NCBI GenBank assembly: GCA_029776065.1 | Contig: JARVJP010000009.1 | Span: 578,514 to 642,513 of the forward strand | Source of the DNA: Nitrososphaeria archaeon | GTDB lineage: Archaea > Thermoproteota > Nitrososphaeria > JACIWG01 | Reading direction: 5' to 3' | Length of the DNA stretch: 64,000 nucleotides | Shown here: positions 1-64,000 of the stretch, one piece after another | How the letters are laid out: every line of letters begins with the position of its first letter | How positions within the stretch are numbered: the first letter of the stretch is position 1 | The notes under the pieces: generated by a model | What the model was told of the DNA's origin: nothing | What the model saw: the letters and a program-made list of their open reading frames with translations, nothing else | Databases searched by the model: none | Position numbers and translations under genes: made by a program

Positions 1-849
1 TATGTCAGGGAAATGATGTGTGATGTTCTCAAGTCTCCTTGAGAAAAGGGATACGCCATCTTTCTTATGTATTTGAACCCTTTCCCCATCTAGCTTGTAT
101 TCTACTGAAACCTCTCCTCCCATCTTCTCAACAACTTCTTGGGCTGTTGTTAACCTTTCTGCTAGCATCGACCTTATCGGCCTTCCCGTTGTTGCGCTGA
201 ATTTTCTCAAGGCTTCTACTCCTTCTTTCGCCAAGACCTTCGCCACTATACCTAGATCGCTGGAAGAATTGTACGCCTTCTCAATCAATTCTCTATTCTC
301 CTTTCCTCCGGTAAAAGCGCTAGCTAAGCCATCTAATATTGTGTAATCTGCCACGCCTAACCTTAGTGTTCCTATTACAAACCTGATCAGGTATTTTGCC
401 TCTAGAGGTGAGCTTTCGCTGAGAAGTCCTGAAAGTATTCTAAGTTTGGTCTCCTGCGCCCCAGGGCCAGAGACTTTAGCTACCTTATCCAGAGATGAAT
501 GAACTCTCTCCACAGTTAATGGCTCAGAGAATAACGTTATTTGTTTCTTTTTTTGGAGGAGCTGTTCAGCGACGCTCCCAAGGTCTCCGATCTTTGATGT
601 TTGTTGAGCTATCTCTTCTACATCTATTCCGGTAATATTCGATAAGGCTTTCGCTGCAAGCTTCTCCGCTATGCCGATTTCGACGCCTAAGTAGTCTGGG
701 TACAACTTCCCCTGTATCATGTATACGACTTTATCTATTGTTTCTGGGTCTGTCTTCTGAAACAACTCTGAAAGTATACTTATCATTTCTAATCTCTTTG
801 TCGTTCCTGAGAGCTTCTCAAGCACGTTTGCGAATTCTTTGAACTCCAT
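1..849 (-). CDS. lig: ATP-dependent DNA ligase, N-terminal part (runs off the window)
   Basis: Archaeal replicative DNA ligase, sealing nicks and Okazaki fragments through a ligase-AMP intermediate. The start ATG is at 849 and the frame stays open for 283 codons to base 1, so roughly the second half of a protein of about 590-600 residues lies outside the window. Residues 1-235 form the helical N-terminal DNA-binding domain. Near residue 250 is adenylation motif I, EYKLDGER, with Lys252 as the expected AMP-accepting lysine, followed by VQIHK. The gene is divergent from S25e, a common type of informational neighbourhood in archaea. Identity is firm; only the missing C-terminus is untested. Confidence 0.95.
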   Translation of the reverse strand, partial: MEFKEFANVLEKLSGTTKRLEMISILSELFQKTDPETIDKVVYMIQGKLYPDYLGVEIGIAEKLAAKALSNITGIDVEEIAQQTSKIGDLGSVAEQLLQKKKQITLFSEPLTVERVHSSLDKVAKVSGPGAQETKLRILSGLLSESSPLEAKYLIRFVIGTLRLGVADYTILDGLASAFTGGKENRELIEKAYNSSSDLGIVAKVLAKEGVEALRKFSATTGRPIRSMLAERLTTAQEVVEKMGGEVSVEYKLDGERVQIHKKDGVSLFSRRLENITHHFPDI

Positions 850-897
850 GATGGTTATCAAAAGGGATAACGTCTGATTCTGTTAATTTAACTTTTC

Positions 898-908
898 TTT
901 TTATAAAT
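898..908 (+). promoter_or_regulatory. TATA element of the S25e gene
   Basis: TTTTTATAAAT lies in the 106-base divergent region between the ligase and S25e genes, about 48 bases before the S25e start. This implies a transcription start near 930-935 and a leader of about 20 bases. Read from sequence only. Confidence 0.45.
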
Positions 909-955
909 AGAAAGGTTAATTTATTCGAACATTAGGTGTCTTGATTTGATAGTTA

Positions 956-1279
956 ATGGGTGGAGTAAAGAGAAGAAGCATAACTTCAGAAGAAAAGGCT
1001 CAAGCAAGACAAGCTGAAGAACAAGCTGCTAAGCAAAAATCTGAAAAGAGGGGTGGGAAGCCACAAAAACGTGAAGGATACAGTGAATGGGTTAAAGACG
1101 AGAAAGCAGCTGTATCTCAGATCAAATCTATGAAAGCCTTGACCTTGTATTCAGTAGCAAAAGCTTTAGGTGTTACAGCTTCTGCCGCAAATCAGTTCTT
1201 AAAGACTTTAGAGTCTAAGGGGTTAATTGTTAAAGTAGGCGGATTCAGCGGCCACTATATTTATGAGTTTAAAGAATGA
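956..1279 (+). CDS. rps25e: Small ribosomal subunit protein eS25
   Basis: Component of the 30S subunit found in eukaryotes and in part of the Archaea, mainly TACK lineages. It has 107 residues. The first 45 are lysine-, arginine- and glutamate-rich, a basic tail typical of the family. The rest is the winged-helix core, with the segment TLYSVAKALGVTASAANQFL acting as the helix-turn-helix and a C-terminal YIYEFKE. The length matches the family. It ends six bases before the convergent cyclophilin-like gene and diverges from the ligase gene. Confidence 0.96.
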   Translation: MGGVKRRSITSEEKAQARQAEEQAAKQKSEKRGGKPQKREGYSEWVKDEKAAVSQIKSMKALTLYSVAKALGVTASAANQFLKTLESKGLIVKVGGFSGHYIYEFKE

Positions 1280-1284
1280 TGATC

Positions 1285-1665
1285 TTATTCTATGCGTTCC
1301 ACCTTAACGGTCTCACTGTGAACTATTACATTTAATAGTTCTAGTCCGGTCTCTACTTCCCCAAGAATAGAATATTTTCTGGTGACTCTACTATCCTCTA
1401 AGAAGATCACTATCGCGCTTTCTTGTGGGCTGAAAGCGATCTCTCCCTTTTTGAACTCTTCTCTTATCTTCTCTTTTCCCGAGACTACGTTAATTGGCAT
1501 TATAACCATGTTGTTTTGCCTTACGATATGTGTTTCGAACGGTATGACTCTGTTTATGCGAAGTAATGTAGAAGGTGAGAGGTGCCTGTACATGCTCGCT
1601 ATAACTTCTCCTCGGCCTATGATGGTTATACGAAATCTTTGTTTGGAAACGGTTCTGTTCATCAA
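1285..1665 (-). CDS. Cyclophilin-like fold protein (PF04126-type)
   Basis: A 126-residue all-beta protein resembling the archaeal and bacterial cyclophilin-like family (old DUF369, PF04126). Members share the cyclophilin barrel but their activity is not established. Visible family traits are the N-terminal stretch with LSPSTLLRINRVIPFETHI, a central Gly-Glu-Ile-Ala-Phe-Ser-Pro element near residue 75, and the closing ILGEVETGLELL. The ORF starts MMN, so the second Met could be the true start. It is convergent with S25e and divergent from rpoK. Identification rests on overall pattern. Confidence 0.7.
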   Translation of the reverse strand: MMNRTVSKQRFRITIIGRGEVIASMYRHLSPSTLLRINRVIPFETHIVRQNNMVIMPINVVSGKEKIREEFKKGEIAFSPQESAIVIFLEDSRVTRKYSILGEVETGLELLNVIVHSETVKVERIE

Positions 1666-1782
1666 CCCTTATGTTCAAGAAGTTAAATAATTAGCTTCTT
1701 TATAACATTTTTTCAAGGTTGTTACCGAAAGTTTCAAAAAGGACTAGGTTGAAGGTTGATAGCGGTGGAGTGTATTCTTTTT

Positions 1783-2046
1783 ATGCCGAAAAAGACTTCT
1801 AAGAAAACAGCGCAGAAATCGTTTATCGGTCCACCAAGGCTTACAAAGTATGAGAGAGCAAGGATAATTGGTGCTCGCGCACTTCAACTCTCATATGGTG
1901 CACCTGCGTTTATACCAAGAGAGGGGCTGTATGATGTTACAGAAATCGCAAAAAGGGAGCTCGAAGCAAAAGCGCTTCCTATATCGATAAGGAGACAACT
2001 CCCAGATGGGACGTACCAAGATATCCCTGTTCAAGACCTTTTATAG
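1783..2046 (+). CDS. rpoK: DNA-directed RNA polymerase subunit K (Rpo6/Rpb6 family)
   Basis: Small RNA polymerase subunit that helps assemble and clamp the large subunits, homologous to eukaryotic Rpb6 and bacterial omega. The hallmark segment LTKYERARIIGARALQLSYG is near residues 19-38, followed by a Gly-Ala-Pro and the acidic-basic tail with PISIRRQLPDG. An in-frame TTG nine codons upstream (1756) would add a hydrophobic start unlike the family. I chose ATG 1783, which makes an 87-residue protein beginning MPKK and has GGTGGAG 12 bases upstream. Followed by alba. Confidence 0.93.
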   Translation: MPKKTSKKTAQKSFIGPPRLTKYERARIIGARALQLSYGAPAFIPREGLYDVTEIAKRELEAKALPISIRRQLPDGTYQDIPVQDLL

Positions 2047-2063
2047 TGCAAAAATTTTTGGAT

Positions 2064-2076
2064 GTCGGAAACCGAC
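2064..2076. promoter_or_regulatory. Short dyad upstream of the alba TATA element
   Basis: GTCGG-AAA-CCGAC is a perfect 5-bp inverted repeat. It ends five bases before the TTATTAATT element (about 2081-2089) that probably drives alba. It could be a transcription-factor site or part of the rpoK 3' end; nothing here decides. Confidence 0.35.
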
Positions 2077-2120
2077 AAGGTTATTAATTAGAAATGTAGC
2101 CCTTTTGGTTAGGATAGACT

Positions 2121-2495
2121 ATGACCAAATCATCCAAAAAAACAGAACAAGATACTGATGTCGCTCCAGAAGCACATCAAGAAGAAGCTAAAGCAGCTCC
2201 CTCAGTACCTCCTAGGAAGTCTGAGCCAAATGTTATCTACATAGGTAAGAAGGGCGTTATGGCATATGTTTTGTCAGCAGTACTACAGCTTTCACAGTCC
2301 CCATTCGTTGTTATAAAGTCTAGGGGAAGAGCGATCAGCAAGGCAGTTGACGTATCTCAAGTGCTGATAAATAGGTTTGGAGAGGGCAAGTTCTTTGTAA
2401 AGGAAGTTAACCTAGGCACCGAATCTCTGCAGAGTCCAGAGGGAGTTCCAAGGAACGTCTCAACAATAGACGTGGTCATCTCTAAGAAAGCTTAG
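2121..2495 (+). CDS. alba: DNA/RNA-binding protein Alba
   Basis: Abundant archaeal chromatin protein that binds DNA and RNA as a dimer. The Alba core runs from about residue 36 to 124: NVIYIGKKGVMAYVLSAVLQ contains the conserved Lys43-Lys44 pair, whose equivalent is the regulated lysine in crenarchaeal Alba. A SRGRAISKAVDV segment and a final beta-hairpin follow. The core is preceded by a 35-residue tail of low complexity rich in Lys, Glu, Gln and Ala, longer than in many Alba proteins. It is followed by a clear T-rich terminator. Confidence 0.94.
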   Translation: MTKSSKKTEQDTDVAPEAHQEEAKAAPSVPPRKSEPNVIYIGKKGVMAYVLSAVLQLSQSPFVVIKSRGRAISKAVDVSQVLINRFGEGKFFVKEVNLGTESLQSPEGVPRNVSTIDVVISKKA

Positions 2496-2559
2496 ACAGC
2501 GATAGACCAATAGAAGATATGTTGGAAAGTGAATGGAGCGCAGTAGATAGCATCTTGCC

Positions 2560-2575
2560 TTTTTTTATTTTAATT
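2560..2575 (+). terminator. T-rich transcription terminator after alba
   Basis: A run of seven T followed by ATTTTAATTT lies 65 bases after the alba stop. Oligo-T tracts on the non-template strand are the usual archaeal termination signal. Confidence 0.6.
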
Positions 2576-2611
2576 TAAAATTATTTATACTTCTCTATTT
2601 ATCTTTAAACT

Positions 2612-3685
2612 ATGCGCGCGTTAAAAGAAATTGTATCAGATGAACAGATTAAGAAGTACGATCGTTCAAATATATTTGATGATTATCGAGCCTGGCCTAA
2701 ATTAGCCTTAGAACCTTTTGAGAAGAGTGTCTCGGCTCCTAAGGTATCTGTTTTTGGTCATATAGTGGTCTGTGGGATGGGTGGTTCAGCTGCTGCTGGT
2801 GATGTGCTAAGGAACTGGTTAAAGAAGTTGAATGTGGTGGTTGTAAAGGGCTACCACCTCCCGAAGTGGGTAAATAGGGGCGACCTGGTTATTGCGATGA
2901 GTTACTCAGGTAATACTGAGGAAACCCTTAGCTGTTATAGTGAAGCCTTAGAGATGAAGCTACCATTAGTAACGGTCTCCTCAGGTGGCTTGTTGGAATC
3001 ATCTTCAAAAAAGAAAGGTATTCCTTTTAACAAGGTTTCATCCGGCTTAGCTCCGAGGGCTGCTTTTCCTCTTCTCTTCTACACACTAGTAAATATTTTG
3101 CATTCATTAAAGATCGTTGACGATATCGAATTTAAGGAATCGAGGTCTTCTGTGGAAGTTCTTTCCCTTTGCTCAAAAAAGATATTTCCAGAGGTCCCAA
3201 TCAACGAGAACATATCTAAGCAAGTAGCATCCTTTATGTTCAGAAAATATCCGGTCATTTATGGAGGGGAAGATATTAGCTGCGTTGTTGAGAGGTTCAG
3301 GCGTTTGGTGAGTGAAAATGGAAAATGGCATGCAATGGCAGATGTGCTCCCTGAACTTTGCCATAACGAAATCGTCGCTTACGATATACCAAATCCACAG
3401 CTCAGAATCATGCTCTTAAGGACTAAACTTGACCCTCAAGAAATCAAGATTAGGTTTGAGGTAATTAAAGAGGTTCTTCTAATGGCAAAACAGAAGGTAA
3501 TGGAGCTCTTTCCAGAAGGAGACTCTCTGCTTGGAAACATAATCTCATACATATATTTTCTTGACGTTTCCACAATTTACCTAGCGATAATGAACAAGGT
3601 TGAGCCTGCTAAAACCAAGAACATCGACTATCTGAAGATGAGGCTCGAAAAGGAGCTCAAATACACAGATAAACTTTCGCTGTAG
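2612..3685 (+). CDS. Bifunctional phosphoglucose/phosphomannose isomerase
   Basis: Interconverts fructose 6-phosphate with glucose 6-phosphate and mannose 6-phosphate; the crenarchaeal-type PGI/PMI. Two SIS folds are visible. The first has GMGGSAAAGD (about 55-64) and the sugar-phosphate loop SYSGNTEE (97-104). The second contains the LPELCHNE motif carrying the conserved catalytic-region Glu and His. At 357 residues it is somewhat longer than the typical 300-330. A TATA-like TTATTTATA lies about 30 bases before the start, so the transcript is short-leadered or leaderless. It opens a carbohydrate block and would feed hexose phosphates to the glycosyltransferases that follow. Confidence 0.9.
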   Translation: MRALKEIVSDEQIKKYDRSNIFDDYRAWPKLALEPFEKSVSAPKVSVFGHIVVCGMGGSAAAGDVLRNWLKKLNVVVVKGYHLPKWVNRGDLVIAMSYSGNTEETLSCYSEALEMKLPLVTVSSGGLLESSSKKKGIPFNKVSSGLAPRAAFPLLFYTLVNILHSLKIVDDIEFKESRSSVEVLSLCSKKIFPEVPINENISKQVASFMFRKYPVIYGGEDISCVVERFRRLVSENGKWHAMADVLPELCHNEIVAYDIPNPQLRIMLLRTKLDPQEIKIRFEVIKEVLLMAKQKVMELFPEGDSLLGNIISYIYFLDVSTIYLAIMNKVEPAKTKNIDYLKMRLEKELKYTDKLSL

Positions 3686-3861
3686 AGGACTTATAGGATA
3701 ACACAGATTTTTATGCCTCTCTAATATATGTTAAGATGTGGAGGACGCGGATTCTGTGGTATCAACTGATGGTCCTTTGTTTACGCAGGGATCGTGAAAT
3801 AATATGTCTTTAGTAAGTGTTCTAAAGGCAGGTTCAGCGGAATGGTAGGGATGGTGAAAGT

Positions 3862-5031
3862 TTGCGTATTTTAATGCTCACCTGGGAGTATCCGCCTAAC
3901 ATCATTGGTGGCATATCAAGGCATGTCGACGAACTTTCTAGGTTCTTGGTAAAAAAGGGTGTAGACGTCACCATCTTAACGCCCGAAACCTTAGGTAGTC
4001 CCTTATTTGAGAAGGTCGGTGGCGTTAATGTGTTTAGAGTTCAGATTCAAGTTCCAGCACCAAGCTTCCATATCTGGATATATCTGATGAACCATTTTTT
4101 CAGTAAAAAGATTGGGCATCTTATTAAAGACGTAGGGCCTTTTGATATAGTCCATGCACATGACTGGATGGTCGTGCCATCGGCAAGTGAGGCTAAACAT
4201 TACACTACATCAAAGATGGTCTTGACGTTCCATAGCTTCGAATTTAAAAGGAGTCAAGGCTCACAAACGTTAGAGTCAAGGATGATCGAGAGCCTAGAGT
4301 GGTGGGGGTCTTATGAATCGTCAAAGATAATTGTTTGCAGTAACTCTATGAGGAGGGATGCTGAACAAAGGTTTAACTTAAGCCCTAGAAAGATATCCGT
4401 GATCCCAAATGGTGTAGATCAGGACAGGATTAAAATAGACTTTGACTACGATAGGACAAGGGAAAGGTATGGTGTTTACTGGGGAGAGCAGATGATACTC
4501 TTCGTAGGACGACTTACTTCACAGAAAGGATGCGAGTACCTGATTCGAGCTATGCCCCAAATTCTAAGCAGACATAACGCTAAGTTGATCGTAGTTGGTG
4601 ATGGGCCGTCAAGAAGCTACTTAGAATCTGAAGTCAGTCGTCTAGGTCTCTCAGGTAGGGTCAGATTCACAGGTTTTCTCTCTGACCAGGAAATGGTAAA
4701 ACTTATGAAGAGCGCTGATGTCCTGGTGGTGCCATCGATATACGAGCCCTTTGGCATTGTGGCCTTAGAGGCCATGGCCGCTGGGGTTCCTGTGGTCGCT
4801 AGCGACGTCGACGGTCTCTCTGAAATTATCAAGCATGAAGTGAACGGGCTCAAGGTCTTCCCACATGATCCTTTGTCAATATTCTGGGGCGTTGACAGGG
4901 TCCTATCAGATCACAGCTTAGCTGAGTCTCTTAAGAGGGGCGGTAAGGAAAGTATTGAAAAGGAGTTCTCATGGTCGATAATAGCTGATAAGACAGTAGA
5001 CCTCTACAAGAGTCTAATAGGTGAGAAATGA
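3862..5031 (+). CDS. GT4/GT5-type glycosyltransferase (glycogen synthase-like)
   Basis: A GT-B fold transferase of 389 residues. The N-terminal domain opens with LTWEYPPNIIGGIS, the sugar-nucleotide loop typical of glycogen and starch synthases and of GT4 enzymes. The C-terminal domain has FVGRLTSQKG and the E-x7-E motif EPFGIVALE (Glu295 and Glu303). TTG 3862 is chosen because GGTGAAAG lies just upstream and translation must begin before the conserved RILMLTWEYPP; the ATG at 3851 is out of frame. About 115 bases of possible leader precede it. It is a paralogue of the enzyme at 6323-7564 and overlaps the next small gene by four bases. The acceptor cannot be told from sequence. Confidence 0.85.
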   Translation: MRILMLTWEYPPNIIGGISRHVDELSRFLVKKGVDVTILTPETLGSPLFEKVGGVNVFRVQIQVPAPSFHIWIYLMNHFFSKKIGHLIKDVGPFDIVHAHDWMVVPSASEAKHYTTSKMVLTFHSFEFKRSQGSQTLESRMIESLEWWGSYESSKIIVCSNSMRRDAEQRFNLSPRKISVIPNGVDQDRIKIDFDYDRTRERYGVYWGEQMILFVGRLTSQKGCEYLIRAMPQILSRHNAKLIVVGDGPSRSYLESEVSRLGLSGRVRFTGFLSDQEMVKLMKSADVLVVPSIYEPFGIVALEAMAAGVPVVASDVDGLSEIIKHEVNGLKVFPHDPLSIFWGVDRVLSDHSLAESLKRGGKESIEKEFSWSIIADKTVDLYKSLIGEK

Positions 5032-5255
5032 TGGTGGACGAATTGGCTCTGCTTTCATTCTTGAGATTTTGTAACGCACTCGACAAAAGAAGGAGCATTG
5101 GCATTGTAGAAATCGCTAAATTGCTTAAGAGAGATGTTTACTCTGTTGAAGTCCTCGTTAGAACGCTTTCGGTCGAGCGCAAAGTTGTTTATAAGGAGGG
5201 TCAAGTTTGGTTGTTGCCAAAAGGTTTTAACGCATGCTTTAGAGCGTTTAGTTAA
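5028..5255 (+). CDS. Small winged-helix-like protein
   Basis: 75 residues, starting within the stop of the glycosyltransferase (ATGATG; the start is either 5028 or 5031), so the two are translationally coupled. The body looks like a small winged helix: IGIVEIAKLLKRDVYSVEVL forms helices 2-3, then a beta-hairpin VVYKEGQVWLLPKG. It could sense or regulate the carbohydrate genes around it, but no ligand or DNA contact can be predicted. Confidence 0.6.
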   Translation: MMVDELALLSFLRFCNALDKRRSIGIVEIAKLLKRDVYSVEVLVRTLSVERKVVYKEGQVWLLPKGFNACFRAFS

Positions 5256-5262
5256 ACAAGCC

Positions 5263-6312
5263 TTATTCTATTCCATAAATTTTAGCGTGCTCTTTTCTTG
5301 CGGATACAGCCAATATGTTACAAGCCTGCTCTGGTGGGACCGGGTTGACATATATCCCTGAACCCAATTCTAGTCCAGCGTACGTCGTTAGTCTAGGATA
5401 GACTTCTATGTGCCAGTGCAGCTGCTTGGTGGTTCTCTTCTCAGGTGAGATGTGAAAAACCATGTTAAACGGTATGCTGCCTAGTGTAGTGCCCAATGCG
5501 CCCATCATTATTTTCAGCATCAAAGCCAGGTCTTCAGCCTTTTCAGCGCTTAGCTCAGAAAACTTTGTCTCATGCTTTATGGGGTATATCCAAAATTCGA
5601 AGGGTGTAAAGGATGCCCATGGAGCAATCGAAATAAAGTGCTTTGAATTGTAAATATTTCTAGGTCCCCCTGTCTCTGACTTTATTATGTTGCAGTGTAG
5701 GCATCTTCCGAAGGAGGGATGTCTCTCGAAGGCTGATATCTCGCTTGTAATTGTCGGTGGTATGTTCTGGGTTGTAACGATTTGAGCGTGGGGATGGCGT
5801 ATTGAAGCCCCTGCTTCTTTCCCATTGTTGATAAATATTGAGACGTACCCAACACCCTTTACCTTATTCCCGTAAAGGTACTGTGTCATGTCAACAAGTA
5901 TGTTCATAAAGCTGAGCCATTGGTCTTTAGAAAAAGTAAAGAACTCGTCTTTGTGATTTGGTGTTGGCACCACGATATAGTGGTACCCATATGCTGGCTC
6001 ACTCTCGGTTGGATAATTCGTATGCTCTGATCCAGGTTCGGTTGAAACTATGGGAAACTTGTTCGGGAACACCCTTGTAATCCAATTTTTAACTCTCTCT
6101 TCTTCGCTGTCTTGTTTTTTTATTAGAAGGTTGTTCTCAAATATTATTGAATATATCGACGGTGGTGTTAGATGTTCGTTCCCAGGACAAAAGTAGCAGA
6201 TAGATCCGTCTTCTTCTTCCTTAGGCTTTACAAAATCAGAAGGCCTTTTCGCCCTCCCAGGCTCCATTATCACCCAACGATCAACAAAATAATCTTTTCT
6301 TAGTTCACCCAA
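5263..6312 (-). CDS. galT: Galactose-1-phosphate uridylyltransferase family protein
   Basis: HIT-superfamily nucleotidyltransferase that normally moves UMP between glucose 1-phosphate and galactose 1-phosphate through a uridylyl-histidine. The active-site motif is present as GASIRHPHAQ (His173, His175). The C-terminal LHWHIEVYPR and two zinc-type cysteine pairs (CYFC at 39-42, CLHC at 204-207) also match, and 349 residues is the family length. No galK or galE lies nearby. Instead the gene is 10 bases downstream of a glycogen-synthase-like gene on the same strand, so the pair probably share a transcript and the enzyme may handle a hexose-1-phosphate for polysaccharide turnover. Confidence 0.85.
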   Translation of the reverse strand: MGELRKDYFVDRWVIMEPGRAKRPSDFVKPKEEEDGSICYFCPGNEHLTPPSIYSIIFENNLLIKKQDSEEERVKNWITRVFPNKFPIVSTEPGSEHTNYPTESEPAYGYHYIVVPTPNHKDEFFTFSKDQWLSFMNILVDMTQYLYGNKVKGVGYVSIFINNGKEAGASIRHPHAQIVTTQNIPPTITSEISAFERHPSFGRCLHCNIIKSETGGPRNIYNSKHFISIAPWASFTPFEFWIYPIKHETKFSELSAEKAEDLALMLKIMMGALGTTLGSIPFNMVFHISPEKRTTKQLHWHIEVYPRLTTYAGLELGSGIYVNPVPPEQACNILAVSARKEHAKIYGIE

Positions 6313-6322
6313 ATTTATCTCC

Positions 6323-7564
6323 CTACTCCAATAGTTCCTTGTAAGTGTTGATTGTGTTCTCAGTTGCCTTTTCCCATGTGAAGTGCTCTAGCACCCTTTT
6401 TCTCCCATTTATACCCAGTTGTTTTGTTCTGTTCATGTCTTCTAATAGTGCACCGATTCCCCATGCTATATCCGCTGCGTCATATGGGTTGACGTGTACT
6501 CCGCATTGGTTAGGGCCTGAGGGTACTACAATCTCTTTTAACCCTGAAACGCCTCTTGCACCTACTACGACCGGCTTCCTCATACTCATAGCCTCTAAGG
6601 CCACAATGCCAAAGGGCTCGTATAGGCTTGGAAAGACTGTTATATCACATGCCGCATAGTTCATTATTCTCTCTTCCTCTCCTATAAATTGGAATCTTGG
6701 TATGACAACGTCTTCGAGTTTTAAATTAGAGATGAGGTTGGAGTAGAACTGTTCATTATCTGATGTACCGATGATAATCAGTTTAGCCTTTGGAAACCTT
6801 TCTCTAACATGTTTCATTGCGTAAATAAGTTTGTCAACACCTTTTACAGGTACAAGTCGTCCTACGAAGAGTATCATCTGCTCGTCTTCTTTAACATTGT
6901 ACCTTCTTCTGACATTTTGTATTATATCTGGTGGTATTGCATCTGAGTCATACTTGTAAGGGTCTACTCCATTGTAGACTACGTTTATCTTTTCTCTTGG
7001 GATGTTCAAGTGTGAAAGGTCCTCAATCATAGAGTAGGAGACTGTGACTATTTTGTCCGCTACTTTTCCTCCCATTGCCTCAAGCTCGATTATGGTCTTT
7101 GAGCCGTCGCCGAGGCTTCTCCCCTTCTCTGTTGAATGGAAGTGGGCAACCATAGGTAACTTTAGTTCCATTTTCGATATTATTCCTCCCATAAACGATA
7201 GCCAATCATGCGCTACTATTAGGTCGTATTCTCTTTGATTTTCTTTAACTAGTTGATTAACAAGCTTTGATGCACTTAAAATATTGCTCGTCATGACTTC
7301 TGAAAAGAACTTGGTTCCACTACCCCATCTGATGATGTCTTCGCTCACTACAGAGGGTAGGATGTCAGTGATGTTGACTATTAACGGCCTATGTATGTCA
7401 ACACCTCTGTAGATCTCGCTTGTCTTCAACCTTCCATCATTAAATGTGAAGATGGTAACATCATGTCCCTTGGACACGATCTTTGGCGCGATTTCAGAAA
7501 TATAAGAACCAAGCCCCCCAATGATTCTTGGAGGAAACTCCCAGCAGAACATGGCAAGCTTCAA
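6323..7564 (-). CDS. Glycogen synthase-like GT-B glycosyltransferase
   Basis: 413 residues. The N-terminal loop is CWEFPPRIIGGLGSY, the C-terminal domain has FVGRLVPVKGVDKL and the E-x7-E motif EPFGIVALE. Archaeal enzymes of this type extend alpha-glucans or make trehalose from nucleotide sugars. On the minus strand a TTTTATAAAAAA element lies about 30 bases before the ATG, which fits a leaderless message. It is divergent from the GH57 amylase gene and followed 10 bases later by galT, so synthesis and breakdown genes share one intergenic region. Confidence 0.86.
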   Translation of the reverse strand: MKLAMFCWEFPPRIIGGLGSYISEIAPKIVSKGHDVTIFTFNDGRLKTSEIYRGVDIHRPLIVNITDILPSVVSEDIIRWGSGTKFFSEVMTSNILSASKLVNQLVKENQREYDLIVAHDWLSFMGGIISKMELKLPMVAHFHSTEKGRSLGDGSKTIIELEAMGGKVADKIVTVSYSMIEDLSHLNIPREKINVVYNGVDPYKYDSDAIPPDIIQNVRRRYNVKEDEQMILFVGRLVPVKGVDKLIYAMKHVRERFPKAKLIIIGTSDNEQFYSNLISNLKLEDVVIPRFQFIGEEERIMNYAACDITVFPSLYEPFGIVALEAMSMRKPVVVGARGVSGLKEIVVPSGPNQCGVHVNPYDAADIAWGIGALLEDMNRTKQLGINGRKRVLEHFTWEKATENTINTYKELLE

Positions 7565-7696
7565 GGTAATCCCTTTAAGGTACCTACATCTTTTTTATAA
7601 AACTTTGCTACCAATGTGTCATGTGTTGGCGAAATTGAGTTTACATAAGTGGGTATCCATAAACTTTATTAGAGTAATATTGCGATTAGTTGTGAA

Positions 7697-9037
7697 ATGA
7701 CCAACATAGTACTTTCATTTGAGATTCACCAACCAAGACGTTTGAATCGTCTCTTCCCTTACGAGCGTGTGAAGCGTATTGCTGCGGGTGAGTCATTAAT
7801 CGACAGGTACTTTGATGATAAGCTCAACAAGGAAATATTTAGTCGTGTGTCAAAGAAATGCTATAATCCAACCTTGGATATTTTATCTGAGCTAATAAAG
7901 AATTCTTCCTCGACTGATAAGCCGTTTAAGGTCTCCTTAGGGATGAGTGGGATGTTCCTTTACCAAGCTGCACTTTATGAGCCTCAGCTTGTAGAAAAGT
8001 TGAAGGCCTTGGTTGCAACAGGGAATGTTGAGCTTCTAGGGGGAACGTATTATCATTCATTGGCATCCCTCTCGAGTACAGGGCTTAATGAATTTATAGC
8101 CCAAGTTAAAGAGCACAAGGACTTGATAAAGCAGGTCTTTGGTTACGAGGTTAGGGTCTTCGAAAATACAGAATATATTTATAATAACGACGTTGCTAGG
8201 GCTGCTGAATCGCTAGGTTTTCATGGCGTTCTGACAGAAGGGTTGACAAGGCTTCTTGAATGGCGTTCACCAACCTACATCTACTCAGCTGTTGGTACAG
8301 AAAGCATAAAGCTCCTGTTAAGACATTTTGTTCTATCAGACGATATTGCTTTCCGTTTCTCATTAAGGACATGGAGTGAGTACCCTCTTTCTCCAGAAAA
8401 ATATGCTATATGGCTTTCTAAGACAGGTGGTGATGTAATACTTATTGCTGTTGACATTGAAACCTTTGGAGAACACCATTGGGCTGATACAGGAATATTT
8501 GAGTTTTTGAAAGGTCTTCCGGACGCCGTGGCTAAGATGGGTAACCTTACATGGGCGACTCCAAGTGAAGTCATAAGCTCTTCTCCTGCTTCAGGTGCTA
8601 TAAACGTCCCTAAGGAGAAGACTATATCTTGGGCTGATGTCGAGAAAGACTGTACCGCTTGGATAGATAATAGTATGCAGAGGATATCTTTTGATAGGCT
8701 TTGTAGGCTCGAACCTTATGTAAAGGAGATTAACGATGCTGGTGTGACGAAGCTTTGGCGTTTTCTGCAACAGAGCGACCACTTCTACTACATGTCCACT
8801 AAAGGAGGAAGCCCTGAAGCTGTGCATAGCTATTTTAGTCCTTATAGTTCGCCTGCTGAAGCATTTGCTACGTTCGACAGCATATTAAGCGACTTCGAGG
8901 GAAAGATAGGGACTCTCTACTATAGAGTGAAGAAGTCTAAGACCCCCGCCACACCGACACCTCCCACAACCTTTCAGAAGCCTTCACAACCCCCTCCAAG
9001 ATATACTCCATCAGGTTACGGAACCTATACTAAGTGA
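7697..9037 (+). CDS. GH57 alpha-amylase family glycosidase
   Basis: Retaining glycoside hydrolase of family 57, acting on alpha-glucans in the cytoplasm (no signal peptide). The five GH57 regions can be seen in order: HQPRR near the start, GGTYYHSL, the nucleophile region ENTEYIYN with Glu159, the acid region DIETFGEHHW with Asp253, and TPSEVI. The last 30 residues are a Pro/Thr/Ser-rich tail. A TATA-like CTTTATTAG is about 28 bases before the ATG. Its stop overlaps a GTG that could start the downstream gene. Divergent from the synthase gene, it likely serves storage-glucan breakdown. Confidence 0.92.
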   Translation: MTNIVLSFEIHQPRRLNRLFPYERVKRIAAGESLIDRYFDDKLNKEIFSRVSKKCYNPTLDILSELIKNSSSTDKPFKVSLGMSGMFLYQAALYEPQLVEKLKALVATGNVELLGGTYYHSLASLSSTGLNEFIAQVKEHKDLIKQVFGYEVRVFENTEYIYNNDVARAAESLGFHGVLTEGLTRLLEWRSPTYIYSAVGTESIKLLLRHFVLSDDIAFRFSLRTWSEYPLSPEKYAIWLSKTGGDVILIAVDIETFGEHHWADTGIFEFLKGLPDAVAKMGNLTWATPSEVISSSPASGAINVPKEKTISWADVEKDCTAWIDNSMQRISFDRLCRLEPYVKEINDAGVTKLWRFLQQSDHFYYMSTKGGSPEAVHSYFSPYSSPAEAFATFDSILSDFEGKIGTLYYRVKKSKTPATPTPPTTFQKPSQPPPRYTPSGYGTYTK

Positions 9038-9069
9038 AAAAGTTTATTTTAGGACGGAAAGGTAGCCGA

Positions 9070-10347
9070 ATGCGATCGTCTTTGAATAAGATTGTATTCG
9101 TTATACTAGATGGTGTAGGCGATAAGCCTATACCTCAACTTAATTACACAACTACCTTAGAGTCGGCTTTAACACCTAACTTGGACTATTTTGCTAGGAA
9201 GTCTAGTGGAGGCTTGGTTTATAGCGTAGGTAAGGGGTTTGCACCAGAATCCGATGTCGCTGTTTATAGCATGTTAGGGTATAAGGTCAAAGAGGGGTAT
9301 GTAGGGAGGGGTGTTATTGAAGGGCTTGGCTCAGGGTTGGATTTTAAAGATGGGGACTTGGCTTTAAGAGGAAACTTCTCTACTGTAAGAGAGGATATGA
9401 CGATCGTCGATCGCCGTGTTGGCCGCTCTCTCACATCTAAGGAGGCGAAGGCTCTCTCTAACGTTTTGAACGAAAATATTAAGCTCTCTAACCAAGGGAA
9501 GAGTGTGGTTGTTAAGGCTACAATTGGTCATAGATGTGTTGTCCTCTTTAAGGCAAAAGATATTATGTTAAGTGATCAGATTACTAACACCGATCCTGCC
9601 TATATGAAGGTGCATGGGATGGGTGTTGTAGCCTCGTCAACAGAAGGATTGAAGGTGGCTAAATGTGAGCCTCTAAACGAGACCAAAGAAGCTAAAGTAT
9701 CTGCTCAGCTTGTCAACGAATTCACAGAACAGGTCTTCACGTTACTTGACAAACACCCGGTCAATAATAGACGGAGATCTGAAGGAAAACTGCCTGGGAA
9801 CATGATACTGTTAAGGGATGCAGGAAGTACTATTCCGAAGCTTACTCCATTAGAAAAATACTACGGCTTAAAGCCGGTGATCATCGCGGACATGCCTGTT
9901 GAGATAGGTATTGCGAAAACCTTAAATGCTGAAGTGTTCACTGTTGGCTCCCCATTGGATTTTAAATCAAAGGCTGAGAAAACCCTTGATCTTATAAAAG
10001 ACTTTGGGCTGGTCTACACACATCTGAAAGGCCCAGATGAGCCAGGTCACGATGGCGATTATATGGCAAAAAAGAAGGTTATAGAGGAAATAGATGAAAA
10101 GTTCTTTGGGTCTCTAAGACAAGGATTAGACTTAGATGAAGTGCTCTTAGTTGTGTCATCTGATCACGCTACACCTTGTACGCTAAAGGCGCACAGTGAC
10201 GATCCGGTGCCGTTTATAATCGCCTCTGAGGTCTTAAGTAGAGATAAAATTTGCAGATTCACGGAAAAAGAGTGTTCGAAGGGTAGGTTCGGGGTTCTAA
10301 AAGAGGGAAGTATGCTTCTGCCTTTAGTAAAGTCTCTTATGAAATGA
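9070..10347 (+). CDS. apgM: Cofactor-independent phosphoglycerate mutase, archaeal ApgM type
   Basis: Interconverts 2- and 3-phosphoglycerate in lower glycolysis; alkaline-phosphatase superfamily. Metal and phosphate motifs are VFVILDGVGDKP, FAPESDVAVYSMLGY (catalytic Ser within SDVAVYS), KGPDEPGHDGD and SSDHATPC. Length is about 425 residues, as in the family. An in-frame GTG at 9034 overlaps the amylase stop and would add twelve residues before MRSSLNK. I prefer ATG 9070 because the conserved region begins just after it and GGTAG lies upstream, but coupled initiation at 9034 is possible. Likely cotranscribed with GH57. Confidence 0.9.
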   Translation: MRSSLNKIVFVILDGVGDKPIPQLNYTTTLESALTPNLDYFARKSSGGLVYSVGKGFAPESDVAVYSMLGYKVKEGYVGRGVIEGLGSGLDFKDGDLALRGNFSTVREDMTIVDRRVGRSLTSKEAKALSNVLNENIKLSNQGKSVVVKATIGHRCVVLFKAKDIMLSDQITNTDPAYMKVHGMGVVASSTEGLKVAKCEPLNETKEAKVSAQLVNEFTEQVFTLLDKHPVNNRRRSEGKLPGNMILLRDAGSTIPKLTPLEKYYGLKPVIIADMPVEIGIAKTLNAEVFTVGSPLDFKSKAEKTLDLIKDFGLVYTHLKGPDEPGHDGDYMAKKKVIEEIDEKFFGSLRQGLDLDEVLLVVSSDHATPCTLKAHSDDPVPFIIASEVLSRDKICRFTEKECSKGRFGVLKEGSMLLPLVKSLMK

Positions 10348-10390
10348 CACCTTTCACATTTGAAAGTCTTAGAGTGGAACTGTTTCCTAT

Positions 10391-11176
10391 CTAGGGATAC
10401 TTCTTTTGTATCAGGTTTCTAATACATTCCACAGCGGTCTTCGCAGCCTCTTCTTCGCCCTTGACTTGAAATTCGCCTGTAACTCTGTTAGCGAAAACGG
10501 CTAAAACTGAGCCTGCGTTAAAATTATATATGTTGGCTAAGGTAAACAAGGTTGAAGTCTCCATTTCAAAGCATAAGACATTCACCTTTCCCAAGATGTT
10601 GATCAAATCTTTGTGTTCTGGAAGCATGTACTCGTTGAATCCCGGTCTTGACTGCCCCACATAAAACGAGTCTGTTGACGCGATTATCCCAACGTGGTGC
10701 TTGAAGTTTAACCTTTCTGCTGCGTTTTTCAACTCTATTAACACAGGGAGAGAGGCTACTGCAGGATACTCTGAGAAAATGTATGCCTTGCTCGTGCCAT
10801 CTAGCCTCACTGCTCCGGTTGCTATAACTAGGTCTCCGATTTTTAAATGAGCTTGTATTGCGCCACAGCTTCCCACTCTAATGAAGGTTCTCGCACCACA
10901 TGAGAGGAGTTCCTCTATTGCGATGGCTGTCGCAGGGCATCCTATTCCAGTAGAGCATACTGTAACCAGTTCTCCTTCGACATAGCCATTGTATACAGTA
11001 AACTCCCTGTGTTCAACGATTGGACGATGTTCTTTTAGAAGTTGCGCAATAACCTTTACTCTATCTGGGTCTCCTGGCAGTAAAACGTATCTTCCCACTT
11101 CGTCAGGGGCAACTCTGACGTGGTACATTTTACCTTTTTCAGTAATCGGCTTGGTTGCTGAGAAAATCTTTTCCAT
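10391..11176 (-). CDS. Nucleoside phosphorylase, uridine phosphorylase-like
   Basis: PNP/UDP family enzyme that cleaves a nucleoside with phosphate to the base and ribose 1-phosphate. Family marks are LLPGDPDRV near residue 34, GIGCPATAIAIEELL (about 78), the RVGSCGAIQ phosphate loop, and CFEMETSTLFTLA near the C-terminus (Met-Glu binds ribose). 261 residues is normal. The six-base gap from the upstream GTPase gene implies an operon. Choice of uridine over purine is by overall resemblance only. Confidence 0.86.
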   Translation of the reverse strand: MEKIFSATKPITEKGKMYHVRVAPDEVGRYVLLPGDPDRVKVIAQLLKEHRPIVEHREFTVYNGYVEGELVTVCSTGIGCPATAIAIEELLSCGARTFIRVGSCGAIQAHLKIGDLVIATGAVRLDGTSKAYIFSEYPAVASLPVLIELKNAAERLNFKHHVGIIASTDSFYVGQSRPGFNEYMLPEHKDLINILGKVNVLCFEMETSTLFTLANIYNFNAGSVLAVFANRVTGEFQVKGEEEAAKTAVECIRNLIQKKYP

Positions 11177-11181
11177 TTGTA

Positions 11182-12495
11182 CTAAATATTTTGGAGAATG
11201 TTAATTAACCTTTCTTTTAGGAGTTCTTCTCCGACCTCTTTTGCCTCAAACCAGACCCTTGCTACTGGCTGATTAATGCTGATAACCTTTGAAATGTTGG
11301 ATGGTGTGCCTAGGACTACTGCGTCACATTCAACTCTGGAAATCGACTTCTCTAAATCTTCTAGTTGTTCTGAGCTATATCCTAGTGCTGGCATGACAGA
11401 GCCTATATGAGGGAACCTTTGAAAAGCTTCTTTTATGCTACCTACGGATCTATCCCTTGGGTCAACGAGTGTTGCGCCTAGCTTCTTAGAAATAAAAGCT
11501 CCAACTGCTTCAGATAATCCGCCATGGGTGATGGTTGGGCCATCTTCTACTACTAGAACCTTCTTTCCTTTAACGAGTTCAGGTTTATCTAATTTGGCTT
11601 CAGAGCTGGTCTTCACAACTAATGCGTTAGGTACTTCCCTCTTGGCTATCTTCTCAAGCTTACCTATGTTCCCCATTGGAGAGACGTTTACCTTGTTAAT
11701 AACTATCACATCCGCCGATCTAAAGTTCACTTCACCAGGGAAGCTCGAGAGCGTGTCTTCAAATCTGAAGGGGTCTGCTACACAAATGTTTATTGTAGGT
11801 TTATAGAAGGGCATGTCGTTGTTCCCCCCGTCCCAGATTATAACATCGCCTTCTTTCTCCACCTCTTTTAATACCTTCATATAATCTACTCCTGCAAATA
11901 CTGTAGTCCCTGTATCAATGTGCTGCTCGTATTCTTCTCTTTCCTCTATGGTAATGTTATACTTTGCTAAGTCTTCATATGTCTCAAATCTTTGAACTAT
12001 CTTGTTAAGGTCGCCATAGGGCATTGGGTGGCGGACTACTACAGGTTTTTTGCCAATAGACTTTATTATCGAAGACACATACCTAGATATTGTGCTTTTA
12101 CCTGCCCCTGTTCTTGTAGCTACTATTGAAATCACTGGTTTCTTGGACTTGAGTTCTGTGTCCTTGGGCCCAAGGAGGTGGAATGACGCACCTGCCGCCA
12201 TAGCCTTAGATGCTAAGTTCATAACATGTTGGTGAGAAACGTCGCTATAAGAGAAGTAAACGTCTTGAACTCCATGTTTCTTTATCAACTCCACCATTTT
12301 TTCTTCATCGTAGATAGGTATTCCTTTAGGGTACATTCTCCCTGAAACCTTTGGGGGGTACTTTCTGTTTGATATGTAAGGTATCTGTGTTGCTGTGAAA
12401 GCAATGACCTTGAAATGTTTATTGTTCCGGAAAAACACGTTAAAGTTGTGAAAGTCTCTTCCTGCCGCGCCTAGAATAATAGCTTTACGTGGCAT
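11182..12495 (-). CDS. Cyclic 2,3-diphosphoglycerate synthetase-like GTPase
   Basis: Resembles the CPGS family, which makes the thermoprotectant cyclic 2,3-diphosphoglycerate in some methanogens; many homologues in other archaea are uncharacterised. An N-terminal Rossmann-like segment (GAAGRDFHNFN) precedes a P-loop, ATRTGAGKST, near residue 133, then IWDGGNNDMPFYKP and VINKVN (GTP-binding-like). At 437 residues it is full length. It sits directly upstream of the nucleoside phosphorylase and near apgM, which makes the 2- and 3-phosphoglycerate pool. No 2-phosphoglycerate kinase is in the window. Confidence 0.78.
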   Translation of the reverse strand: MPRKAIILGAAGRDFHNFNVFFRNNKHFKVIAFTATQIPYISNRKYPPKVSGRMYPKGIPIYDEEKMVELIKKHGVQDVYFSYSDVSHQHVMNLASKAMAAGASFHLLGPKDTELKSKKPVISIVATRTGAGKSTISRYVSSIIKSIGKKPVVVRHPMPYGDLNKIVQRFETYEDLAKYNITIEEREEYEQHIDTGTTVFAGVDYMKVLKEVEKEGDVIIWDGGNNDMPFYKPTINICVADPFRFEDTLSSFPGEVNFRSADVIVINKVNVSPMGNIGKLEKIAKREVPNALVVKTSSEAKLDKPELVKGKKVLVVEDGPTITHGGLSEAVGAFISKKLGATLVDPRDRSVGSIKEAFQRFPHIGSVMPALGYSSEQLEDLEKSISRVECDAVVLGTPSNISKVISINQPVARVWFEAKEVGEELLKERLINILQNI

Positions 12496-12695
12496 AAAGG
12501 GTCGTGGTTTAGTCGCCCTCTCCTTTATAAAAAGCTTCTTAGAATCGCTGTTTTAATCAGATCTCTTTATATGCTTTGATGCCAGGATATATTAGTAGGG
12601 GTTTGAAGATGGCTTTATCTATTAACATCTTTTGCGATGATTAGCCTCCTATTGCTTTCTTTGTTGCCTCACATATTGGATAGGGTGTTATAGAA

Positions 12696-12709
12696 ATGTT
12701 CTAGAACAT
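12696..12709. promoter_or_regulatory. Perfect 14-bp palindrome, probable operator
   Basis: ATGTTCTAGAACAT is a perfect palindrome lying six bases upstream of the TATA element at 12716. This is the usual place for an activator or BRE-overlapping repressor site. It belongs to the small RNA candidate, since no protein gene starts downstream on this strand. Confidence 0.55.
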
Positions 12710-12715
12710 ACGGTG

Positions 12716-12722
12716 TTATATA
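12716..12722 (+). promoter_or_regulatory. TATA element of the small RNA candidate
   Basis: TTATATA preceded by a G-rich BRE-like CGGTG. It predicts a transcription start near 12740-12747, exactly where a G-run and the first hairpin begin. Confidence 0.5.
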
Positions 12723-12739
12723 CTCTATTAATTATTGTG

Positions 12740-12840
12740 GGGGTGAAGGTCTGCCTTCATCAGTCATATCAATCATGTGTGTGGCTGGTGGGCTTGAGTC
12801 GAACCAGAACCACACACAAAGAATTTATTTTATTATCTTA
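12740..12840 (+). ncRNA. Candidate structured small RNA in a gene-free gap
   Basis: The 358-base gap 12496-12853 holds no convincing protein gene. After the palindrome and TATA element come hairpin 1 (TGAAGG, loop TCTG, CCTTCA; 12744-12759) and hairpin 2. Hairpin 2 has arms TGTGTGTGG (12776-12784) and CCACACACA (12810-12818) around an inner CTGGT/ACCAG stem, a 13-base loop and an AA bulge. A T-rich tract (12823-12840) then resembles an archaeal terminator. Promoter, structure and end suggest an RNA of about 100 bases. I recognise no known family. The 5' part of the gap (12496-12690) shows nothing except a second TATA-like TTTATATGC near 12562. Confidence 0.45.
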
Positions 12841-12853
12841 GTTCTATTGCTTT

Positions 12854-13540
12854 TTAGAGTTCGTCAGCTACCCTCTTGTACTCTGGCAATAGTTCACGAT
12901 AGCTTATAGGTGTTGTTCCCATTACTATTGAATTAAGTACTACGCCCCCGCACCCTATTTTGTTTAGTAGTTTTAGATCGGTTGCTTCGATGAACTTCTG
13001 GGTTGGCACGATGACAGGTTTAACTGATCTTTTTCTAATTAGAATGTAGTTTGTTATATCGAATAATGTTAACGGTAGTCTGAATACGGATTGTGTCATA
13101 ATCGACGCCTCTATTGCGCCTACCTTCCCATCATGCGATAGTATCTCCACCTGCTCTAGGACGTATCCGCTTCCTACAGAGACTATCTTGTCCATTCTAT
13201 CATCGTTGTAAATATATGAAGGCATATGATGTGCCATCATCTTCACGTAGTCGACTCCTATTCCCACAACCTTCTCCCATTCTTCTTTGCTTATCATCGG
13301 GGTATCCCCGATCTGAACTCCTACGGGTATATTGACGGCGCCAATTACCTCCCTTATAGCGGACTCTTCGAGGTCTATTCCTCCGAATCTTATCGCAGAA
13401 GCTGTGTCCTCGAAGTTCAAGTGGACTTCTATAGCGTCAACTCCGGATTCTTCTGATGCGGTTGCAAGTTCCATGCTGTTTGTGTTAAGACTTGATATCA
13501 AAGTGAATTTTCTTTTAAGGAGTTCTACAGTTCTGCTCAA
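12854..13540 (-). CDS. Predicted TIM-barrel protein of unknown function
   Basis: 228 residues with the repeating beta-strand/helix pattern of a TIM barrel: SGVDAIEVHLN, VNIPVGVQIGDTP, IGVDYVKMM, VGAIEASIM, VKPVIVPTQK and GCGGVVLNSIVMG. The last Gly-Gly strand resembles a phosphate-binding loop. I do not recognise a specific family, and BtpA-like or dihydroorotate dehydrogenase-like relatives are only analogies. It follows the D-aminoacylase gene by 78 bases on the same strand, so it may act in the same pathway. Confidence 0.75.
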   Translation of the reverse strand: MSRTVELLKRKFTLISSLNTNSMELATASEESGVDAIEVHLNFEDTASAIRFGGIDLEESAIREVIGAVNIPVGVQIGDTPMISKEEWEKVVGIGVDYVKMMAHHMPSYIYNDDRMDKIVSVGSGYVLEQVEILSHDGKVGAIEASIMTQSVFRLPLTLFDITNYILIRKRSVKPVIVPTQKFIEATDLKLLNKIGCGGVVLNSIVMGTTPISYRELLPEYKRVADEL

Positions 13541-13618
13541 CCTCGATTTGCCTCGCCATCGAAATAATATACTTTCTTGTTCTTAAATATTCTCTAAAAT
13601 TATTTTTTGAAACTGGTC

Positions 13619-15259
13619 TCAGTTTCTCCTTATCACCCTCCCAGGTCTTTTGTTGGTGTGTTTTCCATGTTCAACAACTGTCTCCCCGTTTATAATCACA
13701 TATTCTACTCCTCTTGGGTTTTTAAAGGGATTTCTGTAGGTAGCTGTGTCTTGTATTTTGTCTGCGTCGAATATAACGATGTCAGCAAATGCCCCCTTTT
13801 CAATGATTCCTCTATCCTTTAGTTTTATTCGTTGGGCAGGTAGCGTTGTGACCCTTCTTACGGCTTCTTCTAAGCTTAGAACTTTGCAGCCTTCTTCTTC
13901 GGGTAGTGTCTTTAGGGTTTCTCCTCTAACGTACTTTCTGAAAAGAAGTGGGAATGTTCCAAAAGCCCTTGGATGCTGAAAACCTTGCTCTCTCCTATGC
14001 TTTCTAGGAATCGAATAAAGGTCTGATCCTATGGTTGAATTTCTATTTTGTATTACCATTCTAATATCTTCTTCTTTATGTGATTGCGCCATTATAGAGG
14101 GGATCGGTGCACCCATGCTTAGAAGGTCGAAGACCAATTCGAATGGCTCTTTCTTTTCTATTGATGCCACTTCTTTTATGGTCTTTCCCTCAAACTCTTT
14201 CGCATTTGGGCATGATAGGATTTTGATCTTATCCCACAATTTATCCTTCGCTAGGGCACTAGTGGTTAGCTCCCTCTCTGAATTAAGTATCTCTTCTTTT
14301 ATCTTCTCCCTAGTCTTTTTATCCTGCATTCTATGTGAAATCTGATCAGGTCCGCCTTCGCAGGCCCAGTTCGGGAGCAGGGTGTATAGTGAGGTAGCGC
14401 TCCACAGGTAGGGTATAACGTCGAATCCGATGTCTAACCCTTTTCTCGTTGCTGTTTCTATTAGGTTCAGAGCCTTTTCCTGTTCTCCCCAAGCTGGATA
14501 GTGAGTTTCAATATGGGATATCTGTGTTCTCACTCCTGATTTGGAGGTGATCTTTATTGCCTCTACCACACCGTCAAGGTATCCAAGTGATTCTTTTCTT
14601 GTATGGGTAGCGTATATTCCTTCGAACCTAGCTACCTCCTTACATAGCTCTACAATCTCCTCGGTTTCTGCGTAGCAGCCTGGTGGATAAGCTAGCCCTG
14701 AGGACATGCCGAAGGCTCCTGCCTCCATAGCATCAGACACCATCTTCCTCATGTAGGTGAGTTCTTCTTCGGTTGGTTGCCTGTTCTCTATCCCTAACAT
14801 GTTAATTCTTATCGTACCATGTCCGACTAGAGGGGCTACGTTAATAGATAAGCCTGATTCTTCAAGGCGTGAAAGGTATTCTTGATACGTCCTCCACTTT
14901 ATTTTGATTTCTCTGAGTGGGAATAACCAATTTTTCAGTAATAGATCCAACTTGTCATCTACTATTGGAGCTAAACTGTACCCACAATTACCTGTTACTG
15001 TGGTGGTTATCCCTTGTCGTACTAGGTTATCTGCTCTTCCATCCAACAAGAGGGTGCTGTCTGAGTGATCATGTATGTTCACAAAGCCTGGGGCAACTAT
15101 TAAGCCATCAGCGTCTATTACACGGTCTGCTTTAGGTTGTGCGTTGGTTATTTCATTTATTTTATCATCTGTGATATATATGTTTGCCTTGAATAGGGAG
15201 CTACCTGTTCCATTAGCGATCTTCCCGTTTTTTATCAATAAACTTTTTTTGAAGTCCAC
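13619..15259 (-). CDS. N-acyl-D-amino-acid deacylase (D-aminoacylase), copy 1
   Basis: Amidohydrolase-superfamily enzyme that removes acyl groups from N-acyl-D-amino acids. Features: LIKNGKIANGTGSSLF at the start, the metal motif GFVNIHDHSDST (HxHSD variant with D in between, as in the family), GNCGYSLAPI, GMSSGLAYPPG, HTRKES and ISHIETHY, then IGSDLYSIPR and the closing NPFKNPRGVEYVIINGE. 546 residues is full length. It is about 45% similar by eye to the copy at 23694-25406. Together they suggest use of D-amino-acid-containing peptides or cell-wall debris. Annotated relatives also include dihydroorotase-like enzymes, so the substrate is uncertain. Confidence 0.85.
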   Translation of the reverse strand: MDFKKSLLIKNGKIANGTGSSLFKANIYITDDKINEITNAQPKADRVIDADGLIVAPGFVNIHDHSDSTLLLDGRADNLVRQGITTTVTGNCGYSLAPIVDDKLDLLLKNWLFPLREIKIKWRTYQEYLSRLEESGLSINVAPLVGHGTIRINMLGIENRQPTEEELTYMRKMVSDAMEAGAFGMSSGLAYPPGCYAETEEIVELCKEVARFEGIYATHTRKESLGYLDGVVEAIKITSKSGVRTQISHIETHYPAWGEQEKALNLIETATRKGLDIGFDVIPYLWSATSLYTLLPNWACEGGPDQISHRMQDKKTREKIKEEILNSERELTTSALAKDKLWDKIKILSCPNAKEFEGKTIKEVASIEKKEPFELVFDLLSMGAPIPSIMAQSHKEEDIRMVIQNRNSTIGSDLYSIPRKHRREQGFQHPRAFGTFPLLFRKYVRGETLKTLPEEEGCKVLSLEEAVRRVTTLPAQRIKLKDRGIIEKGAFADIVIFDADKIQDTATYRNPFKNPRGVEYVIINGETVVEHGKHTNKRPGRVIRRN

Positions 15260-15389
15260 ATTCCTTGTCCCATGTTATTAGACCTTTAAACTTTCCTGAA
15301 TAACTACATAACACTTTAATTGGTTATGCAAAGTTGAAGTTAACCTTCGTTTTAGAGTAGAATTTTATATTCGTTATTCAATAAATCTT

Positions 15390-17945
15390 TTATACAATTG
15401 TTTTATCAACTAAGTTGAAGTTGGGTTCAACTCTCTCTCCTGCTAGTATTCGGCCGAAGACTTCTAGCGCTCCATGCTTATGTAACATTTTATTATTATT
15501 CCCGCACTGATACGAATACGTACATCTGGGGCATCCGCTTTCCTCAGTGCAGTTACATTCTTCAAGTATCCTTTTTCCTCTTTTGAGCCCATCAGCGAGT
15601 CTGTCATATAGTAGCTTAGAGGCGCCATTTCCACCTTCTGTGCCATCGTAAACAAATATCAAACCTGTAGCTCCAATAGACACCCCTCCCATGTCGTTTG
15701 CTCCTCCTCCTGTTATCATATTCGACCCCTCGATTATCACATGCTCTGTTGCATGGAAGCTACTTACGAGAACCTCTTCACCTAATGCGATGTCATGTTT
15801 GGTCTTCTCCTCTAAAACCGTCTGAGGCGTGGGTGCTCTAAAAGCGAATCCCTTAGTTTCGTATTCATATTCAACTGGATTTTCTAATAGCACTTGCTCT
15901 CCTCTCTTATCTTCCCCGATTCTGTTTTGCATATAACCGTATATGATCTTCTTTATCTTTAGATCGCAGAAAGATACTGTTAACCCGTATTCTTCTTTTC
16001 TCTCATTCACCCTTAAGATAGTGGGTTCCACTGTCCCTAAAGCCTTAGTGTAGTATGGGTAGTCCCTAGGCAGCTTTTCTAGGTACGCTGACCACTTTCC
16101 TCCTGTATGTTTTAGTTCTTTACTTAGGTAATTTTCTCCCCCATGCATGTATATCGCATCCTTGTGAAGCTCACTAATACCAACTACCACTTCTCTGGAG
16201 CCGATCCTCTTCCCATTAAAAAATATGTCTATTGAACTGCCAATACCTCTTATGCTCGTTTTTAAGACCTCTCTTCTTCCCTCCTTTGTCGGGTAAGCAA
16301 CCCCGTTTACTATTGAAATCTTTTCTTCTTCTTCAAGTTTCTCTACGATGTCTCTATCATGTAGTTCTTCTCCTTTTTTCAATGGTTTGTCACAGACTGC
16401 TGATAGAATTTGTGCACGTCTAACCAATGGGTTTAGAGGGTCAACATAGCATGCGGAAACATCCTCAAAGTAATCATTAGGGTGATTCTTATAGTAGCTA
16501 CTTATAGGATCGTCTTCCCTTAATACAAGAAGCACAATACTTTCTTGCCCCCTCCTTCCAGCTCTTCCAGCCCTTTGTATTAGCTTGGTCACGTTTACAA
16601 TATCTGAGATTATAGCATCGACATGGCCGATGTCTATTCCAAGCTCGAGTGTTGGTGTTGAAATTAACACGTCGGTCTCCCCTTCTTTAAACCTTTTTTC
16701 AACTCTCTCTCTAAACTCCCTAGTAAGCCCTGCTCTATGAATTTCACTGTTAACCCCTTCCTTTCTAGCGTGCCTTAGGAGTAGTTCAGCGTCTGTATGC
16801 CCATTTGAGAAGGCTAAGACTTTGAACTTGTTACGTACAAGTTCCTTTAAAGCGTTGGCACGTAACGCTCTACCAGAAACCAAAGAAGGATACATCATTA
16901 TAAAGTGTGTTTCCCCATGTCTTCCCTGCTCCTCCTCTACTACTTCGAACTTTCTCCCAAAGAGTTTTTCACAAAACTCCCTCGGGTTAAATATTGTCGC
17001 TGAAGAAGCAATAATCTGTAGCTCTCCAGTGAACCTTTCTAGTCTTTTTACTATATGGTGTATGTGTGCTCCAAAGCTTCCAACGTAGTTATGAACTTCA
17101 TCTACTACTAACGTTTTAACGGATTTAAAGAGTTTAGAGTATCTAGTGTTTAACGCTAGGTGGAGGTGTATTATGTCGAAGTTTGTTATTATGGCGTCAG
17201 GTTGGTTTTCATAGTATCTCTCGCGTTCTTTTCTTTTTGTGTCGCCATCGAATACACCGACTGTTAAACCTAAACCTTCTGCTAATCTCTCTAGTCTTTC
17301 CTTCTGGTCTCTAGCTAACGCTTTTGTTGGGTAAACAAACAATATCTTTGTACCTCCATTTTTGGTGTCAGATCTTTCTGCTTCAAACTCTAATCTTGCT
17401 TTAAGAAGTGTTGGAATAGTGAATGCCTCTGTTTTGCCGCTTCCTGTCGGTGCGACGAGGACGATGTTTTCACCCGTAAGGATCCTTCTTATCGCTTCTA
17501 CTTGGAACTTAAATAGCCTCTCAAAAATATTTTTTTCTAGCCATTTCCCATATTCTCCTTTAATGATTTCCGATACCCTAGGTCCTTGTTCAGGTGTCTG
17601 TTCTCTAAAAAACTTGTAGCTTACAAGGTATGCTTTTCTCTCTTTGAGTAGCCTTTGGACGGTTGGATTGAGCTTATTTAATTCTAACTTGTGTTTGGAG
17701 ACCTCCTGCTCAACCTCCTTTAAGCTTCTTACAATCGCTTTGTCTCTATCTGGGCGGTACTCTGATTTTATCTTCTCTCCTTTTTTATCATATTCTATCA
17801 TCAGCTTTAGATAAGCCCTTTCAAGCCTTTTCTCTTTGCTTGAGAAGATGAACCCACATTCTGGGCAGTAGATACTGTAATATCCTTCGCTAGTTCTATC
17901 AGATGCTAGATCTGCTTTGCATAGAGGGCACTTTAAAGGAGGCAA
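15390..17945 (-). CDS. DEAD/DEAH helicase of the Hrq1/MrfA type with N-terminal zinc ribbon and DUF1998
   Basis: Superfamily 2 helicase of 851 residues. An N-terminal zinc ribbon (CPLC near 6-9, CPEC near 28-31) is followed by RecA domain 1 with VAPTGSGKTEAF (Walker A) and VVDEVHNYVG (DEVH Walker B), then SSATI. RecA domain 2 has STPTLELGIDIGHVDAII and QRAGRAGRRG. The C-terminal DUF1998 region ends in a four-cysteine cluster, CNC...CPRC...C near 800-825, as in MrfA, whose bacterial member repairs mitomycin adducts. Role here is probably DNA repair. The extra N-terminal zinc ribbon is an archaeal feature of this subfamily by my reading. Confidence 0.88.
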   Translation of the reverse strand: MPPLKCPLCKADLASDRTSEGYYSIYCPECGFIFSSKEKRLERAYLKLMIEYDKKGEKIKSEYRPDRDKAIVRSLKEVEQEVSKHKLELNKLNPTVQRLLKERKAYLVSYKFFREQTPEQGPRVSEIIKGEYGKWLEKNIFERLFKFQVEAIRRILTGENIVLVAPTGSGKTEAFTIPTLLKARLEFEAERSDTKNGGTKILFVYPTKALARDQKERLERLAEGLGLTVGVFDGDTKRKERERYYENQPDAIITNFDIIHLHLALNTRYSKLFKSVKTLVVDEVHNYVGSFGAHIHHIVKRLERFTGELQIIASSATIFNPREFCEKLFGRKFEVVEEEQGRHGETHFIMMYPSLVSGRALRANALKELVRNKFKVLAFSNGHTDAELLLRHARKEGVNSEIHRAGLTREFRERVEKRFKEGETDVLISTPTLELGIDIGHVDAIISDIVNVTKLIQRAGRAGRRGQESIVLLVLREDDPISSYYKNHPNDYFEDVSACYVDPLNPLVRRAQILSAVCDKPLKKGEELHDRDIVEKLEEEEKISIVNGVAYPTKEGRREVLKTSIRGIGSSIDIFFNGKRIGSREVVVGISELHKDAIYMHGGENYLSKELKHTGGKWSAYLEKLPRDYPYYTKALGTVEPTILRVNERKEEYGLTVSFCDLKIKKIIYGYMQNRIGEDKRGEQVLLENPVEYEYETKGFAFRAPTPQTVLEEKTKHDIALGEEVLVSSFHATEHVIIEGSNMITGGGANDMGGVSIGATGLIFVYDGTEGGNGASKLLYDRLADGLKRGKRILEECNCTEESGCPRCTYSYQCGNNNKMLHKHGALEVFGRILAGERVEPNFNLVDKTIV

Positions 17946-18047
17946 CCTTAGTTAGGCTATTTATTGTTGTTTAGAAAAACCTTTTGCTCTTTATGTAACT
18001 ATGCCATCATGTAGGCCTAATACGCTACCATAGAGCCTCTTCTCTGT

Positions 18048-19592
18048 TCAAGCCTCCTCAACGTCGAAAGGCTTCATCGCATTCGGTATCTCTTCTATTA
18101 GGTCTGAAGCGAGTATGTGGAAGCCCTTTTTCGCCACCGCCTTTTTCCCTGCATCACCATGAATGTAGGTTGATGCCACTGCAGATACGAACCTATCTTG
18201 TTTCCATGCCAACAGCGTAGCTAAGATCCCTGATAGCACATCCCCTGTCCCTCCAACTGCCAACCCAGGCGTGTTCCACCTATTGACCTTAGCCTTCTTC
18301 CCATCTGTGATGATTGTGTCATGCCCCTTTAATATTAGCGTAAAGCGGTGTTCTTTGGCTACTTCGACCGCTTTATCTAATCTATTCCACCATTCCTCTT
18401 CCATTGGAGTCTCAAAGACATATTTGAACTCCCCAGCATGAGGTGTTGCGACAGTGTTTTCAAGGATTTTAAGGTTTGATTTTGCGGCTTTGAATCCATC
18501 CGCGTCTAAGACTACCGGGATCCTGCCATTTACCTTACCGATGATCTTATGCACCGTATTGACTGTGCTCTCATCTAATCCCAACCCAGGCCCAACTACT
18601 AACGTGTCAGCCTTCTGAGTTAGCTCCTCCACAAGGTCTAGTGCCGATGAATCTAGATTGTTCGATTGGAAGTGGTGCACAATTAGATCTGGTGACATCT
18701 GTCTTATGGAGCCTGACACACTTGCTGGTGCTAGGATGTGCACAAGCCCTGCTCCAGTTCTTAACGCAGAAAGTGCGGCGAGTGCTGGTGCCCCTGAGAA
18801 AACCTCGCTTCCTCCTATAACCAATATGTAACCGTTATCGCCTTTATGTGAATAGATTTTACGCGGCTTTATCGCTCTTCGAACGTCGCCTGGGCCGACA
18901 AAAAACTCTGCCTCCAAAGGTACTCCTATTTGTTTAACCTCTATTTCCCCTGTGTATTCAGGCTTCGCCTTTAGCCCTCTTTTCATCTTATGATATGTGA
19001 TCGTGTAGCTTGCCTTTACAGCTTCACCAAGTACTTCCCCTGTGGAGGGATCTAAGCCGGTTGGTGTGTCGACCGCAAATACTTGTTTACCACTACTGTT
19101 AATCACGTTTACAACCGATATCATAGGTTCTCTTAGCTTCCCTCTTACCCCAGTACCTAGCATTGCGTCAATAATCAGGTCTGCTGTAGCGATTTCTTTG
19201 GTGAACAGGTTAATTTGTGAGGTGTCTATGATATATGTCTTCTTAACTTCGTCCATATTTTCTATTAGACTCCAATTTGACCTCGCCTCATCTGTTCTTA
19301 TTTCTCCAGGTTTTCCGATCAGCATTAAACTTATTGTCGCGCCAAAGTTTCTTAGATGCCGAGCAATCACAAAACCATCTCCACCGTTGTTACCGGTTCC
19401 ACAAACAATGAGTACCCTCTTCTCCTTTACAGCTAACTTGTTGGATATGAAGTCTGCTGTAAGTGCTCCAGCGTTCTCCATCATAAACCTTCTAGGGAAG
19501 CCTATGCTTTCCGAGTTCTCTTCTATTGCAGCCATTTCCTCGCTGGTGATTTCTTTTGGCAAGTATTTTTGGTAAAGGTTAGAGCTGATCAT
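18048..19592 (-). CDS. nnr: Bifunctional NAD(P)H-hydrate epimerase / ADP-dependent dehydratase
   Basis: Repairs hydrated NADH and NADPH. The N-terminal YjeF_N epimerase domain (about 1-215) has GTGNNGGDGFVIARHL and AVDTPTGLDPSTGE. The C-terminal ribokinase-like dehydratase domain has GSEVFSGAPALAA, VVGPGLGLDES, VLDADG, ATPHAGEF and NTPGLAVGGTGDVLSG. 514 residues is typical for the fused enzyme. ATG 19592 is the first start. Separated by 159 bases from the zinc-ribbon gene upstream. Confidence 0.94.
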   Translation of the reverse strand: MISSNLYQKYLPKEITSEEMAAIEENSESIGFPRRFMMENAGALTADFISNKLAVKEKRVLIVCGTGNNGGDGFVIARHLRNFGATISLMLIGKPGEIRTDEARSNWSLIENMDEVKKTYIIDTSQINLFTKEIATADLIIDAMLGTGVRGKLREPMISVVNVINSSGKQVFAVDTPTGLDPSTGEVLGEAVKASYTITYHKMKRGLKAKPEYTGEIEVKQIGVPLEAEFFVGPGDVRRAIKPRKIYSHKGDNGYILVIGGSEVFSGAPALAALSALRTGAGLVHILAPASVSGSIRQMSPDLIVHHFQSNNLDSSALDLVEELTQKADTLVVGPGLGLDESTVNTVHKIIGKVNGRIPVVLDADGFKAAKSNLKILENTVATPHAGEFKYVFETPMEEEWWNRLDKAVEVAKEHRFTLILKGHDTIITDGKKAKVNRWNTPGLAVGGTGDVLSGILATLLAWKQDRFVSAVASTYIHGDAGKKAVAKKGFHILASDLIEEIPNAMKPFDVEEA

Positions 19593-19690
19593 CGATGGTA
19601 AATACAGAAGTGCCCTGATATAAGACTTTGATCATATACCTTTATTGTAGTTTTCAGCTCTATATCTAAAAGATTTCATCTATGTCAAAT

Positions 19691-19732
19691 AAAGGGAGAA
19701 GTAGGTTCGAGCTTGGTTCGGAATCTCCTTTT
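19691..19732 (-). terminator. Hairpin downstream of the zinc-ribbon gene
   Basis: AAAGGGAGA (19691-19699) pairs with TCTCCTTTT (19724-19732), nine pairs with one G-T wobble. On the minus strand the hairpin starts 20 bases after the zinc-ribbon stop and is followed by TTTATTT, so it may terminate that transcript. Confidence 0.35.
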
Positions 19733-19751
19733 AAGAGTAGATGACTGAATA

Positions 19752-20075
19752 CTACTCTCTAAGTCTGTTCCCACAATTGGTGCAGAAGACGGCTCCTGGT
19801 TTAGCGCTTGTGCCACAACTAGGGCATACAGTAGGTGTTGTACCAGTGGAATCTTGAATGCTCTTTTTAGCTGTGCTGAACGCTTTTTCTATTTCTTTAG
19901 CTGCTGTGTCAAAGGCCTTCTCCATCTCCTTTCCCATTCTCGAGAGAGTCTCTCTCCAATCCTCATACGGGGATACTACACCCGCTTCTGTACCTTTCAA
20001 AGTTTTATAACCACATTTAGGGCAGAAGAAGGCGTCTTCTGCTAACTCTTTCCCACATCTTGAACAGAAAACCAA
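19752..20075 (-). CDS. Double zinc-ribbon protein
   Basis: 107 residues with two zinc ribbons, FCSRCGKEL...FCPKCGYK at the N-terminus and VCPSCGTSA...FCTNCGNRL at the C-terminus. They are joined by an amphipathic helical linker with the repeated pattern EKAFDTA/EKAFSTA. Such proteins are widespread in archaea and usually of unknown role. Start is TTG 20075, since an in-frame TAA lies two codons upstream. A short inverted repeat ACACCC/GGGTGT (20086-20106) lies just upstream and could affect expression. Confidence 0.8.
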   Translation of the reverse strand: MVFCSRCGKELAEDAFFCPKCGYKTLKGTEAGVVSPYEDWRETLSRMGKEMEKAFDTAAKEIEKAFSTAKKSIQDSTGTTPTVCPSCGTSAKPGAVFCTNCGNRLRE

Positions 20076-20264
20076 TTTAATACACCCTAAGAAAAGGGGT
20101 GTTATCTATTATTTATTCTTTGGTTAGTCTATCACTATGTTTAACTGTGCATTTTGAGTTTATTGGTAGATCTTTTTAGTGACTCCTTTTACTGTTTTGG
20201 TCTGCTTGAAAAGGAAAGGATTTAGTATTTGTAAATCTTTAAGGTAATAGTAGGTGGTGTTTGG

Positions 20265-21251
20265 TTGGCGTTGGATCTTATAGGCCTTGGTTCTGCTATC
20301 ATAGACTTTGCTCCAAGAGAGAAAGGTGTACCATTGAGTCGAGTTAAAGCCTTCTTCCCATCAGCAGGTGGTTCGGTTTCTAATATCTTGGTTGAAGCAT
20401 CGAGATTAGGCTTAAGGACAGGTTTTCTTGGTTGTGTGGGCGACGACGAATTTGGCACTCTCGTGTTAAACGACTTCAAAGCCCAAAATGTTGACACTTC
20501 ACATGTTAAGCGTGTTAAAGGGTTTGCCACAGGTATCGCTTTCTACTCAATAGACGAAACAGGTGATAGACATTACATCTTCTATCGCTTTCCAGGGTAC
20601 TCTGACCCGGAGACGATGTTAAAACCTGAAGACATCGACAAAGACTATATAGCAGGCACTAAGATGTTCCATTACTCTGAAGCAATGCTTAGAAAGGCTT
20701 TGACTAGGGAGACGGTTCTCAGGATATTGCAGATTGCTAAAGAACACAAGGTCGCTGTGTCTTATGACCCAAATGTTAGAGAAGCTTTGTGGAACAACAA
20801 GGAAGAGTTTCAATCGACTCAGAGGAAGGTACTCAGCCTAACAGAAGTGTTTCTATCAACCTCAAGGGAAGCGGCTTTGATCGCAGGTGGTTCGAACGTA
20901 GAAGAAACCTTAGATAACATTTTACGTCTAGGTCCTTCTACAGTAGTTATCAGAGAAGGCGAGCGGTATCATGTTGCGTTTAAAGGTGAGCGGATGGTTA
21001 TACCTATCTTCAAAGTAAAGGCAGTGGACACATCAGGCGCTGGAGACGTCTTTGTCGCAGGGTTCTTGACCGGTTTAGCAAAGCAGTGGTCTGTTGATAG
21101 AGCTGTTATGCTTGGAAGCGCTGTGGCTGCAATAAAGGTGATGAAAGCTGGGACGAGGGGAAAGCTACCTACTATGAGAGATGCCATCACGTTTTTAAAG
21201 GAAAGAGGGGAAAGTTTTTCTCGAAGGGAAATAGTAGAAAAGAACTTGTAA
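20265..21251 (+). CDS. PfkB-family carbohydrate kinase
   Basis: Ribokinase-fold sugar or nucleoside kinase of 328 residues. Signature 1 region: AGGSVSNILVEASRLGLRTG and GCVGDDEFG. Signature 2 near the C-terminus: AVDTSGAGDVFVAGF, containing the catalytic Asp in GAGD. TTG 20265 is chosen because GGTGGTG lies four bases upstream and the family motif LIGLGSAIID follows at once. The substrate could be 2-keto-3-deoxygluconate, fructose or ribose; sequence alone does not decide. The next gene, hppA, has its own strong promoter. Confidence 0.87.
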   Translation: MALDLIGLGSAIIDFAPREKGVPLSRVKAFFPSAGGSVSNILVEASRLGLRTGFLGCVGDDEFGTLVLNDFKAQNVDTSHVKRVKGFATGIAFYSIDETGDRHYIFYRFPGYSDPETMLKPEDIDKDYIAGTKMFHYSEAMLRKALTRETVLRILQIAKEHKVAVSYDPNVREALWNNKEEFQSTQRKVLSLTEVFLSTSREAALIAGGSNVEETLDNILRLGPSTVVIREGERYHVAFKGERMVIPIFKVKAVDTSGAGDVFVAGFLTGLAKQWSVDRAVMLGSAVAAIKVMKAGTRGKLPTMRDAITFLKERGESFSRREIVEKNL

Positions 21252-21279
21252 AGCTAACTTCTTCACATTTATCACGTGC

Positions 21280-21290
21280 TATATATTAAT
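21280..21290 (+). promoter_or_regulatory. TATA element of hppA
   Basis: TATATATTAAT, strong and isolated, 36 bases before the hppA ATG. It predicts a start of transcription near 21312 and a leader of roughly 14 bases. Confidence 0.55.
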
Positions 21291-21325
21291 ATAGTGGCCT
21301 TTTTACCGTCTTTACGTGTGATTAT

Positions 21326-23485
21326 ATGGCAGAAGTACTAACGCCGTTCGAGCAAACAGCTCTTTTAAGCATAATACTTGTTGCAATAGGTGCTTTGGTC
21401 TACGCTGCTCTACTGGCGAGACAAGTTTTGAGAGAGCCTAAGGGTTCTGGGAAGATGGTTGAAGTCTGGGGTGGTATAAAACAAGGAGCCAACGCATATC
21501 TGATGAGGCAGATCAAGTCGATAATCCTACTTATAGGGGTACTAGCCATAATACTATATCTTTCTGCTGACTTAGCGGGGCAGCCTTTCGCGATATCCTT
21601 AGGTAGAGCAGCTGCGTTCCTGATGGGTGCTTTCTTCTCAGCAATGGTCGGTTTTCTTGGGATGAACATGGCTGTACAAGGCAATATTAGGACATCTTTC
21701 GTAGCGGGGAAGAGTTTCAGAGATGCTCTAAGGATTTCTTATAGGTCTGGTACTGTGACAGGGATGCTTACCGATGGCCTTGGGCTACTAGGGGGAACCC
21801 TAATATTCATCTTTTACCTTAAAGAAGCACCTGAAGTCCTACTTGGGTTTGGTTTCGGAGGCACACTTCTAGCGCTTTTTATGAGAGTAGGTGGTGGAAT
21901 CTACACGAAGGCGGCGGATGTTGGGGCTGACTTGGTAGGAAAGGTTGAGAAAGGTATTCCAGAAGACGATCCTAGGAACGCCGCGGTAGTAGCTGATCTC
22001 GTAGGAGACAACGTGGGGGACTGCGCGGGGATGGCAGCAGACATATTTGAATCGTACGAAGTTACGATGGTCTCTGCGATGCTTCTCGGTTTAGCGATTA
22101 AGCCCTTCGACTTTAAATGGATCGTCTTTCCCCTTTTAGTTAGGGCGATCGGGGTCTTAAGCACGATAGCTGGTACGTACACAGTTTCACTTTGGCCTGA
22201 CAGCCTGACCAAGGGAAATGCTTTCAAGGCCATGGATTTGTCATACGACCTCTCCTCGGTGATATCTACTGTCAGCTTCTTTTTCTTAGCACAATATTAT
22301 GTAGGCGACTTGAGAGTGTTCTTCGCTACTGCAGTGGGGATACTTTTAGCGATCAGCTTCAATAAACTTGCAGACTACTTCACAAGCCCAGATAGGAAGC
22401 CTGTCGACAGGATTGCAAAATCATCTAAAACTGGGGCTGCCACGTTACTACTCGAAGGCCTCGCACTCGGGATGGAAAGTACGGTTTGGGTGCTTGTAGT
22501 TATTGCAGCGACGATCGTGGCATCAGTGATCTTCTTCACAGGGGCAGGTGTAATCTTCGCGATGTATGGGGTTGCGCTAGCTGGCATAGGTATGCTCACA
22601 CACACTGGTAACAACGTTTCAATGGATGCTTTTGGACCGATCTCAGACAACGCAGGAGGTATCGCTGAAATGGCAGAAAGCGATGCAAAGTCCAAACAAG
22701 CACTTGCAGACTTGGATGCAGCAGGCAACACGACAAAGGCTGTCACAAAGGCGATTGCCATCGCCTCAGCTGTCATCGCAGCCATATCGCTCTTCGCATC
22801 ATACACAGAAGCAATCGGCGTCGAAGTAAAACTCGACATAGCAGACCCAATGATCTTTACAGGCTTGTTGGTCGGTGGCGCTTTACCATTCTTGTTCAGT
22901 TCCATATCAATAAGAGCTGTAGGGCGAACCGCTTCTAAGGTCATCGAAGAGGTTAGAGAGCAGTTTAAGACACCAGGTGTAATGGAAGGAACGAGGAAGC
23001 CTGATTACGCAAAAGTGGTTTCAATGGTTACTGCTGCTGCGCAGAGGGAAATGGTGGGTCTTGCTCTATTGGGTGTACTGACACCTATAGTAGCAGGGTT
23101 ATTGCTTGGTGAACTAGCTCTTGGGGCCTTCCTAGCAGGCGTTATTTTAGTAGGACAACTCCTAGCCGTCTTTATGGCCAATACAGGTGCAGCATGGGAC
23201 AACGCGAAGAAGAAGATAGAGGATGGCTACTATGGTGGTAAGGGCTCAGATGAACACAAATCCTCTGTCATAGGGGATACTGTAGGTGATCCACTTAAAG
23301 ATACGGCTGGGCCAGCGTTAAATCCAATGATCAAAGTAATCAACCTTGTGAGCTTGATCTTCGCACCGATCATTATACAGCTAAGGGCTAACATGTTGGT
23401 GGCCGGAGTTTTATCACTGATACTAACCATTATACTAGTAGTAGTTGTGATTAGAAGCAAAAGAGAGGCGCCAGAGAGGCGGTAA
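21326..23485 (+). CDS. hppA: Membrane-bound proton-pumping pyrophosphatase, K+-independent type
   Basis: Integral membrane enzyme that couples PPi hydrolysis to H+ transport. 719 residues with about 16 hydrophobic segments. The acidic active-site motifs are present: DVGADLVGKVE, DDPRNAAVVADLVGDNVGDCAG and, near the end, DTVGDPLKDTAGPALNP. The determinant segment reads GNTTKA with Lys471; in this family Lys at that place marks K+-independent pumps and Ala marks K+-dependent ones, so this should be a K+-independent H+ pump. It would recover energy from PPi made in biosynthesis. Own promoter upstream, terminator hairpin at the stop. Confidence 0.95.
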   Translation: MAEVLTPFEQTALLSIILVAIGALVYAALLARQVLREPKGSGKMVEVWGGIKQGANAYLMRQIKSIILLIGVLAIILYLSADLAGQPFAISLGRAAAFLMGAFFSAMVGFLGMNMAVQGNIRTSFVAGKSFRDALRISYRSGTVTGMLTDGLGLLGGTLIFIFYLKEAPEVLLGFGFGGTLLALFMRVGGGIYTKAADVGADLVGKVEKGIPEDDPRNAAVVADLVGDNVGDCAGMAADIFESYEVTMVSAMLLGLAIKPFDFKWIVFPLLVRAIGVLSTIAGTYTVSLWPDSLTKGNAFKAMDLSYDLSSVISTVSFFFLAQYYVGDLRVFFATAVGILLAISFNKLADYFTSPDRKPVDRIAKSSKTGAATLLLEGLALGMESTVWVLVVIAATIVASVIFFTGAGVIFAMYGVALAGIGMLTHTGNNVSMDAFGPISDNAGGIAEMAESDAKSKQALADLDAAGNTTKAVTKAIAIASAVIAAISLFASYTEAIGVEVKLDIADPMIFTGLLVGGALPFLFSSISIRAVGRTASKVIEEVREQFKTPGVMEGTRKPDYAKVVSMVTAAAQREMVGLALLGVLTPIVAGLLLGELALGAFLAGVILVGQLLAVFMANTGAAWDNAKKKIEDGYYGGKGSDEHKSSVIGDTVGDPLKDTAGPALNPMIKVINLVSLIFAPIIIQLRANMLVAGVLSLILTIILVVVVIRSKREAPERR

Positions 23486-23510
23486 AGGCGCCACCCAACT
23501 TTTTATTATT
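23467..23510 (+). terminator. GC-rich hairpin plus T tract at the end of hppA
   Basis: GGCGCC at 23467-23472 can pair with GGCGCC at 23487-23492, spanning the stop codon, and TTTTTATTATT follows at 23500. It resembles a bacterial-style intrinsic terminator. Confidence 0.5.
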
Positions 23511-23643
23511 CCAAGAATCGATAAAGACCACTGTTGACTAAGTGTTCTTACTGTTCCCTTGTCTATATCTATAATATAAAACTAGCCCCGCTGTTATGTG
23601 TATTGGATGTTTTAATACTTAGGCTCCATCTTTATAGTTTTAT

Positions 23644-23672
23644 CCAAATTTTAAATACTCCATGCAATTTGG
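23644..23672. promoter_or_regulatory. Inverted repeat over the promoter of the second D-aminoacylase gene
   Basis: CCAAATT (23644-23650) and AATTTGG (23666-23672) are perfect 7-bp arms enclosing TTAAATACT, a TATA-like element. The start codon is 22 bases further on. A repressor bound here would block TBP. Confidence 0.5.
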
Positions 23673-23693
23673 AAAGGTAAAGGTGCTCTTTGC

Positions 23694-25406
23694 TTGTTCG
23701 ACATAATTGTTAGAGGCGGTAAGGTTGTTGATGGGACTGGTAACCCGTGGTTTAAGGCCGACATAGGTATAAAAGACGGTAAAATTGTTGAACTAGGCCG
23801 TTTAGAAAAGGAAAAGGCAGATACAGTAATAGATGCACGAGGTAACGTAGTGTCTCCTGGATTCGTCGACATGCATAGTCACTCGGATCTAACCCTCTTT
23901 ATCAATCCAAAACTTGAGAGTACAATACATCAAGGTATAACGACTTTAGTAGTTGGGAACTGTGGTATAAGCTTGGCTCCCATTAATAAAAAGCATGAGC
24001 ATCTCCTTGAAAGATATATAGCGCCTTTTTTGCCACCAGGTGCGTCTATCAGGTTTCAATGGTCCACCTTCGAAGATTATCTTAGACATGAGAACAAACA
24101 GGATCTATCATCTAATGTGGCACACCTTGTTGGGCATGGAACGGTAAGGGTTGCTGTAATGGGTTTCCAAGATAGAGCTCCTAGCGATGTGGAATTAGAA
24201 CATATGAAGTATCTTGTAGCTGAGGCGATGGAGGCTGGAGCCTTCGGCATGTCTACTGGCTTGATCTACCCTCCAGGTATCTTTTCTGGAACAGGAGAGT
24301 TGGTAGAAGTTGCAAAGGTCGTTTCGAAGTATGGAGGTTTGTATTCATCGCATGTCAGGGGAGAAAGTTCGAACCTTATCTACTCAATTGAGGAGGCGAT
24401 CGAGATCGGGGAGAAAAGCGGTGTCTCAGTTCAAATATCTCATCACAAGGTCGCTGGTAGACAGCAAATAGGAAAAAGTGTTGAAACCCTTAAACTTATG
24501 GAGGATGCTAGGAAAAGAGGTGTCGACGTAGCATGTGATCAATACCCGTATGAGGCTGGGATGACTTCGCTCGCAACCCTTCTCCCCCCATGGGTTCACG
24601 AAGGCGGTATAGATCAACTCTTGGAAAGGATAAAGAGACTTGAAGATAGAGTAAAGATAAGGGATGATATTGAAAAAGATACAACTGGTTGGGAGAATAT
24701 AATTAATGAGAACGGGTGGGAGAACATTTACATAAGTAATGTGAAGACAGAGAAGAACAAAGATCTTCAGGGAAAGAACATTCAAGAAGCTGCGAGGATG
24801 ATGGGTAAACCTGATGAGTTAACAGCTCTTTTAGATCTACTCGTGGAGGAAGAAGGTTCAGGCACTATGGTGGTGTTTGTTACAAAGGAAGAGGATGTTT
24901 GCAAGATACTGTCTAATCCTCTAACAATGGTTGGTACGGACTCCTGGTCTACATCACCAGAAGGTGTGTTATCTGCTGGTAAGCCGCATCCAAGGTTCTA
25001 TGGCACTTACCCAAGGATATTAAGAGAGTATGTTAGGGAAAGGTCAATTCTGAGTTTAGAAGAGGCAGTACGTAAGATGACTTCTTTTCCCGCTCAAAGA
25101 CTCAGGTTATGGGGTAGAGGGGTGATCAGAGAAAACATGTGGGCTGATATCGTAGTGTTCAATCCAGATACGATCATGGATACAGCGACATATCAGAATC
25201 CCCATCAATATCCAGAGGGAATAGAGTATGTTATAGTCAACGGGGAGATAGTTATTGATAAGAGACAGCAGACACAGAATTACCCTGGTAGGGTTTTACG
25301 TCATAAATTTCCAAAGAAAACCTTCCCGCATGATGGGAGAATTTCTCTGAAGGGATTCGAAGAGGTATTCTCGAGCCAAAAGGATAGGGATCGGCTTACT
25401 TTATAA
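23694..25406 (+). CDS. N-acyl-D-amino-acid deacylase (D-aminoacylase), copy 2
   Basis: Amidohydrolase of 570 residues, paralogous to 13619-15259. Motifs: GFVDMHSHSDLT (metal-binding HxHSD), GNCGISLAPI, GMSTGLIYPPG, SSHVRGES, ISHHKVAG, VGTDSWSTSPEG (metal Asp) and the ending NPHQYPEGIEYVIVNGE. TTG 23694 starts the conserved FDIIVRGGKVVDGTG and has AGGTG upstream. Unlike copy 1 it has an inverted repeat over its promoter, so the copies are probably regulated differently. Probably also cleaves acylated D-amino acids or related amides. Confidence 0.87.
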   Translation: MFDIIVRGGKVVDGTGNPWFKADIGIKDGKIVELGRLEKEKADTVIDARGNVVSPGFVDMHSHSDLTLFINPKLESTIHQGITTLVVGNCGISLAPINKKHEHLLERYIAPFLPPGASIRFQWSTFEDYLRHENKQDLSSNVAHLVGHGTVRVAVMGFQDRAPSDVELEHMKYLVAEAMEAGAFGMSTGLIYPPGIFSGTGELVEVAKVVSKYGGLYSSHVRGESSNLIYSIEEAIEIGEKSGVSVQISHHKVAGRQQIGKSVETLKLMEDARKRGVDVACDQYPYEAGMTSLATLLPPWVHEGGIDQLLERIKRLEDRVKIRDDIEKDTTGWENIINENGWENIYISNVKTEKNKDLQGKNIQEAARMMGKPDELTALLDLLVEEEGSGTMVVFVTKEEDVCKILSNPLTMVGTDSWSTSPEGVLSAGKPHPRFYGTYPRILREYVRERSILSLEEAVRKMTSFPAQRLRLWGRGVIRENMWADIVVFNPDTIMDTATYQNPHQYPEGIEYVIVNGEIVIDKRQQTQNYPGRVLRHKFPKKTFPHDGRISLKGFEEVFSSQKDRDRLTL

Positions 25407-25416
25407 GATTAGGAAG

Positions 25417-25653
25417 CTATCTAAGTTTTTCAGCTTCTTCTAATCGCTCTATCAACTTTGACATGATATCGCAAAGCGCCACTGTTGATCTCATAGCTTC
25501 TACAGCAAAGGCAGTGAAACTCCTTGAGATACCTGCTTCAGTGACCTCCATCCTGAGAAATCTCTCCAAGTCTTCTCTCATTTTTGTCTGTTTGTCGATA
25601 AGATTTTTTCTTACCATTTCGATTTCCTGCCTTAAGTCAGAATAAGTTGACAT
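25417..25653 (-). CDS. Small helical protein of unknown function
   Basis: 78 residues, almost entirely helix-forming and charged, e.g. DLRQEIEMVRKNLIDKQ, then a less polar central segment and a final IERLEEAEKL. A coiled-coil or helical hairpin is likely. It is convergent with the D-aminoacylase gene, 10 bases apart. I do not recognise it. Confidence 0.55.
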   Translation of the reverse strand: MSTYSDLRQEIEMVRKNLIDKQTKMREDLERFLRMEVTEAGISRSFTAFAVEAMRSTVALCDIMSKLIERLEEAEKLR

Positions 25654-25784
25654 ATGGCATCGATGAAGTAGAATCCTTTATAAGTATTTAGCTTTCTTGC
25701 AAAGTGGTAGCTAAAACTTTAGCTCCGTGTAGAAAACTTAAGAGCCCATACTACAAACGTTAAATAAAAATAGAGCGTACATTG

Positions 25785-26978
25785 CTAGGTCGAAATTATT
25801 CTTTCCGCGAACGCCTTCCCATATTCAAAGCACTTAACAAGCTCCTCCTCATTAGGTACCCATTTTAAAGAAAGTGCAGGAAAAGTGATTTCTATACCAG
25901 CCTTTGTAAGAGACTCCTCTATAGCTTTGGTTGCTCCACCTCCCCAACCATATGACCCGAATGCTGCAGCTATCTTGTTCAAAGGCTTAAGCCCTCTTAG
26001 CTCTTCTAGGAAGGGTGCTACTGTAGGAAGTATGCCATTGTTGACGGTTGAGGATCCGATCAACACACCCTTAGATTCCAGAAGTTCTTTTATTATGTCC
26101 CCCCTATCAGAGGTTGGTACTCTGAAAAGTATTGCTTCAACACCTTTGCTCTGTAGTCCATCGATTATGGCCCTAGCCATTCTATCCGTGCTTCCCCACA
26201 TAGTATCGTATACAACAAGAACTTTTTTCTCGCTCTCCCCTTTGGCCCATCTAAGGTATGACTCGATTATTTTCATCGGGTTGCTTCTCCAGATCACCCC
26301 ATGGCTTGGAGCAATCATGTTGATCTTTACACCCATTCTGTGTACTTCCTCGATCTTCCTTGTCACCAGCTTGCTTAATGGCCATAGAATATTCGCATAA
26401 TACTTAGCAGCCTCATCCATCAACATTTTCTGATCCACCTCATCATCGAACCTTTTCGATGTTGCAAGGTGTTGGCCAAATGCGTCATTAGGTAGTAAGA
26501 GCGCATCCTCCTCTATGTAGGTGAACATGCTATCTGGCCAGTGAAGCATTGGTGCTTCTATGAACTTTAGGCTTCTTCTCCCTAACTTTATCTCGTCACC
26601 GCTTTTCACTATTTGAAAGTTCCAGTCTCCGAAGTAGTGTTTTTGTAACCCAACCTCACATGGAGCCGTTCCTACTATCTTGGCATTCGGTGCATGTTCT
26701 AAAACATTTTTAATTGCCCCGGAGTGATCTGTTTCCACGTGGTTTGCTATCAGGTAGTCTATTTTAGATAGAGGAATGACCTTCTCTATCTTTTTTAACA
26801 TCTCTTCTGCAAAGGGGCCGTAGACTGTGTCTACAAGAGCTACCTTATCATCTACTATAAGGTATGCGTTATAGGTCGTCCCTCGATGCGTTGAATAGGT
26901 GAATCCATGAAAGTTTCTAACATTCCAGTCAACCGCACCTACCCAGTATATGTTTTCTAATATCTCTACAGGGTTCAT
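25785..26978 (-). CDS. fprA: Flavodiiron protein (FprA/A-type flavoprotein)
   Basis: Reduces O2 to water, or NO to N2O, in anaerobes using an Fe-Fe centre and FMN. 397 residues. The metallo-beta-lactamase domain carries NHVETDHSGAI (diiron ligands), CEVGLQKHYF, MLHWPDSMFTY and PSHGVIWR. The flavodoxin domain starts near 252 with VVYDTMWGSTDRMA (FMN phosphate loop) and GSYGWGGGATK. No rubredoxin domain is attached. An AGAGG lies directly before the ATG and a TATA-like element about 30 bases upstream. Supports an anaerobic or microaerobic lifestyle. Confidence 0.94.
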   Translation of the reverse strand: MNPVEILENIYWVGAVDWNVRNFHGFTYSTHRGTTYNAYLIVDDKVALVDTVYGPFAEEMLKKIEKVIPLSKIDYLIANHVETDHSGAIKNVLEHAPNAKIVGTAPCEVGLQKHYFGDWNFQIVKSGDEIKLGRRSLKFIEAPMLHWPDSMFTYIEEDALLLPNDAFGQHLATSKRFDDEVDQKMLMDEAAKYYANILWPLSKLVTRKIEEVHRMGVKINMIAPSHGVIWRSNPMKIIESYLRWAKGESEKKVLVVYDTMWGSTDRMARAIIDGLQSKGVEAILFRVPTSDRGDIIKELLESKGVLIGSSTVNNGILPTVAPFLEELRGLKPLNKIAAAFGSYGWGGGATKAIEESLTKAGIEITFPALSLKWVPNEEELVKCFEYGKAFAERIIST

Positions 26979-27053
26979 GCCTCTTATAAAATCGACTTTC
27001 TATATAATTATTTTCAAAATCTGATATACTTTATGCATGTGCTATTATATTAG

Positions 27054-27116
27054 ATGGCTGAACTCAAGTTTCTATACATGCCTATACGGTGCTTTATCAA
27101 AGACAGGTGTTTTTAA
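27054..27116 (+). CDS. Possible leaderless 20-residue ORF
   Basis: An ATG at 27054 sits almost exactly 25 bases after a TATACTTTA element (27025-27033), the spacing of leaderless archaeal messages. The peptide begins MAELKFLYMPIRC and ends after TGTTTT at TAA 27114. It contains two cysteines. It could instead be an untranslated start or chance. Confidence 0.25.
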   Translation: MAELKFLYMPIRCFIKDRCF

Positions 27117-27176
27117 CAGTATGAAGATCAACAAGTCCTAGTCTATTAAGGGGTTTAAGTTGTATTAGGTTAAGCC

Positions 27177-27788
27177 TTAAGGGGAGCGCATAAACTCAAT
27201 AAACTCCTCAAGTGTTCTTTCCTTTAGCACGTAGTTGGTCTTCTTCTCTAAACCTATCGTTGAATAGGGGCGTATCCCATAATCATGACCTGGGTAAACC
27301 TCTACCCTATCATCTAGCTTCATTAGCTTGCCAAAGAGGCTATGATATAGTTCCCTTGCGCTGCCTCCTGGTAGATCTGTTCTCCCGCATTCCCCCACGA
27401 AGAGGGTGTCTCCAGTAAGAAGTTTATTATCGACCAGCAGGCATATACTATCTGGAGTATGCCCAGGGGTATGAATTATTTTAATCTTGATCCCGCCTAC
27501 TTGTATGACGCTGTTATCGTTAACCTCTAGGTCCTTCTGATTCGTTGACGAGGTATGTGCAATCACCTCTGCTCCAAACTTTGAAGCTATCTTATCATTA
27601 TCTGTTATGTGATCATAGTGTGAATGGGTGTTTATAACATATCTGACCATTAAACCGTGTTTCTCTAAGTACTTTATTATGGCTTCCGCATTAAAGCTTG
27701 GGTCTACAACAACCCCTTCTCCTGCTGACTCATCTGCGATTATGTATGAAAAATTGTCGCCAACACACTTTAACTGTTTGAAAAGCAT
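27177..27788 (-). CDS. MBL-fold hydrolase, glyoxalase II / ETHE1-like
   Basis: Metallo-beta-lactamase fold thioesterase or persulfide dioxygenase relative. Metal motif THSHYDHI, then HTPGHTPDS, LLTGDTLFVGECGRTD and YPGHDYG. The GECGRTD and HDYG signature is closer to the ETHE1-type branch than to classical glyoxalase II. The frame is open to TTG 27902, adding 38 basic residues with no family counterpart. I chose ATG 27788, which begins MLFKQL as relatives do and has GGAG just upstream, giving 203 residues. Confidence 0.82.
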   Translation of the reverse strand: MLFKQLKCVGDNFSYIIADESAGEGVVVDPSFNAEAIIKYLEKHGLMVRYVINTHSHYDHITDNDKIASKFGAEVIAHTSSTNQKDLEVNDNSVIQVGGIKIKIIHTPGHTPDSICLLVDNKLLTGDTLFVGECGRTDLPGGSARELYHSLFGKLMKLDDRVEVYPGHDYGIRPYSTIGLEKKTNYVLKERTLEEFIEFMRSP

Positions 27789-28023
27789 ACCTCTCCTCAT
27801 CAATCTCGCATATTTACTTAAATCTTTTTTCAGCATTTGCCTTTTTTGGCTTAATAATTTAATGGCCTTTTTATTAGAAGGTTCTTCCCATAATAAGGTC
27901 AAGTTGTAAAGCCCTTAGTGGGCCTTGATGAGTAACTAGCTCATACATCATAGGCTTAAGCTACTGGATCGATATGAAATATGTAGGGTTTTAAAAGGTT
28001 CTATTGTTAATAGTTCTTTGGCC

Positions 28024-28470
28024 CTACCTTCTATATAAACCAATCAATTCTCCTTTAGAAAGGACATGTCCCTCCATAGCCTTTTCTAAGTCTTTTTTCC
28101 TAGCGTTAGAGCTAAGGTTTATCAAGGTGTCAAGTGCGTATACCTTGAAAAAGTATCTATGTGTACCGAAGGGTGGGCAGGGCCCTCCATAAGAGTGTCT
28201 GTTAAAATCATTAAGTCCCTCTACACCTGGGACAGTGTCTTCTTGTATTTTCTCTGTTGGAGGAATATTCCAGACCGTCCAATGTTCCCAAGTTCCCTTC
28301 GGAGCATCTGGGTCATCGACTATTAAAGCAAGGCTTTTGGTTTCCTTAGGGATGTTCTTTATTTCTAATGGAGGATTTACATCATCTCCATCGCATGTGT
28401 ATTTACGGGGTATGAACTTACCATTTTCAAATGCTGGAGAGGACACAATCAACTTACTATATTGTGCCAT
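28024..28470 (-). CDS. YbhB/YbcL family PEBP-like protein
   Basis: Phosphatidylethanolamine-binding-protein fold, 148 residues. Family pattern: FIPRKYTCDGDDVNPPLEI, LALIVDDPDAPKGTWEHW, NIPPT, and GGPCPPFGTHRYFF. Role of prokaryotic members is unclear; some are inhibitors or chaperone-like. Single gene, with a TATA-like TTTAATATATA just upstream on the minus strand. Confidence 0.93.
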   Translation of the reverse strand: MAQYSKLIVSSPAFENGKFIPRKYTCDGDDVNPPLEIKNIPKETKSLALIVDDPDAPKGTWEHWTVWNIPPTEKIQEDTVPGVEGLNDFNRHSYGGPCPPFGTHRYFFKVYALDTLINLSSNARKKDLEKAMEGHVLSKGELIGLYRR

Positions 28471-28641
28471 AATGATTTTTATTCATATTTAATATATAAG
28501 TATTTACTTCCTCGCCTAAATCATCTGATGTTATTTGCTTTAACCGGTCCAGAGGAACGATTATTGTAAATTGATTTGGATCTATCTTTAGAAAGCTTTT
28601 TATTTAGTTTGCTATAAAGCGATTTAAAGAGGTGCTATTAT

Positions 28642-29265
28642 ACGGATTTCGAGACGATCAGAACTCTAGGGGGTATAGGGACGCTATTGATCGTGATAGG
28701 TTCTATACCTTTTATTGGTTCTTACGCAGGCATTGTAGGGTTCATTGGCCTCATACTATTGCTCATCTCGATGAAAGAACTCTCAACCTTCTACGGCGAG
28801 AAGGGTATCTTCAATAATGCGTTGTACGGTGTGATCTTAGCGGTGATCGGGGTAGTGGTCTTCGCAGTGATAATGGTGACCGCTGCATTTGGGTTGATAA
28901 CTTCATTGGGTATCGAATTCGAGCAATGGTCTGATTTTGCAAAGCTAGGTACCGTGAACTGGCAGAACTTTGCGAACCTAAACCTAATCTGGCCTTTTAT
29001 TACAATTATACTTATGGACTTGGTTGTCTTGTTTGTTTTCATCGTTGTTTCAGCCATCTTCTTTAGGAGGTCCTTTAATATCCTTAAAGAAAAGACAGGG
29101 GTAGACATGTTCGGAACCGCGGGATTAGTGTTACTTATAGGCGCTGTGATGACAATAATTTTGATAGGCTTGTTGGTAATCTGGGTCTCAATGATACTGC
29201 TGACAATCGCGTTTTTTTCAATTAAGCCACCATCTACTTCTCAAACCGTTCAACAATCGATATGA
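28642..29265 (+). CDS. DUF996 family membrane protein, apparently with an ACG start
   Basis: Archaeal membrane protein with four to five hydrophobic segments (SIPFIGSYAGIVGFIGLILLL first; later two near 60-80 and 115-140, last at the C-terminus). DUF996 proteins begin with a LGGIG-type first helix. Here that helix (TIRTLGGIGTLLIVIG) lies upstream of the first usual start codon, TTG 28687, which would cut the helix in half. The frame is open back to a TAA at 28615 and the only sensible start is ACG 28642, seven bases after AGAGGTG. An ATG-to-ACG change or a true ACG start are both possible. Function unknown. Confidence 0.75.
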   Translation, partial: TDFETIRTLGGIGTLLIVIGSIPFIGSYAGIVGFIGLILLLISMKELSTFYGEKGIFNNALYGVILAVIGVVVFAVIMVTAAFGLITSLGIEFEQWSDFAKLGTVNWQNFANLNLIWPFITIILMDLVVLFVFIVVSAIFFRRSFNILKEKTGVDMFGTAGLVLLIGAVMTIILIGLLVIWVSMILLTIAFFSIKPPSTSQTVQQSI

Positions 29266-29292
29266 TGTCGGATGCCTGTGTAAAGCACCTAC

Positions 29293-29299
29293 TTTTTTT
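29293..29299 (+). terminator. T tract after the DUF996 gene
   Basis: Seven T residues 28 bases after the stop codon. The rest of the gap to 29511 shows a short GCCTC/GAGGC inverted repeat near 29375-29395 and the TATA-like element of the cupin gene, nothing else. Confidence 0.4.
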
Positions 29300-29511
29300 G
29301 AAATCAAACTTAATACTCTAACAGAGGATCGTCTATGTAGCCCACTAAATCTTTGTAAAGCTTAGAGAACTGCCTCTCAAATGGTGTGAGGCTGAAGTTG
29401 CTTATCTAAAGAAAACAAGTTCTCTTGGTTGTGGCCATCTCTTTATATGATAGTATCCAACACATATTTATATCTTAGATCTGATCATGTTATAGTATTA
29501 AGTGATAAGGT

Positions 29512-29850
29512 ATGTGGAAAATGTTTGATTCTAAAGAAGTCTCTTTTGAGCCTTATACAAAGGGCGTAGCTGATATAAAAAGAATTATGAAACAAAAACC
29601 TGGTGAGGGAAAGTTTGAAGGTTTAGGTTTCCTACATGTTCCATCTAAAGGGATCTTCCCACAGCACACCCACCCTGAAAAGGAAGAGATCTACTACATA
29701 GTATCAGGTTCTGGCACGTTGTTGATAGAGGATAAGAAGGTGCCGGTAAACGAAGGAGCAGTCCTTTATGTGTCAGGGGATACCCCGCACGGTTTAAGCA
29801 ACTCTTCAGATCAAGCTCTTATTGTTCTATATGTAACCGCCTTTGTCTAA
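29512..29850 (+). CDS. Cupin-domain protein
   Basis: 112-residue single-domain cupin. Metal ligands are visible in FPQHTHPEKEEIYYIVSG (two His and a Glu) and in the second motif DTPHGLSN (His). Such small cupins include isomerases, dioxygenases and sugar-binding proteins, and the substrate cannot be inferred. ATG 29512 follows AAGGT and a TATA-like TTTATAT about 45 bases upstream. Its stop overlaps the end of the convergent dehydrogenase gene by four bases. Confidence 0.85.
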   Translation: MWKMFDSKEVSFEPYTKGVADIKRIMKQKPGEGKFEGLGFLHVPSKGIFPQHTHPEKEEIYYIVSGSGTLLIEDKKVPVNEGAVLYVSGDTPHGLSNSSDQALIVLYVTAFV

Positions 29851-30878
29851 GGCAGCACTACAACCCTTAGGCTTTCCTCCCTTTTTTCTAACAAGTCAAG
29901 GGCGACTTTAAAATCATTTAGTGGGACTGTGTGAGTGATTAGTTGTTTAACAGGGACTCGACCAGATGAAATCATCCTCAAAGCTATCTCATAGTCTCTA
30001 GGAGCAGAGCCCCAGCTTCCAAAGAGGGTTCGATCTTTGCTGATCATAAAATCTGGTGAAATCTGCATAGGTTGTTCTGGGACGTCTCTGAAGTCCCCAA
30101 AGAGACATACCTTTCCACCTTCTCTAGCTAGCTTGAGTGCTTCCTCTGCCATGTGCGTTGACGCAAGCGCCATTATAACTACATCTGCTCCTCTCCCTTC
30201 AGTGGCTTCCTTCACCCTCAATTCTAAATTCTCCTTCTTCGAATTAACTACGGAATCTACGCCTAACTCTCTAGCTTTCTCTAATCTGAACTCGTGATGC
30301 CCACTTAATATTACCTTTGAAGTAGAGAAGTACCTTCCAATTACCGCTAATAATATGCCCATTGGGCCGTCGCCAATAACGAGTAGAGTGTCGCTAGGAC
30401 GTATGTTACACTTAGTAAGTGCTTTCACACAGCAAGCTGTCGGTTCAGTCATAGACGCTTCAACATAGGAGAGGTGGTCAGGTATCTTGAACACCGTCTT
30501 TTTAGCTAACTCTGGTAGAACCCTTATGTACTCTGAGAAGCCTCCTGGTATCACTCCACCCTTTTTATATTGCTCACAAAGATCCTCTTGTCCTCTTAAG
30601 CAGAAGTAGCATGTGTTGCAGGGAGCGTGGTGAAGGACTGCAACCCTGTCGCCGATTTTAAGGTTTACAACCTTCTCTCCCACATTGGATACTTCTCCGG
30701 AAATTTCGTGGCCAAGGACCGTTCCAGGTTTCACTTTCTTATATTTTGCTTTGAAGATGTCTGTTGTGCAGAACCCACAGGCTTTGACCTTTACCAACAC
30801 TTCTTCTGGGCCTATTTCAGGAAGAGGTACTTCCTCAACCCTAAAGTCGTTAATATCGTAATAGACTGCGGCTTTCAT
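29847..30878 (-). CDS. Zinc-dependent medium-chain alcohol/polyol dehydrogenase
   Basis: MDR-family NAD(P)-dependent dehydrogenase of 343 residues. Catalytic zinc site: KACGFCTTDIF and GTVLGHEISGEV. Structural zinc lobe: CNTCYFCLRGQEDLC (four cysteines). The Rossmann motif LVIGDGPMGILLAV follows and a GSWGSAP element closes the domain. Relatives act on sorbitol, threonine or other secondary alcohols. It stands alone, convergent with the cupin gene, and differs from the related enzyme at 34741-35811. Confidence 0.88.
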   Translation of the reverse strand: MKAAVYYDINDFRVEEVPLPEIGPEEVLVKVKACGFCTTDIFKAKYKKVKPGTVLGHEISGEVSNVGEKVVNLKIGDRVAVLHHAPCNTCYFCLRGQEDLCEQYKKGGVIPGGFSEYIRVLPELAKKTVFKIPDHLSYVEASMTEPTACCVKALTKCNIRPSDTLLVIGDGPMGILLAVIGRYFSTSKVILSGHHEFRLEKARELGVDSVVNSKKENLELRVKEATEGRGADVVIMALASTHMAEEALKLAREGGKVCLFGDFRDVPEQPMQISPDFMISKDRTLFGSWGSAPRDYEIALRMISSGRVPVKQLITHTVPLNDFKVALDLLEKREESLRVVVLP

Positions 30879-30969
30879 ACTTGTTCACACGCTTTACAAA
30901 TGAACATAGTCTTAGTAAAACTTTTTCATCGCCCTCTAATGAAGTGAGAAGTTACGTTGTTGGCTCTCA

Positions 30970-31704
30970 TCATCTGTCGAAATACCTTCTTCGCCATCGT
31001 TCTTGAAGTAATGGTATCTCCTTTATTTTATCAGTTGGTATGAAAGGCCATAAAATACCTTTTGGTTTTTCCCTTATCCTTTTAGCTTTAATGACCTCGG
31101 AGGGTGTTATAATATAATCGACTGGTAGGTCGTATGGCATTACTTCAAAGTTTTCTTCGACAACTTGTAAATCGTGAACAGTGGTGGCAACTGGTGTGTC
31201 CTCATCGACCCTACCTTCTTCTTTGAGTATAGCCCACTCGATCTCAGCGAATCCCTTACTCTTACCCAATCTATCACCAATTAAAGTAACAGCTACACTG
31301 CCTATCACAACTAGGTCTATCTCTGGGAGGTTGTTTGGCTCTGTCCTCACACCTGCTATATATGCTCCCTTTATTGTAGATGCGGAGCGATAGTTTCTCT
31401 TCTGGATCTTATTCGGATCAAGGAACAAAAAACCGTCCTTCAACCTCGGAGTAGGCATTACAATTCTCTTTCCACTTTCTAAAGCAAGTTTTCTAACCCA
31501 CATCTGTGGGGAGTCAGGATTTACTTTAATCACCTTAGCGTTCCTCCAAACATCCATTTTTGTCAAGTTTAAAGCAGCTTTCTCTGCACCTATAAAGTTA
31601 GGTATCCTGCCATAAGGTGGTAAGGGGAAGGTCGCAACCTTACGCTCTTCCAATAATCTCCAAATTTTCTCTCTAACTTTGTTCTTATATGTCAAGCTCG
31701 TCAC
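30970..31704 (-). CDS. 5-formyltetrahydrofolate cyclo-ligase family protein
   Basis: MTHFS-fold protein, 244 residues. The C1 and nucleotide-binding landmarks are recognisable: VREKIWRLLEERKVATFPLP at the N-terminus, VMPTPRL near 97, IDLVVIGSVAVT, and LGKSKGFAEIEWAIL, which replaces the G-x-G-x-G-Y-Y-D loop of classical enzymes. The change suggests either the divergent archaeal subfamily or a related non-folate role. Single gene. Confidence 0.72.
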   Translation of the reverse strand: MTSLTYKNKVREKIWRLLEERKVATFPLPPYGRIPNFIGAEKAALNLTKMDVWRNAKVIKVNPDSPQMWVRKLALESGKRIVMPTPRLKDGFLFLDPNKIQKRNYRSASTIKGAYIAGVRTEPNNLPEIDLVVIGSVAVTLIGDRLGKSKGFAEIEWAILKEEGRVDEDTPVATTVHDLQVVEENFEVMPYDLPVDYIITPSEVIKAKRIREKPKGILWPFIPTDKIKEIPLLQERWRRRYFDR

Positions 31705-31843
31705 ATATCCGATTTAGTTGTCTTTAGCCGTATTGAAAATTAAATTATGTTAATAAATCATTCTAAAGTTCTCCTTTGTAGATAAAAAACCTATACTAAA
31801 AATTTGGTGCCAATGTCATTATTATATACCCACCTTATAATTC

Positions 31844-32272
31844 TTACAATACTTTTAATTCCGTAAGAAGTTTGCTTATCAAATTCAATACGTGTTTTGC
31901 ATCTGATAAAGCCTTTTCCGCATCACTATTGTTGAATATTTCTGCGGCTGTTTTACCAAGTGATTCTATTCCGTAAAGGCTTGGGCTTCTTTTATCTGCT
32001 AGTTCTCTTGAAATTTCACCAATCTTATCAGTCTCTCTTCTAAACCATTCAGGAAATCTATCTTTAACAGCCTTTAAAATTCTGCTCATATCATGTTCTT
32101 TAGGATATTCCACGCCAACAGCCCTTAACGCTGCCTTTAAAGAAAGTTCCACACATTCCTGACTATACCTGACTACATCCGGGTATGATTTTTCAGAGTA
32201 AGCGAGTTCAGCGCTTTTAATCCTTATCGTAGCCCTTCTAAAATAGTCTTCAGATAGTCTTGTTAACTTCAC
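31844..32272 (-). CDS. HEPN-domain protein (pair A)
   Basis: 142 residues forming the HEPN four-helix bundle: YFRRATIRIKSAELAYSEKSY, VVRYSQECVELSLKAALRA and a long C-terminal helix. HEPN partners of MNT proteins are often RNases with an R-x4-6-H motif; I cannot find that motif here (the equivalent reads RSPSLYG), so nuclease activity is doubtful. It overlaps the upstream nucleotidyltransferase gene by four bases and is surely cotranscribed. Confidence 0.85.
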   Translation of the reverse strand: MKLTRLSEDYFRRATIRIKSAELAYSEKSYPDVVRYSQECVELSLKAALRAVGVEYPKEHDMSRILKAVKDRFPEWFRRETDKIGEISRELADKRSPSLYGIESLGKTAAEIFNNSDAEKALSDAKHVLNLISKLLTELKVL

Positions 32273-33012
32273 AATTCCACCTCTCTAATGTTTTTTGCAT
32301 GAGGGCTTAAAACCCAGTACCAGCTTCCATCTGGTTCCTCAAATCTTTTAGCTCCAATCTTTTCAAGTTTCCTCCTAACTTCAACTATTTTATTCGACAT
32401 AATTTTATTCTTGTCATATATTATTATAGCATCCTTTGCCATGTCGAGGTAAAATGGATGCGTTATGTTGGCCTCTCTTTCATCTATTAGCAGAATATTC
32501 AAATCAGCATAAATACCGTTATTCTTCCACAAATGAATTATAATGTCATCCATCAACTTAAAAGACACAATTTCACGGATCACGCTCACTCTATCGCTAT
32601 AATTGTTAGGTAAGTCTCTCGCCACGACAAGTAAATCTACGTCACTCTCAGGCTTAGCTGTGCCCTTTGAAAGCGAACCAAATAATACTACGGATTCCAG
32701 CTTAGATCCTAATACCTCAAATAATCTGGCAATAGTAAGTTCAAGCACAGGCAACCTATCCCTCTGTTTTATCTTATTCCTCCAAACGAACCCTGAAACC
32801 TCCATTAAAGCTACAAACGGATGCACAATCCTATATATGCCCCTATCCATTTTATCAACCCAACCATAGTTCATCATCTTGTACAAGAAAAGTGAAACCT
32901 TTCTTGAATTTAAAACTGCTTTCGCATCCTTTACCGCAAAAGGAATAAGGCTAAAGGATATGAATAGAGTAAAGTATTTTTCTACTAACCAGTTTGGTAA
33001 AGCTTTAGCCAT
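32269..33012 (-). CDS. HTH-nucleotidyltransferase (MNT) protein (pair A)
   Basis: 247 residues. The N-terminal 90 residues look like a winged helix, e.g. AKAVLNSRKVSLFLYKMMNYGW, followed by the minimal nucleotidyltransferase domain with VVLFGSLSKGTAKPESDVD (G-S-x9-11-D-x-D). MNT partners of HEPN proteins act as antitoxins, some by adenylylating the toxin. It is the first gene of its operon and is preceded by a 27-bp near-perfect palindrome that its HTH domain may bind. Confidence 0.87.
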   Translation of the reverse strand: MAKALPNWLVEKYFTLFISFSLIPFAVKDAKAVLNSRKVSLFLYKMMNYGWVDKMDRGIYRIVHPFVALMEVSGFVWRNKIKQRDRLPVLELTIARLFEVLGSKLESVVLFGSLSKGTAKPESDVDLLVVARDLPNNYSDRVSVIREIVSFKLMDDIIIHLWKNNGIYADLNILLIDEREANITHPFYLDMAKDAIIIYDKNKIMSNKIVEVRRKLEKIGAKRFEEPDGSWYWVLSPHAKNIREVEL

Positions 33013-33051
33013 ATCTCATAAACTTACAGGGCCCTCCCTAATAAATTTTTT

Positions 33052-33078
33052 CTTAACAGGTAATAATTACCTATTAAG
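33052..33078. promoter_or_regulatory. 27-bp near-perfect palindrome upstream of the HEPN/MNT operon
   Basis: The core AGGTAATAATTACCT (33058-33072) is perfect, and outer arms CTTAA and TTAAG extend it to 33052-33078 with one mismatched pair. On the minus strand it lies just before the TATA-like ATTTATTAG of the MNT gene. This fits autoregulation by the HTH-MNT protein; it could also affect the divergent nitroreductase gene. Confidence 0.6.
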
Positions 33079-33157
33079 TAATCTTTTATTTGAACAATAG
33101 ATATGAGCTTTAAATTAGTTTTAAATTATTGTTTTTTCCATTTTTATATATAAATTT

Positions 33158-34081
33158 ATGGGTTACAGAAACCGAATTTATTTGCCATGTCTAACTTCAA
33201 TAAAGCTTAACTATTACCTGTGTGAATATGTTGCGATTTGTTTGGAAGAATCTAGAAAAGTGTTTGGTTTCACACGTGATGACCTTCTTAGAGAGGACCC
33301 TGTTGTGTTAAGGACCATACTTAGGGAAAGGACTCATCACACGATAGAAGTTTTCATCTATAGGATATGTGCTGGGAAAATGCCTGTTCCACCTAACTTC
33401 GGTGAGACCGTCGAATTCCTTTTAGATATTTGGAAGGAGAAGGGGCTACCATTAGACACACCTGATGTCAAATGGGCTCAAGAGTTTCTAGGCTATGCTA
33501 AGACGCTTCGCGCTGGGGGTACTGTTAAATTCGACACAGAACTGCCTACACCGTTCTCAGATGAGGAAATGGCGACGGTAATGAAGCTACTTTATGGAAG
33601 ACGATCGATAAGACAGTTTGCAGCGAAAGAGGTATCAGATGAGCTAGTAAGGAGAATTCTAGAAGCAGGCCTAATGGCTCCACAAGGATGTAATGTTGGA
33701 GCAACTCGATTCATCGTCCTCAAAAATCCTGAGGATTGGAAATTGGTTCAAAGCGATATTCCTTTAGATCATGGGGTGATGATAGTTGTCTGCCAAGATA
33801 TGCGGGTTTACCATTCTGTAGGATTTGAAAAGATCTTCCCACAGAATATATATTATGATGCGGCTACGGTCGCTGATCACATGTTGTTGATGGCGCATGC
33901 TTTAGGCCTTGGGGGAGTCTGGCTTACTCATGGGGAAGAAACTCGGAGGAGGATTAGGGAACGTTTCGGTCTTCCTGAGACCTTTGTGAGCCGATGCCAT
34001 ATTCATGTTGGGTGGCCTGCTGAAGCTCCTGTGAAGACCTCTAGACCAACCCTTCAAGACTCTATCGTAAAATGGGAATGA
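33158..34081 (+). CDS. Nitroreductase-family protein with N-terminal extension
   Basis: FMN-dependent oxidoreductase fold. The C-terminal 190 residues match: GRRSIRQFAAKEVSDELVRR, the AGLMAPQGCN loop, and HALGLGGVWLTHG. Before it is about 100 residues with LLREDPVVLRTILRERTHHT, seen in a nitroreductase subfamily. The start is uncertain: the TATA-like TTTTTATATATAAATTT abuts ATG 33158, so transcription should begin near 33175 and translation later, perhaps at TTG 33239 or GTG 33257. The first 30 residues from 33158 look non-coding. Confidence 0.82.
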   Translation: MGYRNRIYLPCLTSIKLNYYLCEYVAICLEESRKVFGFTRDDLLREDPVVLRTILRERTHHTIEVFIYRICAGKMPVPPNFGETVEFLLDIWKEKGLPLDTPDVKWAQEFLGYAKTLRAGGTVKFDTELPTPFSDEEMATVMKLLYGRRSIRQFAAKEVSDELVRRILEAGLMAPQGCNVGATRFIVLKNPEDWKLVQSDIPLDHGVMIVVCQDMRVYHSVGFEKIFPQNIYYDAATVADHMLLMAHALGLGGVWLTHGEETRRRIRERFGLPETFVSRCHIHVGWPAEAPVKTSRPTLQDSIVKWE

Positions 34082-34111
34082 CGCTTTAACTTGCCTAAAG
34101 GAGGGGTTGGC

Positions 34112-34651
34112 TTAGACCTCGCCTTTTAGGTTCCTCTCCTTCTTCTTATAGAATTCATACAATAATGGATCGACTCTTGACCAATCTTGTTCTTTGCTAA
34201 ATAATAGTTCTTTGTCGAGCTCGGATGTTCGAACTGTGTCGAATTCGCAGTATTCGTCGCCTACTGTCATGCACTTTTTGTGAATTAGTTTTTCATCTGG
34301 GTTTGATTGCATGGTCTTCGCAGCGTCTATTAAACAGTATAGGCTCCCAATATCTAGCTCACCATAGTCAAGTACGATCTTGCCAAACTCGCAGACTGGT
34401 GGTTGCCCTTCCCTTGTTGTGTAGAAGCCATATTTTGGGAGGCTTTGATATCCTTGTTTAGTTCGCTCCGCGACTCTTCTACCATACTCTTTTATCGCTG
34501 AGAGGATGAGCAATTTTCCCTCTTTCCATCCAAACTTTTTGATGAGTGTTGATGCGTAAGAGAGGTGGAGTAAAGCTAGCCGCTGGACAACTACTCGAAC
34601 TTGGTTTTCCGCGTCTTCTAGTGGGACCATTTCCTTATCGTTTTCTTTCAT
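34112..34651 (-). CDS. L-2-amino-thiazoline-4-carboxylic acid hydrolase-like protein
   Basis: 179 residues, mostly helical at the N-terminus (VVVQRLALLHLSYASTLIKKFG), with YGRRVAERTKQGY in the middle and CMTVGDEYCEFD near residue 140. The Gly-Asp-x-Tyr-Cys-x-Phe element is shared by ATC hydrolases (PF14196) and by V4R domains; helix content and length favour the first. It is convergent with the nitroreductase gene. Moderate certainty. Confidence 0.55.
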   Translation of the reverse strand: MKENDKEMVPLEDAENQVRVVVQRLALLHLSYASTLIKKFGWKEGKLLILSAIKEYGRRVAERTKQGYQSLPKYGFYTTREGQPPVCEFGKIVLDYGELDIGSLYCLIDAAKTMQSNPDEKLIHKKCMTVGDEYCEFDTVRTSELDKELLFSKEQDWSRVDPLLYEFYKKKERNLKGEV

Positions 34652-34740
34652 TGGAATATATACACCTGAGCCTATCCTACTATAAGATGTATATTAACGC
34701 TACTTCTTAAGAGGGTCTTTAATAAAAAAGAAGGCTGGGG

Positions 34741-35811
34741 CTACATCGTAAGAACGACCTTTATAGCCTTCGTTTCCTTCTTGTTAGCTACTGTCTCGAA
34801 GGCTTCGTTAATCTTTTCTAATGGGAATCTGTGTGTGATAAGCTCTTTGGCATGTAGTCTCCCATCGATCAGCAGATCCAAGACTATTTTAAATTCTCTA
34901 TCGTTTCCCCAGTGTGCAAAACTCATAACAGGAACTAGATCAACTTCTTGGAGTAAGACTTTGCCCCAGTCGATCTTAAATGGGGGTAATTTGTCTTCAA
35001 GTAGTCCTAAGAGGGCAACTTTGCCACCACTTCTAGCATAAGAAATGCATTCTTGAATCGTCTTAGTTGCATGCTTCCCACCTACACATTCGTACACAAT
35101 ATCTGCTCCACGTCCTTCAGTCAGATCTAGAATCTTCCCTAATCCGTTCTCTAATCTAGTGTTTATGGTCTTGTATGCACCAAGCTTTTTGGCCATTTCT
35201 AATTGGTGATCATATATGCCTGTGATGATTGCTTTAGCACCTGCAATATTCACTAGTTCAAGTAATGTTAGGCCTATAGGCCCTGCACCTACTATGACGA
35301 CGGTCTGACCCATTCTAACCCCTGTACGGTTACAGGCATGGACGCTTGTTCCGTATACGTCTAAGATAGCTGCTTCATCGTAAGGTACATGGTCAGGGAT
35401 CTTGAAAAAGTTGTCAGCTGGACCTGCAACATACTCTGAAAACGCTCTAGAAAGCGTGTCCCACCTGATCTTCATAAGTTCAGGGCATAGATGGTACTGC
35501 CCAACATCGCACCAATAGCAGTGTCCACAAGCGACTAAGGATTCGATTGCTACTCTGTCGCCTGGTTTTATGTTCTTAACAGCTGGCCCAGTTTCTAAGA
35601 CTTCTCCAGCGAGCTCGTGACCTGTAATCATGCCTTCGAACTGAGATGGAACTTTCCAGAAGTTCATGTCACTACCACAAACCCCTGCTGCCTTAACCTT
35701 GGCCAAGACGTAGTCTGGTTGCGTTATCTTAGGAATTGGTGTTTCTCGGATTTCAAAATCACCTGCAGGTGTTTTAAAGGCTGCTTTCATCATTTTTTCC
35801 AACATAATCAC
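34741..35811 (-). CDS. Zinc-dependent alcohol dehydrogenase, threonine/sorbitol dehydrogenase-like
   Basis: MDR enzyme of 356 residues. Catalytic zinc motif AGVCGSDMNFWK and ITGHELAGEV; the structural-zinc lobe retains CGHCYWCDVGQYHLC. Rossmann loop: VVIVGAGPIGLTLLE. The first six residues are probably excess, since MKAAFKTP fits the family start (ATG 35790). The promoter has TTAAATATTC, and a small dyad ATCAC-TTGT-GTGAT (35807-35820) lies over the start region. Whether it acts on threonine, sorbitol or glucose is undecided. Confidence 0.87.
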   Translation of the reverse strand: MIMLEKMMKAAFKTPAGDFEIRETPIPKITQPDYVLAKVKAAGVCGSDMNFWKVPSQFEGMITGHELAGEVLETGPAVKNIKPGDRVAIESLVACGHCYWCDVGQYHLCPELMKIRWDTLSRAFSEYVAGPADNFFKIPDHVPYDEAAILDVYGTSVHACNRTGVRMGQTVVIVGAGPIGLTLLELVNIAGAKAIITGIYDHQLEMAKKLGAYKTINTRLENGLGKILDLTEGRGADIVYECVGGKHATKTIQECISYARSGGKVALLGLLEDKLPPFKIDWGKVLLQEVDLVPVMSFAHWGNDREFKIVLDLLIDGRLHAKELITHRFPLEKINEAFETVANKKETKAIKVVLTM

Positions 35812-35950
35812 TTGTGTGATGTAAGTAAAGCTTGAATATTTAAGTGTTCAATCCTCGAATAAAATATAGCATTCTCTGATATACCTAAGTTTATTGTCTT
35901 AATTTAGCTTGTTCCAATCTTTTTATAGTCTGTCTGGGTTTCCCTACTGC

Positions 35951-37000
35951 TTAAAGTAAAGTTTTTAGGTCGAGCCCAAGGTCGTTCGCTGTCTTCTCAA
36001 TCCTAGACCATACTTCATCGTTAATAGGTATTCCCTCCTCAATCCTTTTCTCCTTCGTTCTGTTTTCTATTTCCCCAGGGATCATTACCTCCTTAAATCC
36101 TTCTGCAGGAGGAGTTGCTTTAAGAACCTTAAAGTACTCGTCAACTTCAGCCTTGAAATCCTCCAACGGTCTGAACGCGGAGATGTTGATCGCGATTATC
36201 AACGGGTTGTTTCCTCCAATAAATTCGTTATGTGAAACAAAATGTGCGCCTGTTAAGATCCCACCTAAGGCATCTACGACTAATGATAAACCATAGCCTT
36301 TGTAACCTCCAAATGGTAGCAGGGCTCCCTTTCCCTCATAGAAGTCCGCTGGGTTAACTGAAGGTTTCCCATTTTTATCAACGATCCAGCCTTCAGGAAT
36401 CTTCTCTTTAGCATAATATTTTTGTCTCAGTTTTCCTTCTGCTATAACAGAAGTAGCGTAGTCCAGTAAGAATGGGAAGCTATTGCTTGGGAAAGCTGCC
36501 GAAAAGGGGTGTGTGCCAAGTCTGCGTGTAGCCCCTCCAAAGGGAGCTACTATACCACCTTGGGGGGCGGTGTTACAAAACGAGATTCCAATCATGCCGT
36601 GTTCAGCGATCATAGATGTATATTCCCCTAACCTGCCAATGTGGTTTGAGCGTATCAAGCCTACCACGGAAACGTTATTTGACTTAGCCTTATCAATTGC
36701 GATGCTAGTTGCCTTTTTTGCTGCCACCTGGCCAAATCCGAAGCCACCGTCGACTAAAGCTGTTGTCAAGGTCTCCTTGATTATTGTACATTGCGCCCCT
36801 AACTTTATGGCTCCATCCTTGATTCTTCTAACATATTCTGGTATACGGAGTACACCGTGTGAGTCTACTCCAAGTAGGTTTGCTTCGACCAAAGATTCTG
36901 AGACCAAATCTGCTTCCTCTATCGACGCGCCTGCCTGGGAAAAGATCCTTACTGAAATTTCTTTCAGTTGTTTGCTTCCAACAACCTTCATGTGTATCAA
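35951..37000 (-). CDS. LDH2/malate dehydrogenase-family oxidoreductase
   Basis: NAD(P)-dependent 2-hydroxyacid dehydrogenase of the LDH2/MDH2 family, unrelated to classical LDH. 349 residues. Hallmarks: GVDSHGVLRIPEY (catalytic His), VGLIRSNHIGRLGEY, LGTHPFSAAFPS and FGGYKGYGLSLVVDALGG. Possible substrates are malate, sulfolactate, ureidoglycolate or lactate. Single gene, flanked by a dehydrogenase and an aminotransferase on the same strand. Confidence 0.9.
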   Translation of the reverse strand: MIHMKVVGSKQLKEISVRIFSQAGASIEEADLVSESLVEANLLGVDSHGVLRIPEYVRRIKDGAIKLGAQCTIIKETLTTALVDGGFGFGQVAAKKATSIAIDKAKSNNVSVVGLIRSNHIGRLGEYTSMIAEHGMIGISFCNTAPQGGIVAPFGGATRRLGTHPFSAAFPSNSFPFLLDYATSVIAEGKLRQKYYAKEKIPEGWIVDKNGKPSVNPADFYEGKGALLPFGGYKGYGLSLVVDALGGILTGAHFVSHNEFIGGNNPLIIAINISAFRPLEDFKAEVDEYFKVLKATPPAEGFKEVMIPGEIENRTKEKRIEEGIPINDEVWSRIEKTANDLGLDLKTLL

Positions 37001-37121
37001 GCGGTTCTAATGAACCTAAAAAGCTTTGCTTTGAGCATTTATATTTGTACTAAACTATTGTGTTTTATTAGATGTTGGTTTTTCTTGTTAGTTTTGATAA
37101 TTCTTCCAAATGTTTCTTAGG

Positions 37122-38177
37122 TTAATTACCTCTCCAATTCCCAGCTGTCTCGTTGACAGTTTTTATTCCTCTCTCTAAAAGCTCGCTATCACATACTAAC
37201 GACATCCTAAAATATTCTAGATATTCGTCTCCAAAAGCTTCTCCAGGAAATATTCCTACATCTTTTTCCATGAGTCTATAAGCAAATTCTGTCCCGTTTA
37301 TGTTAGGTAGTTTAATCCACATGTAAAATCCACCATCCGGCTTTATAAACTTGAAAAGAGAGCTGTCCAGAGCTTCGCATGTGTACTGCACCCTCTGTTT
37401 GTACACGTTTGTGATTCTCTCCTTTTCTTTTTCAAGTATTCTGATCGCTTTAACCGCAGCTCTCTGTGAGAATATAGGCAGCGTTGTTATGGTTGCCCTT
37501 ATGAATTTAACCACCTTCTTTACTGTTTCAACGTCTCCTACAACGTAGCCAAGCCTGAGCCCAGGCATTGAGAAGGTCTTAGAACAGCTATGTATTAGCG
37601 CGAATCTTTTCGGCATATAATCAAGGACTGAGAACCTTCTTTCCCCGAAGGCTATATCTCTGTAAACTTCATCTGATATAATTAGTCTACCGTTCGCCTC
37701 TGCTTCCTCAATAACCTTGTCAGCGAATTCCCTGGGAGGTATAGTGCCTGTTGGGTTGTTTGGGTAGTTTAGGATGATCGAGTCACCCCTAGGCTTCCAA
37801 ACTCTAGGTAACCACCCATCTTCCATGTAAGACTTTGATACATCAATACTCACTCCTAGTAGGTCTGCGGTGCCCTTGTAGCCTGGCCAATAAGGTGCTA
37901 TAAGTGAAACGCATTTTGTGTTATGGATGAGCGCGGCCACAGCGAACTTCGATCCTGGAGTAATGACTACTTGCTCTCTTTTAACTCCATGAAGCTGTGC
38001 GATTTCCTCACAGAGTTCGTCGAGTCCTCTCGCCGACCCGTATCCCATCTCATTTAATGAACTTATCAGCGCCTCTAAAATCTCTTTGTTAGGGCTTAGA
38101 TCTGGTTGCCCTGCATCAAACCTTATCTTAACATTTCTTTTGTTTAGTTCATCAAAGTATTCGTATGTGTTAAACAC
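37122..38177 (-). CDS. Class I/II (fold type I) aminotransferase
   Basis: PLP-dependent aminotransferase of 351 residues. Motifs: PGSKFAVAAL, LNYPNNPTGTIPP, ISDEVYRDIAFG and the PLP lysine in HSCSKTFSMPGLRLGY, then GGFYMWIKLP. Shorter than aspartate aminotransferases (about 390-400), because the N-terminal arm is reduced. Substrate class unclear. It stands with the LDH2-type dehydrogenase 121 bases downstream, so keto acids and hydroxy acids could be interconverted locally. Confidence 0.88.
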   Translation of the reverse strand: MFNTYEYFDELNKRNVKIRFDAGQPDLSPNKEILEALISSLNEMGYGSARGLDELCEEIAQLHGVKREQVVITPGSKFAVAALIHNTKCVSLIAPYWPGYKGTADLLGVSIDVSKSYMEDGWLPRVWKPRGDSIILNYPNNPTGTIPPREFADKVIEEAEANGRLIISDEVYRDIAFGERRFSVLDYMPKRFALIHSCSKTFSMPGLRLGYVVGDVETVKKVVKFIRATITTLPIFSQRAAVKAIRILEKEKERITNVYKQRVQYTCEALDSSLFKFIKPDGGFYMWIKLPNINGTEFAYRLMEKDVGIFPGEAFGDEYLEYFRMSLVCDSELLERGIKTVNETAGNWRGN

Positions 38178-38267
38178 GTTCTAAGTCCTTCAATTTATTG
38201 TATTAAAACTTTCAACTCAGAAAAAACACTTATATTATAGGATGCGTGTTCATAAAAAGTGAAAGCT

Positions 38268-38618
38268 ATGGCTGTTAATCTAGATGCTTTAGTTATAAAC
38301 ATGATCATAAGCATCATCATAATATCTCCTATACTTTGGCTCGCTGGGAAGACCATTGTTGGTGGGCAAAAAGCAAAGTTCACAGATGCGATCTGGATCG
38401 TAGTCTTAGGGGTTATAATTGGAGGTATCTTCGGATATTTCTTCACAGGAATTATCTCGGCGATTATCCAGTTGATCATATGGCTTGCTTTAATAAAGAA
38501 GTTCTTTGATTCGACATGGGGGCAAGCAATCATAATCGCAATAATAGCAGTTATAATAGCTGTTGTAATTGCGGTAATACTAGGACTATTAGGGCTCGCG
38601 TTGTTCTCCATCATCTAG
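38268..38618 (+). CDS. Small membrane protein, paralogue A
   Basis: 116 residues, four hydrophobic segments with isoleucine-rich composition. The pattern LAGKTIVGGQ...IWLALIKKFFDSTWGQAI closely matches the protein at 40512-40946 (FAGKIIKGG...LAWLGVYKSSFKTGWIEAL). I chose ATG 38268 because TATATTATAG (38231-38240) places the transcription start at about the ATG, making it leaderless; GTG 38259 would add three residues. Function unknown. Confidence 0.7.
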   Translation: MAVNLDALVINMIISIIIISPILWLAGKTIVGGQKAKFTDAIWIVVLGVIIGGIFGYFFTGIISAIIQLIIWLALIKKFFDSTWGQAIIIAIIAVIIAVVIAVILGLLGLALFSII

Positions 38619-38723
38619 CGCTAAAAGGGGTATTCGTAAACGGCGTCGCTTAGCTCTTAGCATAAAGTTCAATAACCAGTATACAAGAGTAAACTAATCA
38701 AGAGATTATTCCTATTTCTAGAA

Positions 38724-38882
38724 ATGGGTGAGGCAATCGACCTAGCCTTTGAGGTGAAAGATAGTAAGCAAAGGGAGGGTCTGATAGGCCATCTATCTAA
38801 AGGTAAGCTTAATAAAACTAACTTGAATGAGCAGGGCGTAGTATGTGCTCTGCTACCACTCCTAAACAAAGAACTTTACTGA
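38724..38882 (+). CDS. Short ORF or gene remnant
   Basis: Encodes 52 residues starting MGEAIDLAFEVKDSKQREG and ending LLPLLNKELY. The frame is open further upstream to a TAA at 38673 without a usual start. The composition is protein-like but there is no clear promoter or ribosome site. It may be the remnant of a longer gene. The overlapping minus-strand frame looks non-coding. Confidence 0.3.
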   Translation: MGEAIDLAFEVKDSKQREGLIGHLSKGKLNKTNLNEQGVVCALLPLLNKELY

Positions 38883-38906
38883 TGATCTAAATTCGTTAGT
38901 ATATGT

Positions 38907-40322
38907 TCATTTCCCAGAAGTTGATAAGGGTTTTTTAGGGGTCAACTTTGCTTTACGCTCGTACTCTGGGTACTCTACTTTTGCCGGTAACATTGGATTA
39001 TAATCCCATTTAAGTAATTCTCTTCTTTTATTGAACTCCCTCCAAGCCTCCTTCAGGATCACTGGGTTTGTTAACAAATCGATGGTGCTACATGCTAGCG
39101 TCTTTGCTGCGATAATCATCCCTTTATGGCCTATGCTAGAATTTGCAAGCGTTGTGAGGTCGACATGGTGGTATGGTACGCCTTGGGGTGCTATACTCAC
39201 TTTAAACATGCCATTAGTAGGAACTATCCAGCTGACATCTCCAACATCAGTAGAAATCGCCCTCCCTCTCCACTCTTCTCCGACCTCCCAGCCTGTTGGT
39301 GCTAAGATCTCCTCAGAAAATTCACCATACTTCTGTGATAGCTTCTCATCTAAGAACTTCTTCTCGTCTTTGCTTAACTTCGGTGGGCCGACGAGTTCTA
39401 GGTTCTTGCTCACTGTTAGTGAGAGGGTTTTGTTGGGTAGGAGGAGGTGGCAACCAATGTTCCTCTCGATTTCGTAACTTGTTTCCGTCGCGAGGCAAGC
39501 CCCTACAGCGCACATGTCTATCTTGCTGGAGAGCCTTAGAAGCCTCCCCATATCAGGAGAGCGGATGAAAACATGAACTTCAGAGTGGTCTGGGACTATG
39601 TTTGGTAGTGTTCCTCCCTTAGATATTATGTAGTGTATTCGATCCTTCTCCTCCATGTGTTCTCTAGAAAATTCTATTCCCAACGTAAAGAGTTGGGCTG
39701 CATCAAGGGCACTTCTTCCCTCCCAAGCTGTTGAACCATGGGCTGTCTTCCCAAAGAATCTGTAGACCTTGTTATCCAGAGCGTTCAAGCTATCATAATT
39801 AGATGAATTCTCTGTTCCAGGATGCCACTGGAAGGCTGCGTCTAATTCGTTAAATAAACCAGCAGCTGCCATAACCACTTTACCATACAGTGTTTCCTCA
39901 GAAGGGCAACCAAATACCTTTATAGTCCCATTAATAGAGTTTCCCTGCATCACCTTTTTCAGAGTAACCGCTGCACCTAGGCATGCTGTTCCAAGTAAAT
40001 TATGGCCACATCCATGGCCTGGTTTCCCTACCTCGGTGCTTGATAAGCCTGGTAAGGCGTCATATTCTGCTAGTAAACCGATCACAGGCCTTCCATCTCC
40101 CCACGATGCAACGAAAGCTGTAGGGAGGTCTTTTAAGGTTCTTTCGACTTTAAATTCTTCATCTGCCAAGATACTACTGAGTAGGTTCGATGACTTTTGT
40201 TCTGTTAAAGCTGGTTCTGCGTAGTTCCAGATCGCCTTTGATGTTGATATGAGTCTTTGTGAGTCTTTTTCGATCATTTTTTGGGCTTTCTCTTTAATTC
40301 TCGCTATGTCCTCGCTTTCCAT
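38907..40322 (-). CDS. M20-family amidohydrolase (AbgB-like)
   Basis: Metal-dependent carboxypeptidase or amidohydrolase of the M20D branch, 471 residues. Metal sites: GLLAEYDALPGL, GHGCGHNLLGTA, PSEETLYGKV and HPGTENS; the dimerisation domain starts at FFGKTAHGST. These enzymes remove the aminoacyl or aminobenzoyl side of amides such as p-aminobenzoyl-glutamate or N-acylated amino acids. It fits with the D-aminoacylases as part of an amide-salvage theme. Confidence 0.88.
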   Translation of the reverse strand: MESEDIARIKEKAQKMIEKDSQRLISTSKAIWNYAEPALTEQKSSNLLSSILADEEFKVERTLKDLPTAFVASWGDGRPVIGLLAEYDALPGLSSTEVGKPGHGCGHNLLGTACLGAAVTLKKVMQGNSINGTIKVFGCPSEETLYGKVVMAAAGLFNELDAAFQWHPGTENSSNYDSLNALDNKVYRFFGKTAHGSTAWEGRSALDAAQLFTLGIEFSREHMEEKDRIHYIISKGGTLPNIVPDHSEVHVFIRSPDMGRLLRLSSKIDMCAVGACLATETSYEIERNIGCHLLLPNKTLSLTVSKNLELVGPPKLSKDEKKFLDEKLSQKYGEFSEEILAPTGWEVGEEWRGRAISTDVGDVSWIVPTNGMFKVSIAPQGVPYHHVDLTTLANSSIGHKGMIIAAKTLACSTIDLLTNPVILKEAWREFNKRRELLKWDYNPMLPAKVEYPEYERKAKLTPKKPLSTSGK

Positions 40323-40511
40323 ACGTCGGTTGATGCTGGGTGATAGATAATAAGTGTTATGGATGTTACTATGTTCTTTTTTTGCTAGTTTGACTTTTTC
40401 TTTTATCTACTTGTCGAGTGGTCTAAGGTTAGCGTTAAGAAAGGATGTTAATTGGTAAGAGCTTACAGTGGGTTTGATATATTTATAAGTTAGATGCTTG
40501 AATCGGTTAAT

Positions 40512-40946
40512 ATGATTTATGGGTCTGTCCTCCTTTTAATCGGGTTGACTTTGGCTGCGCTTGCAATTCTTATAATAGGTCTAATAGTACTTTGGATAAT
40601 AATCTCCATCCCTGTCTACTTTGCTGGTAAGATCATTAAGGGTGGTATGTGTTCTCTTGGTAACGCCATGGTCGCAACTTTGTTTGGGCCCCTTGTTTAC
40701 TTTATTGTGTTCATGTTAAGTAGTTTACTCTTAGGTGTTATAATTGGTAAGAGTGCGCACATTTGGGCGATTTTATTAGCTTTCCTAGCTTGGCTTGGGG
40801 TCTACAAGTCGAGTTTTAAGACCGGTTGGATTGAAGCTTTAGGTATTGCTGTACTCGCTATCGCGATATTTGTCGTCATAGGTGCGTTAATAGGTTCAAT
40901 ATTCAACATTATAGTATTTAAGACACTCTTCCCATTTATTGGGTAA
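40512..40946 (+). CDS. Small membrane protein, paralogue B
   Basis: 144 residues, four hydrophobic segments. Shares a loop pattern with paralogue A at 38268: IPVYFAGKIIKGG, then WLGVYKSSFKTGWIEAL. The TATA-like TTTATAAG (40482-40489) is 23-26 bases before ATG 40512, indicating a leaderless message; ATG 40494 lies too close to the TATA element to be transcribed. Function unknown. Confidence 0.7.
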   Translation: MIYGSVLLLIGLTLAALAILIIGLIVLWIIISIPVYFAGKIIKGGMCSLGNAMVATLFGPLVYFIVFMLSSLLLGVIIGKSAHIWAILLAFLAWLGVYKSSFKTGWIEALGIAVLAIAIFVVIGALIGSIFNIIVFKTLFPFIG

Positions 40947-41056
40947 CAACCTAAATCATCAAAGATTGATGTAAGCTGGGTTAATAGTGGTTAATCAAAT
41001 AGACCTTATGGAAATGATTATATCTAATCCTGTTTTTTAATGCAATATAGACTTGA

Positions 41057-42388
41057 ATGTGTCCTAGTACGAGGAGAAGGTCTATTGCGCTAATCTTAAT
41101 GTCAAGCGTGTTAACTGCATTAGGAATCTACCTTTCACCTAATAGGAAGCCTAATACATCAAATTCTGCCTCCTTTAACCATTCTGCACCGATAAGCACC
41201 CACTCTGAGGGATCGACTTCTTCTACCAAGCCAGAAACGTTCATAGAGTTAAGGGAGCGGAGGGCAGTAACTCAACCTGCTTCAGACATATTTGTTGTAA
41301 GTGGGTTGGTGGGGTTGGAAACGGGCTTTAAGAGCCTCATAGAACTTATGGGTGAGCATGGTATTGCTTTCTATAATTCGAGCATCTTAAGGCTGAGCCA
41401 AGGCCCAAACGGTTTGATAGCACAGGATGACGTTGTAATTCTAAAGATTAACTCTCAATGGGATGAGAGAGGCGGAACTAACACAGACCTCATTAAAGAA
41501 GTGATCAACATGGTTGTAAGCCACCCAGATGGTTTTGTTGGAGAAGTTGTGGTCGCAGATAATGGTCAAGCCCAGTACGGCTCAACAGGCCATGGGGGTA
41601 GTCTTACCTATGAGAGGAACAACGCTGAAGACCATAAGCAGTCTTGCCAAAGGGTTGTTGACAGCTTCTCTACTTCATTTAAGGTTTCAACTTGGTTGTG
41701 GGATAACATAACATCCAACAAAGTAGATGAATACTCTGAAGGCGATATGGAGGACGGATACGTTTTAGATAGCGAAATTAATCCTAATACTAAAATAAGA
41801 GTTTCCTACCCAAAGTTCAAGACAAAGTATGGCACCTATATCAGCTTTAGAAAGGGTATCTGGCACAACGACCTAAAATCCTATAGTAATAATCTAAAGG
41901 TCATCAATATCCCCGTTCTGAAGACTCACTCTAGTTACGGTGTAACCGCTTGTGTGAAGCATTACATGGGTGTTGCATCTGACAAGCTTACCTCACGTAA
42001 TGAGGGTCGTGCTCACTCTAGTATAGGGTACGGAGGTATGGGTACGCAGATGGTGCAGAGTAGGATGCCAACTTTGAACGTTCTTGACGCTTTATGGGTT
42101 AATGCTATACCTCGAAATGGGCCGTCTTCCTCATATGAAGATGCTACGAGGAGGGGGGTTGTTGCTGTTTGCAGGGACCCTGTAGCGCTTGATTATTGGG
42201 CTTCGAAATACATCCTGAAGCAGGTTGCTGAAAGACTTGGATTTAAAGACGTGTCATCAATAGACCCTGATGTTGTGGACTCGGGGTTTGGGAAGTGGCT
42301 TAGACTTTCAATGCATGAAATAGAAAGAGCTGGTTATGTAACCACCTGCGATGAGGGTCGGGTGAACGTGCACATAAAAACTAAGTAA
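41057..42388 (+). CDS. DUF362-domain protein, membrane-anchored
   Basis: 443 residues. An N-terminal signal anchor (IALILMSSVLTALGIYL, after basic STRRRS) is followed by a Ser/Thr/Asn-rich linker and a DUF362-type domain: VVILKINSQWDERGGTNTD, VINIPVLKTHSSYGVT and PVALDYWASK. Members are found with ferredoxins in anaerobes but their reaction is unknown. There is no 4Fe-4S motif here. The protein probably faces outside the cell. Confidence 0.78.
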   Translation: MCPSTRRRSIALILMSSVLTALGIYLSPNRKPNTSNSASFNHSAPISTHSEGSTSSTKPETFIELRERRAVTQPASDIFVVSGLVGLETGFKSLIELMGEHGIAFYNSSILRLSQGPNGLIAQDDVVILKINSQWDERGGTNTDLIKEVINMVVSHPDGFVGEVVVADNGQAQYGSTGHGGSLTYERNNAEDHKQSCQRVVDSFSTSFKVSTWLWDNITSNKVDEYSEGDMEDGYVLDSEINPNTKIRVSYPKFKTKYGTYISFRKGIWHNDLKSYSNNLKVINIPVLKTHSSYGVTACVKHYMGVASDKLTSRNEGRAHSSIGYGGMGTQMVQSRMPTLNVLDALWVNAIPRNGPSSSYEDATRRGVVAVCRDPVALDYWASKYILKQVAERLGFKDVSSIDPDVVDSGFGKWLRLSMHEIERAGYVTTCDEGRVNVHIKTK

Positions 42389-42465
42389 CGAAGTTCCTTC
42401 AGTTCATCTGATCTCTCATTAGGGATAAATTTATTTACAGAGGGTGCTATTCTTTTTTGACCTAT

Positions 42466-42999
42466 ATGGGTGTATTTGAGGCTATTGTTAGAAGACGTTC
42501 TGTGAGGTCCTATACTGATAGAGAAATCCCAAAGGATGTCCTTATTAAGCTACTTGAGGCTGCTCGGCTCGCCCCCTCTGCAAGGAATAGTCAACCATGG
42601 CACTTTGTCATAGTTACCGACCAGGAAAAGAAGAAAAGGATCGCTGAAAGTGGTAGATGGGCTAGGTTCATCTCCAATGCCCCCGCTATTATAGTGGGAT
42701 GTGGAGACAGAGAGAAATCTTCTAAATGGTTTACCGTAGACGTCTCAATAGCTTTGGAGCATATCGTCTTAAAGGCTACTGAAGAAGGGCTAGGGTCGTG
42801 TTGGATAGGGAGCTTCGATGAAGAAGTTGTTAAAGACGTTCTCAGCATCCCTGACCGATACTCGGTTGTCGCTTTGATCTCCTTAGGTTACCCGGCTGAA
42901 GGTTTAGATGTAAACATTGCCAGCTTGTTACATGGGCGCAGTAGGAAAGAGGTTGAAGAAATCGCTAGCTTAAACGAGTACGGTAAAAGCGTTCTTTGA
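42466..42999 (+). CDS. Nitroreductase-family protein
   Basis: FMN oxidoreductase of 177 residues: VRRRSVRSYTDREIPKDVL, AARLAPSARNSQPWHF and EEGLGSCWIGSFDEE. This is the short single-domain type, unlike the extended protein at 33158. ATG 42466 is preferred; a TTG nine bases earlier is possible. A TATA-like AATTTATTTA lies about 30 bases upstream. Physiological substrate unknown. Confidence 0.88.
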   Translation: MGVFEAIVRRRSVRSYTDREIPKDVLIKLLEAARLAPSARNSQPWHFVIVTDQEKKKRIAESGRWARFISNAPAIIVGCGDREKSSKWFTVDVSIALEHIVLKATEEGLGSCWIGSFDEEVVKDVLSIPDRYSVVALISLGYPAEGLDVNIASLLHGRSRKEVEEIASLNEYGKSVL

Positions 43000-43076
43000 G
43001 ACAGCTAGGATTAAGTAGAGTACAGAATGTGTTCACTACTGGTTACTCGGTTTTTCTGGTTGACATGTATTAAACA

Positions 43077-43637
43077 CTAAAGCTTAATCAGGAGGTTGAT
43101 ATGGTTAAATAGTGTCTTTAATGCTGCTCTTTCTTTCCGGTTTATCCCTGACCCTTTATCGGATCCGATCGACCTTCCATAGTATGAATTAGCTATAAAT
43201 GTCGACCCTTTCTCCATACATTCAATGACTGTTTCAACACTGCCTGAGTGTAGAAATATCGAGAGGTCGTTTATGAATAGGACTTTAGAAGGGTTGATCA
43301 GGTAACTTCGAAGTATCGGCTCTATCACCAACCTGTTACGCTCTGCCAAAGAGAGAACTTCGTCTCTACTTTTTCCTTCAAGTCGAGGTGCTCTTACTAC
43401 TTCCGGGAACAAGTAACGCACCTTAGATACATTGTTGGTGTACTTTGATAAGGTTCGCCCCACCTCTTGAATAATGGTCGGCGAGAGGTCGATCGCTGTG
43501 ATGTCTTTGGGGCTAACCATCTCTATAGCTTCATCCAAAAGCTTTGCTGTAAGCTTTGTTTTTCCAGTCTTTACTTCACCTATTATAAGGGTTCTTTTGC
43601 CATAGATGTGTTTGAATGAAAGCTCTTCCAACTTCAC
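43077..43637 (-). CDS. P-loop NTPase in the thiamine operon
   Basis: 186 residues. The Walker A motif is GEVKTGKTKL (near 20-29) and Walker B-like VLFINDLSIF (about 118-127). There is no ABC signature (LSGGQ), so it is not an ECF ATPase. It overlaps the thiW stop by four bases and is therefore in the thiamine operon. Possible roles are energising or regulating ThiW, or a nucleotide-dependent step in salvage. I do not recognise the family. Confidence 0.65.
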   Translation of the reverse strand: MKLEELSFKHIYGKRTLIIGEVKTGKTKLTAKLLDEAIEMVSPKDITAIDLSPTIIQEVGRTLSKYTNNVSKVRYLFPEVVRAPRLEGKSRDEVLSLAERNRLVIEPILRSYLINPSKVLFINDLSIFLHSGSVETVIECMEKGSTFIANSYYGRSIGSDKGSGINRKERAALKTLFNHINLLIKL

Positions 43638-44173
43638 TCGCCTATGACTCGATAAAGTATCTTAGTCCTCTCTAAAATGAAGATCGCCATTGCACCAGTT
43701 ACACTACCGATTATAGAGCTAATAGCCCAACCGTAGAAGAGTAGGAGTATTGATGCGAACTGCTTATGCATTACCCACCCAAAGAGGGGATCTATGATGT
43801 AATAAGCTAATGTCCCCCCAATAAACACAGTCCCAATAGGCTCACTTAAAGCAGAAGCAAGTAAAGCTATCTTTTTGTTTTTGGTCCTTCTAAGTAGGAA
43901 GTAAGTCGTTCCTACCATAACCCCTCCTGGGATACCGCCGGGATAAGCGAATATTGTGCCTACCCCAAACATAATTCTAGCTGTACCCGATATTATTGAA
44001 ATAGAAGCTGCCCAAATAGGGCCAAGCATTATCCCGCTAAGGACGTTGATTAAGTGTTGGGCTGGGAAGGCTTTGGTTGGTCCCCAAGCAATCCAAAGTG
44101 GTGATAACGCTATAGTTAGGGCTGCTAGTATTGATGATAAAGACACCTTTCTCGCTCTATTAAGCTTTGGCAT
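43634..44173 (-). CDS. thiW: ThiW, thiazole-specific substrate-binding component of an ECF transporter
   Basis: Membrane S-component of 179 residues with five to six hydrophobic segments. Family pattern: ILAALTIALSPLWIAWGPTKAFPAQHLINVLSGI near the N-terminus (broken here), then FAYPGGIPGGVMVG and a final helix pair. ThiW proteins import the thiazole moiety of thiamine. It needs an EcfA/T energising module, none of which is in the window. Cotranscribed with cytX and thiDN upstream. Confidence 0.87.
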   Translation of the reverse strand: MPKLNRARKVSLSSILAALTIALSPLWIAWGPTKAFPAQHLINVLSGIMLGPIWAASISIISGTARIMFGVGTIFAYPGGIPGGVMVGTTYFLLRRTKNKKIALLASALSEPIGTVFIGGTLAYYIIDPLFGWVMHKQFASILLLFYGWAISSIIGSVTGAMAIFILERTKILYRVIGE

Positions 44174-44185
44174 AAAAACCGGCCT

Positions 44186-45547
44186 TTACCTTACAATAGC
44201 ATTCGCTATCTTAACTACCTTGTGCGCGACGTCGACCGCGTCTTCTCCAAAGACCCTTACCATGGGTTCTTTACCAACGTCCCCAAGGTCATATATGATG
44301 TCAGGGACAAAACCCACTTTCTTTATTGCAAGTCTAATTCCCCATGGTAGTGTTCCCCCCTCTCTTTCTTTGAGCTCCTTAGGCTCTTCCTTCCTGTCAA
44401 AGGACGAAATCGTGTAACCAAGTTTCTTACATGTCTCAATAACTTCTTCTGAATATTTTATGTTCATCAACCCCCTTTTTCTTGGATCTTCTTCCATAAC
44501 CGTTAAAAGTATTCTAGCTAGGTGTGAGGACGCTCCAAACGCTGGTGCCTCAGAGGCTTGAGGACGGTTTTTGAGTTTGATGATTCTGCCTGGGATGGCC
44601 GCGACGTCCCCTACTCCTCCCAGATAAAGTTTCGGTAATGCCATTGCGATGTTGCTTTGAACCTCAGGGATAAGGTTAGCGACCTCGTGGTTCGCCTCAA
44701 TCAATTCAACGGCTCTAGATAGGTTGTCTATTACATGGTACTTCTCAGCTGGGATCTGCATCCAAGCTGTTGGGTTAACTGGGCCATGGCCTTTGCCTAA
44801 TGGAAGCCCGTACTCGACGGCTCTTCCAATGAATTCTTTAGCTGTCTTCACAGCTTCCTTTACGCTCTTTCTCCTAGCAAGCTCAACTGTTATTGCAGCA
44901 GAGAAGACGCATCCTGTTCCATGAGTGTTCTTTGTGTTGATCTTTTTTCCAATAAATCTAGTGAATTCCTCATCTGTGTAGAGGAGGTCTACTACTTGGT
45001 TACCGGTATCTACATGTCCTCCCTTAACTACAACTGCTTTCGGCCCGAACTTGGCTATGACCTTTGCTACCTTCTCCATGTCTTTCACGTTTCTCACACG
45101 GATTCCTGATAATACTTCTGCCTCGACCGCGTTCGGCGTTACAACAGTCGCTACAGGTAGTAGTAGTTCCTTTAAGGCATCCTCTGCTTCCTTCATCAAT
45201 AATCTAGAACCACTCTTTGAAACCATTACTGGGTCAACAACCAAGGGTAGGTTATGCACTCTCACCTTTTCTGCAACGAGCTTGATCACCTCTTTCCTAT
45301 GTAACATACCTGTCTTTGCTGCGTCGACACCTATATCGTCGATTACTACATCAAGTTGCTTTTCTATTATCTTTAACTCCACATCTTGGATCGCGTACAC
45401 ACCTTCAGTATTTTGAGCTGTGATCGCTGTTAACGCGACAGTTCCATGCGCACCTAAGGCTGCAAAGGTCTTTAAGTCTGCCTGTATGCCTGCTCCTCCC
45501 CCTGAATCACTTCCAGCAATCGTTAGGGTGACTGGGATCTTTGCCAT
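44186..45547 (-). CDS. thiDN: ThiD-ThiN fusion (HMP-phosphate kinase / thiamine-phosphate synthase)
   Basis: Phosphorylates hydroxymethylpyrimidine and couples it to thiazole phosphate. Residues 1-265 are the ThiD kinase: [38 protein letters not shown] and [12 protein letters not shown]. From about 275 to 453 lies Thi[13 protein letters not shown] and [11 protein letters not shown], ending near DVAHKVVKI. ThiN replaces ThiE in archaea. The gene starts 25 bases inside the end of cytX, indicating tight coupling. Confidence 0.93.
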
Positions 45548-46809
45548 CTTCTCTCACTTTTACTTAGCAGTGTGTATGATATAAAAGCTATCGCCAAAGA
45601 TGGTAATGTTCCACCTACCGCATATATGTATGCAAAGTAGTAGTAGGTTACGAATCCAAGACTCCATGATATTATTGCTTTAATGTTGATTGCTCTTTTT
45701 TCTGGGAAGAAGTCTTGGGCATTGTAGGTTCTTCTTTTGATTACAAAGTAGTCTGCGAAGACCACTCCGAATACGGGTATGAAGGCTGCTCCTATCAGGA
45801 GCAGAAAGTCTGTGTACTGCGTTATCTCTACTGTTAAAGCTAAGAAGGTGGATAGTGCTACGATCATTAAACCGATCTTCCACTGCTTACGCTTCGGGTA
45901 CACGTTTTGAAGTGATACAGTTGCAGAGTAGATGTCAGCGAAGCCGTTGTCTGTCTCGTCAACGAGTAACGCTATCAGAGCGAGGTTGCCGAGAGCCAAC
46001 AAGGCGATAGAGTACACCACACTTTCCCCCCCACTGAAGAACCAAAGCCCAGCACCTACTATGTAGAACCAAGAATTGGCAAGGACGTAACCTAAAAGCG
46101 TCCCAGTAAAACCATGTCTGTCGTCTTTAGCGAATCGGTTGTAATCGGAGATTAAAGGCATCCAAGAGACTGGCATTGCTATGACGAGGTCAAGGGCTAG
46201 GGGTAGGACTGCTAAGTTGATCACCCCACTCTGTATTGTCATTGGCTTACTGAACACGATGTAGGTTAACCATAAGGTTGTGATCGTGCTGATCCATATT
46301 GCAACCTTCTCAAGCCACTGTCTTATTACCATAAGTGGCCCGCTGACCATTAAAAGGTAGCACCATAACGCGAAGACTATGACCATAATCTGTCTTGTGA
46401 AGGCTCCGAAAATGTTGCCTACGACTGCTGTAGCTGCTTCACCCATTATTATCAACTCGAATGTGGTCCATCCGATAAGCTGCATCACGTTCAGTGCGGT
46501 AGGTAGGTAGGAGCCTTTTAACCCAAACGATGGTCTAAGACTGACCATTGTCGTGACACCGTATCTTGAACCTATTACTCCTACCAAAGCGAGTATTAGG
46601 CTTCCGATGAATGAGCCAACTAAGGTTACGACAACTATCACCTCAAAGGATAAACCATAATCTTGCGCGAGAAATGCTCCGGCCTGTAGTACAAGTAATC
46701 CTACTGCAAGGCTTGTCCAAAAGATGAAGAGGTCTAAAAAGTTCAGTATCTTCTTGTTTTTAGGTACTGGTTCTATTCCCCACTCAGGAGGGGGTTTAAC
46801 CTTGGGCAT
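45523..46809 (-). CDS. cytX: NCS1-family permease, CytX-like HMP transporter
   Basis: Twelve-segment permease of 428 residues in the cytosine/hydroxymethylpyrimidine branch. It opens with [11 protein letters not shown] and [17 protein letters not shown], the CytX start pattern, and has [12 protein letters not shown]. First gene of cytX-thiDN-thiW-NTPase on the minus strand. A TATA-like TTTATATTCG is about 33 bases before the ATG. No TPP riboswitch is visible upstream. Transport of HMP is inferred mainly from the operon. Confidence 0.85.
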
Positions 46810-46974
46810 TAAACAAAAAGGGCGTGCACATCGAATATAAATGTATATTGAGTTATCGTTGTCGCTTCAAACGCATAATAGTGTGCAAGGTAGATTCAAA
46901 GTCGGTGAATAATACTACAAAACCTACCGTTACTTTTATGATCGGGATTTATCGTGGTACATTCCCATTATGCG

Positions 46975-47445
46975 CTATTTCTCATTCTTCTTTCCCGTCA
47001 TTTCCTTTATCGTTATCTCCACCGTTGAAAGGTTTCTTAGCTTCACAACCCTATCCATTGTTAACGTACTAGCCACTTCCTTTGAAGCATACTTATCCAT
47101 CAACAACTTTAAAGCTTGGAACATCTCCTCGGGCTTATCCTGGATCCTCGCTTCACCGAAGGCTATAACACTTTCATATATTGTAGAGAACTTACAGGCC
47201 TCCGGGCCTTCAACTATTTCGCCGCTGTCTACTTCAAAACATACGTGTGGGTTCTTAGAAATGTTCTCCAATTTCCTTCCCTCGTTTGCGCAGTGAAGAT
47301 ATACTTTCCCATCATGATAGACAAAGCATACAGGTACTACATAAGGCTGGTTGTAAGCGCAAGTACCTAATCTCCCGAACTTAGCTTCTCTTAGAATACG
47401 TTCCATTTCACACTTATCCTTAATCTCTTTTTCCGACTTTCTCAA
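46975..47445 (-). CDS. PPOX-class flavin-binding protein
   Basis: 156 residues of the pyridoxamine 5'-phosphate oxidase-like split barrel, NimA-like branch. Pattern: AKFGRLGTCAYNQPYVVPVCFVYHDGKVY is broken here as AKFGRLGTC, YVVPVCFVYHDG and HCANEGRKLENI; later VIAFGEARI and KYA. These bind FMN or F420 and reduce small molecules. Single gene on the minus strand. Confidence 0.82.
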   Translation of the reverse strand: MRKSEKEIKDKCEMERILREAKFGRLGTCAYNQPYVVPVCFVYHDGKVYLHCANEGRKLENISKNPHVCFEVDSGEIVEGPEACKFSTIYESVIAFGEARIQDKPEEMFQALKLLMDKYASKEVASTLTMDRVVKLRNLSTVEITIKEMTGKKNEK

Positions 47446-47554
47446 AACAATCCTTAGACCTATAGTGTAACCCCCTTTTAGTCATTTTTTAATTAAGCTA
47501 GGTGATATTCTTTTATGCGGAAGATTTATTTTCTTCAATTTATAAACTTAGGCT

Positions 47555-48514
47555 ATGCCTTTGTTTGATTTGCTTTGGGATGATCTCAAAGCATATAAAC
47601 CAAACCTGACTCGGTCAAACACTTTTGAAACGTTTTGGAAGGAAAATGTTAAGAAGGCTGGGGAGCAGTCTCTTAATAGTCAGATAAGTGAGTTCGACTA
47701 CTTCTCAAACAAAGTGAAGGTTCATAGGGTAACCTTCGATGGGTTTGAAGATAGGACACCGGTTGTTGGGCGGTTCATAAAGAGCTCTGAAAGATTAGAT
47801 AAAGCCCCTGTCATAGTTTCCCTACACGGGTACGGTAGTAGTAAGGGGACTGTCTCAGACTTCTTAGGTTGGGTGCTTCTCGGTTTCTCCGTCCTGTCGG
47901 TGGATATTAGGGGCCAAGCGGGAGAGGTACCTGATTATGCAAGATATAGCACTGGAAATATAACTGGGAACATGACAAAAGGAATTCTAAACCCTGATCA
48001 ATACTACTACAAGTATGTGTTCATGGACTGTTATAGAGCAATCGATTATGTGCTGACAAGAGACGATGTTGATGGCAGTCGTTTAGGTGTGACAGGACAT
48101 AGTCAAGGAGGTGGGTTATCGTTGGTGATGACTGCTTTACACAAAAAGGTCTCCTTAGTCATGGCAAGTGTGCCATTTCTCTGTAACTTTGGAAGAGCAA
48201 TCTATGTTGCTCAGCAGGGCCCATATCTGGAGATCCTCGCCTATCTAAGATCTCATCCTGACGACGTGAACATGGTTATGGACACTCTCTCATATTTTGA
48301 TGTGATGAACTTCGCCCCTGACATAAAGGTTCCAACGTTAATGTCTGTTGGGCTCGTTGACCAGATCTGCCCTCCATCAACGATCTTCGCTGCCTATCAC
48401 CATATAGGTACTTCGCATAAGGAGCTCGCCGTATTCCCTGGCATGGCTCACGAAGAACTAAACGTATTTATTGAGAAAAAGATGAAGTTGGCTTCAAGCC
48501 ATCTTCTACCTTAA
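47555..48514 (+). CDS. Acetyl xylan esterase (CE7) family esterase
   Basis: Alpha/beta-hydrolase of 319 residues. The three CE7 signatures are present: RGQ in DIRGQAGE, GHSQGGG with the nucleophile Ser, and the His-Glu near the end in MAHEELN; Asp in VGLVDQICPP completes the triad. CE7 enzymes deacetylate xylo-oligosaccharides and cephalosporin C. No signal peptide, so it acts inside the cell on imported acetylated sugars. Confidence 0.9.
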   Translation: MPLFDLLWDDLKAYKPNLTRSNTFETFWKENVKKAGEQSLNSQISEFDYFSNKVKVHRVTFDGFEDRTPVVGRFIKSSERLDKAPVIVSLHGYGSSKGTVSDFLGWVLLGFSVLSVDIRGQAGEVPDYARYSTGNITGNMTKGILNPDQYYYKYVFMDCYRAIDYVLTRDDVDGSRLGVTGHSQGGGLSLVMTALHKKVSLVMASVPFLCNFGRAIYVAQQGPYLEILAYLRSHPDDVNMVMDTLSYFDVMNFAPDIKVPTLMSVGLVDQICPPSTIFAAYHHIGTSHKELAVFPGMAHEELNVFIEKKMKLASSHLLP

Positions 48515-48519
48515 TCTTT

Positions 48520-49002
48520 TTACCCTATAAATGGCATACTTTCTTTATCAAAGTCCTTAATAATGGAAGGTTTACTGGGCGCATCTACGTCTTTGAACAG
48601 GAGTTGTTTGTTGTCCAAAAGGCTTAAGGGATTGGTAGCAGCGGTGTACGTTGGATGGTCTTTCCCAAACGTGTATTCAACTATATCACAGACCAGTTCT
48701 CTAACCCTATTCTCATCAGAAATGCCAAAGCTGTGTAGGTACTCGTGTAATAGAACCACAAATATGTAAGAGTTTTGTTCGAGCTTAGTGCTCGATTCTG
48801 CCTTTATAGCCTCTAAGACCTTCCGGTTCATAACGATCGAATTTGAGCCTATTTGATGTTGTGCTAGAATATTTCGAGGTAGATCCATCAGCACAAGGCT
48901 TAATCCAGCCCTATGGAGCCCTAACTTCTCAGCGAGGCTGCTCTTTACTAGGCTAAATATTTCTCCAAAACCCTTAGCGTTTTCAAGTCTCTCCCTGTAC
49001 AT
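48520..49002 (-). CDS. HExxH zinc-metallopeptidase-like protein
   Basis: 160 residues. LLHEYLHSFG (near 85-94) is a zinc-binding HExxH helix, and RELVCD 14 residues later could offer a third ligand Glu. Preceding SIVMNRKVLEAI forms the edge strand. I do not recognise the family, and it is not a standard SprT or archaemetzincin. The start is uncertain. Convergent with the CE7 esterase gene, six bases apart. Confidence 0.6.
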   Translation of the reverse strand: MYRERLENAKGFGEIFSLVKSSLAEKLGLHRAGLSLVLMDLPRNILAQHQIGSNSIVMNRKVLEAIKAESSTKLEQNSYIFVVLLHEYLHSFGISDENRVRELVCDIVEYTFGKDHPTYTAATNPLSLLDNKQLLFKDVDAPSKPSIIKDFDKESMPFIG

Positions 49003-49136
49003 ATGTTTTTTGCGTTGAATTTTCCTTAATAAAGCTATTCTTTGGTATAAAATGTTTAGTTATAAAATGCGATTAAGGCCGAACCTTTTATGCTAACGTT
49101 TATAGATAGCTCATTCCCTAAAACAAATGAATAGCT

Positions 49137-49364
49137 GTGGAAGGGCTACCTGAGGAATACGATAGAATAGTAGTAGGCCCCCACTTAGGATTGGTTAAAA
49201 GGAGGAAGATCGAAGAACTCGAAGAAGAACTTCTCCAGAAGATCAAGACCTTAGGTGAAGTAGGGCTATCTAAGTTATGGCTCACCTCTAATTGCCACCT
49301 CTGGGAGATCGCCTACGCTTTAAGAAGGCTTAAGGAAAAGGGGTTGGTCAAAGAACAAATATAA
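49137..49364 (+). CDS. Small winged-helix-like protein
   Basis: 75 residues from GTG 49137. Acidic-basic helix KRRKIEELEEELLQKIK then TLGEVGLSKLWLTSNCHLWE and IAYALRRLKEKGLVKEQ, a typical winged-helix second half. Could be a regulator. A TATA-like TTTATAG element is about 35 bases upstream. The nearest ATG (49127) is out of frame. Confidence 0.55.
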   Translation: MEGLPEEYDRIVVGPHLGLVKRRKIEELEEELLQKIKTLGEVGLSKLWLTSNCHLWEIAYALRRLKEKGLVKEQI

Positions 49365-49532
49365 GGCTCAAAGGCCAATATTTAACTTCGAATCAACACC
49401 CTCAAAGTCTATCTCTCTAACTCTACGAACTAGATAACCATTAATATTGAATAGTTCAATCATTTATAAATATAACATAAAATATCTTCTATATAAAAAT
49501 CAGATGATTCACAAAAAATTGTTGTAATGGGC

Positions 49533-51203
49533 TTAATATTCGCCCATTCCACCCATACCACCCATTCCACCTGGCGCTCCGCCGCCTGGTGGTGTTGGCG
49601 GTGCCTTTGTCTTGCTCGCTGCTATGACGTCATCAATTCTCAAGATCATCGTTGCTGCCTCTGTCGCTGCGGATAGTACTTGTTCTTTTACTGCTAACGG
49701 TTCGAAGACCTCGAATTCACTCGCATCTCCAACCTTTCCCTCTTGTGCGTTGACTCCTACCGTCTTCTCTCCTTTGCTGTGTCTTGCTCTTAGCTCGACA
49801 AGTGTGTCGATGGGGTCCATGCCTGCGTTTTCAGCGATCGATAACGGTATGACTTCGACTGCTTCCGCGAACTTCTGCACCGCTAGCTGTTCTCTTCCTG
49901 ATAGTGTCTGAGACCAGTCAAGCAGTTTTTGAGAAACCTCTGCCTCTGGTGCCCCTGCACCTGCTACTATCGCAGGCTTAACCATAACATCCTTCACGAC
50001 ACAGAGTGCGTCATGCACCGACCTCTCTGCCTCCTCCACTATTCTCTGGGTCCCTCCCCTTAGGAAGAGTGTTACCGACTTGGGGTTCTTGCAGCCTTCG
50101 ATGAAGACCCACTTGTCCTCCTCAACCTTCCTCTCCTCCACCAGCTCCGCCTTACCCAGGTCCGCTGGCGTCAGATCCTCTATCGTCGTCGTAACCCTGC
50201 CTCCTGTGGCCCTTGCGAGCTTCGTCAGATCACTCTCCTTCGCCCTCCTAACCGCCAATATACCCGCCTTCGCCAGGTAGTGCTGCGCGATGTCGTCGAT
50301 CCCCTTCTGGCATACTACGACATTCGCACCCGTCTCCTTGATCTTGTCCACCATCGCCTTCAGCATCCTGTTCTCCTCGTCGAGGAACATCTTGATCTGC
50401 TCAGGGTTGTTGATGTTGATCTTCGCATCCAACTCGGTCTTCTCGATTTCGAGTGGGCAGTTGAGTAGGGCGATCTTGGCGTCTTGGATGCGCTTGGGCA
50501 TGCCGCTGTGCACAACCTCCTTATCCAACACGATACCCTTTACGAGTACGCTGTCCTTTGTGGATCCACCTGCTTTTTTCTGTACCGTCACATTATCGAT
50601 ATCTACTTTGATCTTTCCATCTACTTCTTCGTATACTGAGAGTAAACCGTCAACGACTAGTGAGGCTAAGTACTCGCTTTCTGATGAAACTAGCTTTGTA
50701 GCCATGCTCGTCTTAGCTACCTTTAGTAGCCACTTTTTATCAGTTGGTTTGACTTTGGTCGATATTGCATCAAGTATCTGTTTCGCTTTATCCGCTGCCT
50801 TCTTGTATCCGTCAACGATGACCGTAGGGTGCACGTCTTTATCGATAAGTTCTTCAGCCTTTGCAAGGAGTGCTCCTCCTAACACGACTGCTGAGGTAGT
50901 ACCATCACCGACCTCGTTATCCGTAGCTTTAGCGATCTCCACCATGGCCTTGGCAGCAGGATGCTGCACATCGATCTCCTTCAAGATAGTGGCGCCATCG
51001 TTGGTTATCGTCACATCACCAAGGCTATCCACAAGCATCTTATCCATACCACGCGGGCCTATAGATGTCTTCACAATTTCAGCGACAAGTTTAGCTGCTA
51101 ATATGTTATTTTTTTGTGCTTCGCGACCAGCAGTTTTTGAGGAACCCTCCTTTAAAATTATGACTGGTTGTCCTCCTGCTGTAGTTCCATATGTTGCTGA
51201 CAA
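49533..51203 (-). CDS. ths: Thermosome (group II chaperonin) subunit
   Basis: ATP-driven folding chaperone of double-ring structure. Motifs: GPRGMDKMLVDSLGDVTITNDGATIL, given here as GPRGMDKM and TNDGATIL; VGDGTTSAV; ALLNCPLEIEKTE; VVAGAGAPE and GVNAQEGKV. The C-terminus is the Gly-Met repeat GGMGGMGGMGEY. GTG 51227 is the longest start, but TTG 51203 has AAGGTGA five bases before it and gives the usual SATYGTT start. Residues about 226-424 are encoded by unusually GC-rich DNA (see findings). Confidence 0.94.
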   Translation of the reverse strand: MSATYGTTAGGQPVIILKEGSSKTAGREAQKNNILAAKLVAEIVKTSIGPRGMDKMLVDSLGDVTITNDGATILKEIDVQHPAAKAMVEIAKATDNEVGDGTTSAVVLGGALLAKAEELIDKDVHPTVIVDGYKKAADKAKQILDAISTKVKPTDKKWLLKVAKTSMATKLVSSESEYLASLVVDGLLSVYEEVDGKIKVDIDNVTVQKKAGGSTKDSVLVKGIVLDKEVVHSGMPKRIQDAKIALLNCPLEIEKTELDAKININNPEQIKMFLDEENRMLKAMVDKIKETGANVVVCQKGIDDIAQHYLAKAGILAVRRAKESDLTKLARATGGRVTTTIEDLTPADLGKAELVEERKVEEDKWVFIEGCKNPKSVTLFLRGGTQRIVEEAERSVHDALCVVKDVMVKPAIVAGAGAPEAEVSQKLLDWSQTLSGREQLAVQKFAEAVEVIPLSIAENAGMDPIDTLVELRARHSKGEKTVGVNAQEGKVGDASEFEVFEPLAVKEQVLSAATEAATMILRIDDVIAASKTKAPPTPPGGGAPGGMGGMGGMGEY

Positions 51204-51346
51204 ATAATTCACCTTTTCAGCATGCACTCCTACAAGAGCGTTTATAAGTTTTTTGTATAGTATTTAAAAGGCTTAGTAAGAGTAAAGTTCGTAAAAACAT
51301 AATTGGTTTTTATAATTATAGCTTACATCGGTAAAGGTGAAGGGAT

Positions 51347-52024
51347 ATGGAAGTAAAGGTATTAAGCTACACTCAAAACCCAGAGGTGACCTGCGCTGTC
51401 GCGATGCGTTCTACAAGGACGAGAGAGCCAGCACATGAACTAGTTAAGAGAGAATGGCATACAAAGTGTGATGTTCCAAACTTCTCGTATGGAAATAGAT
51501 GTAGAGGTCAGGAGTCAAATGTGCAATGCCCACACTTCAGCTTCTGCGCTGTAAGGTTTCTCAAAAACGCTAAGAAAATGAACCACTGGGGTGTATTTGA
51601 ACATGCGACGTTCACTGTCAGTGTCTCAGGTGTATCTAGAGCTCTAACTCATCAACTAGTAAGGCATAGACTAGCCTCATATTCGCAGCAGAGCCAAAGA
51701 CAAGTCAAAATAGACACGAGTAGTGAATGGTACATAAAGCCGCCCTCCATTGGGGACTGCGAACTCTTCGAAACCCTGATGAATGAAATAGCGAAGTGTT
51801 ATCTGAGACTCGTAGAGGATGGAATACCTGAGGAAGATGCTCGGTATGTTCTACCTAACGCGTGTAAAACGAACATAGTCATCACCGCAAACGCTAGGCA
51901 ATGGCTTCACATACTCGGGCTAAGAATGGATGAGCAGTCTCAGTGGGAAATTCGAAAGATGTCGAGGATGATATTAGAGGAGCTCTCAAAGATCAGCCCA
52001 TTAATCTTCGAAGACATAGCGTAA
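51347..52024 (+). CDS. thyX: Flavin-dependent thymidylate synthase with a four-cysteine insertion
   Basis: Makes dTMP from dUMP using FAD and methylene-THF. The signature RHRLASYSQQSQR is at 106-118, with FEHATFTV before and NARQWLHILGLRMDEQSQWEIR after. 225 residues. Between residues 41 and 67 the N-terminal part carries Cys41, Cys52, Cys61 and Cys67 (C-x10-C-x8-C-x5-C), not part of the standard fold and possibly a metal site. Divergent from the thermosome gene; start ATG 51347 after GGTGA. Confidence 0.92.
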   Translation: MEVKVLSYTQNPEVTCAVAMRSTRTREPAHELVKREWHTKCDVPNFSYGNRCRGQESNVQCPHFSFCAVRFLKNAKKMNHWGVFEHATFTVSVSGVSRALTHQLVRHRLASYSQQSQRQVKIDTSSEWYIKPPSIGDCELFETLMNEIAKCYLRLVEDGIPEEDARYVLPNACKTNIVITANARQWLHILGLRMDEQSQWEIRKMSRMILEELSKISPLIFEDIA

Positions 52025-52122
52025 AGTAGAAAGCGCTTTAGCGTTATGACCAGCCATTAGTAGAGTATTGGGTTTATTATCTGCTAAAACTTTAAAAGTA
52101 GGCCTTCATTCATATAATTTGG

Positions 52123-52539
52123 ATGTCTGAGGAAAATTTACTTTTTTTTAGCGAAGAATGGGTGAAACGATTCGTAGAAGAGCTTAATAAAAATCAAAGC
52201 TACTTTGAAGCCGCAAAAAATTGGGAAGGCGATTTTCTCTTTATAGTGAACACAGGGCCGAAGATTAAGTCTGAAATTGTTGTTTATCTTGATCTTTGGC
52301 ATGGTAAGTGTCGAGACTACAAGTTATTACCAGATAGAAGCGCTAAGAAGACTGAATTCATATTTGAAGGGCCTTACGATAGTTGGGAGAAGCTTGCTAA
52401 GGGGCAATTGGACCCTGTAAAGGCACTACTCATGCGTAAATTTAAGCTGTCAGGAAGCATGTCGAAGCTTATGAAGAATGTGAAAGCAGCTTCTGAAATG
52501 GCAAAGAACTGCAGTCGCGTTCCCACAAAATTTCTATAA
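52123..52539 (+). CDS. SCP2 sterol-carrier-like domain protein
   Basis: 138-residue single-domain protein. SCP2 pattern: YLDLWHGKC, FEGPYDSWEKLAKGQLDPVKALL and KFKLSGSMSKLMK. The fold binds lipids or acyl ligands. Partner unknown. It is followed 21 bases later by the iron alcohol dehydrogenase, probably in one transcript. Confidence 0.8.
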   Translation: MSEENLLFFSEEWVKRFVEELNKNQSYFEAAKNWEGDFLFIVNTGPKIKSEIVVYLDLWHGKCRDYKLLPDRSAKKTEFIFEGPYDSWEKLAKGQLDPVKALLMRKFKLSGSMSKLMKNVKAASEMAKNCSRVPTKFL

Positions 52540-52560
52540 TAAAGTTCAACAAAGTGAGGG

Positions 52561-53730
52561 ATGTTGTGGGAATTCACAAGCCCGAAAAAGATAGTCTTTG
52601 GCGAAGAAGCACTAGAGTATTTGAAGGAAATAGAAGGAAAGAAGGCGCTTGTAATAACAGGTAAGACTGTAAGGAAACTAGGGTTCGCAGAAAAGGTATC
52701 TAAATATTTGGAAGAAGCAAGGATCCAGGCAGAGATCTTCGACGAGGTCGAGCCTGAGCCATCGATTGAAACCATAGTAGAAGGAGCTAAACTAGCTAGA
52801 GACTACAACCCTGATTGGCTCATAGGCCTAGGTGGTGGTAGCAACATGGACGCTGCAAAGGCGATATGGGCTCTTTACGAGCGCCCAGACATAGAAGTTG
52901 GTGCGATTTCTCCGGTGGAAAAGCTAGGGCTAAGGAAGAAGGCTCACTTAATATGTATTCCGACGACAAGTGGGTCAGGTTCGGAAGCAACGTGGGCCAC
53001 TATAATTACAGATAGCTCTAGTAAAACCAAGTTAGAATTAGCTTCAAAGGAACTAGTCCCTGACATAGTCATTCTCGACCCCCAGCTTCCTAAATCAATG
53101 CCTCCTAGGCTGACTGCGGACACAGGTATGGATGCGCTTGTGCACTCTATGGAAGCCTATGTCAATCAGTGGAGGAACGACTTTTCTGATGCGATGGCTA
53201 TAAAAGCGATCAAGATTATTTTCGAATACCTTCCAAGGGCATACGAAAACCCAGATGACATAGAAGCTAGGGAGAAGATGCATATCGCAGCAACTATGTC
53301 TGGACTTGCGTTCGGTAATGCGCAGGCAGGAATAGCTCATTCTATGGGGCACGCTTTAGGTGCGACCTTCAAGATCCCGCATGGTAGAACTGTTGGTATG
53401 CTCTTACCTTATGTTATTAAGTATAGTGCGAAGGAAGCAGCTGGGAGGTATGCGGAGATCGCTAGGGCGATTGGTATAGAAGCTGTTACGGATGAAGAGT
53501 GTGTGGAAGAACTTGCCCAAGCAGTAAGAGCGCTAATGAAGAAAGTGGATTTACCCCTATGTGCCAAGGATATGGGCTTAGACTGGGAAACATTTACAGG
53601 AGAACTGGATGAGTTAGTCAGCAGAGCCATAGTATCTTCGGAGTCCATCACTAACCCCAGAGTTCCTGATGAAGAAGAATGTAAGAAACTCTTCACCTGT
53701 GCCTTTAATGGTGAAGAAGTCGACTTCTGA
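52561..53730 (+). CDS. Iron-containing alcohol dehydrogenase
   Basis: NAD(P)-dependent group III ADH, 389 residues. Motifs: LIGLGGGSNMDAAKA (dinucleotide), IPTTSGSGSEAT, DTGMDALVHSMEAYV (metal Asp and His) and GIAHSMGHALGATFKIPHG (metal His residues). Likely reduces aldehydes in fermentation or oxidises alcohols. Confidence 0.92.
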   Translation: MLWEFTSPKKIVFGEEALEYLKEIEGKKALVITGKTVRKLGFAEKVSKYLEEARIQAEIFDEVEPEPSIETIVEGAKLARDYNPDWLIGLGGGSNMDAAKAIWALYERPDIEVGAISPVEKLGLRKKAHLICIPTTSGSGSEATWATIITDSSSKTKLELASKELVPDIVILDPQLPKSMPPRLTADTGMDALVHSMEAYVNQWRNDFSDAMAIKAIKIIFEYLPRAYENPDDIEAREKMHIAATMSGLAFGNAQAGIAHSMGHALGATFKIPHGRTVGMLLPYVIKYSAKEAAGRYAEIARAIGIEAVTDEECVEELAQAVRALMKKVDLPLCAKDMGLDWETFTGELDELVSRAIVSSESITNPRVPDEEECKKLFTCAFNGEEVDF

Positions 53731-53753
53731 GCTTACTAAAACTTAAACTAGTA

Positions 53754-54080
53754 TCATTTAGTCATAAAATAACCTAGTGCCATAAACATTAGAAGAATTG
53801 TAGTTGAAATAATTAGGATCATATCCATTTCTGTGAAGGCAACCATTATGACTGTTAAAACAAATATTAGCCGGATAAGTCTCTTGCTTATACCAACTTC
53901 CCTTAACCATTTACCAAAAAAGAATAACCCAATAACGACTGGAATATAGTACAAAGCGATACCATCTACAATGTGAGGGTTACCTAAGTAGGAGATTATT
54001 ACCCATTCTATCAAGAACATCGCCAATGCGATTATCAGCGACGGCCGAGCGATAGCGCCTAACACGCTTCTGGAATGCAT
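53754..54080 (-). CDS. Small membrane protein
   Basis: 108 residues starting at ATG 54080 (MHSRSVLG), with four hydrophobic segments such as SLIIALAMFLIEWVIISYL and YIPVVIGLFFFGKWL. A longer frame reaches 54161 but its first 27 residues are not membrane-like. Not recognised. Confidence 0.55.
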   Translation of the reverse strand: MHSRSVLGAIARPSLIIALAMFLIEWVIISYLGNPHIVDGIALYYIPVVIGLFFFGKWLREVGISKRLIRLIFVLTVIMVAFTEMDMILIISTTILLMFMALGYFMTK

Positions 54081-54267
54081 TCTAAGATCTATATTTTGTT
54101 CGAGACTAAAAAGCTTTACGTGAAAGATCTGGTCTTGGTTATAGCATGAGGAACAGGTCACCCATCGAATGATCTTGGAGTGTGGATAAGCCTATGAATA
54201 ACCCTTCTTTAAGGATAAGCTAGGGTATTTGAAGTGTAAAGGGTGTAGAATCTGCCAAGAAATGGGG

Positions 54268-55641
54268 CTACATTTGGGCGTAGTTGTAGAGAAAGGACAC
54301 TATAGACTTCTCGAAGTTTCTTAAGCCATTGACCATTATATACTCGTTTGGTGCATGTGCTAAACCCCCGTGTCCTAGGCCACCGAACAACATCTTCATG
54401 TTGAATGGTTCTCTGCAGAACAAGTACATCGGAGCCGATCCAGGCCTCATAGGGTGGATCACGGTTTCATAGCCAAACTCCTTAAACGTCTTTATCGCTG
54501 CTTGTATGACCTTCTCCTTAACCGAAGTTTTGATCCAACCATAGTTGCTTAGAACCCTTACCTCTATGTCGTCAAACCCATGTCTCCTAAGATGATTCTT
54601 GATCTTCTCAACTACTTCTTCCCCTGTCATGTTTGGGACAAGTCTAACATCGATCTTAGCTAGCGCCTTAGATGGGACGATCGTCTTTGTCCCAGCCCCT
54701 GTCCACCCACTAATGAAGCCGTCAATGTTTATTGGAGTGGGTTTAAAGACAAGTTCCCTAGCCATGGCTTTAATGTTCTTTCCCCTATAGTTCTTAACAT
54801 TGTAGGGTGCGGTCATCATCTTGACTACAGTATCAGCTTGAGAATCAACATAGTATAGATCCTCTGGCGATGGTGGCTCAACGTTCTCATAGAACCCATC
54901 CATAAGCACTCCGTCCTCTCCCCTCATGCTGTTCAAAGCCCAGATCAGCCTCCAAGCGGGGTTAGGAAGTATAGCTGCTTGGCTGGAGTGAACATCTAAA
55001 GGGTTCGTTGTGCACTCTAACTCTAAGTAGACAATTCCCTTAAAGCCTAGGTTCAAGATAGGTGGTTCTGACTCAGATGGTTGATTTGGCATAGGCATGT
55101 AGATGACCTCGCACTTCTTAAGGTCGTCAGCACATTTTTCAGTAAACTCAGGGAGATGTATACTTCCCTGCTCCTCCTCTCCCTCTACGCCTATAATGAA
55201 GTTGAAAGGCAGGTCTCCTGTAACATCTAAGATCGACTTAAGAGCGTTGAAAAAGCCTATCAGAGGGCCTTTAGTGTTTATAGCACCTCTCGCAATAATG
55301 CGGTCTCCTACGATTCTAGCCTCAAAGGGTGGGGAAACCCATTTATCAAGTGGTTCGACAGGTTGGGTGTCGTACATTCCATAGATGAAGATGGTCCTAT
55401 TACTTATATTAGACTTAAGCTTTCCAAACACCACAGGGTAACCACTTGTTGGAACAAGAGTCGCTTCTCCTCCTAGTAACTCTCTTATGTAGTTACAGGT
55501 CATCTCTGCTGTCTCCTTCATACCTTGCCCTGTAGATGAGATACTTGGTTGCCTAAGATAATTCTGAATACGCCCTAAATGTTTGTCAAAGTTTTCATCA
55601 ATATGATCATGAATCCTTCTAACAATCGACATATTTCTCAA
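54268..55641 (-). CDS. M20-family metallopeptidase/dipeptidase
   Basis: 457 residues. FIYGMYDTQPVEP contains the metal Asp; GAINTKGPLIGF is the usual G-x-x-D-x-K-G site but reads N instead of D, a notable change in a bridging ligand region; GVEGEEEQGS (catalytic Glu); GHGGLAHAPNEY (C-terminal metal His). The dimerisation domain is at about 200-330. The missing Asp could mean altered metal binding. Confidence 0.82.
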   Translation of the reverse strand: MRNMSIVRRIHDHIDENFDKHLGRIQNYLRQPSISSTGQGMKETAEMTCNYIRELLGGEATLVPTSGYPVVFGKLKSNISNRTIFIYGMYDTQPVEPLDKWVSPPFEARIVGDRIIARGAINTKGPLIGFFNALKSILDVTGDLPFNFIIGVEGEEEQGSIHLPEFTEKCADDLKKCEVIYMPMPNQPSESEPPILNLGFKGIVYLELECTTNPLDVHSSQAAILPNPAWRLIWALNSMRGEDGVLMDGFYENVEPPSPEDLYYVDSQADTVVKMMTAPYNVKNYRGKNIKAMARELVFKPTPINIDGFISGWTGAGTKTIVPSKALAKIDVRLVPNMTGEEVVEKIKNHLRRHGFDDIEVRVLSNYGWIKTSVKEKVIQAAIKTFKEFGYETVIHPMRPGSAPMYLFCREPFNMKMLFGGLGHGGLAHAPNEYIMVNGLRNFEKSIVSFLYNYAQM

Positions 55642-55791
55642 GAGAAACCTCAGTTACTATTTAAGCGTTGTCCTTCATCAAATCTTCGTATTTGATAACA
55701 AGTTGCTTCAATAACTTGCGTGTTAATGAACTTGGTAAAGATGGTGAGACGTGTAAGATAGTAGAACTTAACTGAACATTATATACCCTTT

Positions 55792-55826
55792 GGACAATAC
55801 CTTTAGGGATATAGGACAATACCTTT
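55792..55826. repeat. Direct repeat at the 3' end of the MNT-1 gene
   Basis: GGACAATACCTTT occurs at 55792-55804 and again at 55814-55826, 22 bases apart. On the minus strand it repeats the last codons (KGIV) of the MNT gene just beyond its stop. A small tandem duplication or slippage scar is likely. Confidence 0.6.
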
Positions 55827-56162
55827 CTCTATTTCTTTTGGGAAGGCACTCCCAGACGTCTTTAATCTTTCGAACTCCTCAACTGTGTAAATATGGAGCT
55901 GGGCTTCTGGTATTTGTAGAATATCCCATGCAATATGATAATCATCTTTTACCTTTTCACCACTATAGAGCACTAGAATATCGATGTCACTTGCCACAGT
56001 CTGCCTGTTCTTGGCGTAGGAGCCAAAAAGTATCACCTTCACCAGTGGTATTCTATTCTTCAGTTCCTGTATTTTCGCCTTAACTAAAGCTATTACCTTC
56101 TCCCTGCTATATTTTGGGTAATAGACCTTCACAGAATCTGAAGATTCTCCTTCCAAATTCAA
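55803..56162 (-). CDS. Minimal nucleotidyltransferase (MNT), pair 1
   Basis: 119 residues with ILFGSYAKNRQTVASDID, the G-S-x-D-x-D nucleotidyltransferase motif. There is no HTH domain. The gene begins 56 bases inside the HEPN gene on the same strand, so they are translated together. Probable antitoxin or modifier of the HEPN partner. Confidence 0.88.
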   Translation of the reverse strand: MNLEGESSDSVKVYYPKYSREKVIALVKAKIQELKNRIPLVKVILFGSYAKNRQTVASDIDILVLYSGEKVKDDYHIAWDILQIPEAQLHIYTVEEFERLKTSGSAFPKEIEKGIVLYP

Positions 56163-56502
56163 CTAACCTTTCAGCCTCTTCTTTGGTGTAAAGCTCATAT
56201 GGTGCGCCTTCAGGATGAGCATTAGGATACCTTGTTGGTATATAGGCTTTGTCCAATTCCTTTCCATAATTTATAAGCTCCTGTTCTACATTCAAACGTT
56301 CAGAAAGTTTTTTAAGTAAGCCTGCGACTGAATGTCCAAAGGCTTCAGCACCCATCCTTTGAAGAACAGCCTTCACAGCCTTCTCAGAGGATTGCTGAGC
56401 CAAAAAACAAGCATGTTCATAGAAACCGCCTTTAATCTCATATTCAGCGTTTTCCAAGTCTCTTTTAGATTGCTTTAACCAGTCTAAACTTCTTTCAACC
56501 AT
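56107..56502 (-). CDS. HEPN-domain protein with R-x4-H motif, pair 1
   Basis: 131 residues, helical bundle: WLKQSKRDLENAEYEIKGG, YEHACFLAQQSSEKAVKAVL and a C-terminal helix. RYPNAH (Arg91 and His96) is the R-x4-6-H motif of active HEPN RNases, so this is the pair most likely to retain toxin activity. First gene of the operon. A TATA-like TTTATTAAAT lies upstream on the minus strand. Confidence 0.88.
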   Translation of the reverse strand: MVERSLDWLKQSKRDLENAEYEIKGGFYEHACFLAQQSSEKAVKAVLQRMGAEAFGHSVAGLLKKLSERLNVEQELINYGKELDKAYIPTRYPNAHPEGAPYELYTKEEAERLVEFGRRIFRFCEGLLPKI

Positions 56503-56770
56503 CTTGATAAAGAACAGGGGGCGAATTTAATAAACCTTTAGCCATGACGTTGTATGGAAACACAACTATATCCTTAAGAAAGCTGGTACAGTAGCAAAGG
56601 GTGGCATCCTTTCGTCTTGGAAGTGATTTTGAAGGTAAATGGAGATTTAGCCTTAAGGTTTTAAGGAAGAATTTTTCCCTCTTAGTTTAGTATCAAATCA
56701 ATTAAGAATGAAATTAGAAAGGTTAGACCAAACTTATACTTATATATAATAATAGTTAAGTGTTTATGGA

Positions 56771-57418
56771 ATGATGTTACCATTGAATAAAAAACTAAGG
56801 AAGCGTTTACATAGAACAATTGCTTTGGCTCAAGATATACTGGTTATGGAGGTTTACGAGGCCTTTCCTAGTGCTGTTATTCATGGTGGTACTGCGATAT
56901 GGCGTTGTTATGGAAGTAACAGGTTTTCCGAAGACATAGATGTTTATCTACCTGAAAAACTGGAGGAAGCCAATTTTGAAAGGCTTTTAGACGGCCTTAG
57001 AGAAAGGACTTTTTCTATTGAGAAATTTAAGAAAACAGAGAATTCGATGTTTTCAAAATTTTCTTTTTCTGATACGTTCGTAAGACTCGAGGCTGTCTTT
57101 AAAGATGTGAAAAGCTCTGTGTTAAAAAGGTTCGAGATGGTGGATGGCAACTACATGTTAATCAACACTTTAATGCCAGAAGAAATGATTAAGGAAAAGA
57201 TCCTGGCTTATATTGAGCGAAAGAAGATTAGAGACCTTTACGACATCTTCTTCCTCTCAAAGATAGCGAAAAGAGATAAAATAAAAAAAGACTTGTTAAA
57301 GGCGGTGGGTGATTTTGAAAAACCAATTGATGAGGGGGAACTAAAGACCCTAATCATCTTCGGCAGCATTCCCAAGGCAGATTACATCTTAAAAGAGGTG
57401 AAAGAATGGGCAAAATAA
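56771..57418 (+). CDS. AbiEii-type nucleotidyltransferase toxin homologue
   Basis: 215 residues. Motif HGGTAIWRCYGSNRFSEDID contains the GG-T-A and S-x-D-x-D elements of AbiEii/AbiGii toxins, which block growth by modifying tRNA. RDLYDIFFLSK follows. TATATATAATAA is about 25 bases before ATG 56771, leaving only a short leader. It is the first gene and overlaps the AbiEi-like gene by 13 bases. Confidence 0.85.
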   Translation: MMLPLNKKLRKRLHRTIALAQDILVMEVYEAFPSAVIHGGTAIWRCYGSNRFSEDIDVYLPEKLEEANFERLLDGLRERTFSIEKFKKTENSMFSKFSFSDTFVRLEAVFKDVKSSVLKRFEMVDGNYMLINTLMPEEMIKEKILAYIERKKIRDLYDIFFLSKIAKRDKIKKDLLKAVGDFEKPIDEGELKTLIIFGSIPKADYILKEVKEWAK

Positions 57419-57987
57419 TACACATAGATAAAATCAGAGCTTACATAAAAGATACTATAGTCTTTAGATCAAAAGATATTGAAGTATTAACCAAAAATGG
57501 GGAATACAGTCATCTGATTTTACACAAGCTTGCAAAGAAAGGCGAAATAAAAAGGGTTGTCAAGGGCTGGTACAGCCGTTACGACGACCCTATAGTCACG
57601 GTATTCTGCTTTAAACCTTCATACATCGGTCTACAAGAAGCGTTAAGCTTACAAGGTCTCTGGGAACAAGAGACAAACGTCACAATCATTACACCTCTAA
57701 GGGTTAGAACAGGTATAAGGAATGTTCTCGAGAGCAATATTGTATTGCATAGCATAGACAAAAGGTATTTTTTCGGCTATGAGTACCTCAAGTATGGGGA
57801 CTTCTTCATACCTGTATCAGATATTGAGAAAACCTTAATAGACCTGATATACTTCAATGAAATCCCAGACAAAGAAATCATAAGGGAACTTAGAAAAAAA
57901 ATAGATAAAAAGAAACTACAAAAATATCTAATAAAATATTCACAAAAAGCCAGAAAACGTATAAGAGACAAGATTCAAACCAATTAG
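57406..57987 (+). CDS. AbiEi-type antitoxin/regulator homologue
   Basis: 193 residues. N-terminal winged helix: DTIVFRSKDIEVLTKNGEY, then LHKLAKKGEIKRVVKGWYSRY, as in AbiEi. The C-terminal part ends in a Lys-rich helix. AbiEi normally represses its own promoter and counters AbiEii. Order toxin-first is the reverse of classical abiEi-abiEii operons. Confidence 0.83.
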   Translation: MGKIIHIDKIRAYIKDTIVFRSKDIEVLTKNGEYSHLILHKLAKKGEIKRVVKGWYSRYDDPIVTVFCFKPSYIGLQEALSLQGLWEQETNVTIITPLRVRTGIRNVLESNIVLHSIDKRYFFGYEYLKYGDFFIPVSDIEKTLIDLIYFNEIPDKEIIRELRKKIDKKKLQKYLIKYSQKARKRIRDKIQTN

Positions 57988-58194
57988 TCTTTAGGGCATG
58001 GACTCTTTGTCCTCTTAAAACAACATTGTTGGTGTCATTATCTTGTCGCCTATATGTCTCATTTACTTTCAACTAGAATTACATAACCAAGTTCATAACA
58101 TAGGTATCACCTTTAAACACGATTTGCGGTATTCAAACTTTGTTCAGTTTCCCTTCTTAGTTAGATTTTTAAATATGTAAAGTAATAACCTTTA

Positions 58195-58614
58195 GTGAAA
58201 AAGATGTTTGGCAGGAGCAAAGACGAAGTAGAACTGATAAGAAAGAGGGCAACCGCATTCCTTGACGTAGCAAAGTACTCTCTGAATCAAGGTGGTTACG
58301 ATATATCCGCTTTCAGCGCTGAGCAAGCTGCTCAGCTCAGCTTAAAATCAACCATGCTAGAACTTATTGGAGACTTCCCGAGAACACATTCTATAATATT
58401 TCTCCTAGGAGAACTTAGACGTGTCGATGAGAAAGAAGTCGATGCATTTATTCAAAAGCATAAAAGGGGGCTACATAACTTGGAAGACGCTTATCTAACA
58501 AGTAGATACTTCTATAAAATATTTGATAGAGAAGATGGAGAGTATTTAATCTCATTAGCTGAAGAGGTGGTAAACTTCTGTGAGAAACTTAGACTTAGCA
58601 TGGGAAAGGGCTAG
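58195..58614 (+). CDS. HEPN-domain protein, pair 2
   Basis: 139 residues: LDVAKYSLNQGGYDISAFSAEQAAQLSLKS is the HEPN core, written here in part as AFSAEQAAQLSLKS, followed by THSIIFLLGELRR and a final SLAEEVVNFCEKL helix. No R-x4-6-H motif found. TTTTTAAATATG lies about 25 bases before GTG 58195, a leaderless arrangement. Overlaps MNT-2 by 35 bases. Confidence 0.85.
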   Translation: MKKMFGRSKDEVELIRKRATAFLDVAKYSLNQGGYDISAFSAEQAAQLSLKSTMLELIGDFPRTHSIIFLLGELRRVDEKEVDAFIQKHKRGLHNLEDAYLTSRYFYKIFDREDGEYLISLAEEVVNFCEKLRLSMGKG

Positions 58615-58927
58615 AATACTCAGAAACTGGAAGAACTGGTTGAGCGGGGTAAAAAAAGCTGCAAATGAAGTATTAAATTCAAATCTAGTCGGCTTATACG
58701 TGTTCGGCAGTGCGGTCACAGGAGATCTGGTCGCCTTCTCAGATATTGACTTGCTGATCATAACTAGAAACCTTCCAAAATCAGCTGTTGCCAGATCACA
58801 AATAAAAGAAGACATAGTGAACAGAGCTGGTTTACCACTGGTCCACCCATTCGAGATACATTTGGTCGACGGAGAAGAAGCAGGAGTTTACTTTAAGCAC
58901 ATTGGTAGAGATTTTATTAAATTGTAA
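58580..58927 (+). CDS. Minimal nucleotidyltransferase (MNT), pair 2
   Basis: 115 residues. LYVFGSAVTGDLVAFSDID is the nucleotidyltransferase motif; GLPLVHPFEIHLV completes the core. No HTH domain. Cotranscribed with HEPN-2, second in the operon as in pair 1. The start codon may lie further in, because the overlap is long. Confidence 0.87.
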   Translation: MRNLDLAWERARILRNWKNWLSGVKKAANEVLNSNLVGLYVFGSAVTGDLVAFSDIDLLIITRNLPKSAVARSQIKEDIVNRAGLPLVHPFEIHLVDGEEAGVYFKHIGRDFIKL

Positions 58928-59019
58928 TGCTTTTAAAATTCGTGCATCTACCATATTTCTATTATTGTTCTTCTATTAACCTAAGCCACATATGTTGAAA
59001 AAAGGAGGAAGGAGAGGTG

Positions 59020-59283
59020 CTAAAGCACCCTCTTTACTTCAATGACAGGGTCAACTGGTGGGGCTCCTAAAGCCTTCCCTATAACCTCCTTGACAAGCTT
59101 CGCATTTGGTGCATCCCAGTCGCAGATTCCAATTCCATTTTCGTCAACAAATGTCCCATTAAATTTTACGTCTGGGTAGTCGATCAAAACCTGGTGGAAC
59201 TTCTTAACAATCTCATCCAATTCTTTTTTGTTAAGCCTTGGCAGCCTTCCTTTTTCAGTAAAGTGGAAGACTAAAATCTTCGC
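59020..59283 (-). CDS. Small ferredoxin-fold protein (DUF4242-like)
   Basis: 87 residues from ATG 59283 (MAKILVFHF). The ending FVDENGIGICDWDAPNAKLV and VIEVKRVL resemble DUF4242 / SCO4226-type small proteins, some of which bind nickel. A longer start at 59295 adds MTI and one residue. No neighbour hints at a role. Confidence 0.55.
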   Translation of the reverse strand, partial: AKILVFHFTEKGRLPRLNKKELDEIVKKFHQVLIDYPDVKFNGTFVDENGIGICDWDAPNAKLVKEVIGKALGAPPVDPVIEVKRVL

Positions 59284-59355
59284 CATAATGGTCAAAGTCT
59301 ATTATTTGGAAAGAATTATTTAAACCTTAACACTAATAATAAAAAAGGAAAAATG

Positions 59356-60219
59356 CTATTTTTCAGAGGCTACCGCGCGCGTTATATCAGACTTTGTAAT
59401 TATGCCCGTTAATCTTCCAGCATCGTTGACCACAGGGAGCCCACTTATCCGATGTCTTGCCATAAGTCTTGCTGCGCTAGCAAGGTCTTCATCTTCATTT
59501 ATGGTGATAGGTGATACCGTCATAACATCTCCGACCGTTAGAAGGTGAACAGTCTTTGGAAGAGCCAATAAACCCTTGACAAGTACGGGCTTCCCCTCCT
59601 CCACCACTCTAAACGGTTTAAGAAGGTCACTTACTATGGTTGCATCAGTCAAAGTTATGACACCTATGGGCTTGTTTTCGTTGTCGACTACTACTAGTCG
59701 AGATATGTTATGTTTGGACATCAGGGATGTCGCGATGAATATTGAGTGCGAAGGCCTAACTGTTACCGGTTTCTTGGTCATGAAGTCGAAAACTATGTAG
59801 GCCCCTTTCTCTTCGTGTGCGTACCATGCTTCTAGGTCAGCCTTTGTGACTATTCCTCTGAGCTTTCCCCCATCACCTACTATTACAATTGAACTGATCC
59901 TCTTCTCGAGCATAGTCTTAGCTATTTCCTTCACCGATGTATCAGGTTTAGCCGTTACAAGACTCATACTCATAATCTCCCTTGCTTCAATTTCATCGAT
60001 TCCACGCATGGATTTGTCTGAAGATAGAAACCTCACAAGATCTTTCTGTGTTACGATTCCAACAGGCTTATTTTCCTCGTCAACTACTACGACTCTGCTT
60101 ATCTGATGGTCTACAAGCAACCTTCTGACTTCTGAAATGAAATCAGAAGGCTTGCAGGTGACAACATCCTTAGTCATAATATCTCCCGCTTTATCGCTTA
60201 ACATATTCCCTTTTTTCAT
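59356..60219 (-). CDS. Protein of four CBS domains
   Basis: 287 residues, consisting entirely of two Bateman modules. Four CBS starts are visible: DIMTKDVVTC, EIMSMSLVTA, DFMTKKPVTV and DVMTVSPITI. Each ends in a G-I-[VI]-T-x-x-D/T strand. CBS pairs bind AMP, ATP or other adenosyl ligands. No catalytic domain is attached, so it should be a ligand-sensing regulator. Confidence 0.92.
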   Translation of the reverse strand: MKKGNMLSDKAGDIMTKDVVTCKPSDFISEVRRLLVDHQISRVVVVDEENKPVGIVTQKDLVRFLSSDKSMRGIDEIEAREIMSMSLVTAKPDTSVKEIAKTMLEKRISSIVIVGDGGKLRGIVTKADLEAWYAHEEKGAYIVFDFMTKKPVTVRPSHSIFIATSLMSKHNISRLVVVDNENKPIGVITLTDATIVSDLLKPFRVVEEGKPVLVKGLLALPKTVHLLTVGDVMTVSPITINEDEDLASAARLMARHRISGLPVVNDAGRLTGIITKSDITRAVASEK

Positions 60220-60383
60220 CTTGAATTCAACCTATCTTTTAGTATAGAAGTCAACTGTCAGATAAAAACATTATGAAATATATTAAAGAAGACTTTATTT
60301 AAACCACATTACTATAAACTGCCCTTATCGGGGCTCCAAATTTAGCGTTAAAGTCAAAAATGGTATAGGCCGTTCTATGCAGG

Positions 60384-60420
60384 AGAATATTCTGTTCTGA
60401 ATTGTAGAACTAAATATTCT
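60384..60420. promoter_or_regulatory. Compound inverted repeat before the 60441 gene
   Basis: AGAATATT (60384-60391) pairs with AATATTCT (60413-60420). Inside them, after a 2x2 mismatch, GTTCT (60394-60398) pairs with AGAAC (60406-60410), leaving a 7-base loop. It ends 21 bases before the start codon, so it is an operator or leader hairpin. Confidence 0.5.
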
Positions 60421-60440
60421 ATGTTCTCAGATTTTAGAGA

Positions 60441-60950
60441 GTGCATATGGATCAAGACAGCAGAAAAGCGATGTTCTTAGCATTAGTGTTCGTCTCAACT
60501 GTAATTCTAATTCTGGCTTTTTCATTCCCAAATGCTTTTGTAAACTCACCTACAAGAGTGCTTAAGGGTTCACTTTTTGTCAGCGACGCAGGTGAATCGC
60601 GTGGAGGCTTCGAATATAATGCTGAATGGAATGCTACGTTGACCCTATATGGAGATGAAGGCGTGCTGAAGTTTGTTCTGAACATAGGGCTTGGAGACGC
60701 ACTTCTGAAGCATGAATACAAAGTATCCAACGTTCAAATCACCCGTGAAAAGATTTCAATGAAGGTCGAGGGCACACCTTTGGAAATGATCTGGGTTGAA
60801 AACGATAGAATTTGGGGTGGACAATATGATAGACACTATATTGCGTCGTGGGGAGGTTATGCACCTTCTGATGAGATTAGGGGCATAATATCACCGAAGA
60901 TATTTGAGGGCTTAGCCGAACACTACTACGTGGAACTCAGGTTGAAATAG
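60441..60950 (+). CDS. Membrane-anchored protein of unknown function
   Basis: 169 residues from GTG 60441 (ATG 60447 also possible). An N-terminal hydrophobic segment (AMFLALVFVSTVILILAF) is a signal anchor. The rest is beta-rich with aromatic residues, e.g. GGFEYNAEWNATLTL and IWGGQYDRHYIASW, so it probably faces outside. A strong inverted repeat lies immediately upstream. Not recognised. Confidence 0.65.
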   Translation: MHMDQDSRKAMFLALVFVSTVILILAFSFPNAFVNSPTRVLKGSLFVSDAGESRGGFEYNAEWNATLTLYGDEGVLKFVLNIGLGDALLKHEYKVSNVQITREKISMKVEGTPLEMIWVENDRIWGGQYDRHYIASWGGYAPSDEIRGIISPKIFEGLAEHYYVELRLK

Positions 60951-61056
60951 AAACTCAAGTTTGGAATTCTACCAAACCCTTTTTTTGCAAAAGAATAGTT
61001 CAAATGATATTATATGTGCTCGGATCAAATAAGAAATCAAGTTTATCGAGAACTGT

Positions 61057-62001
61057 CTAAGCGAATTGACTTAAAATTTGGTTGTCTAAAGCTTGAAGGA
61101 AATCTTTGAATCTTTCGAATGGGATTTCAGCTCCCGCAGCCTTCGCATGCCCACCACCTACTCCATCAAACTTTGGAGCGACCATTGTTAAGATAGAATT
61201 AAGGTCGACCTCGATGTTGGTTCTCAAACTCATCTCAACCTTTTCATGTCTCACTTCTCCAGCTAATCCCACAAGCGCGCCGGTATACGCTCTGGCATAA
61301 ATTGCTGCTTTACCCAAAGGGCCATCCGGGTTAAGTATGTACCCTATTCCCCTCAACTTTTCAGCGTTCCTCTTTATATACTTCCGCATGTCCTCCTCCT
61401 TTTTGGATGATTCAACTGCTAGGCGGGTGAGAGAATCTATTTCAGAAGGTGGAATATTCTTTGAGAGCTCATTCAAGATCTCCAACTTCTTGCTTTCATT
61501 CCTACCTATGGCCTCAAGGGCTTGGATAAGTATACCCGTTTGAAAATAAAGTGTTCTCTTGTCCCAATTCTCAAGTATGCGTTGAACGCCTTTAGTGGTA
61601 TCCAGGTAGTCTCCAATCGCACCATATATAGCCACACGCCCCATCTCAGGATCGATCGAGTCTCTAAGGTGATAGTATGTGAGCTCTGAAGTAGAACTTT
61701 CTAATGAATGAACCAACTTCACATTGGATGAAAGCTCTGATCTAACTTTGATGGAAAGCGGATGATGGTCAACATAGGTTATGATTGATTCAAAGCTCTT
61801 AAAAACTTCATTGACCTTCTGAAAGAGTGTCTCGTTCAATGCTATGTCACAGACAAATATAGAATCATTTCTATCAATCTTCTGTAGAGAATCGTAAAGC
61901 CTAACTGGATTACTGAAGACCACCATAGAACCGTAATATGCAGAGAAGGCCAAAGCACCTGCACATATACCATCGCAGTCACTATGTGTTATTATATGCA
62001 T
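61057..62001 (-). CDS. DHH-family phosphoesterase (RecJ/nanoRNase-like)
   Basis: 314 residues. DHH motifs: THSDCDGICAG near the start and YVDHHPLSI near 97. The DHHA1 end is FDGVGGGHAKAAGAEIP. Members degrade short RNA or cyclic dinucleotide products or are archaeal RecJ homologues (GAN). Size favours a nanoRNase-like or GAN-like enzyme without extra domains. Confidence 0.88.
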   Translation of the reverse strand: MHIITHSDCDGICAGALAFSAYYGSMVVFSNPVRLYDSLQKIDRNDSIFVCDIALNETLFQKVNEVFKSFESIITYVDHHPLSIKVRSELSSNVKLVHSLESSTSELTYYHLRDSIDPEMGRVAIYGAIGDYLDTTKGVQRILENWDKRTLYFQTGILIQALEAIGRNESKKLEILNELSKNIPPSEIDSLTRLAVESSKKEEDMRKYIKRNAEKLRGIGYILNPDGPLGKAAIYARAYTGALVGLAGEVRHEKVEMSLRTNIEVDLNSILTMVAPKFDGVGGGHAKAAGAEIPFERFKDFLQALDNQILSQFA

Positions 62002-62131
62002 GACATCTTATGATATCATCGCAGATAAATATCTTAACTTTTTAGTAGAACCAATAATATTCGCAAACAAAAATAAAGAGCATCATCGCAACATCGTGCA
62101 ACGGTTTCTACGAGAAGAAACATTTAAGTAG

Positions 62132-62152
62132 TATTTATTTATTAAATAAATA
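62132..62152. promoter_or_regulatory. Perfect 21-bp palindrome before the RHH gene
   Basis: Arms TATTTATTTA and TAAATAAATA flank a central T, a perfect odd palindrome ending one base before ATG 62154. A TATA-like TTTAAGTA (62123-62130) places transcription start inside it. Probable operator for autoregulation by the RHH protein. Confidence 0.6.
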
Positions 62153-62153
62153 T

Positions 62154-62483
62154 ATGGGTACGCTAACAATTTCCCTTGACGATGATATAGAAAAAAGGCT
62201 TAGAGAACTTGTTAGACGAATGCATGGATCAAGAAAAGGTGGGTTATCAAAGGTTATCGAAAGTGCTTTGGAAAACTATTTCGCCTCAGTAAACAGGTCC
62301 ATCAACAGTGGTGAAATCTTCAAAGCACTAAAAGAGGACGAAGTGGTTGCAGAGGCTAACACATTGGATGAGTTAGCATCTATCCTTAGAAAGAAAAGAA
62401 TTGAGGTTAGAGGCTTAAGGATAGTTTCCTCAAGACCTATCAGACCAGTTGTCCACGGTGGGTATAGAATTAAGCGATCTTAG
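62154..62483 (+). CDS. Ribbon-helix-helix protein with C-terminal extension
   Basis: 109 residues. Residues 1-50 are a CopG/RHH domain: TLTISLDDDIEKRLREL, GGLSKVIESALENYF. The C-terminal 60 residues (VVAEANTLDELASILRKKR) resemble the short DUF5678 type. RHH domains bind palindromes such as the one at 62132. The protease gene follows. It could be an antitoxin-like or adaptor protein for it. Confidence 0.8.
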   Translation: MGTLTISLDDDIEKRLRELVRRMHGSRKGGLSKVIESALENYFASVNRSINSGEIFKALKEDEVVAEANTLDELASILRKKRIEVRGLRIVSSRPIRPVVHGGYRIKRS

Positions 62484-62505
62484 TCTAAGTTGGGTGCACT
62501 TTACT

Positions 62506-62907
62506 ATGGGTTCGTATTTTCTAGACGGTACACCGGTGTTGGAAATAGCGATCAGGAATCCGTTTCTGAACAAGACCTTCCCAGCTGAAGGTAAAGTTGT
62601 TGCCATAATAGACACAGGGTTTGAAGGCTTCCTACTTGTTCCCAAAGATGTATTTGAAAAACTTTCTTTGGATCAACTTTCAGTGGATAAGAGAAGGCTC
62701 ATTCTTGCTGATGGCCAGTATACCCAGTCTATCGGGACATATGGCGAAGTGGTCATCCCAAATTTTAATGTGAAATTTGACGGCTTTATTGAGACCATAA
62801 GGGGGGTTGAAGAAATAGTTATAGGGACAGGTTTGATGGAAAACTTGAAGCTCATTTTAGACTATTGTACAAGAAGAATAGAAATAGAAGCTTGTAAAAA
62901 ACCTTAG
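62506..62907 (+). CDS. Retropepsin-like aspartyl protease homologue
   Basis: 133 residues. Active-site segment AIIDTGFEGFLLVP (D-T-G) and the late VIGTGLMENLKLILD, the second conserved pattern of clan AA single-domain proteases, which work as dimers. ATG 62506 begins just before the domain (GSYFLDG) and lies 22 bases after the RHH stop; TTG 62449 would add 19 residues and overlap it. Confidence 0.8.
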   Translation: MGSYFLDGTPVLEIAIRNPFLNKTFPAEGKVVAIIDTGFEGFLLVPKDVFEKLSLDQLSVDKRRLILADGQYTQSIGTYGEVVIPNFNVKFDGFIETIRGVEEIVIGTGLMENLKLILDYCTRRIEIEACKKP

Positions 62908-62955
62908 ATACTATCTACTTAATTAGTTTTTAATAAGATAATTGCTAGGTCCATA

Positions 62956-62980
62956 CAAGATTAGGCCCTCTTTAATCTTG
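62956..62980. promoter_or_regulatory. Inverted repeat between the protease and broken MNT genes
   Basis: CAAGATTA and TAATCTTG, perfect 8-bp arms with a 9-base loop. About 35 bases further is the TATA-like AAATATAAT of the broken MNT gene. It may be a terminator for the RHH operon or an operator. Confidence 0.45.
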
Positions 62981-63083
62981 CCATAACAAATGAAAGCCCT
63001 GATCTAAACCGTCATTCTTAAATATAATGGTACAAAATAATGGGCATAAGTCTAACTCATTGAACTTTATCACACCCAAATTT

Positions 63084-63588
63084 ATGGAAGTGTTGGATCT
63101 CTTCTTAGAAGAGCCGATGCAAGAATTTCATGAGAGAGGTTGTTAGAAAGGCAGGGGTAAGTAAGGGAGCGGTAAACAAGATTTTGAGAATTCTAGCTGA
63201 TATTAGCATGCTTGAAAGAGAGGAGAAAGGTAGAATGGTGTTCTATAAGCTCAATTGGGATGATCCAGTAGTACGACAGTTCAAGGTCTTAAGGAGTGTC
63301 TATTCTTTAAAAGGTCTGGTAAACGAATTAAAGAACAATTCGAAAAAGATCATACTCTTTGGAAGCTGTGCTCAAGGATCTAACGTGAAATCTAGTGACA
63401 TAGACCTTTTCATACTGACGAGTGAAAAGGATCAAGTTAGAAAGAAGATAAATATGTTTAACAAGAAAGCAGAGAAAAATATAGCACCTATAGTTGTCAA
63501 CAGCAACGAACTTGTTAAGCTTAAACATGAAGACAAAGCACTTTACTACAATATTGATAGAGGAATAGTTCTATGGCAGGCAGAATAA
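63084..63588 (+). pseudogene. Frameshifted HTH-MNT gene (pair 3)
   Basis: The conserved HTH of this family is split between two frames: the upstream frame encodes EVLDLFLEEPMQEFH and stops at TAG 63144, the second frame continues with REVVRKAGVSKGAVNK and then IILFGSCAQGSNVKSSDID (intact MNT motif) to the stop 63586. Two bases are missing, or one is extra, at about 63130-63135. A start ATG at 63130 would make a 152-residue protein without helix 1. The upstream frame is open from ATG 63027. An MNT of pair A type, with the HTH in the same place. Confidence 0.75.
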
Positions 63589-63899
63589 GTCCGAAAATCC
63601 AAAAGGCTACTAGCTGAAAGGAAGCTTATACGTGCTAAGGTAAGCAAGGAGACGATATCAAAAGAAATTTTAGCAGCAAAGGATTCAGAGAGAAGAGCCA
63701 CTACGCACTACTTTCAGCTATCAGGGAACTGTTCAAGAACGAGTTAGAGATCTCTCTAATTGAGAGCTTCGAAGAAGCCATGAACCTGAGGCAGGAAGCA
63801 GACTACGGTTTAAAGTACTCAGGAGAAGGAGCACAGGACACAATTGAAGGCGCCGAGAAATTTCTAAAAAGAATAAGTGAAATATTCATTATGGAATAA
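63573..63899 (+). pseudogene. Broken HEPN gene (pair 3)
   Basis: Begins MAGRISPKIQ, overlapping the MNT end by 16 bases, then shifts frame at AAAA (63601-63604) to RLLAERKLIRAKVSKE and EILAAKDSE. It then jumps at about 63684-63692 to EKSHYALLSAIRELFKN and ends with MNLRQEADYGLKYS and AEKFLKRIS at TAA 63897. The missing middle is the helix that usually carries the AYYSMFHA-like segment. So it has a frameshift and an internal deletion. Bases 63900-64000 hold nothing I can identify. Confidence 0.72.
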
Positions 63900-64000
63900 A
63901 AAGGTGTGTTTCCAACTAGTTCCATCCTAAATATGATACAAGAACAAACCGTCATCCTTCAATAGTTATCTTAAGAAGACCGCTTACCTTTCTCATGTTC

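Follow-up and report, generated by a model that had tools for sequence, protein, structure and literature searches.

Sequence alone is a poor guide to small-RNA genes in archaea, and beyond a few models little is known about how their transcription is controlled. Intergenic small RNAs of Haloferax, Methanosarcina and Pyrococcus have been seen as transcripts; they are short structured RNAs encoded between genes, and many archaeal intergenic small RNAs are regulated (PMC3432209, PMC3124441). Promoter-based prediction of small RNAs had not worked in archaea, and by 2012 no thaumarchaeote had been surveyed for them (PMC3432209). The candidate described here resembles these RNAs in being short, structured and intergenic; in contrast to them it is known from sequence alone, but its operator has comparative support.

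Winged-helix factors of the ArsR, TrmB or Lrp type bind archaeal operators directly upstream of BRE/TATA. As at our locus, such operators consist of inverted repeats spaced by one helical turn and set at a constant distance from TATA. The archaeal guide RNAs of the H/ACA and C/D classes are, like our candidate, small structured RNAs between genes; unlike them, the candidate has by eye neither a pseudouridylation pocket nor C/D boxes.

The locus lies in a 64-kb stretch of DNA (the window) within a 1.74-Mb genome assembly whose closest named relatives are uncultured Nitrososphaeria. Our comparison set within the family was this genome (G000) and four relatives from another genus (G001-G004); the source genome is the sole representative of its genus among the genomes compared. 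The original prediction had read a palindrome, a TATA box, a structured RNA and a terminator, in that order, as an independently regulated small RNA. We find that the argument from the order of parts holds up, weak as each part is by itself. The gap rather probably holds a plus-strand small non-coding RNA gene under a transcription-factor-controlled promoter, in one regulon with the genes for a surface protein and for an MshEN-glycosyltransferase.

The gap and its tandem operator

The gap spans 358 bp (12496-12853) between two minus-strand genes. The first (11182-12495) encodes a 437-aa protein without a match in Pfam or NCBIfam, which we take to resemble archaeal cyclic 2,3-diphosphoglycerate synthetase; this gene's own TATA promoter, TCAAAGCATATAAA, lies at 12566-12579 on the minus strand. 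The second (12854-13540), convergent to the candidate RNA, encodes a 228-aa protein and is kept in relatives. Two other structured sites were seen in the window: a 16-bp perfect palindrome, TCCTTGGGCCCAAGGA, within the 437-aa gene (12161-12176), and a terminator-like 12-bp hairpin (25407-25445) directly 3' of the stop codon of the open reading frame at 23694-25406.

The perfect palindrome of the original prediction, ATGTTCTAGAACAT, is present at 12696-12709 on the plus strand, with the core operator TTCTAGAA at 12699-12706, and the TATA box TTATATA follows where it had been placed, at 12716-12722 after a six-base spacer (ACGGTG). An upstream operator copy, TTATAGAA (12688-12695), with one mismatch to TTCTAGAA, lies 11 bp 5' of the main copy.

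Generic tests find palindrome and TATA box ordinary, in agreement with the earlier judgement that each part alone is weak. The window contains six palindromes of at least 14 bp, which is background level (about five estimated from composition). Across the whole genome, at up to two mismatches, the palindrome alone shows no enrichment (23 matches vs 23 for a reversed control), and a second perfect copy sits within coding sequence, by eye that of glycyl-tRNA synthetase. We therefore rejected the palindrome alone as a regulon marker, since it is not enriched and most copies are in coding sequence. The TATA box is weak, scoring 6.3 bits with a generic promoter matrix learned from the regions ahead of 48 of the window's own gene starts, where 323 places score as well or better; it also has no A-rich element upstream. 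Promoter-like BLAST matches in relatives were mostly coding, the exception being a fumarase-like promoter of G002 and G003. In both G003 and G002 the string TTATATACTCTATYAATT, which matches the window's TATA region at 17-18 of 18 bases, is found where a fumarate-hydratase-like gene starts (L007 and L010, around 1501-1518).

The combination of operator and TATA box recurs in the family. We searched the five family genomes with the query TGTTCTAGAACAT-N6-TTAWATA, taken from the window, allowing up to three mismatches. Each of the four relatives gave exactly one two-mismatch match and none with fewer, and the source genome gave a one-mismatch match; all five stand ahead of a single orthologous gene for a secreted protein, the ortholog being 52% identical to the source-genome protein. 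The start codon of this gene sits at motif +50 in all four relatives and at +58 in the source genome. Because the query was derived from the window, the likeness of the matches to the window is partly by construction; in these sequence comparisons, the support that is not built in is that the best matches fall on a single orthologous promoter and have in common an element outside the first query.

That element is the second operator copy. In an ungapped alignment a second TTCTAGAA lies 11 bp upstream of the first in three of the four relatives, where the window has TTATAGAA, and since it was absent from the first query it gives independent support. The spacing equals that of TTCTAGAA-N3-TTCTAGAR in the promoters of G001, G002 and G003 and of the MshEN-glycosyltransferase in the source genome. 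At zero mismatches the tandem composite is found, among 300 genomes of the class, only in the window, G001, G002 and G003, and its reversed control had no match in the five family genomes. The window has the tandem copies 11 bp apart and 9 nt before TTAWATA, the upstream copy carrying its one mismatch, and its six-base TATA spacing is that of the conserved promoters.

With the window left out of the training set, a matrix puts the window site at the top of 127,932 positions (28.0 bits); the runners-up are the same operator on the other strand (18.0 bits) and then a site at 11.2, and none of 20 million simulated positions reached the window-site score. With a matrix from the four relatives alone the site is still first of 127,932 (18.2 vs 13.4). 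Given the recurrence of the module at an orthologous promoter, the second copy and the matrix rank, we conclude that the window site is very probably a genuine, regulated plus-strand promoter. The conserved operator-TATA module, with its fixed distance to the start, would give an independent small RNA a promoter of its own. In the relatives the start codons at motif +50 sit where leaderless transcription would begin, and from these and the TATA spacing we infer that the window's transcription start is near 12743-12748 on the plus strand.

The source genome also has two one-mismatch palindrome copies 41 bp apart in one intergenic region; the inner copy, read toward the adjacent gene, is ATGTTCTAGAAGAT-CAGATA-TTAAATAC, with the six-base TATA spacing of the window.

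Structure, strand and distribution of the predicted RNA

Two hairpins and a T-rich end had been predicted downstream, and they are there. The 5' hairpin, GGTGAAGG-TCTG-CCTTCATC (12742-12761), forms only if the transcript starts at or before about 12744: with a start at 12744 both hairpins form (-29.4 kcal/mol), and with a start at 12747 only the main one. The main hairpin, TGTGTGTGG-CTGGT ... ACCAG-AA-CCACACACA (12776-12818), has 9 + 5 Watson-Crick pairs with an AA bulge, and GGC/GUC pairing extends it within the loop. At 14 bp it is the best Watson-Crick hairpin in the 64 kb, where six Markov windows reached at most 13, and its 48-nt fold has a z of -3.9, a structure stable beyond chance. The stretch at 12823-12858 is T-rich (61% T, a content within the window's top 0.11%). 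It runs up to the convergent 228-aa gene's stop codon and is a probable termination zone; a simple terminator scan found none, there being no canonical stem followed by a T run. In simulated intergenic-like sequence equal to the window's whole intergenic content, such a hairpin arose in 7 of 300 cases and a hairpin with T-rich tail in 0 of 300. The RNA body is also a G+C island (0.52 vs 0.36 for intergenic DNA), within the top 1% of intergenic windows.

The T-rich end, by extending to the convergent stop codon at 12854, also suits a reading in which the promoter is regulated but its product is irrelevant, plus-strand transcription serving to interfere with the 228-aa gene or to block its readthrough. 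This would leave the 14-bp hairpin and the G+C island unexplained, and we consider it unlikely.

The stem might instead be an intercistronic processing or stability stem-loop of a minus-strand mRNA of the 228-aa and 437-aa genes, with the operator incidental; both genes are on the minus strand, their counterparts in G002 are adjacent with a short gap, and the 14-bp stem can fold on either strand. However, the stem is more stable on the plus strand (-23.0 vs -18.8 kcal/mol on the minus), the 437-aa gene has its own promoter, and operator and TATA box orient to the plus strand. The plus strand is further favoured because the two extensions that depend on wobble pairs (GGC/GUC in the loop, G-U in hairpin 1) form there only, and only there does the T-rich tract follow. 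A minus-strand mRNA element is, on this evidence, quite improbable.

The predicted RNA has no relative among 300 genomes by BLAST, and a single-sequence covariance model retrieved only itself from 200 genomes; a covariance search of the family alone, at E up to 10, gave one match at E 6. The counterparts of the flanking genes are separated by 72 bp in G002 (L025) and by about 40 bp in G004 (L024), and lie on separate contigs in G001; the G002 and G004 gaps contain no element comparable to that of the window. With relatives' gaps of only about 40-70 bp, the extra sequence is specific to the source genome among those compared. As neither a homologue nor such a gap was found in relatives, the RNA is lineage-specific at best, and we regard it as probably a lineage-specific candidate. 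Gene order near the gap is rearranged relative to the relatives, the window having an amidohydrolase gene between the helicase and the 228-aa gene and, at the other side, a 514-aa gene that presumably encodes GMP synthase. In G001 the 437-aa counterpart (L031, 1501-2784) contains in-frame stops (one TAG and one TAA) and may be decaying or misassembled.

Several known classes were tried and rejected. No Rfam family matched at gathering or relaxed thresholds (to E 5), guide RNAs of the H/ACA or C/D type included; a weak chance match to SNORD25 appeared elsewhere in the gap at the relaxed threshold. By eye, the apical loop is not a canonical H/ACA or kink-turn structure. ARAGORN at default thresholds, also with introns allowed, found no tRNA, intron-containing tRNA or split tRNA, and a T-arm-like string on the minus strand, GGTTCGACTC, has no matching stem. 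A mobile element was rejected on finding no second copy in the genome and no match in plasmids, phages or viral contigs; TnpB-like genes occur elsewhere in the genome, and BLAST with the gap gave no match near them.

The unlike local gene order and the gap without counterpart in relatives would fit a remnant of rearrangement or insertion, that is, a duplicated or decaying promoter with a fortuitous hairpin, as would the TnpB/OrfB-like insertion (zinc-ribbon transposase-like fragments; L024, 6728-7726) that breaks the 437-aa counterpart in G004. We think such a remnant quite unlikely, since the genome has no other copy, the operator spacing and TATA box are intact, and hairpin and tail together are improbable by chance.

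The gap had been said to hold no open reading frame of note, and its longest is 44 aa. A leaderless mRNA from the GTG at 12743, which lies at the predicted start like the start codons in four relatives, could encode a 32-aa protein (MKVCLHQSYQSCVWLVGLSRTRTTHKEFILLS, 12743-12841, plus strand), but this is barely credible, the product having no Pfam match and the frame a codon score of -0.35, lower than in any of the 31-codon stretches sampled from real genes and of the kind usual for non-coding open frames. That score makes a non-coding RNA likelier than a small protein.

We retain the reading as a regulated small RNA, with its two halves differently supported: strongly for the promoter half, as the module stands at the orthologous promoter in five of five family genomes and the second copy is shared with three relatives; for the RNA half, the hairpins, the T-rich end, the G+C island and a codon score typical of non-coding sequence speak in its favour, and the searches above returned no RNA relative.

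A candidate cell-surface regulon

A one-mismatch tandem site in the source genome precedes the gene for a protein with an MshEN domain and a family-2 glycosyltransferase (L083). This archaeal protein (G000:C10, about 20.3-21.8 kb) is a fusion of MshEN to a cellulose-synthase-like family-2 glycosyltransferase, and its gene and one for a PAS/GAF sensor are divergently oriented. In bacteria, cyclic di-GMP can be a ligand of MshEN domains. A two-mismatch intergenic site, also in the source genome (L085), lies ahead of a short C2H2-like zinc-finger gene; at 1501-1690 of that locus the operator-TATA site is followed by a 34-codon frame, MYVSIIELKPYCQCGKVPREFFELRSTKALLRCN, and then by the zinc-finger gene. 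Outside the family, G270 (family f16) has a site ahead of the gene for a secreted protein with a C-terminal segment weakly similar to the orthologous secreted protein described above (30 columns, E 3e-4).

Adjoining the secreted-protein gene, and convergent with it, G000, G002 and G004 encode a winged-helix protein of the HTH_20/ArsR type with a long hydrophobic C-terminal part (L086, 5305-6123; L087, 5653-6504; L088, 7353-8195). The protein is conserved, with 44% identity between G000 and G002, and is a candidate regulator by neighbourhood only. The literature searched gave no match for TTCTAGAA together with archaea and transcription factor.

We propose that a transcription factor, as a pair of dimers, would bind the two TTCTAGAA-type inverted repeats, centred 11 bp or one helical turn apart, at 12688-12706. 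Bound just upstream of the TATA box, it would switch initiation near 12743-12748; such a position would suit a repressor of TBP/TFB access as well as an activator. The predicted RNA, some 75-110 nt long, would contain the 14-bp hairpin and probably the short 5' hairpin, and would end in the T-rich tract near the stop of the convergent gene. The candidate factor would be the ArsR-type protein encoded beside the secreted-protein gene. The same factor would control the conserved secreted surface protein and the MshEN-glycosyltransferase in the source genome, which would place the RNA under common control with cell-surface or exopolysaccharide functions. More speculatively, were the RNA to act in trans, the unpaired linker (about 12762-12775) and the loop would be its likely contacts.

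Taken at its widest, the proposal is of a new archaeal cell-surface regulon, in which a tandem TTCTAGAA operator and a possibly membrane-anchored ArsR-type factor would govern a surface protein, an MshEN-glycosyltransferase and a dedicated small RNA; we put this forward as a tentative possibility. The candidate RNA is tied to a specific operator that is conserved in relatives at a named target, which makes regulator, regulon and RNA testable together. If true, uncultured Nitrososphaeria would have a surface or biofilm switch with a small-RNA arm driven by a transcription factor, and this uncultured archaeal lineage would gain its first concrete candidate for a cell-surface regulon.

Follow-up and report, generated by a model that had tools for sequence, protein, structure and literature searches.

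A conserved archaeal gene pair of an RHH protein with a DUF5678-like tail and a retropepsin-like protease

In the window (the whole stretch of DNA that was analysed, 64,000 nt), a gene encoding an RHH-like protein with a DUF5678-like tail is followed by the gene of a single-domain retropepsin-like aspartic protease, and the two constitute a real conserved two-gene unit (Table 1). The tail, and not the RHH part, was found to be the feature that tracks the protease, the RHH domain being one of several bodies that precede it. The module suggests controlled proteolysis, and the pair is read here, with a probability of about 0.4, as a laterally moving, toxin-antitoxin-like proteolysis module of two genes, in which the RHH protein would repress its own operon and the tail would bind and restrain the protease until the RHH protein is lost or released.

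Table 1. Features of the RHH-protease module, in window coordinates.
Feature	Position	Strand	Basis or remark
Whole module	62122..62903	+	Block shared with a genome of the same family at 79% nucleotide identity (blastn and tblastn against L052, L254)
TATA-like box TTTAAGTA	62123..62130	+	Sequence inspection; transcript probably leaderless
Palindrome TATTTATTTATTAAATAAATA, A/T, perfect, 21 bp, candidate operator	62132..62152	.	Not kept in relatives
Gene 1, 109-aa RHH protein with DUF5678-like tail	62154..62483	+	ORF
RHH DNA-binding domain, residues 1-51 (helices 10-24 and 30-51)	62154..62306	+	Weak Pfam RHH_1/RHH_6; AF2 fused chain
DUF5678-like beta-beta-alpha-beta domain, residues 55-92	62316..62429	+	hhalign; AF2
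Basic C-terminus, predicted disordered, residues 93-109	62430..62480	+	AF2, alignment
[RH]-x-G-x-R motif, residues 101-105	62454-62468	+	Alignment of 17 sequences
Gene 2, 133-aa single-domain retropepsin-like aspartic protease	62506..62907	+	TIGR03698, AF2, Foldseek
Active-site D-T-G, residues 36-38	62611..62619	+	Invariant in 17 relatives

Conservation and lateral movement of the pair

When 84,980 genomes, one for each species, were scanned with the protease alignment, 17 archaeal relatives of the protease were obtained, 37-78% identical over nearly the whole query and distributed among Brockarchaeota, Geothermarchaeota, Archaeoglobales, Nitrososphaerales, Jordarchaeia, Thermoprotei and Thermofilaceae. 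The RHH-tail gene lies directly upstream of the protease gene in all 17, being frameshifted in one of them (L054). Searching from the other side, a full-length RHH-tail profile gave seven matches in 398 genomes of the phylum, six of them adjoining a protease (one with a split gene), and further strong matches in close relatives were paired with a protease in 4/4 cases (G400, G422, G418, G417); some genomes recur between the protease-side and RHH-side sets, and these counts are not independent. The RHH gene precedes the protease gene, the spacing ranges from a 20-nt overlap to a 28-nt gap, with a 4-nt overlap as the commonest arrangement, and pairwise identity in one gene correlates with that in the other (r 0.76). 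Measured against L052, the RHH gene has a dN/dS of 0.22 and the protease gene one of 0.14; thus, both genes are under purifying selection and in use. The sequence-only reading had depended on co-occurrence of the two genes and had likened their layout to that of a toxin-antitoxin operon; rare pairing was not seen, and two small co-oriented genes conserved as a pair were indeed found.

Some deviations from this arrangement were also observed. One genome of the phylum carries an orphan RHH-tail protein with no protease beside it (L093, G111). In another (L023, L054, L094) a frameshift separates the RHH part from the tail while the protease is intact, which could be genuine decay or a fault in the assembly. 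Tailless RHH proteins with a comparable N-terminus precede PIN toxins instead (L038, L041).

Nucleotide homology with L052 and L254 extends over 62122-62903, from the TATA box to the end of the protease gene, and no flanking synteny was detected by blastn or tblastn in about 5 kb on either side of the module. The distribution is patchy, strong matches to the RHH protein being present in only two of the five genomes of the archaeal family. Since for both genes the nearest relative of the Ferroglobus pair (L055) is the Jordarchaeia pair (L060) and vice versa, transfer across phyla appears to have occurred. These comparisons indicate that the pair moves laterally as a unit. No carriage of the archaeal pair by a virus or plasmid was found.

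Promoter and predicted products of the two genes

The perfect palindrome TATTTATTTATTAAATAAATA claimed in the sequence-only reading is exact. It consists of 10-nt arms around a 1-nt centre and ends one base short of the start codon. An arm of 10 nt arose in just 0.15-0.25% of dinucleotide shuffles of the promoter region, so a chance origin is unlikely, and a scan of the whole window revealed no second palindrome of this kind. Because it lies between the TATA-like box TTTAAGTA and the ATG, the palindrome would, by archaeal promoter layout, span the expected start of a leaderless transcript. It is absent from the promoters of the 17 relatives, among which a comparable inverted repeat was found in L062 and, marginally, in L066, at other positions, and for this lack of conservation it is retained as a candidate operator only. 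TTTAAATA or another AT-rich box of this sort occurs in most of the 17 promoters, 15-35 nt ahead of the start.

The product of gene 1 scored 16.7 bits against Pfam RHH_1, under the cut-off of 20.5; RHH_6 was matched by seven of eight family members (best 3.9e-06), and both RHH helices are predicted in an AF2 monomer model of a fused chain. Its N-terminus is thus RHH-like, judging from weak Pfam scores of its own, better ones in relatives and the predicted helices. Direct Pfam assignment of the tail to DUF5678 was discarded, the cut-off not being reached: no PF18929 match was obtained in the eight family members at E up to 1, nor in G000. Profile comparison by hhalign aligned the tail with the PF18929 domain set of the same phylum at E 1.2e-6 (probability 91%), whereas RHH halves run against the same domains as controls reached 0.013 and 0.00096, the second not far off the score of the tail. 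Since this control comes fairly near, the tail is regarded as a probable rather than a proven homologue of DUF5678. Over this domain the fused-chain model reached a pLDDT of about 87-97. In the basic end that follows, the glycine of the [RH]-x-G-x-R motif is invariant and its last arginine nearly so in 17 sequences, and alignment and model together make this motif the most likely point of contact or cleavage.

Gene 2 encodes 133 aa when read from the ATG at 62506 and 152 aa when its open frame is taken from the TTG at 62449. Its product passed the NCBIfam model TIGR03698 (clan AA, D-T-G-F) with 76.1 bits against a cut-off of 57.35 over model positions 2-107, and Pfam aspartyl protease models matched only weakly. 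An AF2 model built from 17 sequences had a pLDDT of 93.5, and Foldseek matched it in the PDB to the RVP domain of Ddi1 and to retroviral proteases with probability 1.00, albeit with a best E of only 1.6e-3; modelling thus supports a retropepsin fold. The models are of single chains; a family A2-type protease with one D-T-G per chain would be expected to dimerise to complete its active site. The RHH_6, hhalign and TIGR03698 results agree with the two product assignments of the sequence-only reading, an RHH protein with a DUF5678-like tail and a single-domain D-T-G protease.

All 17 proteases of the window type have a cysteine near residue 121, and most have another near the C-terminus (residues 121-133); a disulphide or a metal site is possible.

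Tails and bodies upstream of related proteases

The gene upstream of 130 TIGR03698-like proteases of the phylum was inspected. In 35 of these loci the protease domain lies within 60 nt of the end of a DUF5678-like gene, and DUF5678-like matches were confined to this position; the tail models were partly built from the same 130 loci, and it is the positional specificity that counts, not the absolute number. Most TIGR03698-like proteases of the phylum sample are devoid of a tail partner. Starting from the other gene, a D[ST]G protease was found by inspection directly downstream in 19 of 30 PF18929 loci, a strict motif count giving 8/30 with a pattern that was too narrow. Two of the PF18929 loci with a downstream protease have a winged-helix-like body (L135, L136).

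The bodies that precede the tail are diverse. Besides the RHH type of the window, a second RHH type occurs in other Thermoproteota, and in Sulfolobales the tail follows CARF proteins (Cas_APE2256 and the SSO1393-like winged helix); RAMP Cas proteins with a similar end were also detected upstream of such proteases. Tandem tail repeats exist (L025, L154, L165), and stand-alone DUF5678 proteins of 57-80 aa are common beside the protease. In Sulfolobaceae, all eight tailed CARF proteins adjoin a protease and the tailless CARF of G441 gave no protease match; the set includes two broken frames, that of the CARF protein in G256 and, through a stop, that of the protease in G440. The tail sequence is included in the solved SSO1393-like protein 3QYF and is lacking in the related 7PQ2 chain. 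The sequence-only reading, centred on the pairing of an RHH protein with a protease, therefore described a conserved unit and was nevertheless too narrow, as the tail tracks the protease across several bodies.

Two further arrangements were noted among these loci. The TIGR03698 proteases of Sulfolobales overlap the 3' ends of CARF (Cas_APE2256) or RAMP genes (L003, L006, L008, L013, L014, L016, L150, L188), and the products of these CARF and RAMP genes end in a DUF5678-like extension, of which no mention was found, although the protease itself is listed by PADLOC. In Sulfolobaceae G088 (L131, L147), a D-S-G protease-like gene follows two DUF5678 genes in tandem.

About 18 of 19 distant bacterial relatives are likewise preceded by a protein of 80-130 residues with a comparable end. 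The profile of these upstream proteins matched DUF5678 at 3e-6, and their partner proteases are also members of TIGR03698. The bacterial pairs reside on conjugative or mobilizable plasmids; on Nostocales plasmids a 4-nt overlap was found in all four pairs opened, one of them in a BREX-1 cluster and one beside ParDE. On the Nostoc sp. MS1 plasmid (L250, 11696-12333), the pair lies in the BREX-1 cluster between pglZ and pglX, on the opposite strand.

Profile comparisons between the sets of tails gave E 1.6e-4 for the window set against the crenarchaeal RHH set and 2.5e-12 for the CARF set against the tandem set, and direct comparisons of the window tail were weak (0.079 against the CARF set, 0.13 against the bacterial set). 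By profile, the window tail thus appears linked to the CARF and bacterial tails only via intermediates, and the homology is uneven. A wider reading can be offered tentatively, as somewhat less probable than not, namely that the DUF5678-like tail serves generally as an exchangeable domain for docking the protease, that a tailed protein with an adjoining retropepsin-like gene is a protease-coupled sensor, and that the window pair is the regulator version of one modular archaeal-bacterial proteolytic system. This would extend to RHH and winged-helix regulators, to the ring-nuclease-like CARF proteins and the RAMP proteins that belong to type III CRISPR systems, and to small bacterial proteins encoded on plasmids in the vicinity of BREX and toxin-antitoxin genes.

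Possible modes of action and relation to known systems

RHH and retropepsin proteins both belong to obligate-dimer families. In the mechanism preferred here, an RHH dimer of the gene 1 product would bind the promoter and hold the operon down, its DUF5678-like C-terminal domain would bind the product of gene 2, and the protease would dimerise to build its active site. Within the intact complex the tail would keep the protease inactive or confined, and the complex would repress its own promoter; upon loss or release of the RHH protein under stress or infection, the protease would become active and cut cellular or invader proteins. Autoregulation, physical binding, inhibition, trigger and targets are all parts that we infer. 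Physical binding through the tail would be the simplest reading, the upstream domain being retained wherever the protease is, and a 2:2 complex of the two dimers would come naturally, since the RHH dimer would offer a pair of tails to a protease of twofold symmetry. What favours inhibition and autorepression is the resemblance to toxin-antitoxin units in gene order, mobility, overlap, neighbourhood and the VapB-like RHH domain.

Several observations weigh against inhibition. The strongest are the many proteases of this family that have no tail partner, which imply that such a protease does not always need an inhibitor, and the CARF and RAMP bodies, which imply that the partner need not be a repressor. 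To these are added the split RHH gene beside an intact protease in L023/L054, the orphan L093 and the unconserved palindrome. Modelling of the complex, proposed in the sequence-only reading, also gave no confident docking: the fused chain, an artificial frame-shifted reading in which TAGT is read as Ser, folded in both halves with a disordered joint and yielded no confident contact between them (pTM 0.53).

With type II toxin-antitoxin systems that have an RHH antitoxin (VapBC, ParDE), the module shares gene order, a short overlap or gap, mobility and neighbourhood, as well as an RHH-like N-terminus with a partner-specific C-terminus and a candidate operator at the promoter. As in those systems, two small co-oriented genes form a conserved pair with the gene in the antitoxin position first. 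The difference lies in gene 2, which encodes an aspartic protease and not a known toxin fold; no recognised toxin family was found for it, its PADLOC matches being proteases only.

Cleavage of the RHH protein by the protease offers another, rather unlikely, explanation. In such an ImmA-ImmR-like switch, the RHH protein would repress the operon, and perhaps other genes, until cut by the active protease, probably in its conserved C-terminus, predicted to be disordered. Xre/COG2856 pairs have the same layout of a DNA-binding protein beside a small protease, and repressor cleavage has been discussed for them (PMC2701414); the parts are unrelated, however, ImmR-ImmA combining an Xre HTH protein with a COG2856 HEXXH Zn-protease and the window pair an RHH protein with a D-T-G aspartic protease. 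Retention of [RH]-x-G-x-R in the RHH end predicted to be disordered is what would be expected of a recognised peptide, but a retained binding motif is equally compatible with inhibition. Moreover, CARF and RAMP Cas proteins bear the same tail, as do small bacterial proteins in which no DNA-binding part is apparent; cleavage of a repressor can therefore not be how the module works in general.

The diversity of bodies fused to the tail, with the protease as the constant element, and the tandem tail repeats would both suit a targeting adaptor, in which the tail brings the protease to the site of the body (a DNA operator, a cyclic-oligoadenylate sensor or a Cas complex) and the substrates are other proteins present there; with an RHH body, the effect would be to remove proteins from DNA. 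On the other hand, stand-alone DUF5678 proteins without a targeting body are common beside the protease, and no substrate candidate is evident, and this role is considered unlikely. Ordinary co-transcription, with an RHH repressor setting the level of a housekeeping retropepsin-like protease without physical contact, would agree with the common autoregulation of RHH proteins and with the many TIGR03698 proteases that stand alone, but is highly improbable, because it is the tail and not the DNA-binding domain that follows the protease through unrelated upstream proteins, which calls for a link at the protein level, and because the distribution is patchy, unlike that of housekeeping genes.

The claim of the sequence-only reading that no such system has been described held as far as checked, although the protease family itself is known. 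By the curated cut-off, the protease is a member of TIGR03698 (AF_0612 family; COG5550-type single-domain clan AA peptidases), a family whose description includes no partner and, as far as found, no linkage to RHH or DUF5678-like domains. It also matches by sequence, at 1.5e-05, the PADLOC model PEPT_D ('Aspartyl protease, in the type III operon in Sulfolobales'), and the Sulfolobales relatives identified in this analysis overlap CARF (Cas_APE2256/SSO1393-like) and RAMP genes with a similar tail at their ends. In the window, by contrast, the protease is paired with an RHH protein in a unit of two genes that stands among HEPN/MNT and AbiE-type pairs, and no cas gene was present among the neighbours checked from 55.8 to 64.0 kb (HEPN/MNT, AbiE-type, DHH-like and others). 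To our knowledge, retropepsin-like enzymes are widespread in prokaryotes, with a role known for only a few. Among the single-domain ones, RimB and RloA of Pseudomonas work with operon partners, ATP-grasp and other proteins, in ribosome modification or osmotic stress (PMC11957791, PMC12239564), and unlike the window pair they have no RHH or DUF5678 partner. In the open-access literature searched, no publication was found on the function of DUF5678 or on a pair of RHH and retropepsin-like proteins. As far as checked, then, the protease family and its CRISPR-linked form in Sulfolobales are already known, and the RHH-retropepsin module is apparently undescribed.

A tail that tracks proteases through unrelated upstream proteins predicts protease binders in hundreds of genomes. 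If the tail does control the protease, archaea would have aspartic proteolysis among their switches for stress and defence, and the dealings of the Sulfolobales type III CRISPR protease with its ring-nuclease-like protein, whose solved form 3QYF includes the tail, would be explained.

The surroundings of the module were taken, in the sequence-only reading, to be full of HEPN/MNT and AbiE pairs. Pfam confirmed the HEPN/MNT pairs and an AbiEii gene, the AbiEi-like partner of the latter being weak. Just downstream (63056-63899), genes of HTH-MNT and HEPN-like type look decayed: ahead of 63130 the N-terminal HTH continues in a different frame, and the HEPN-like part is divided between two frames, while the adjoining RHH-protease pair is intact.
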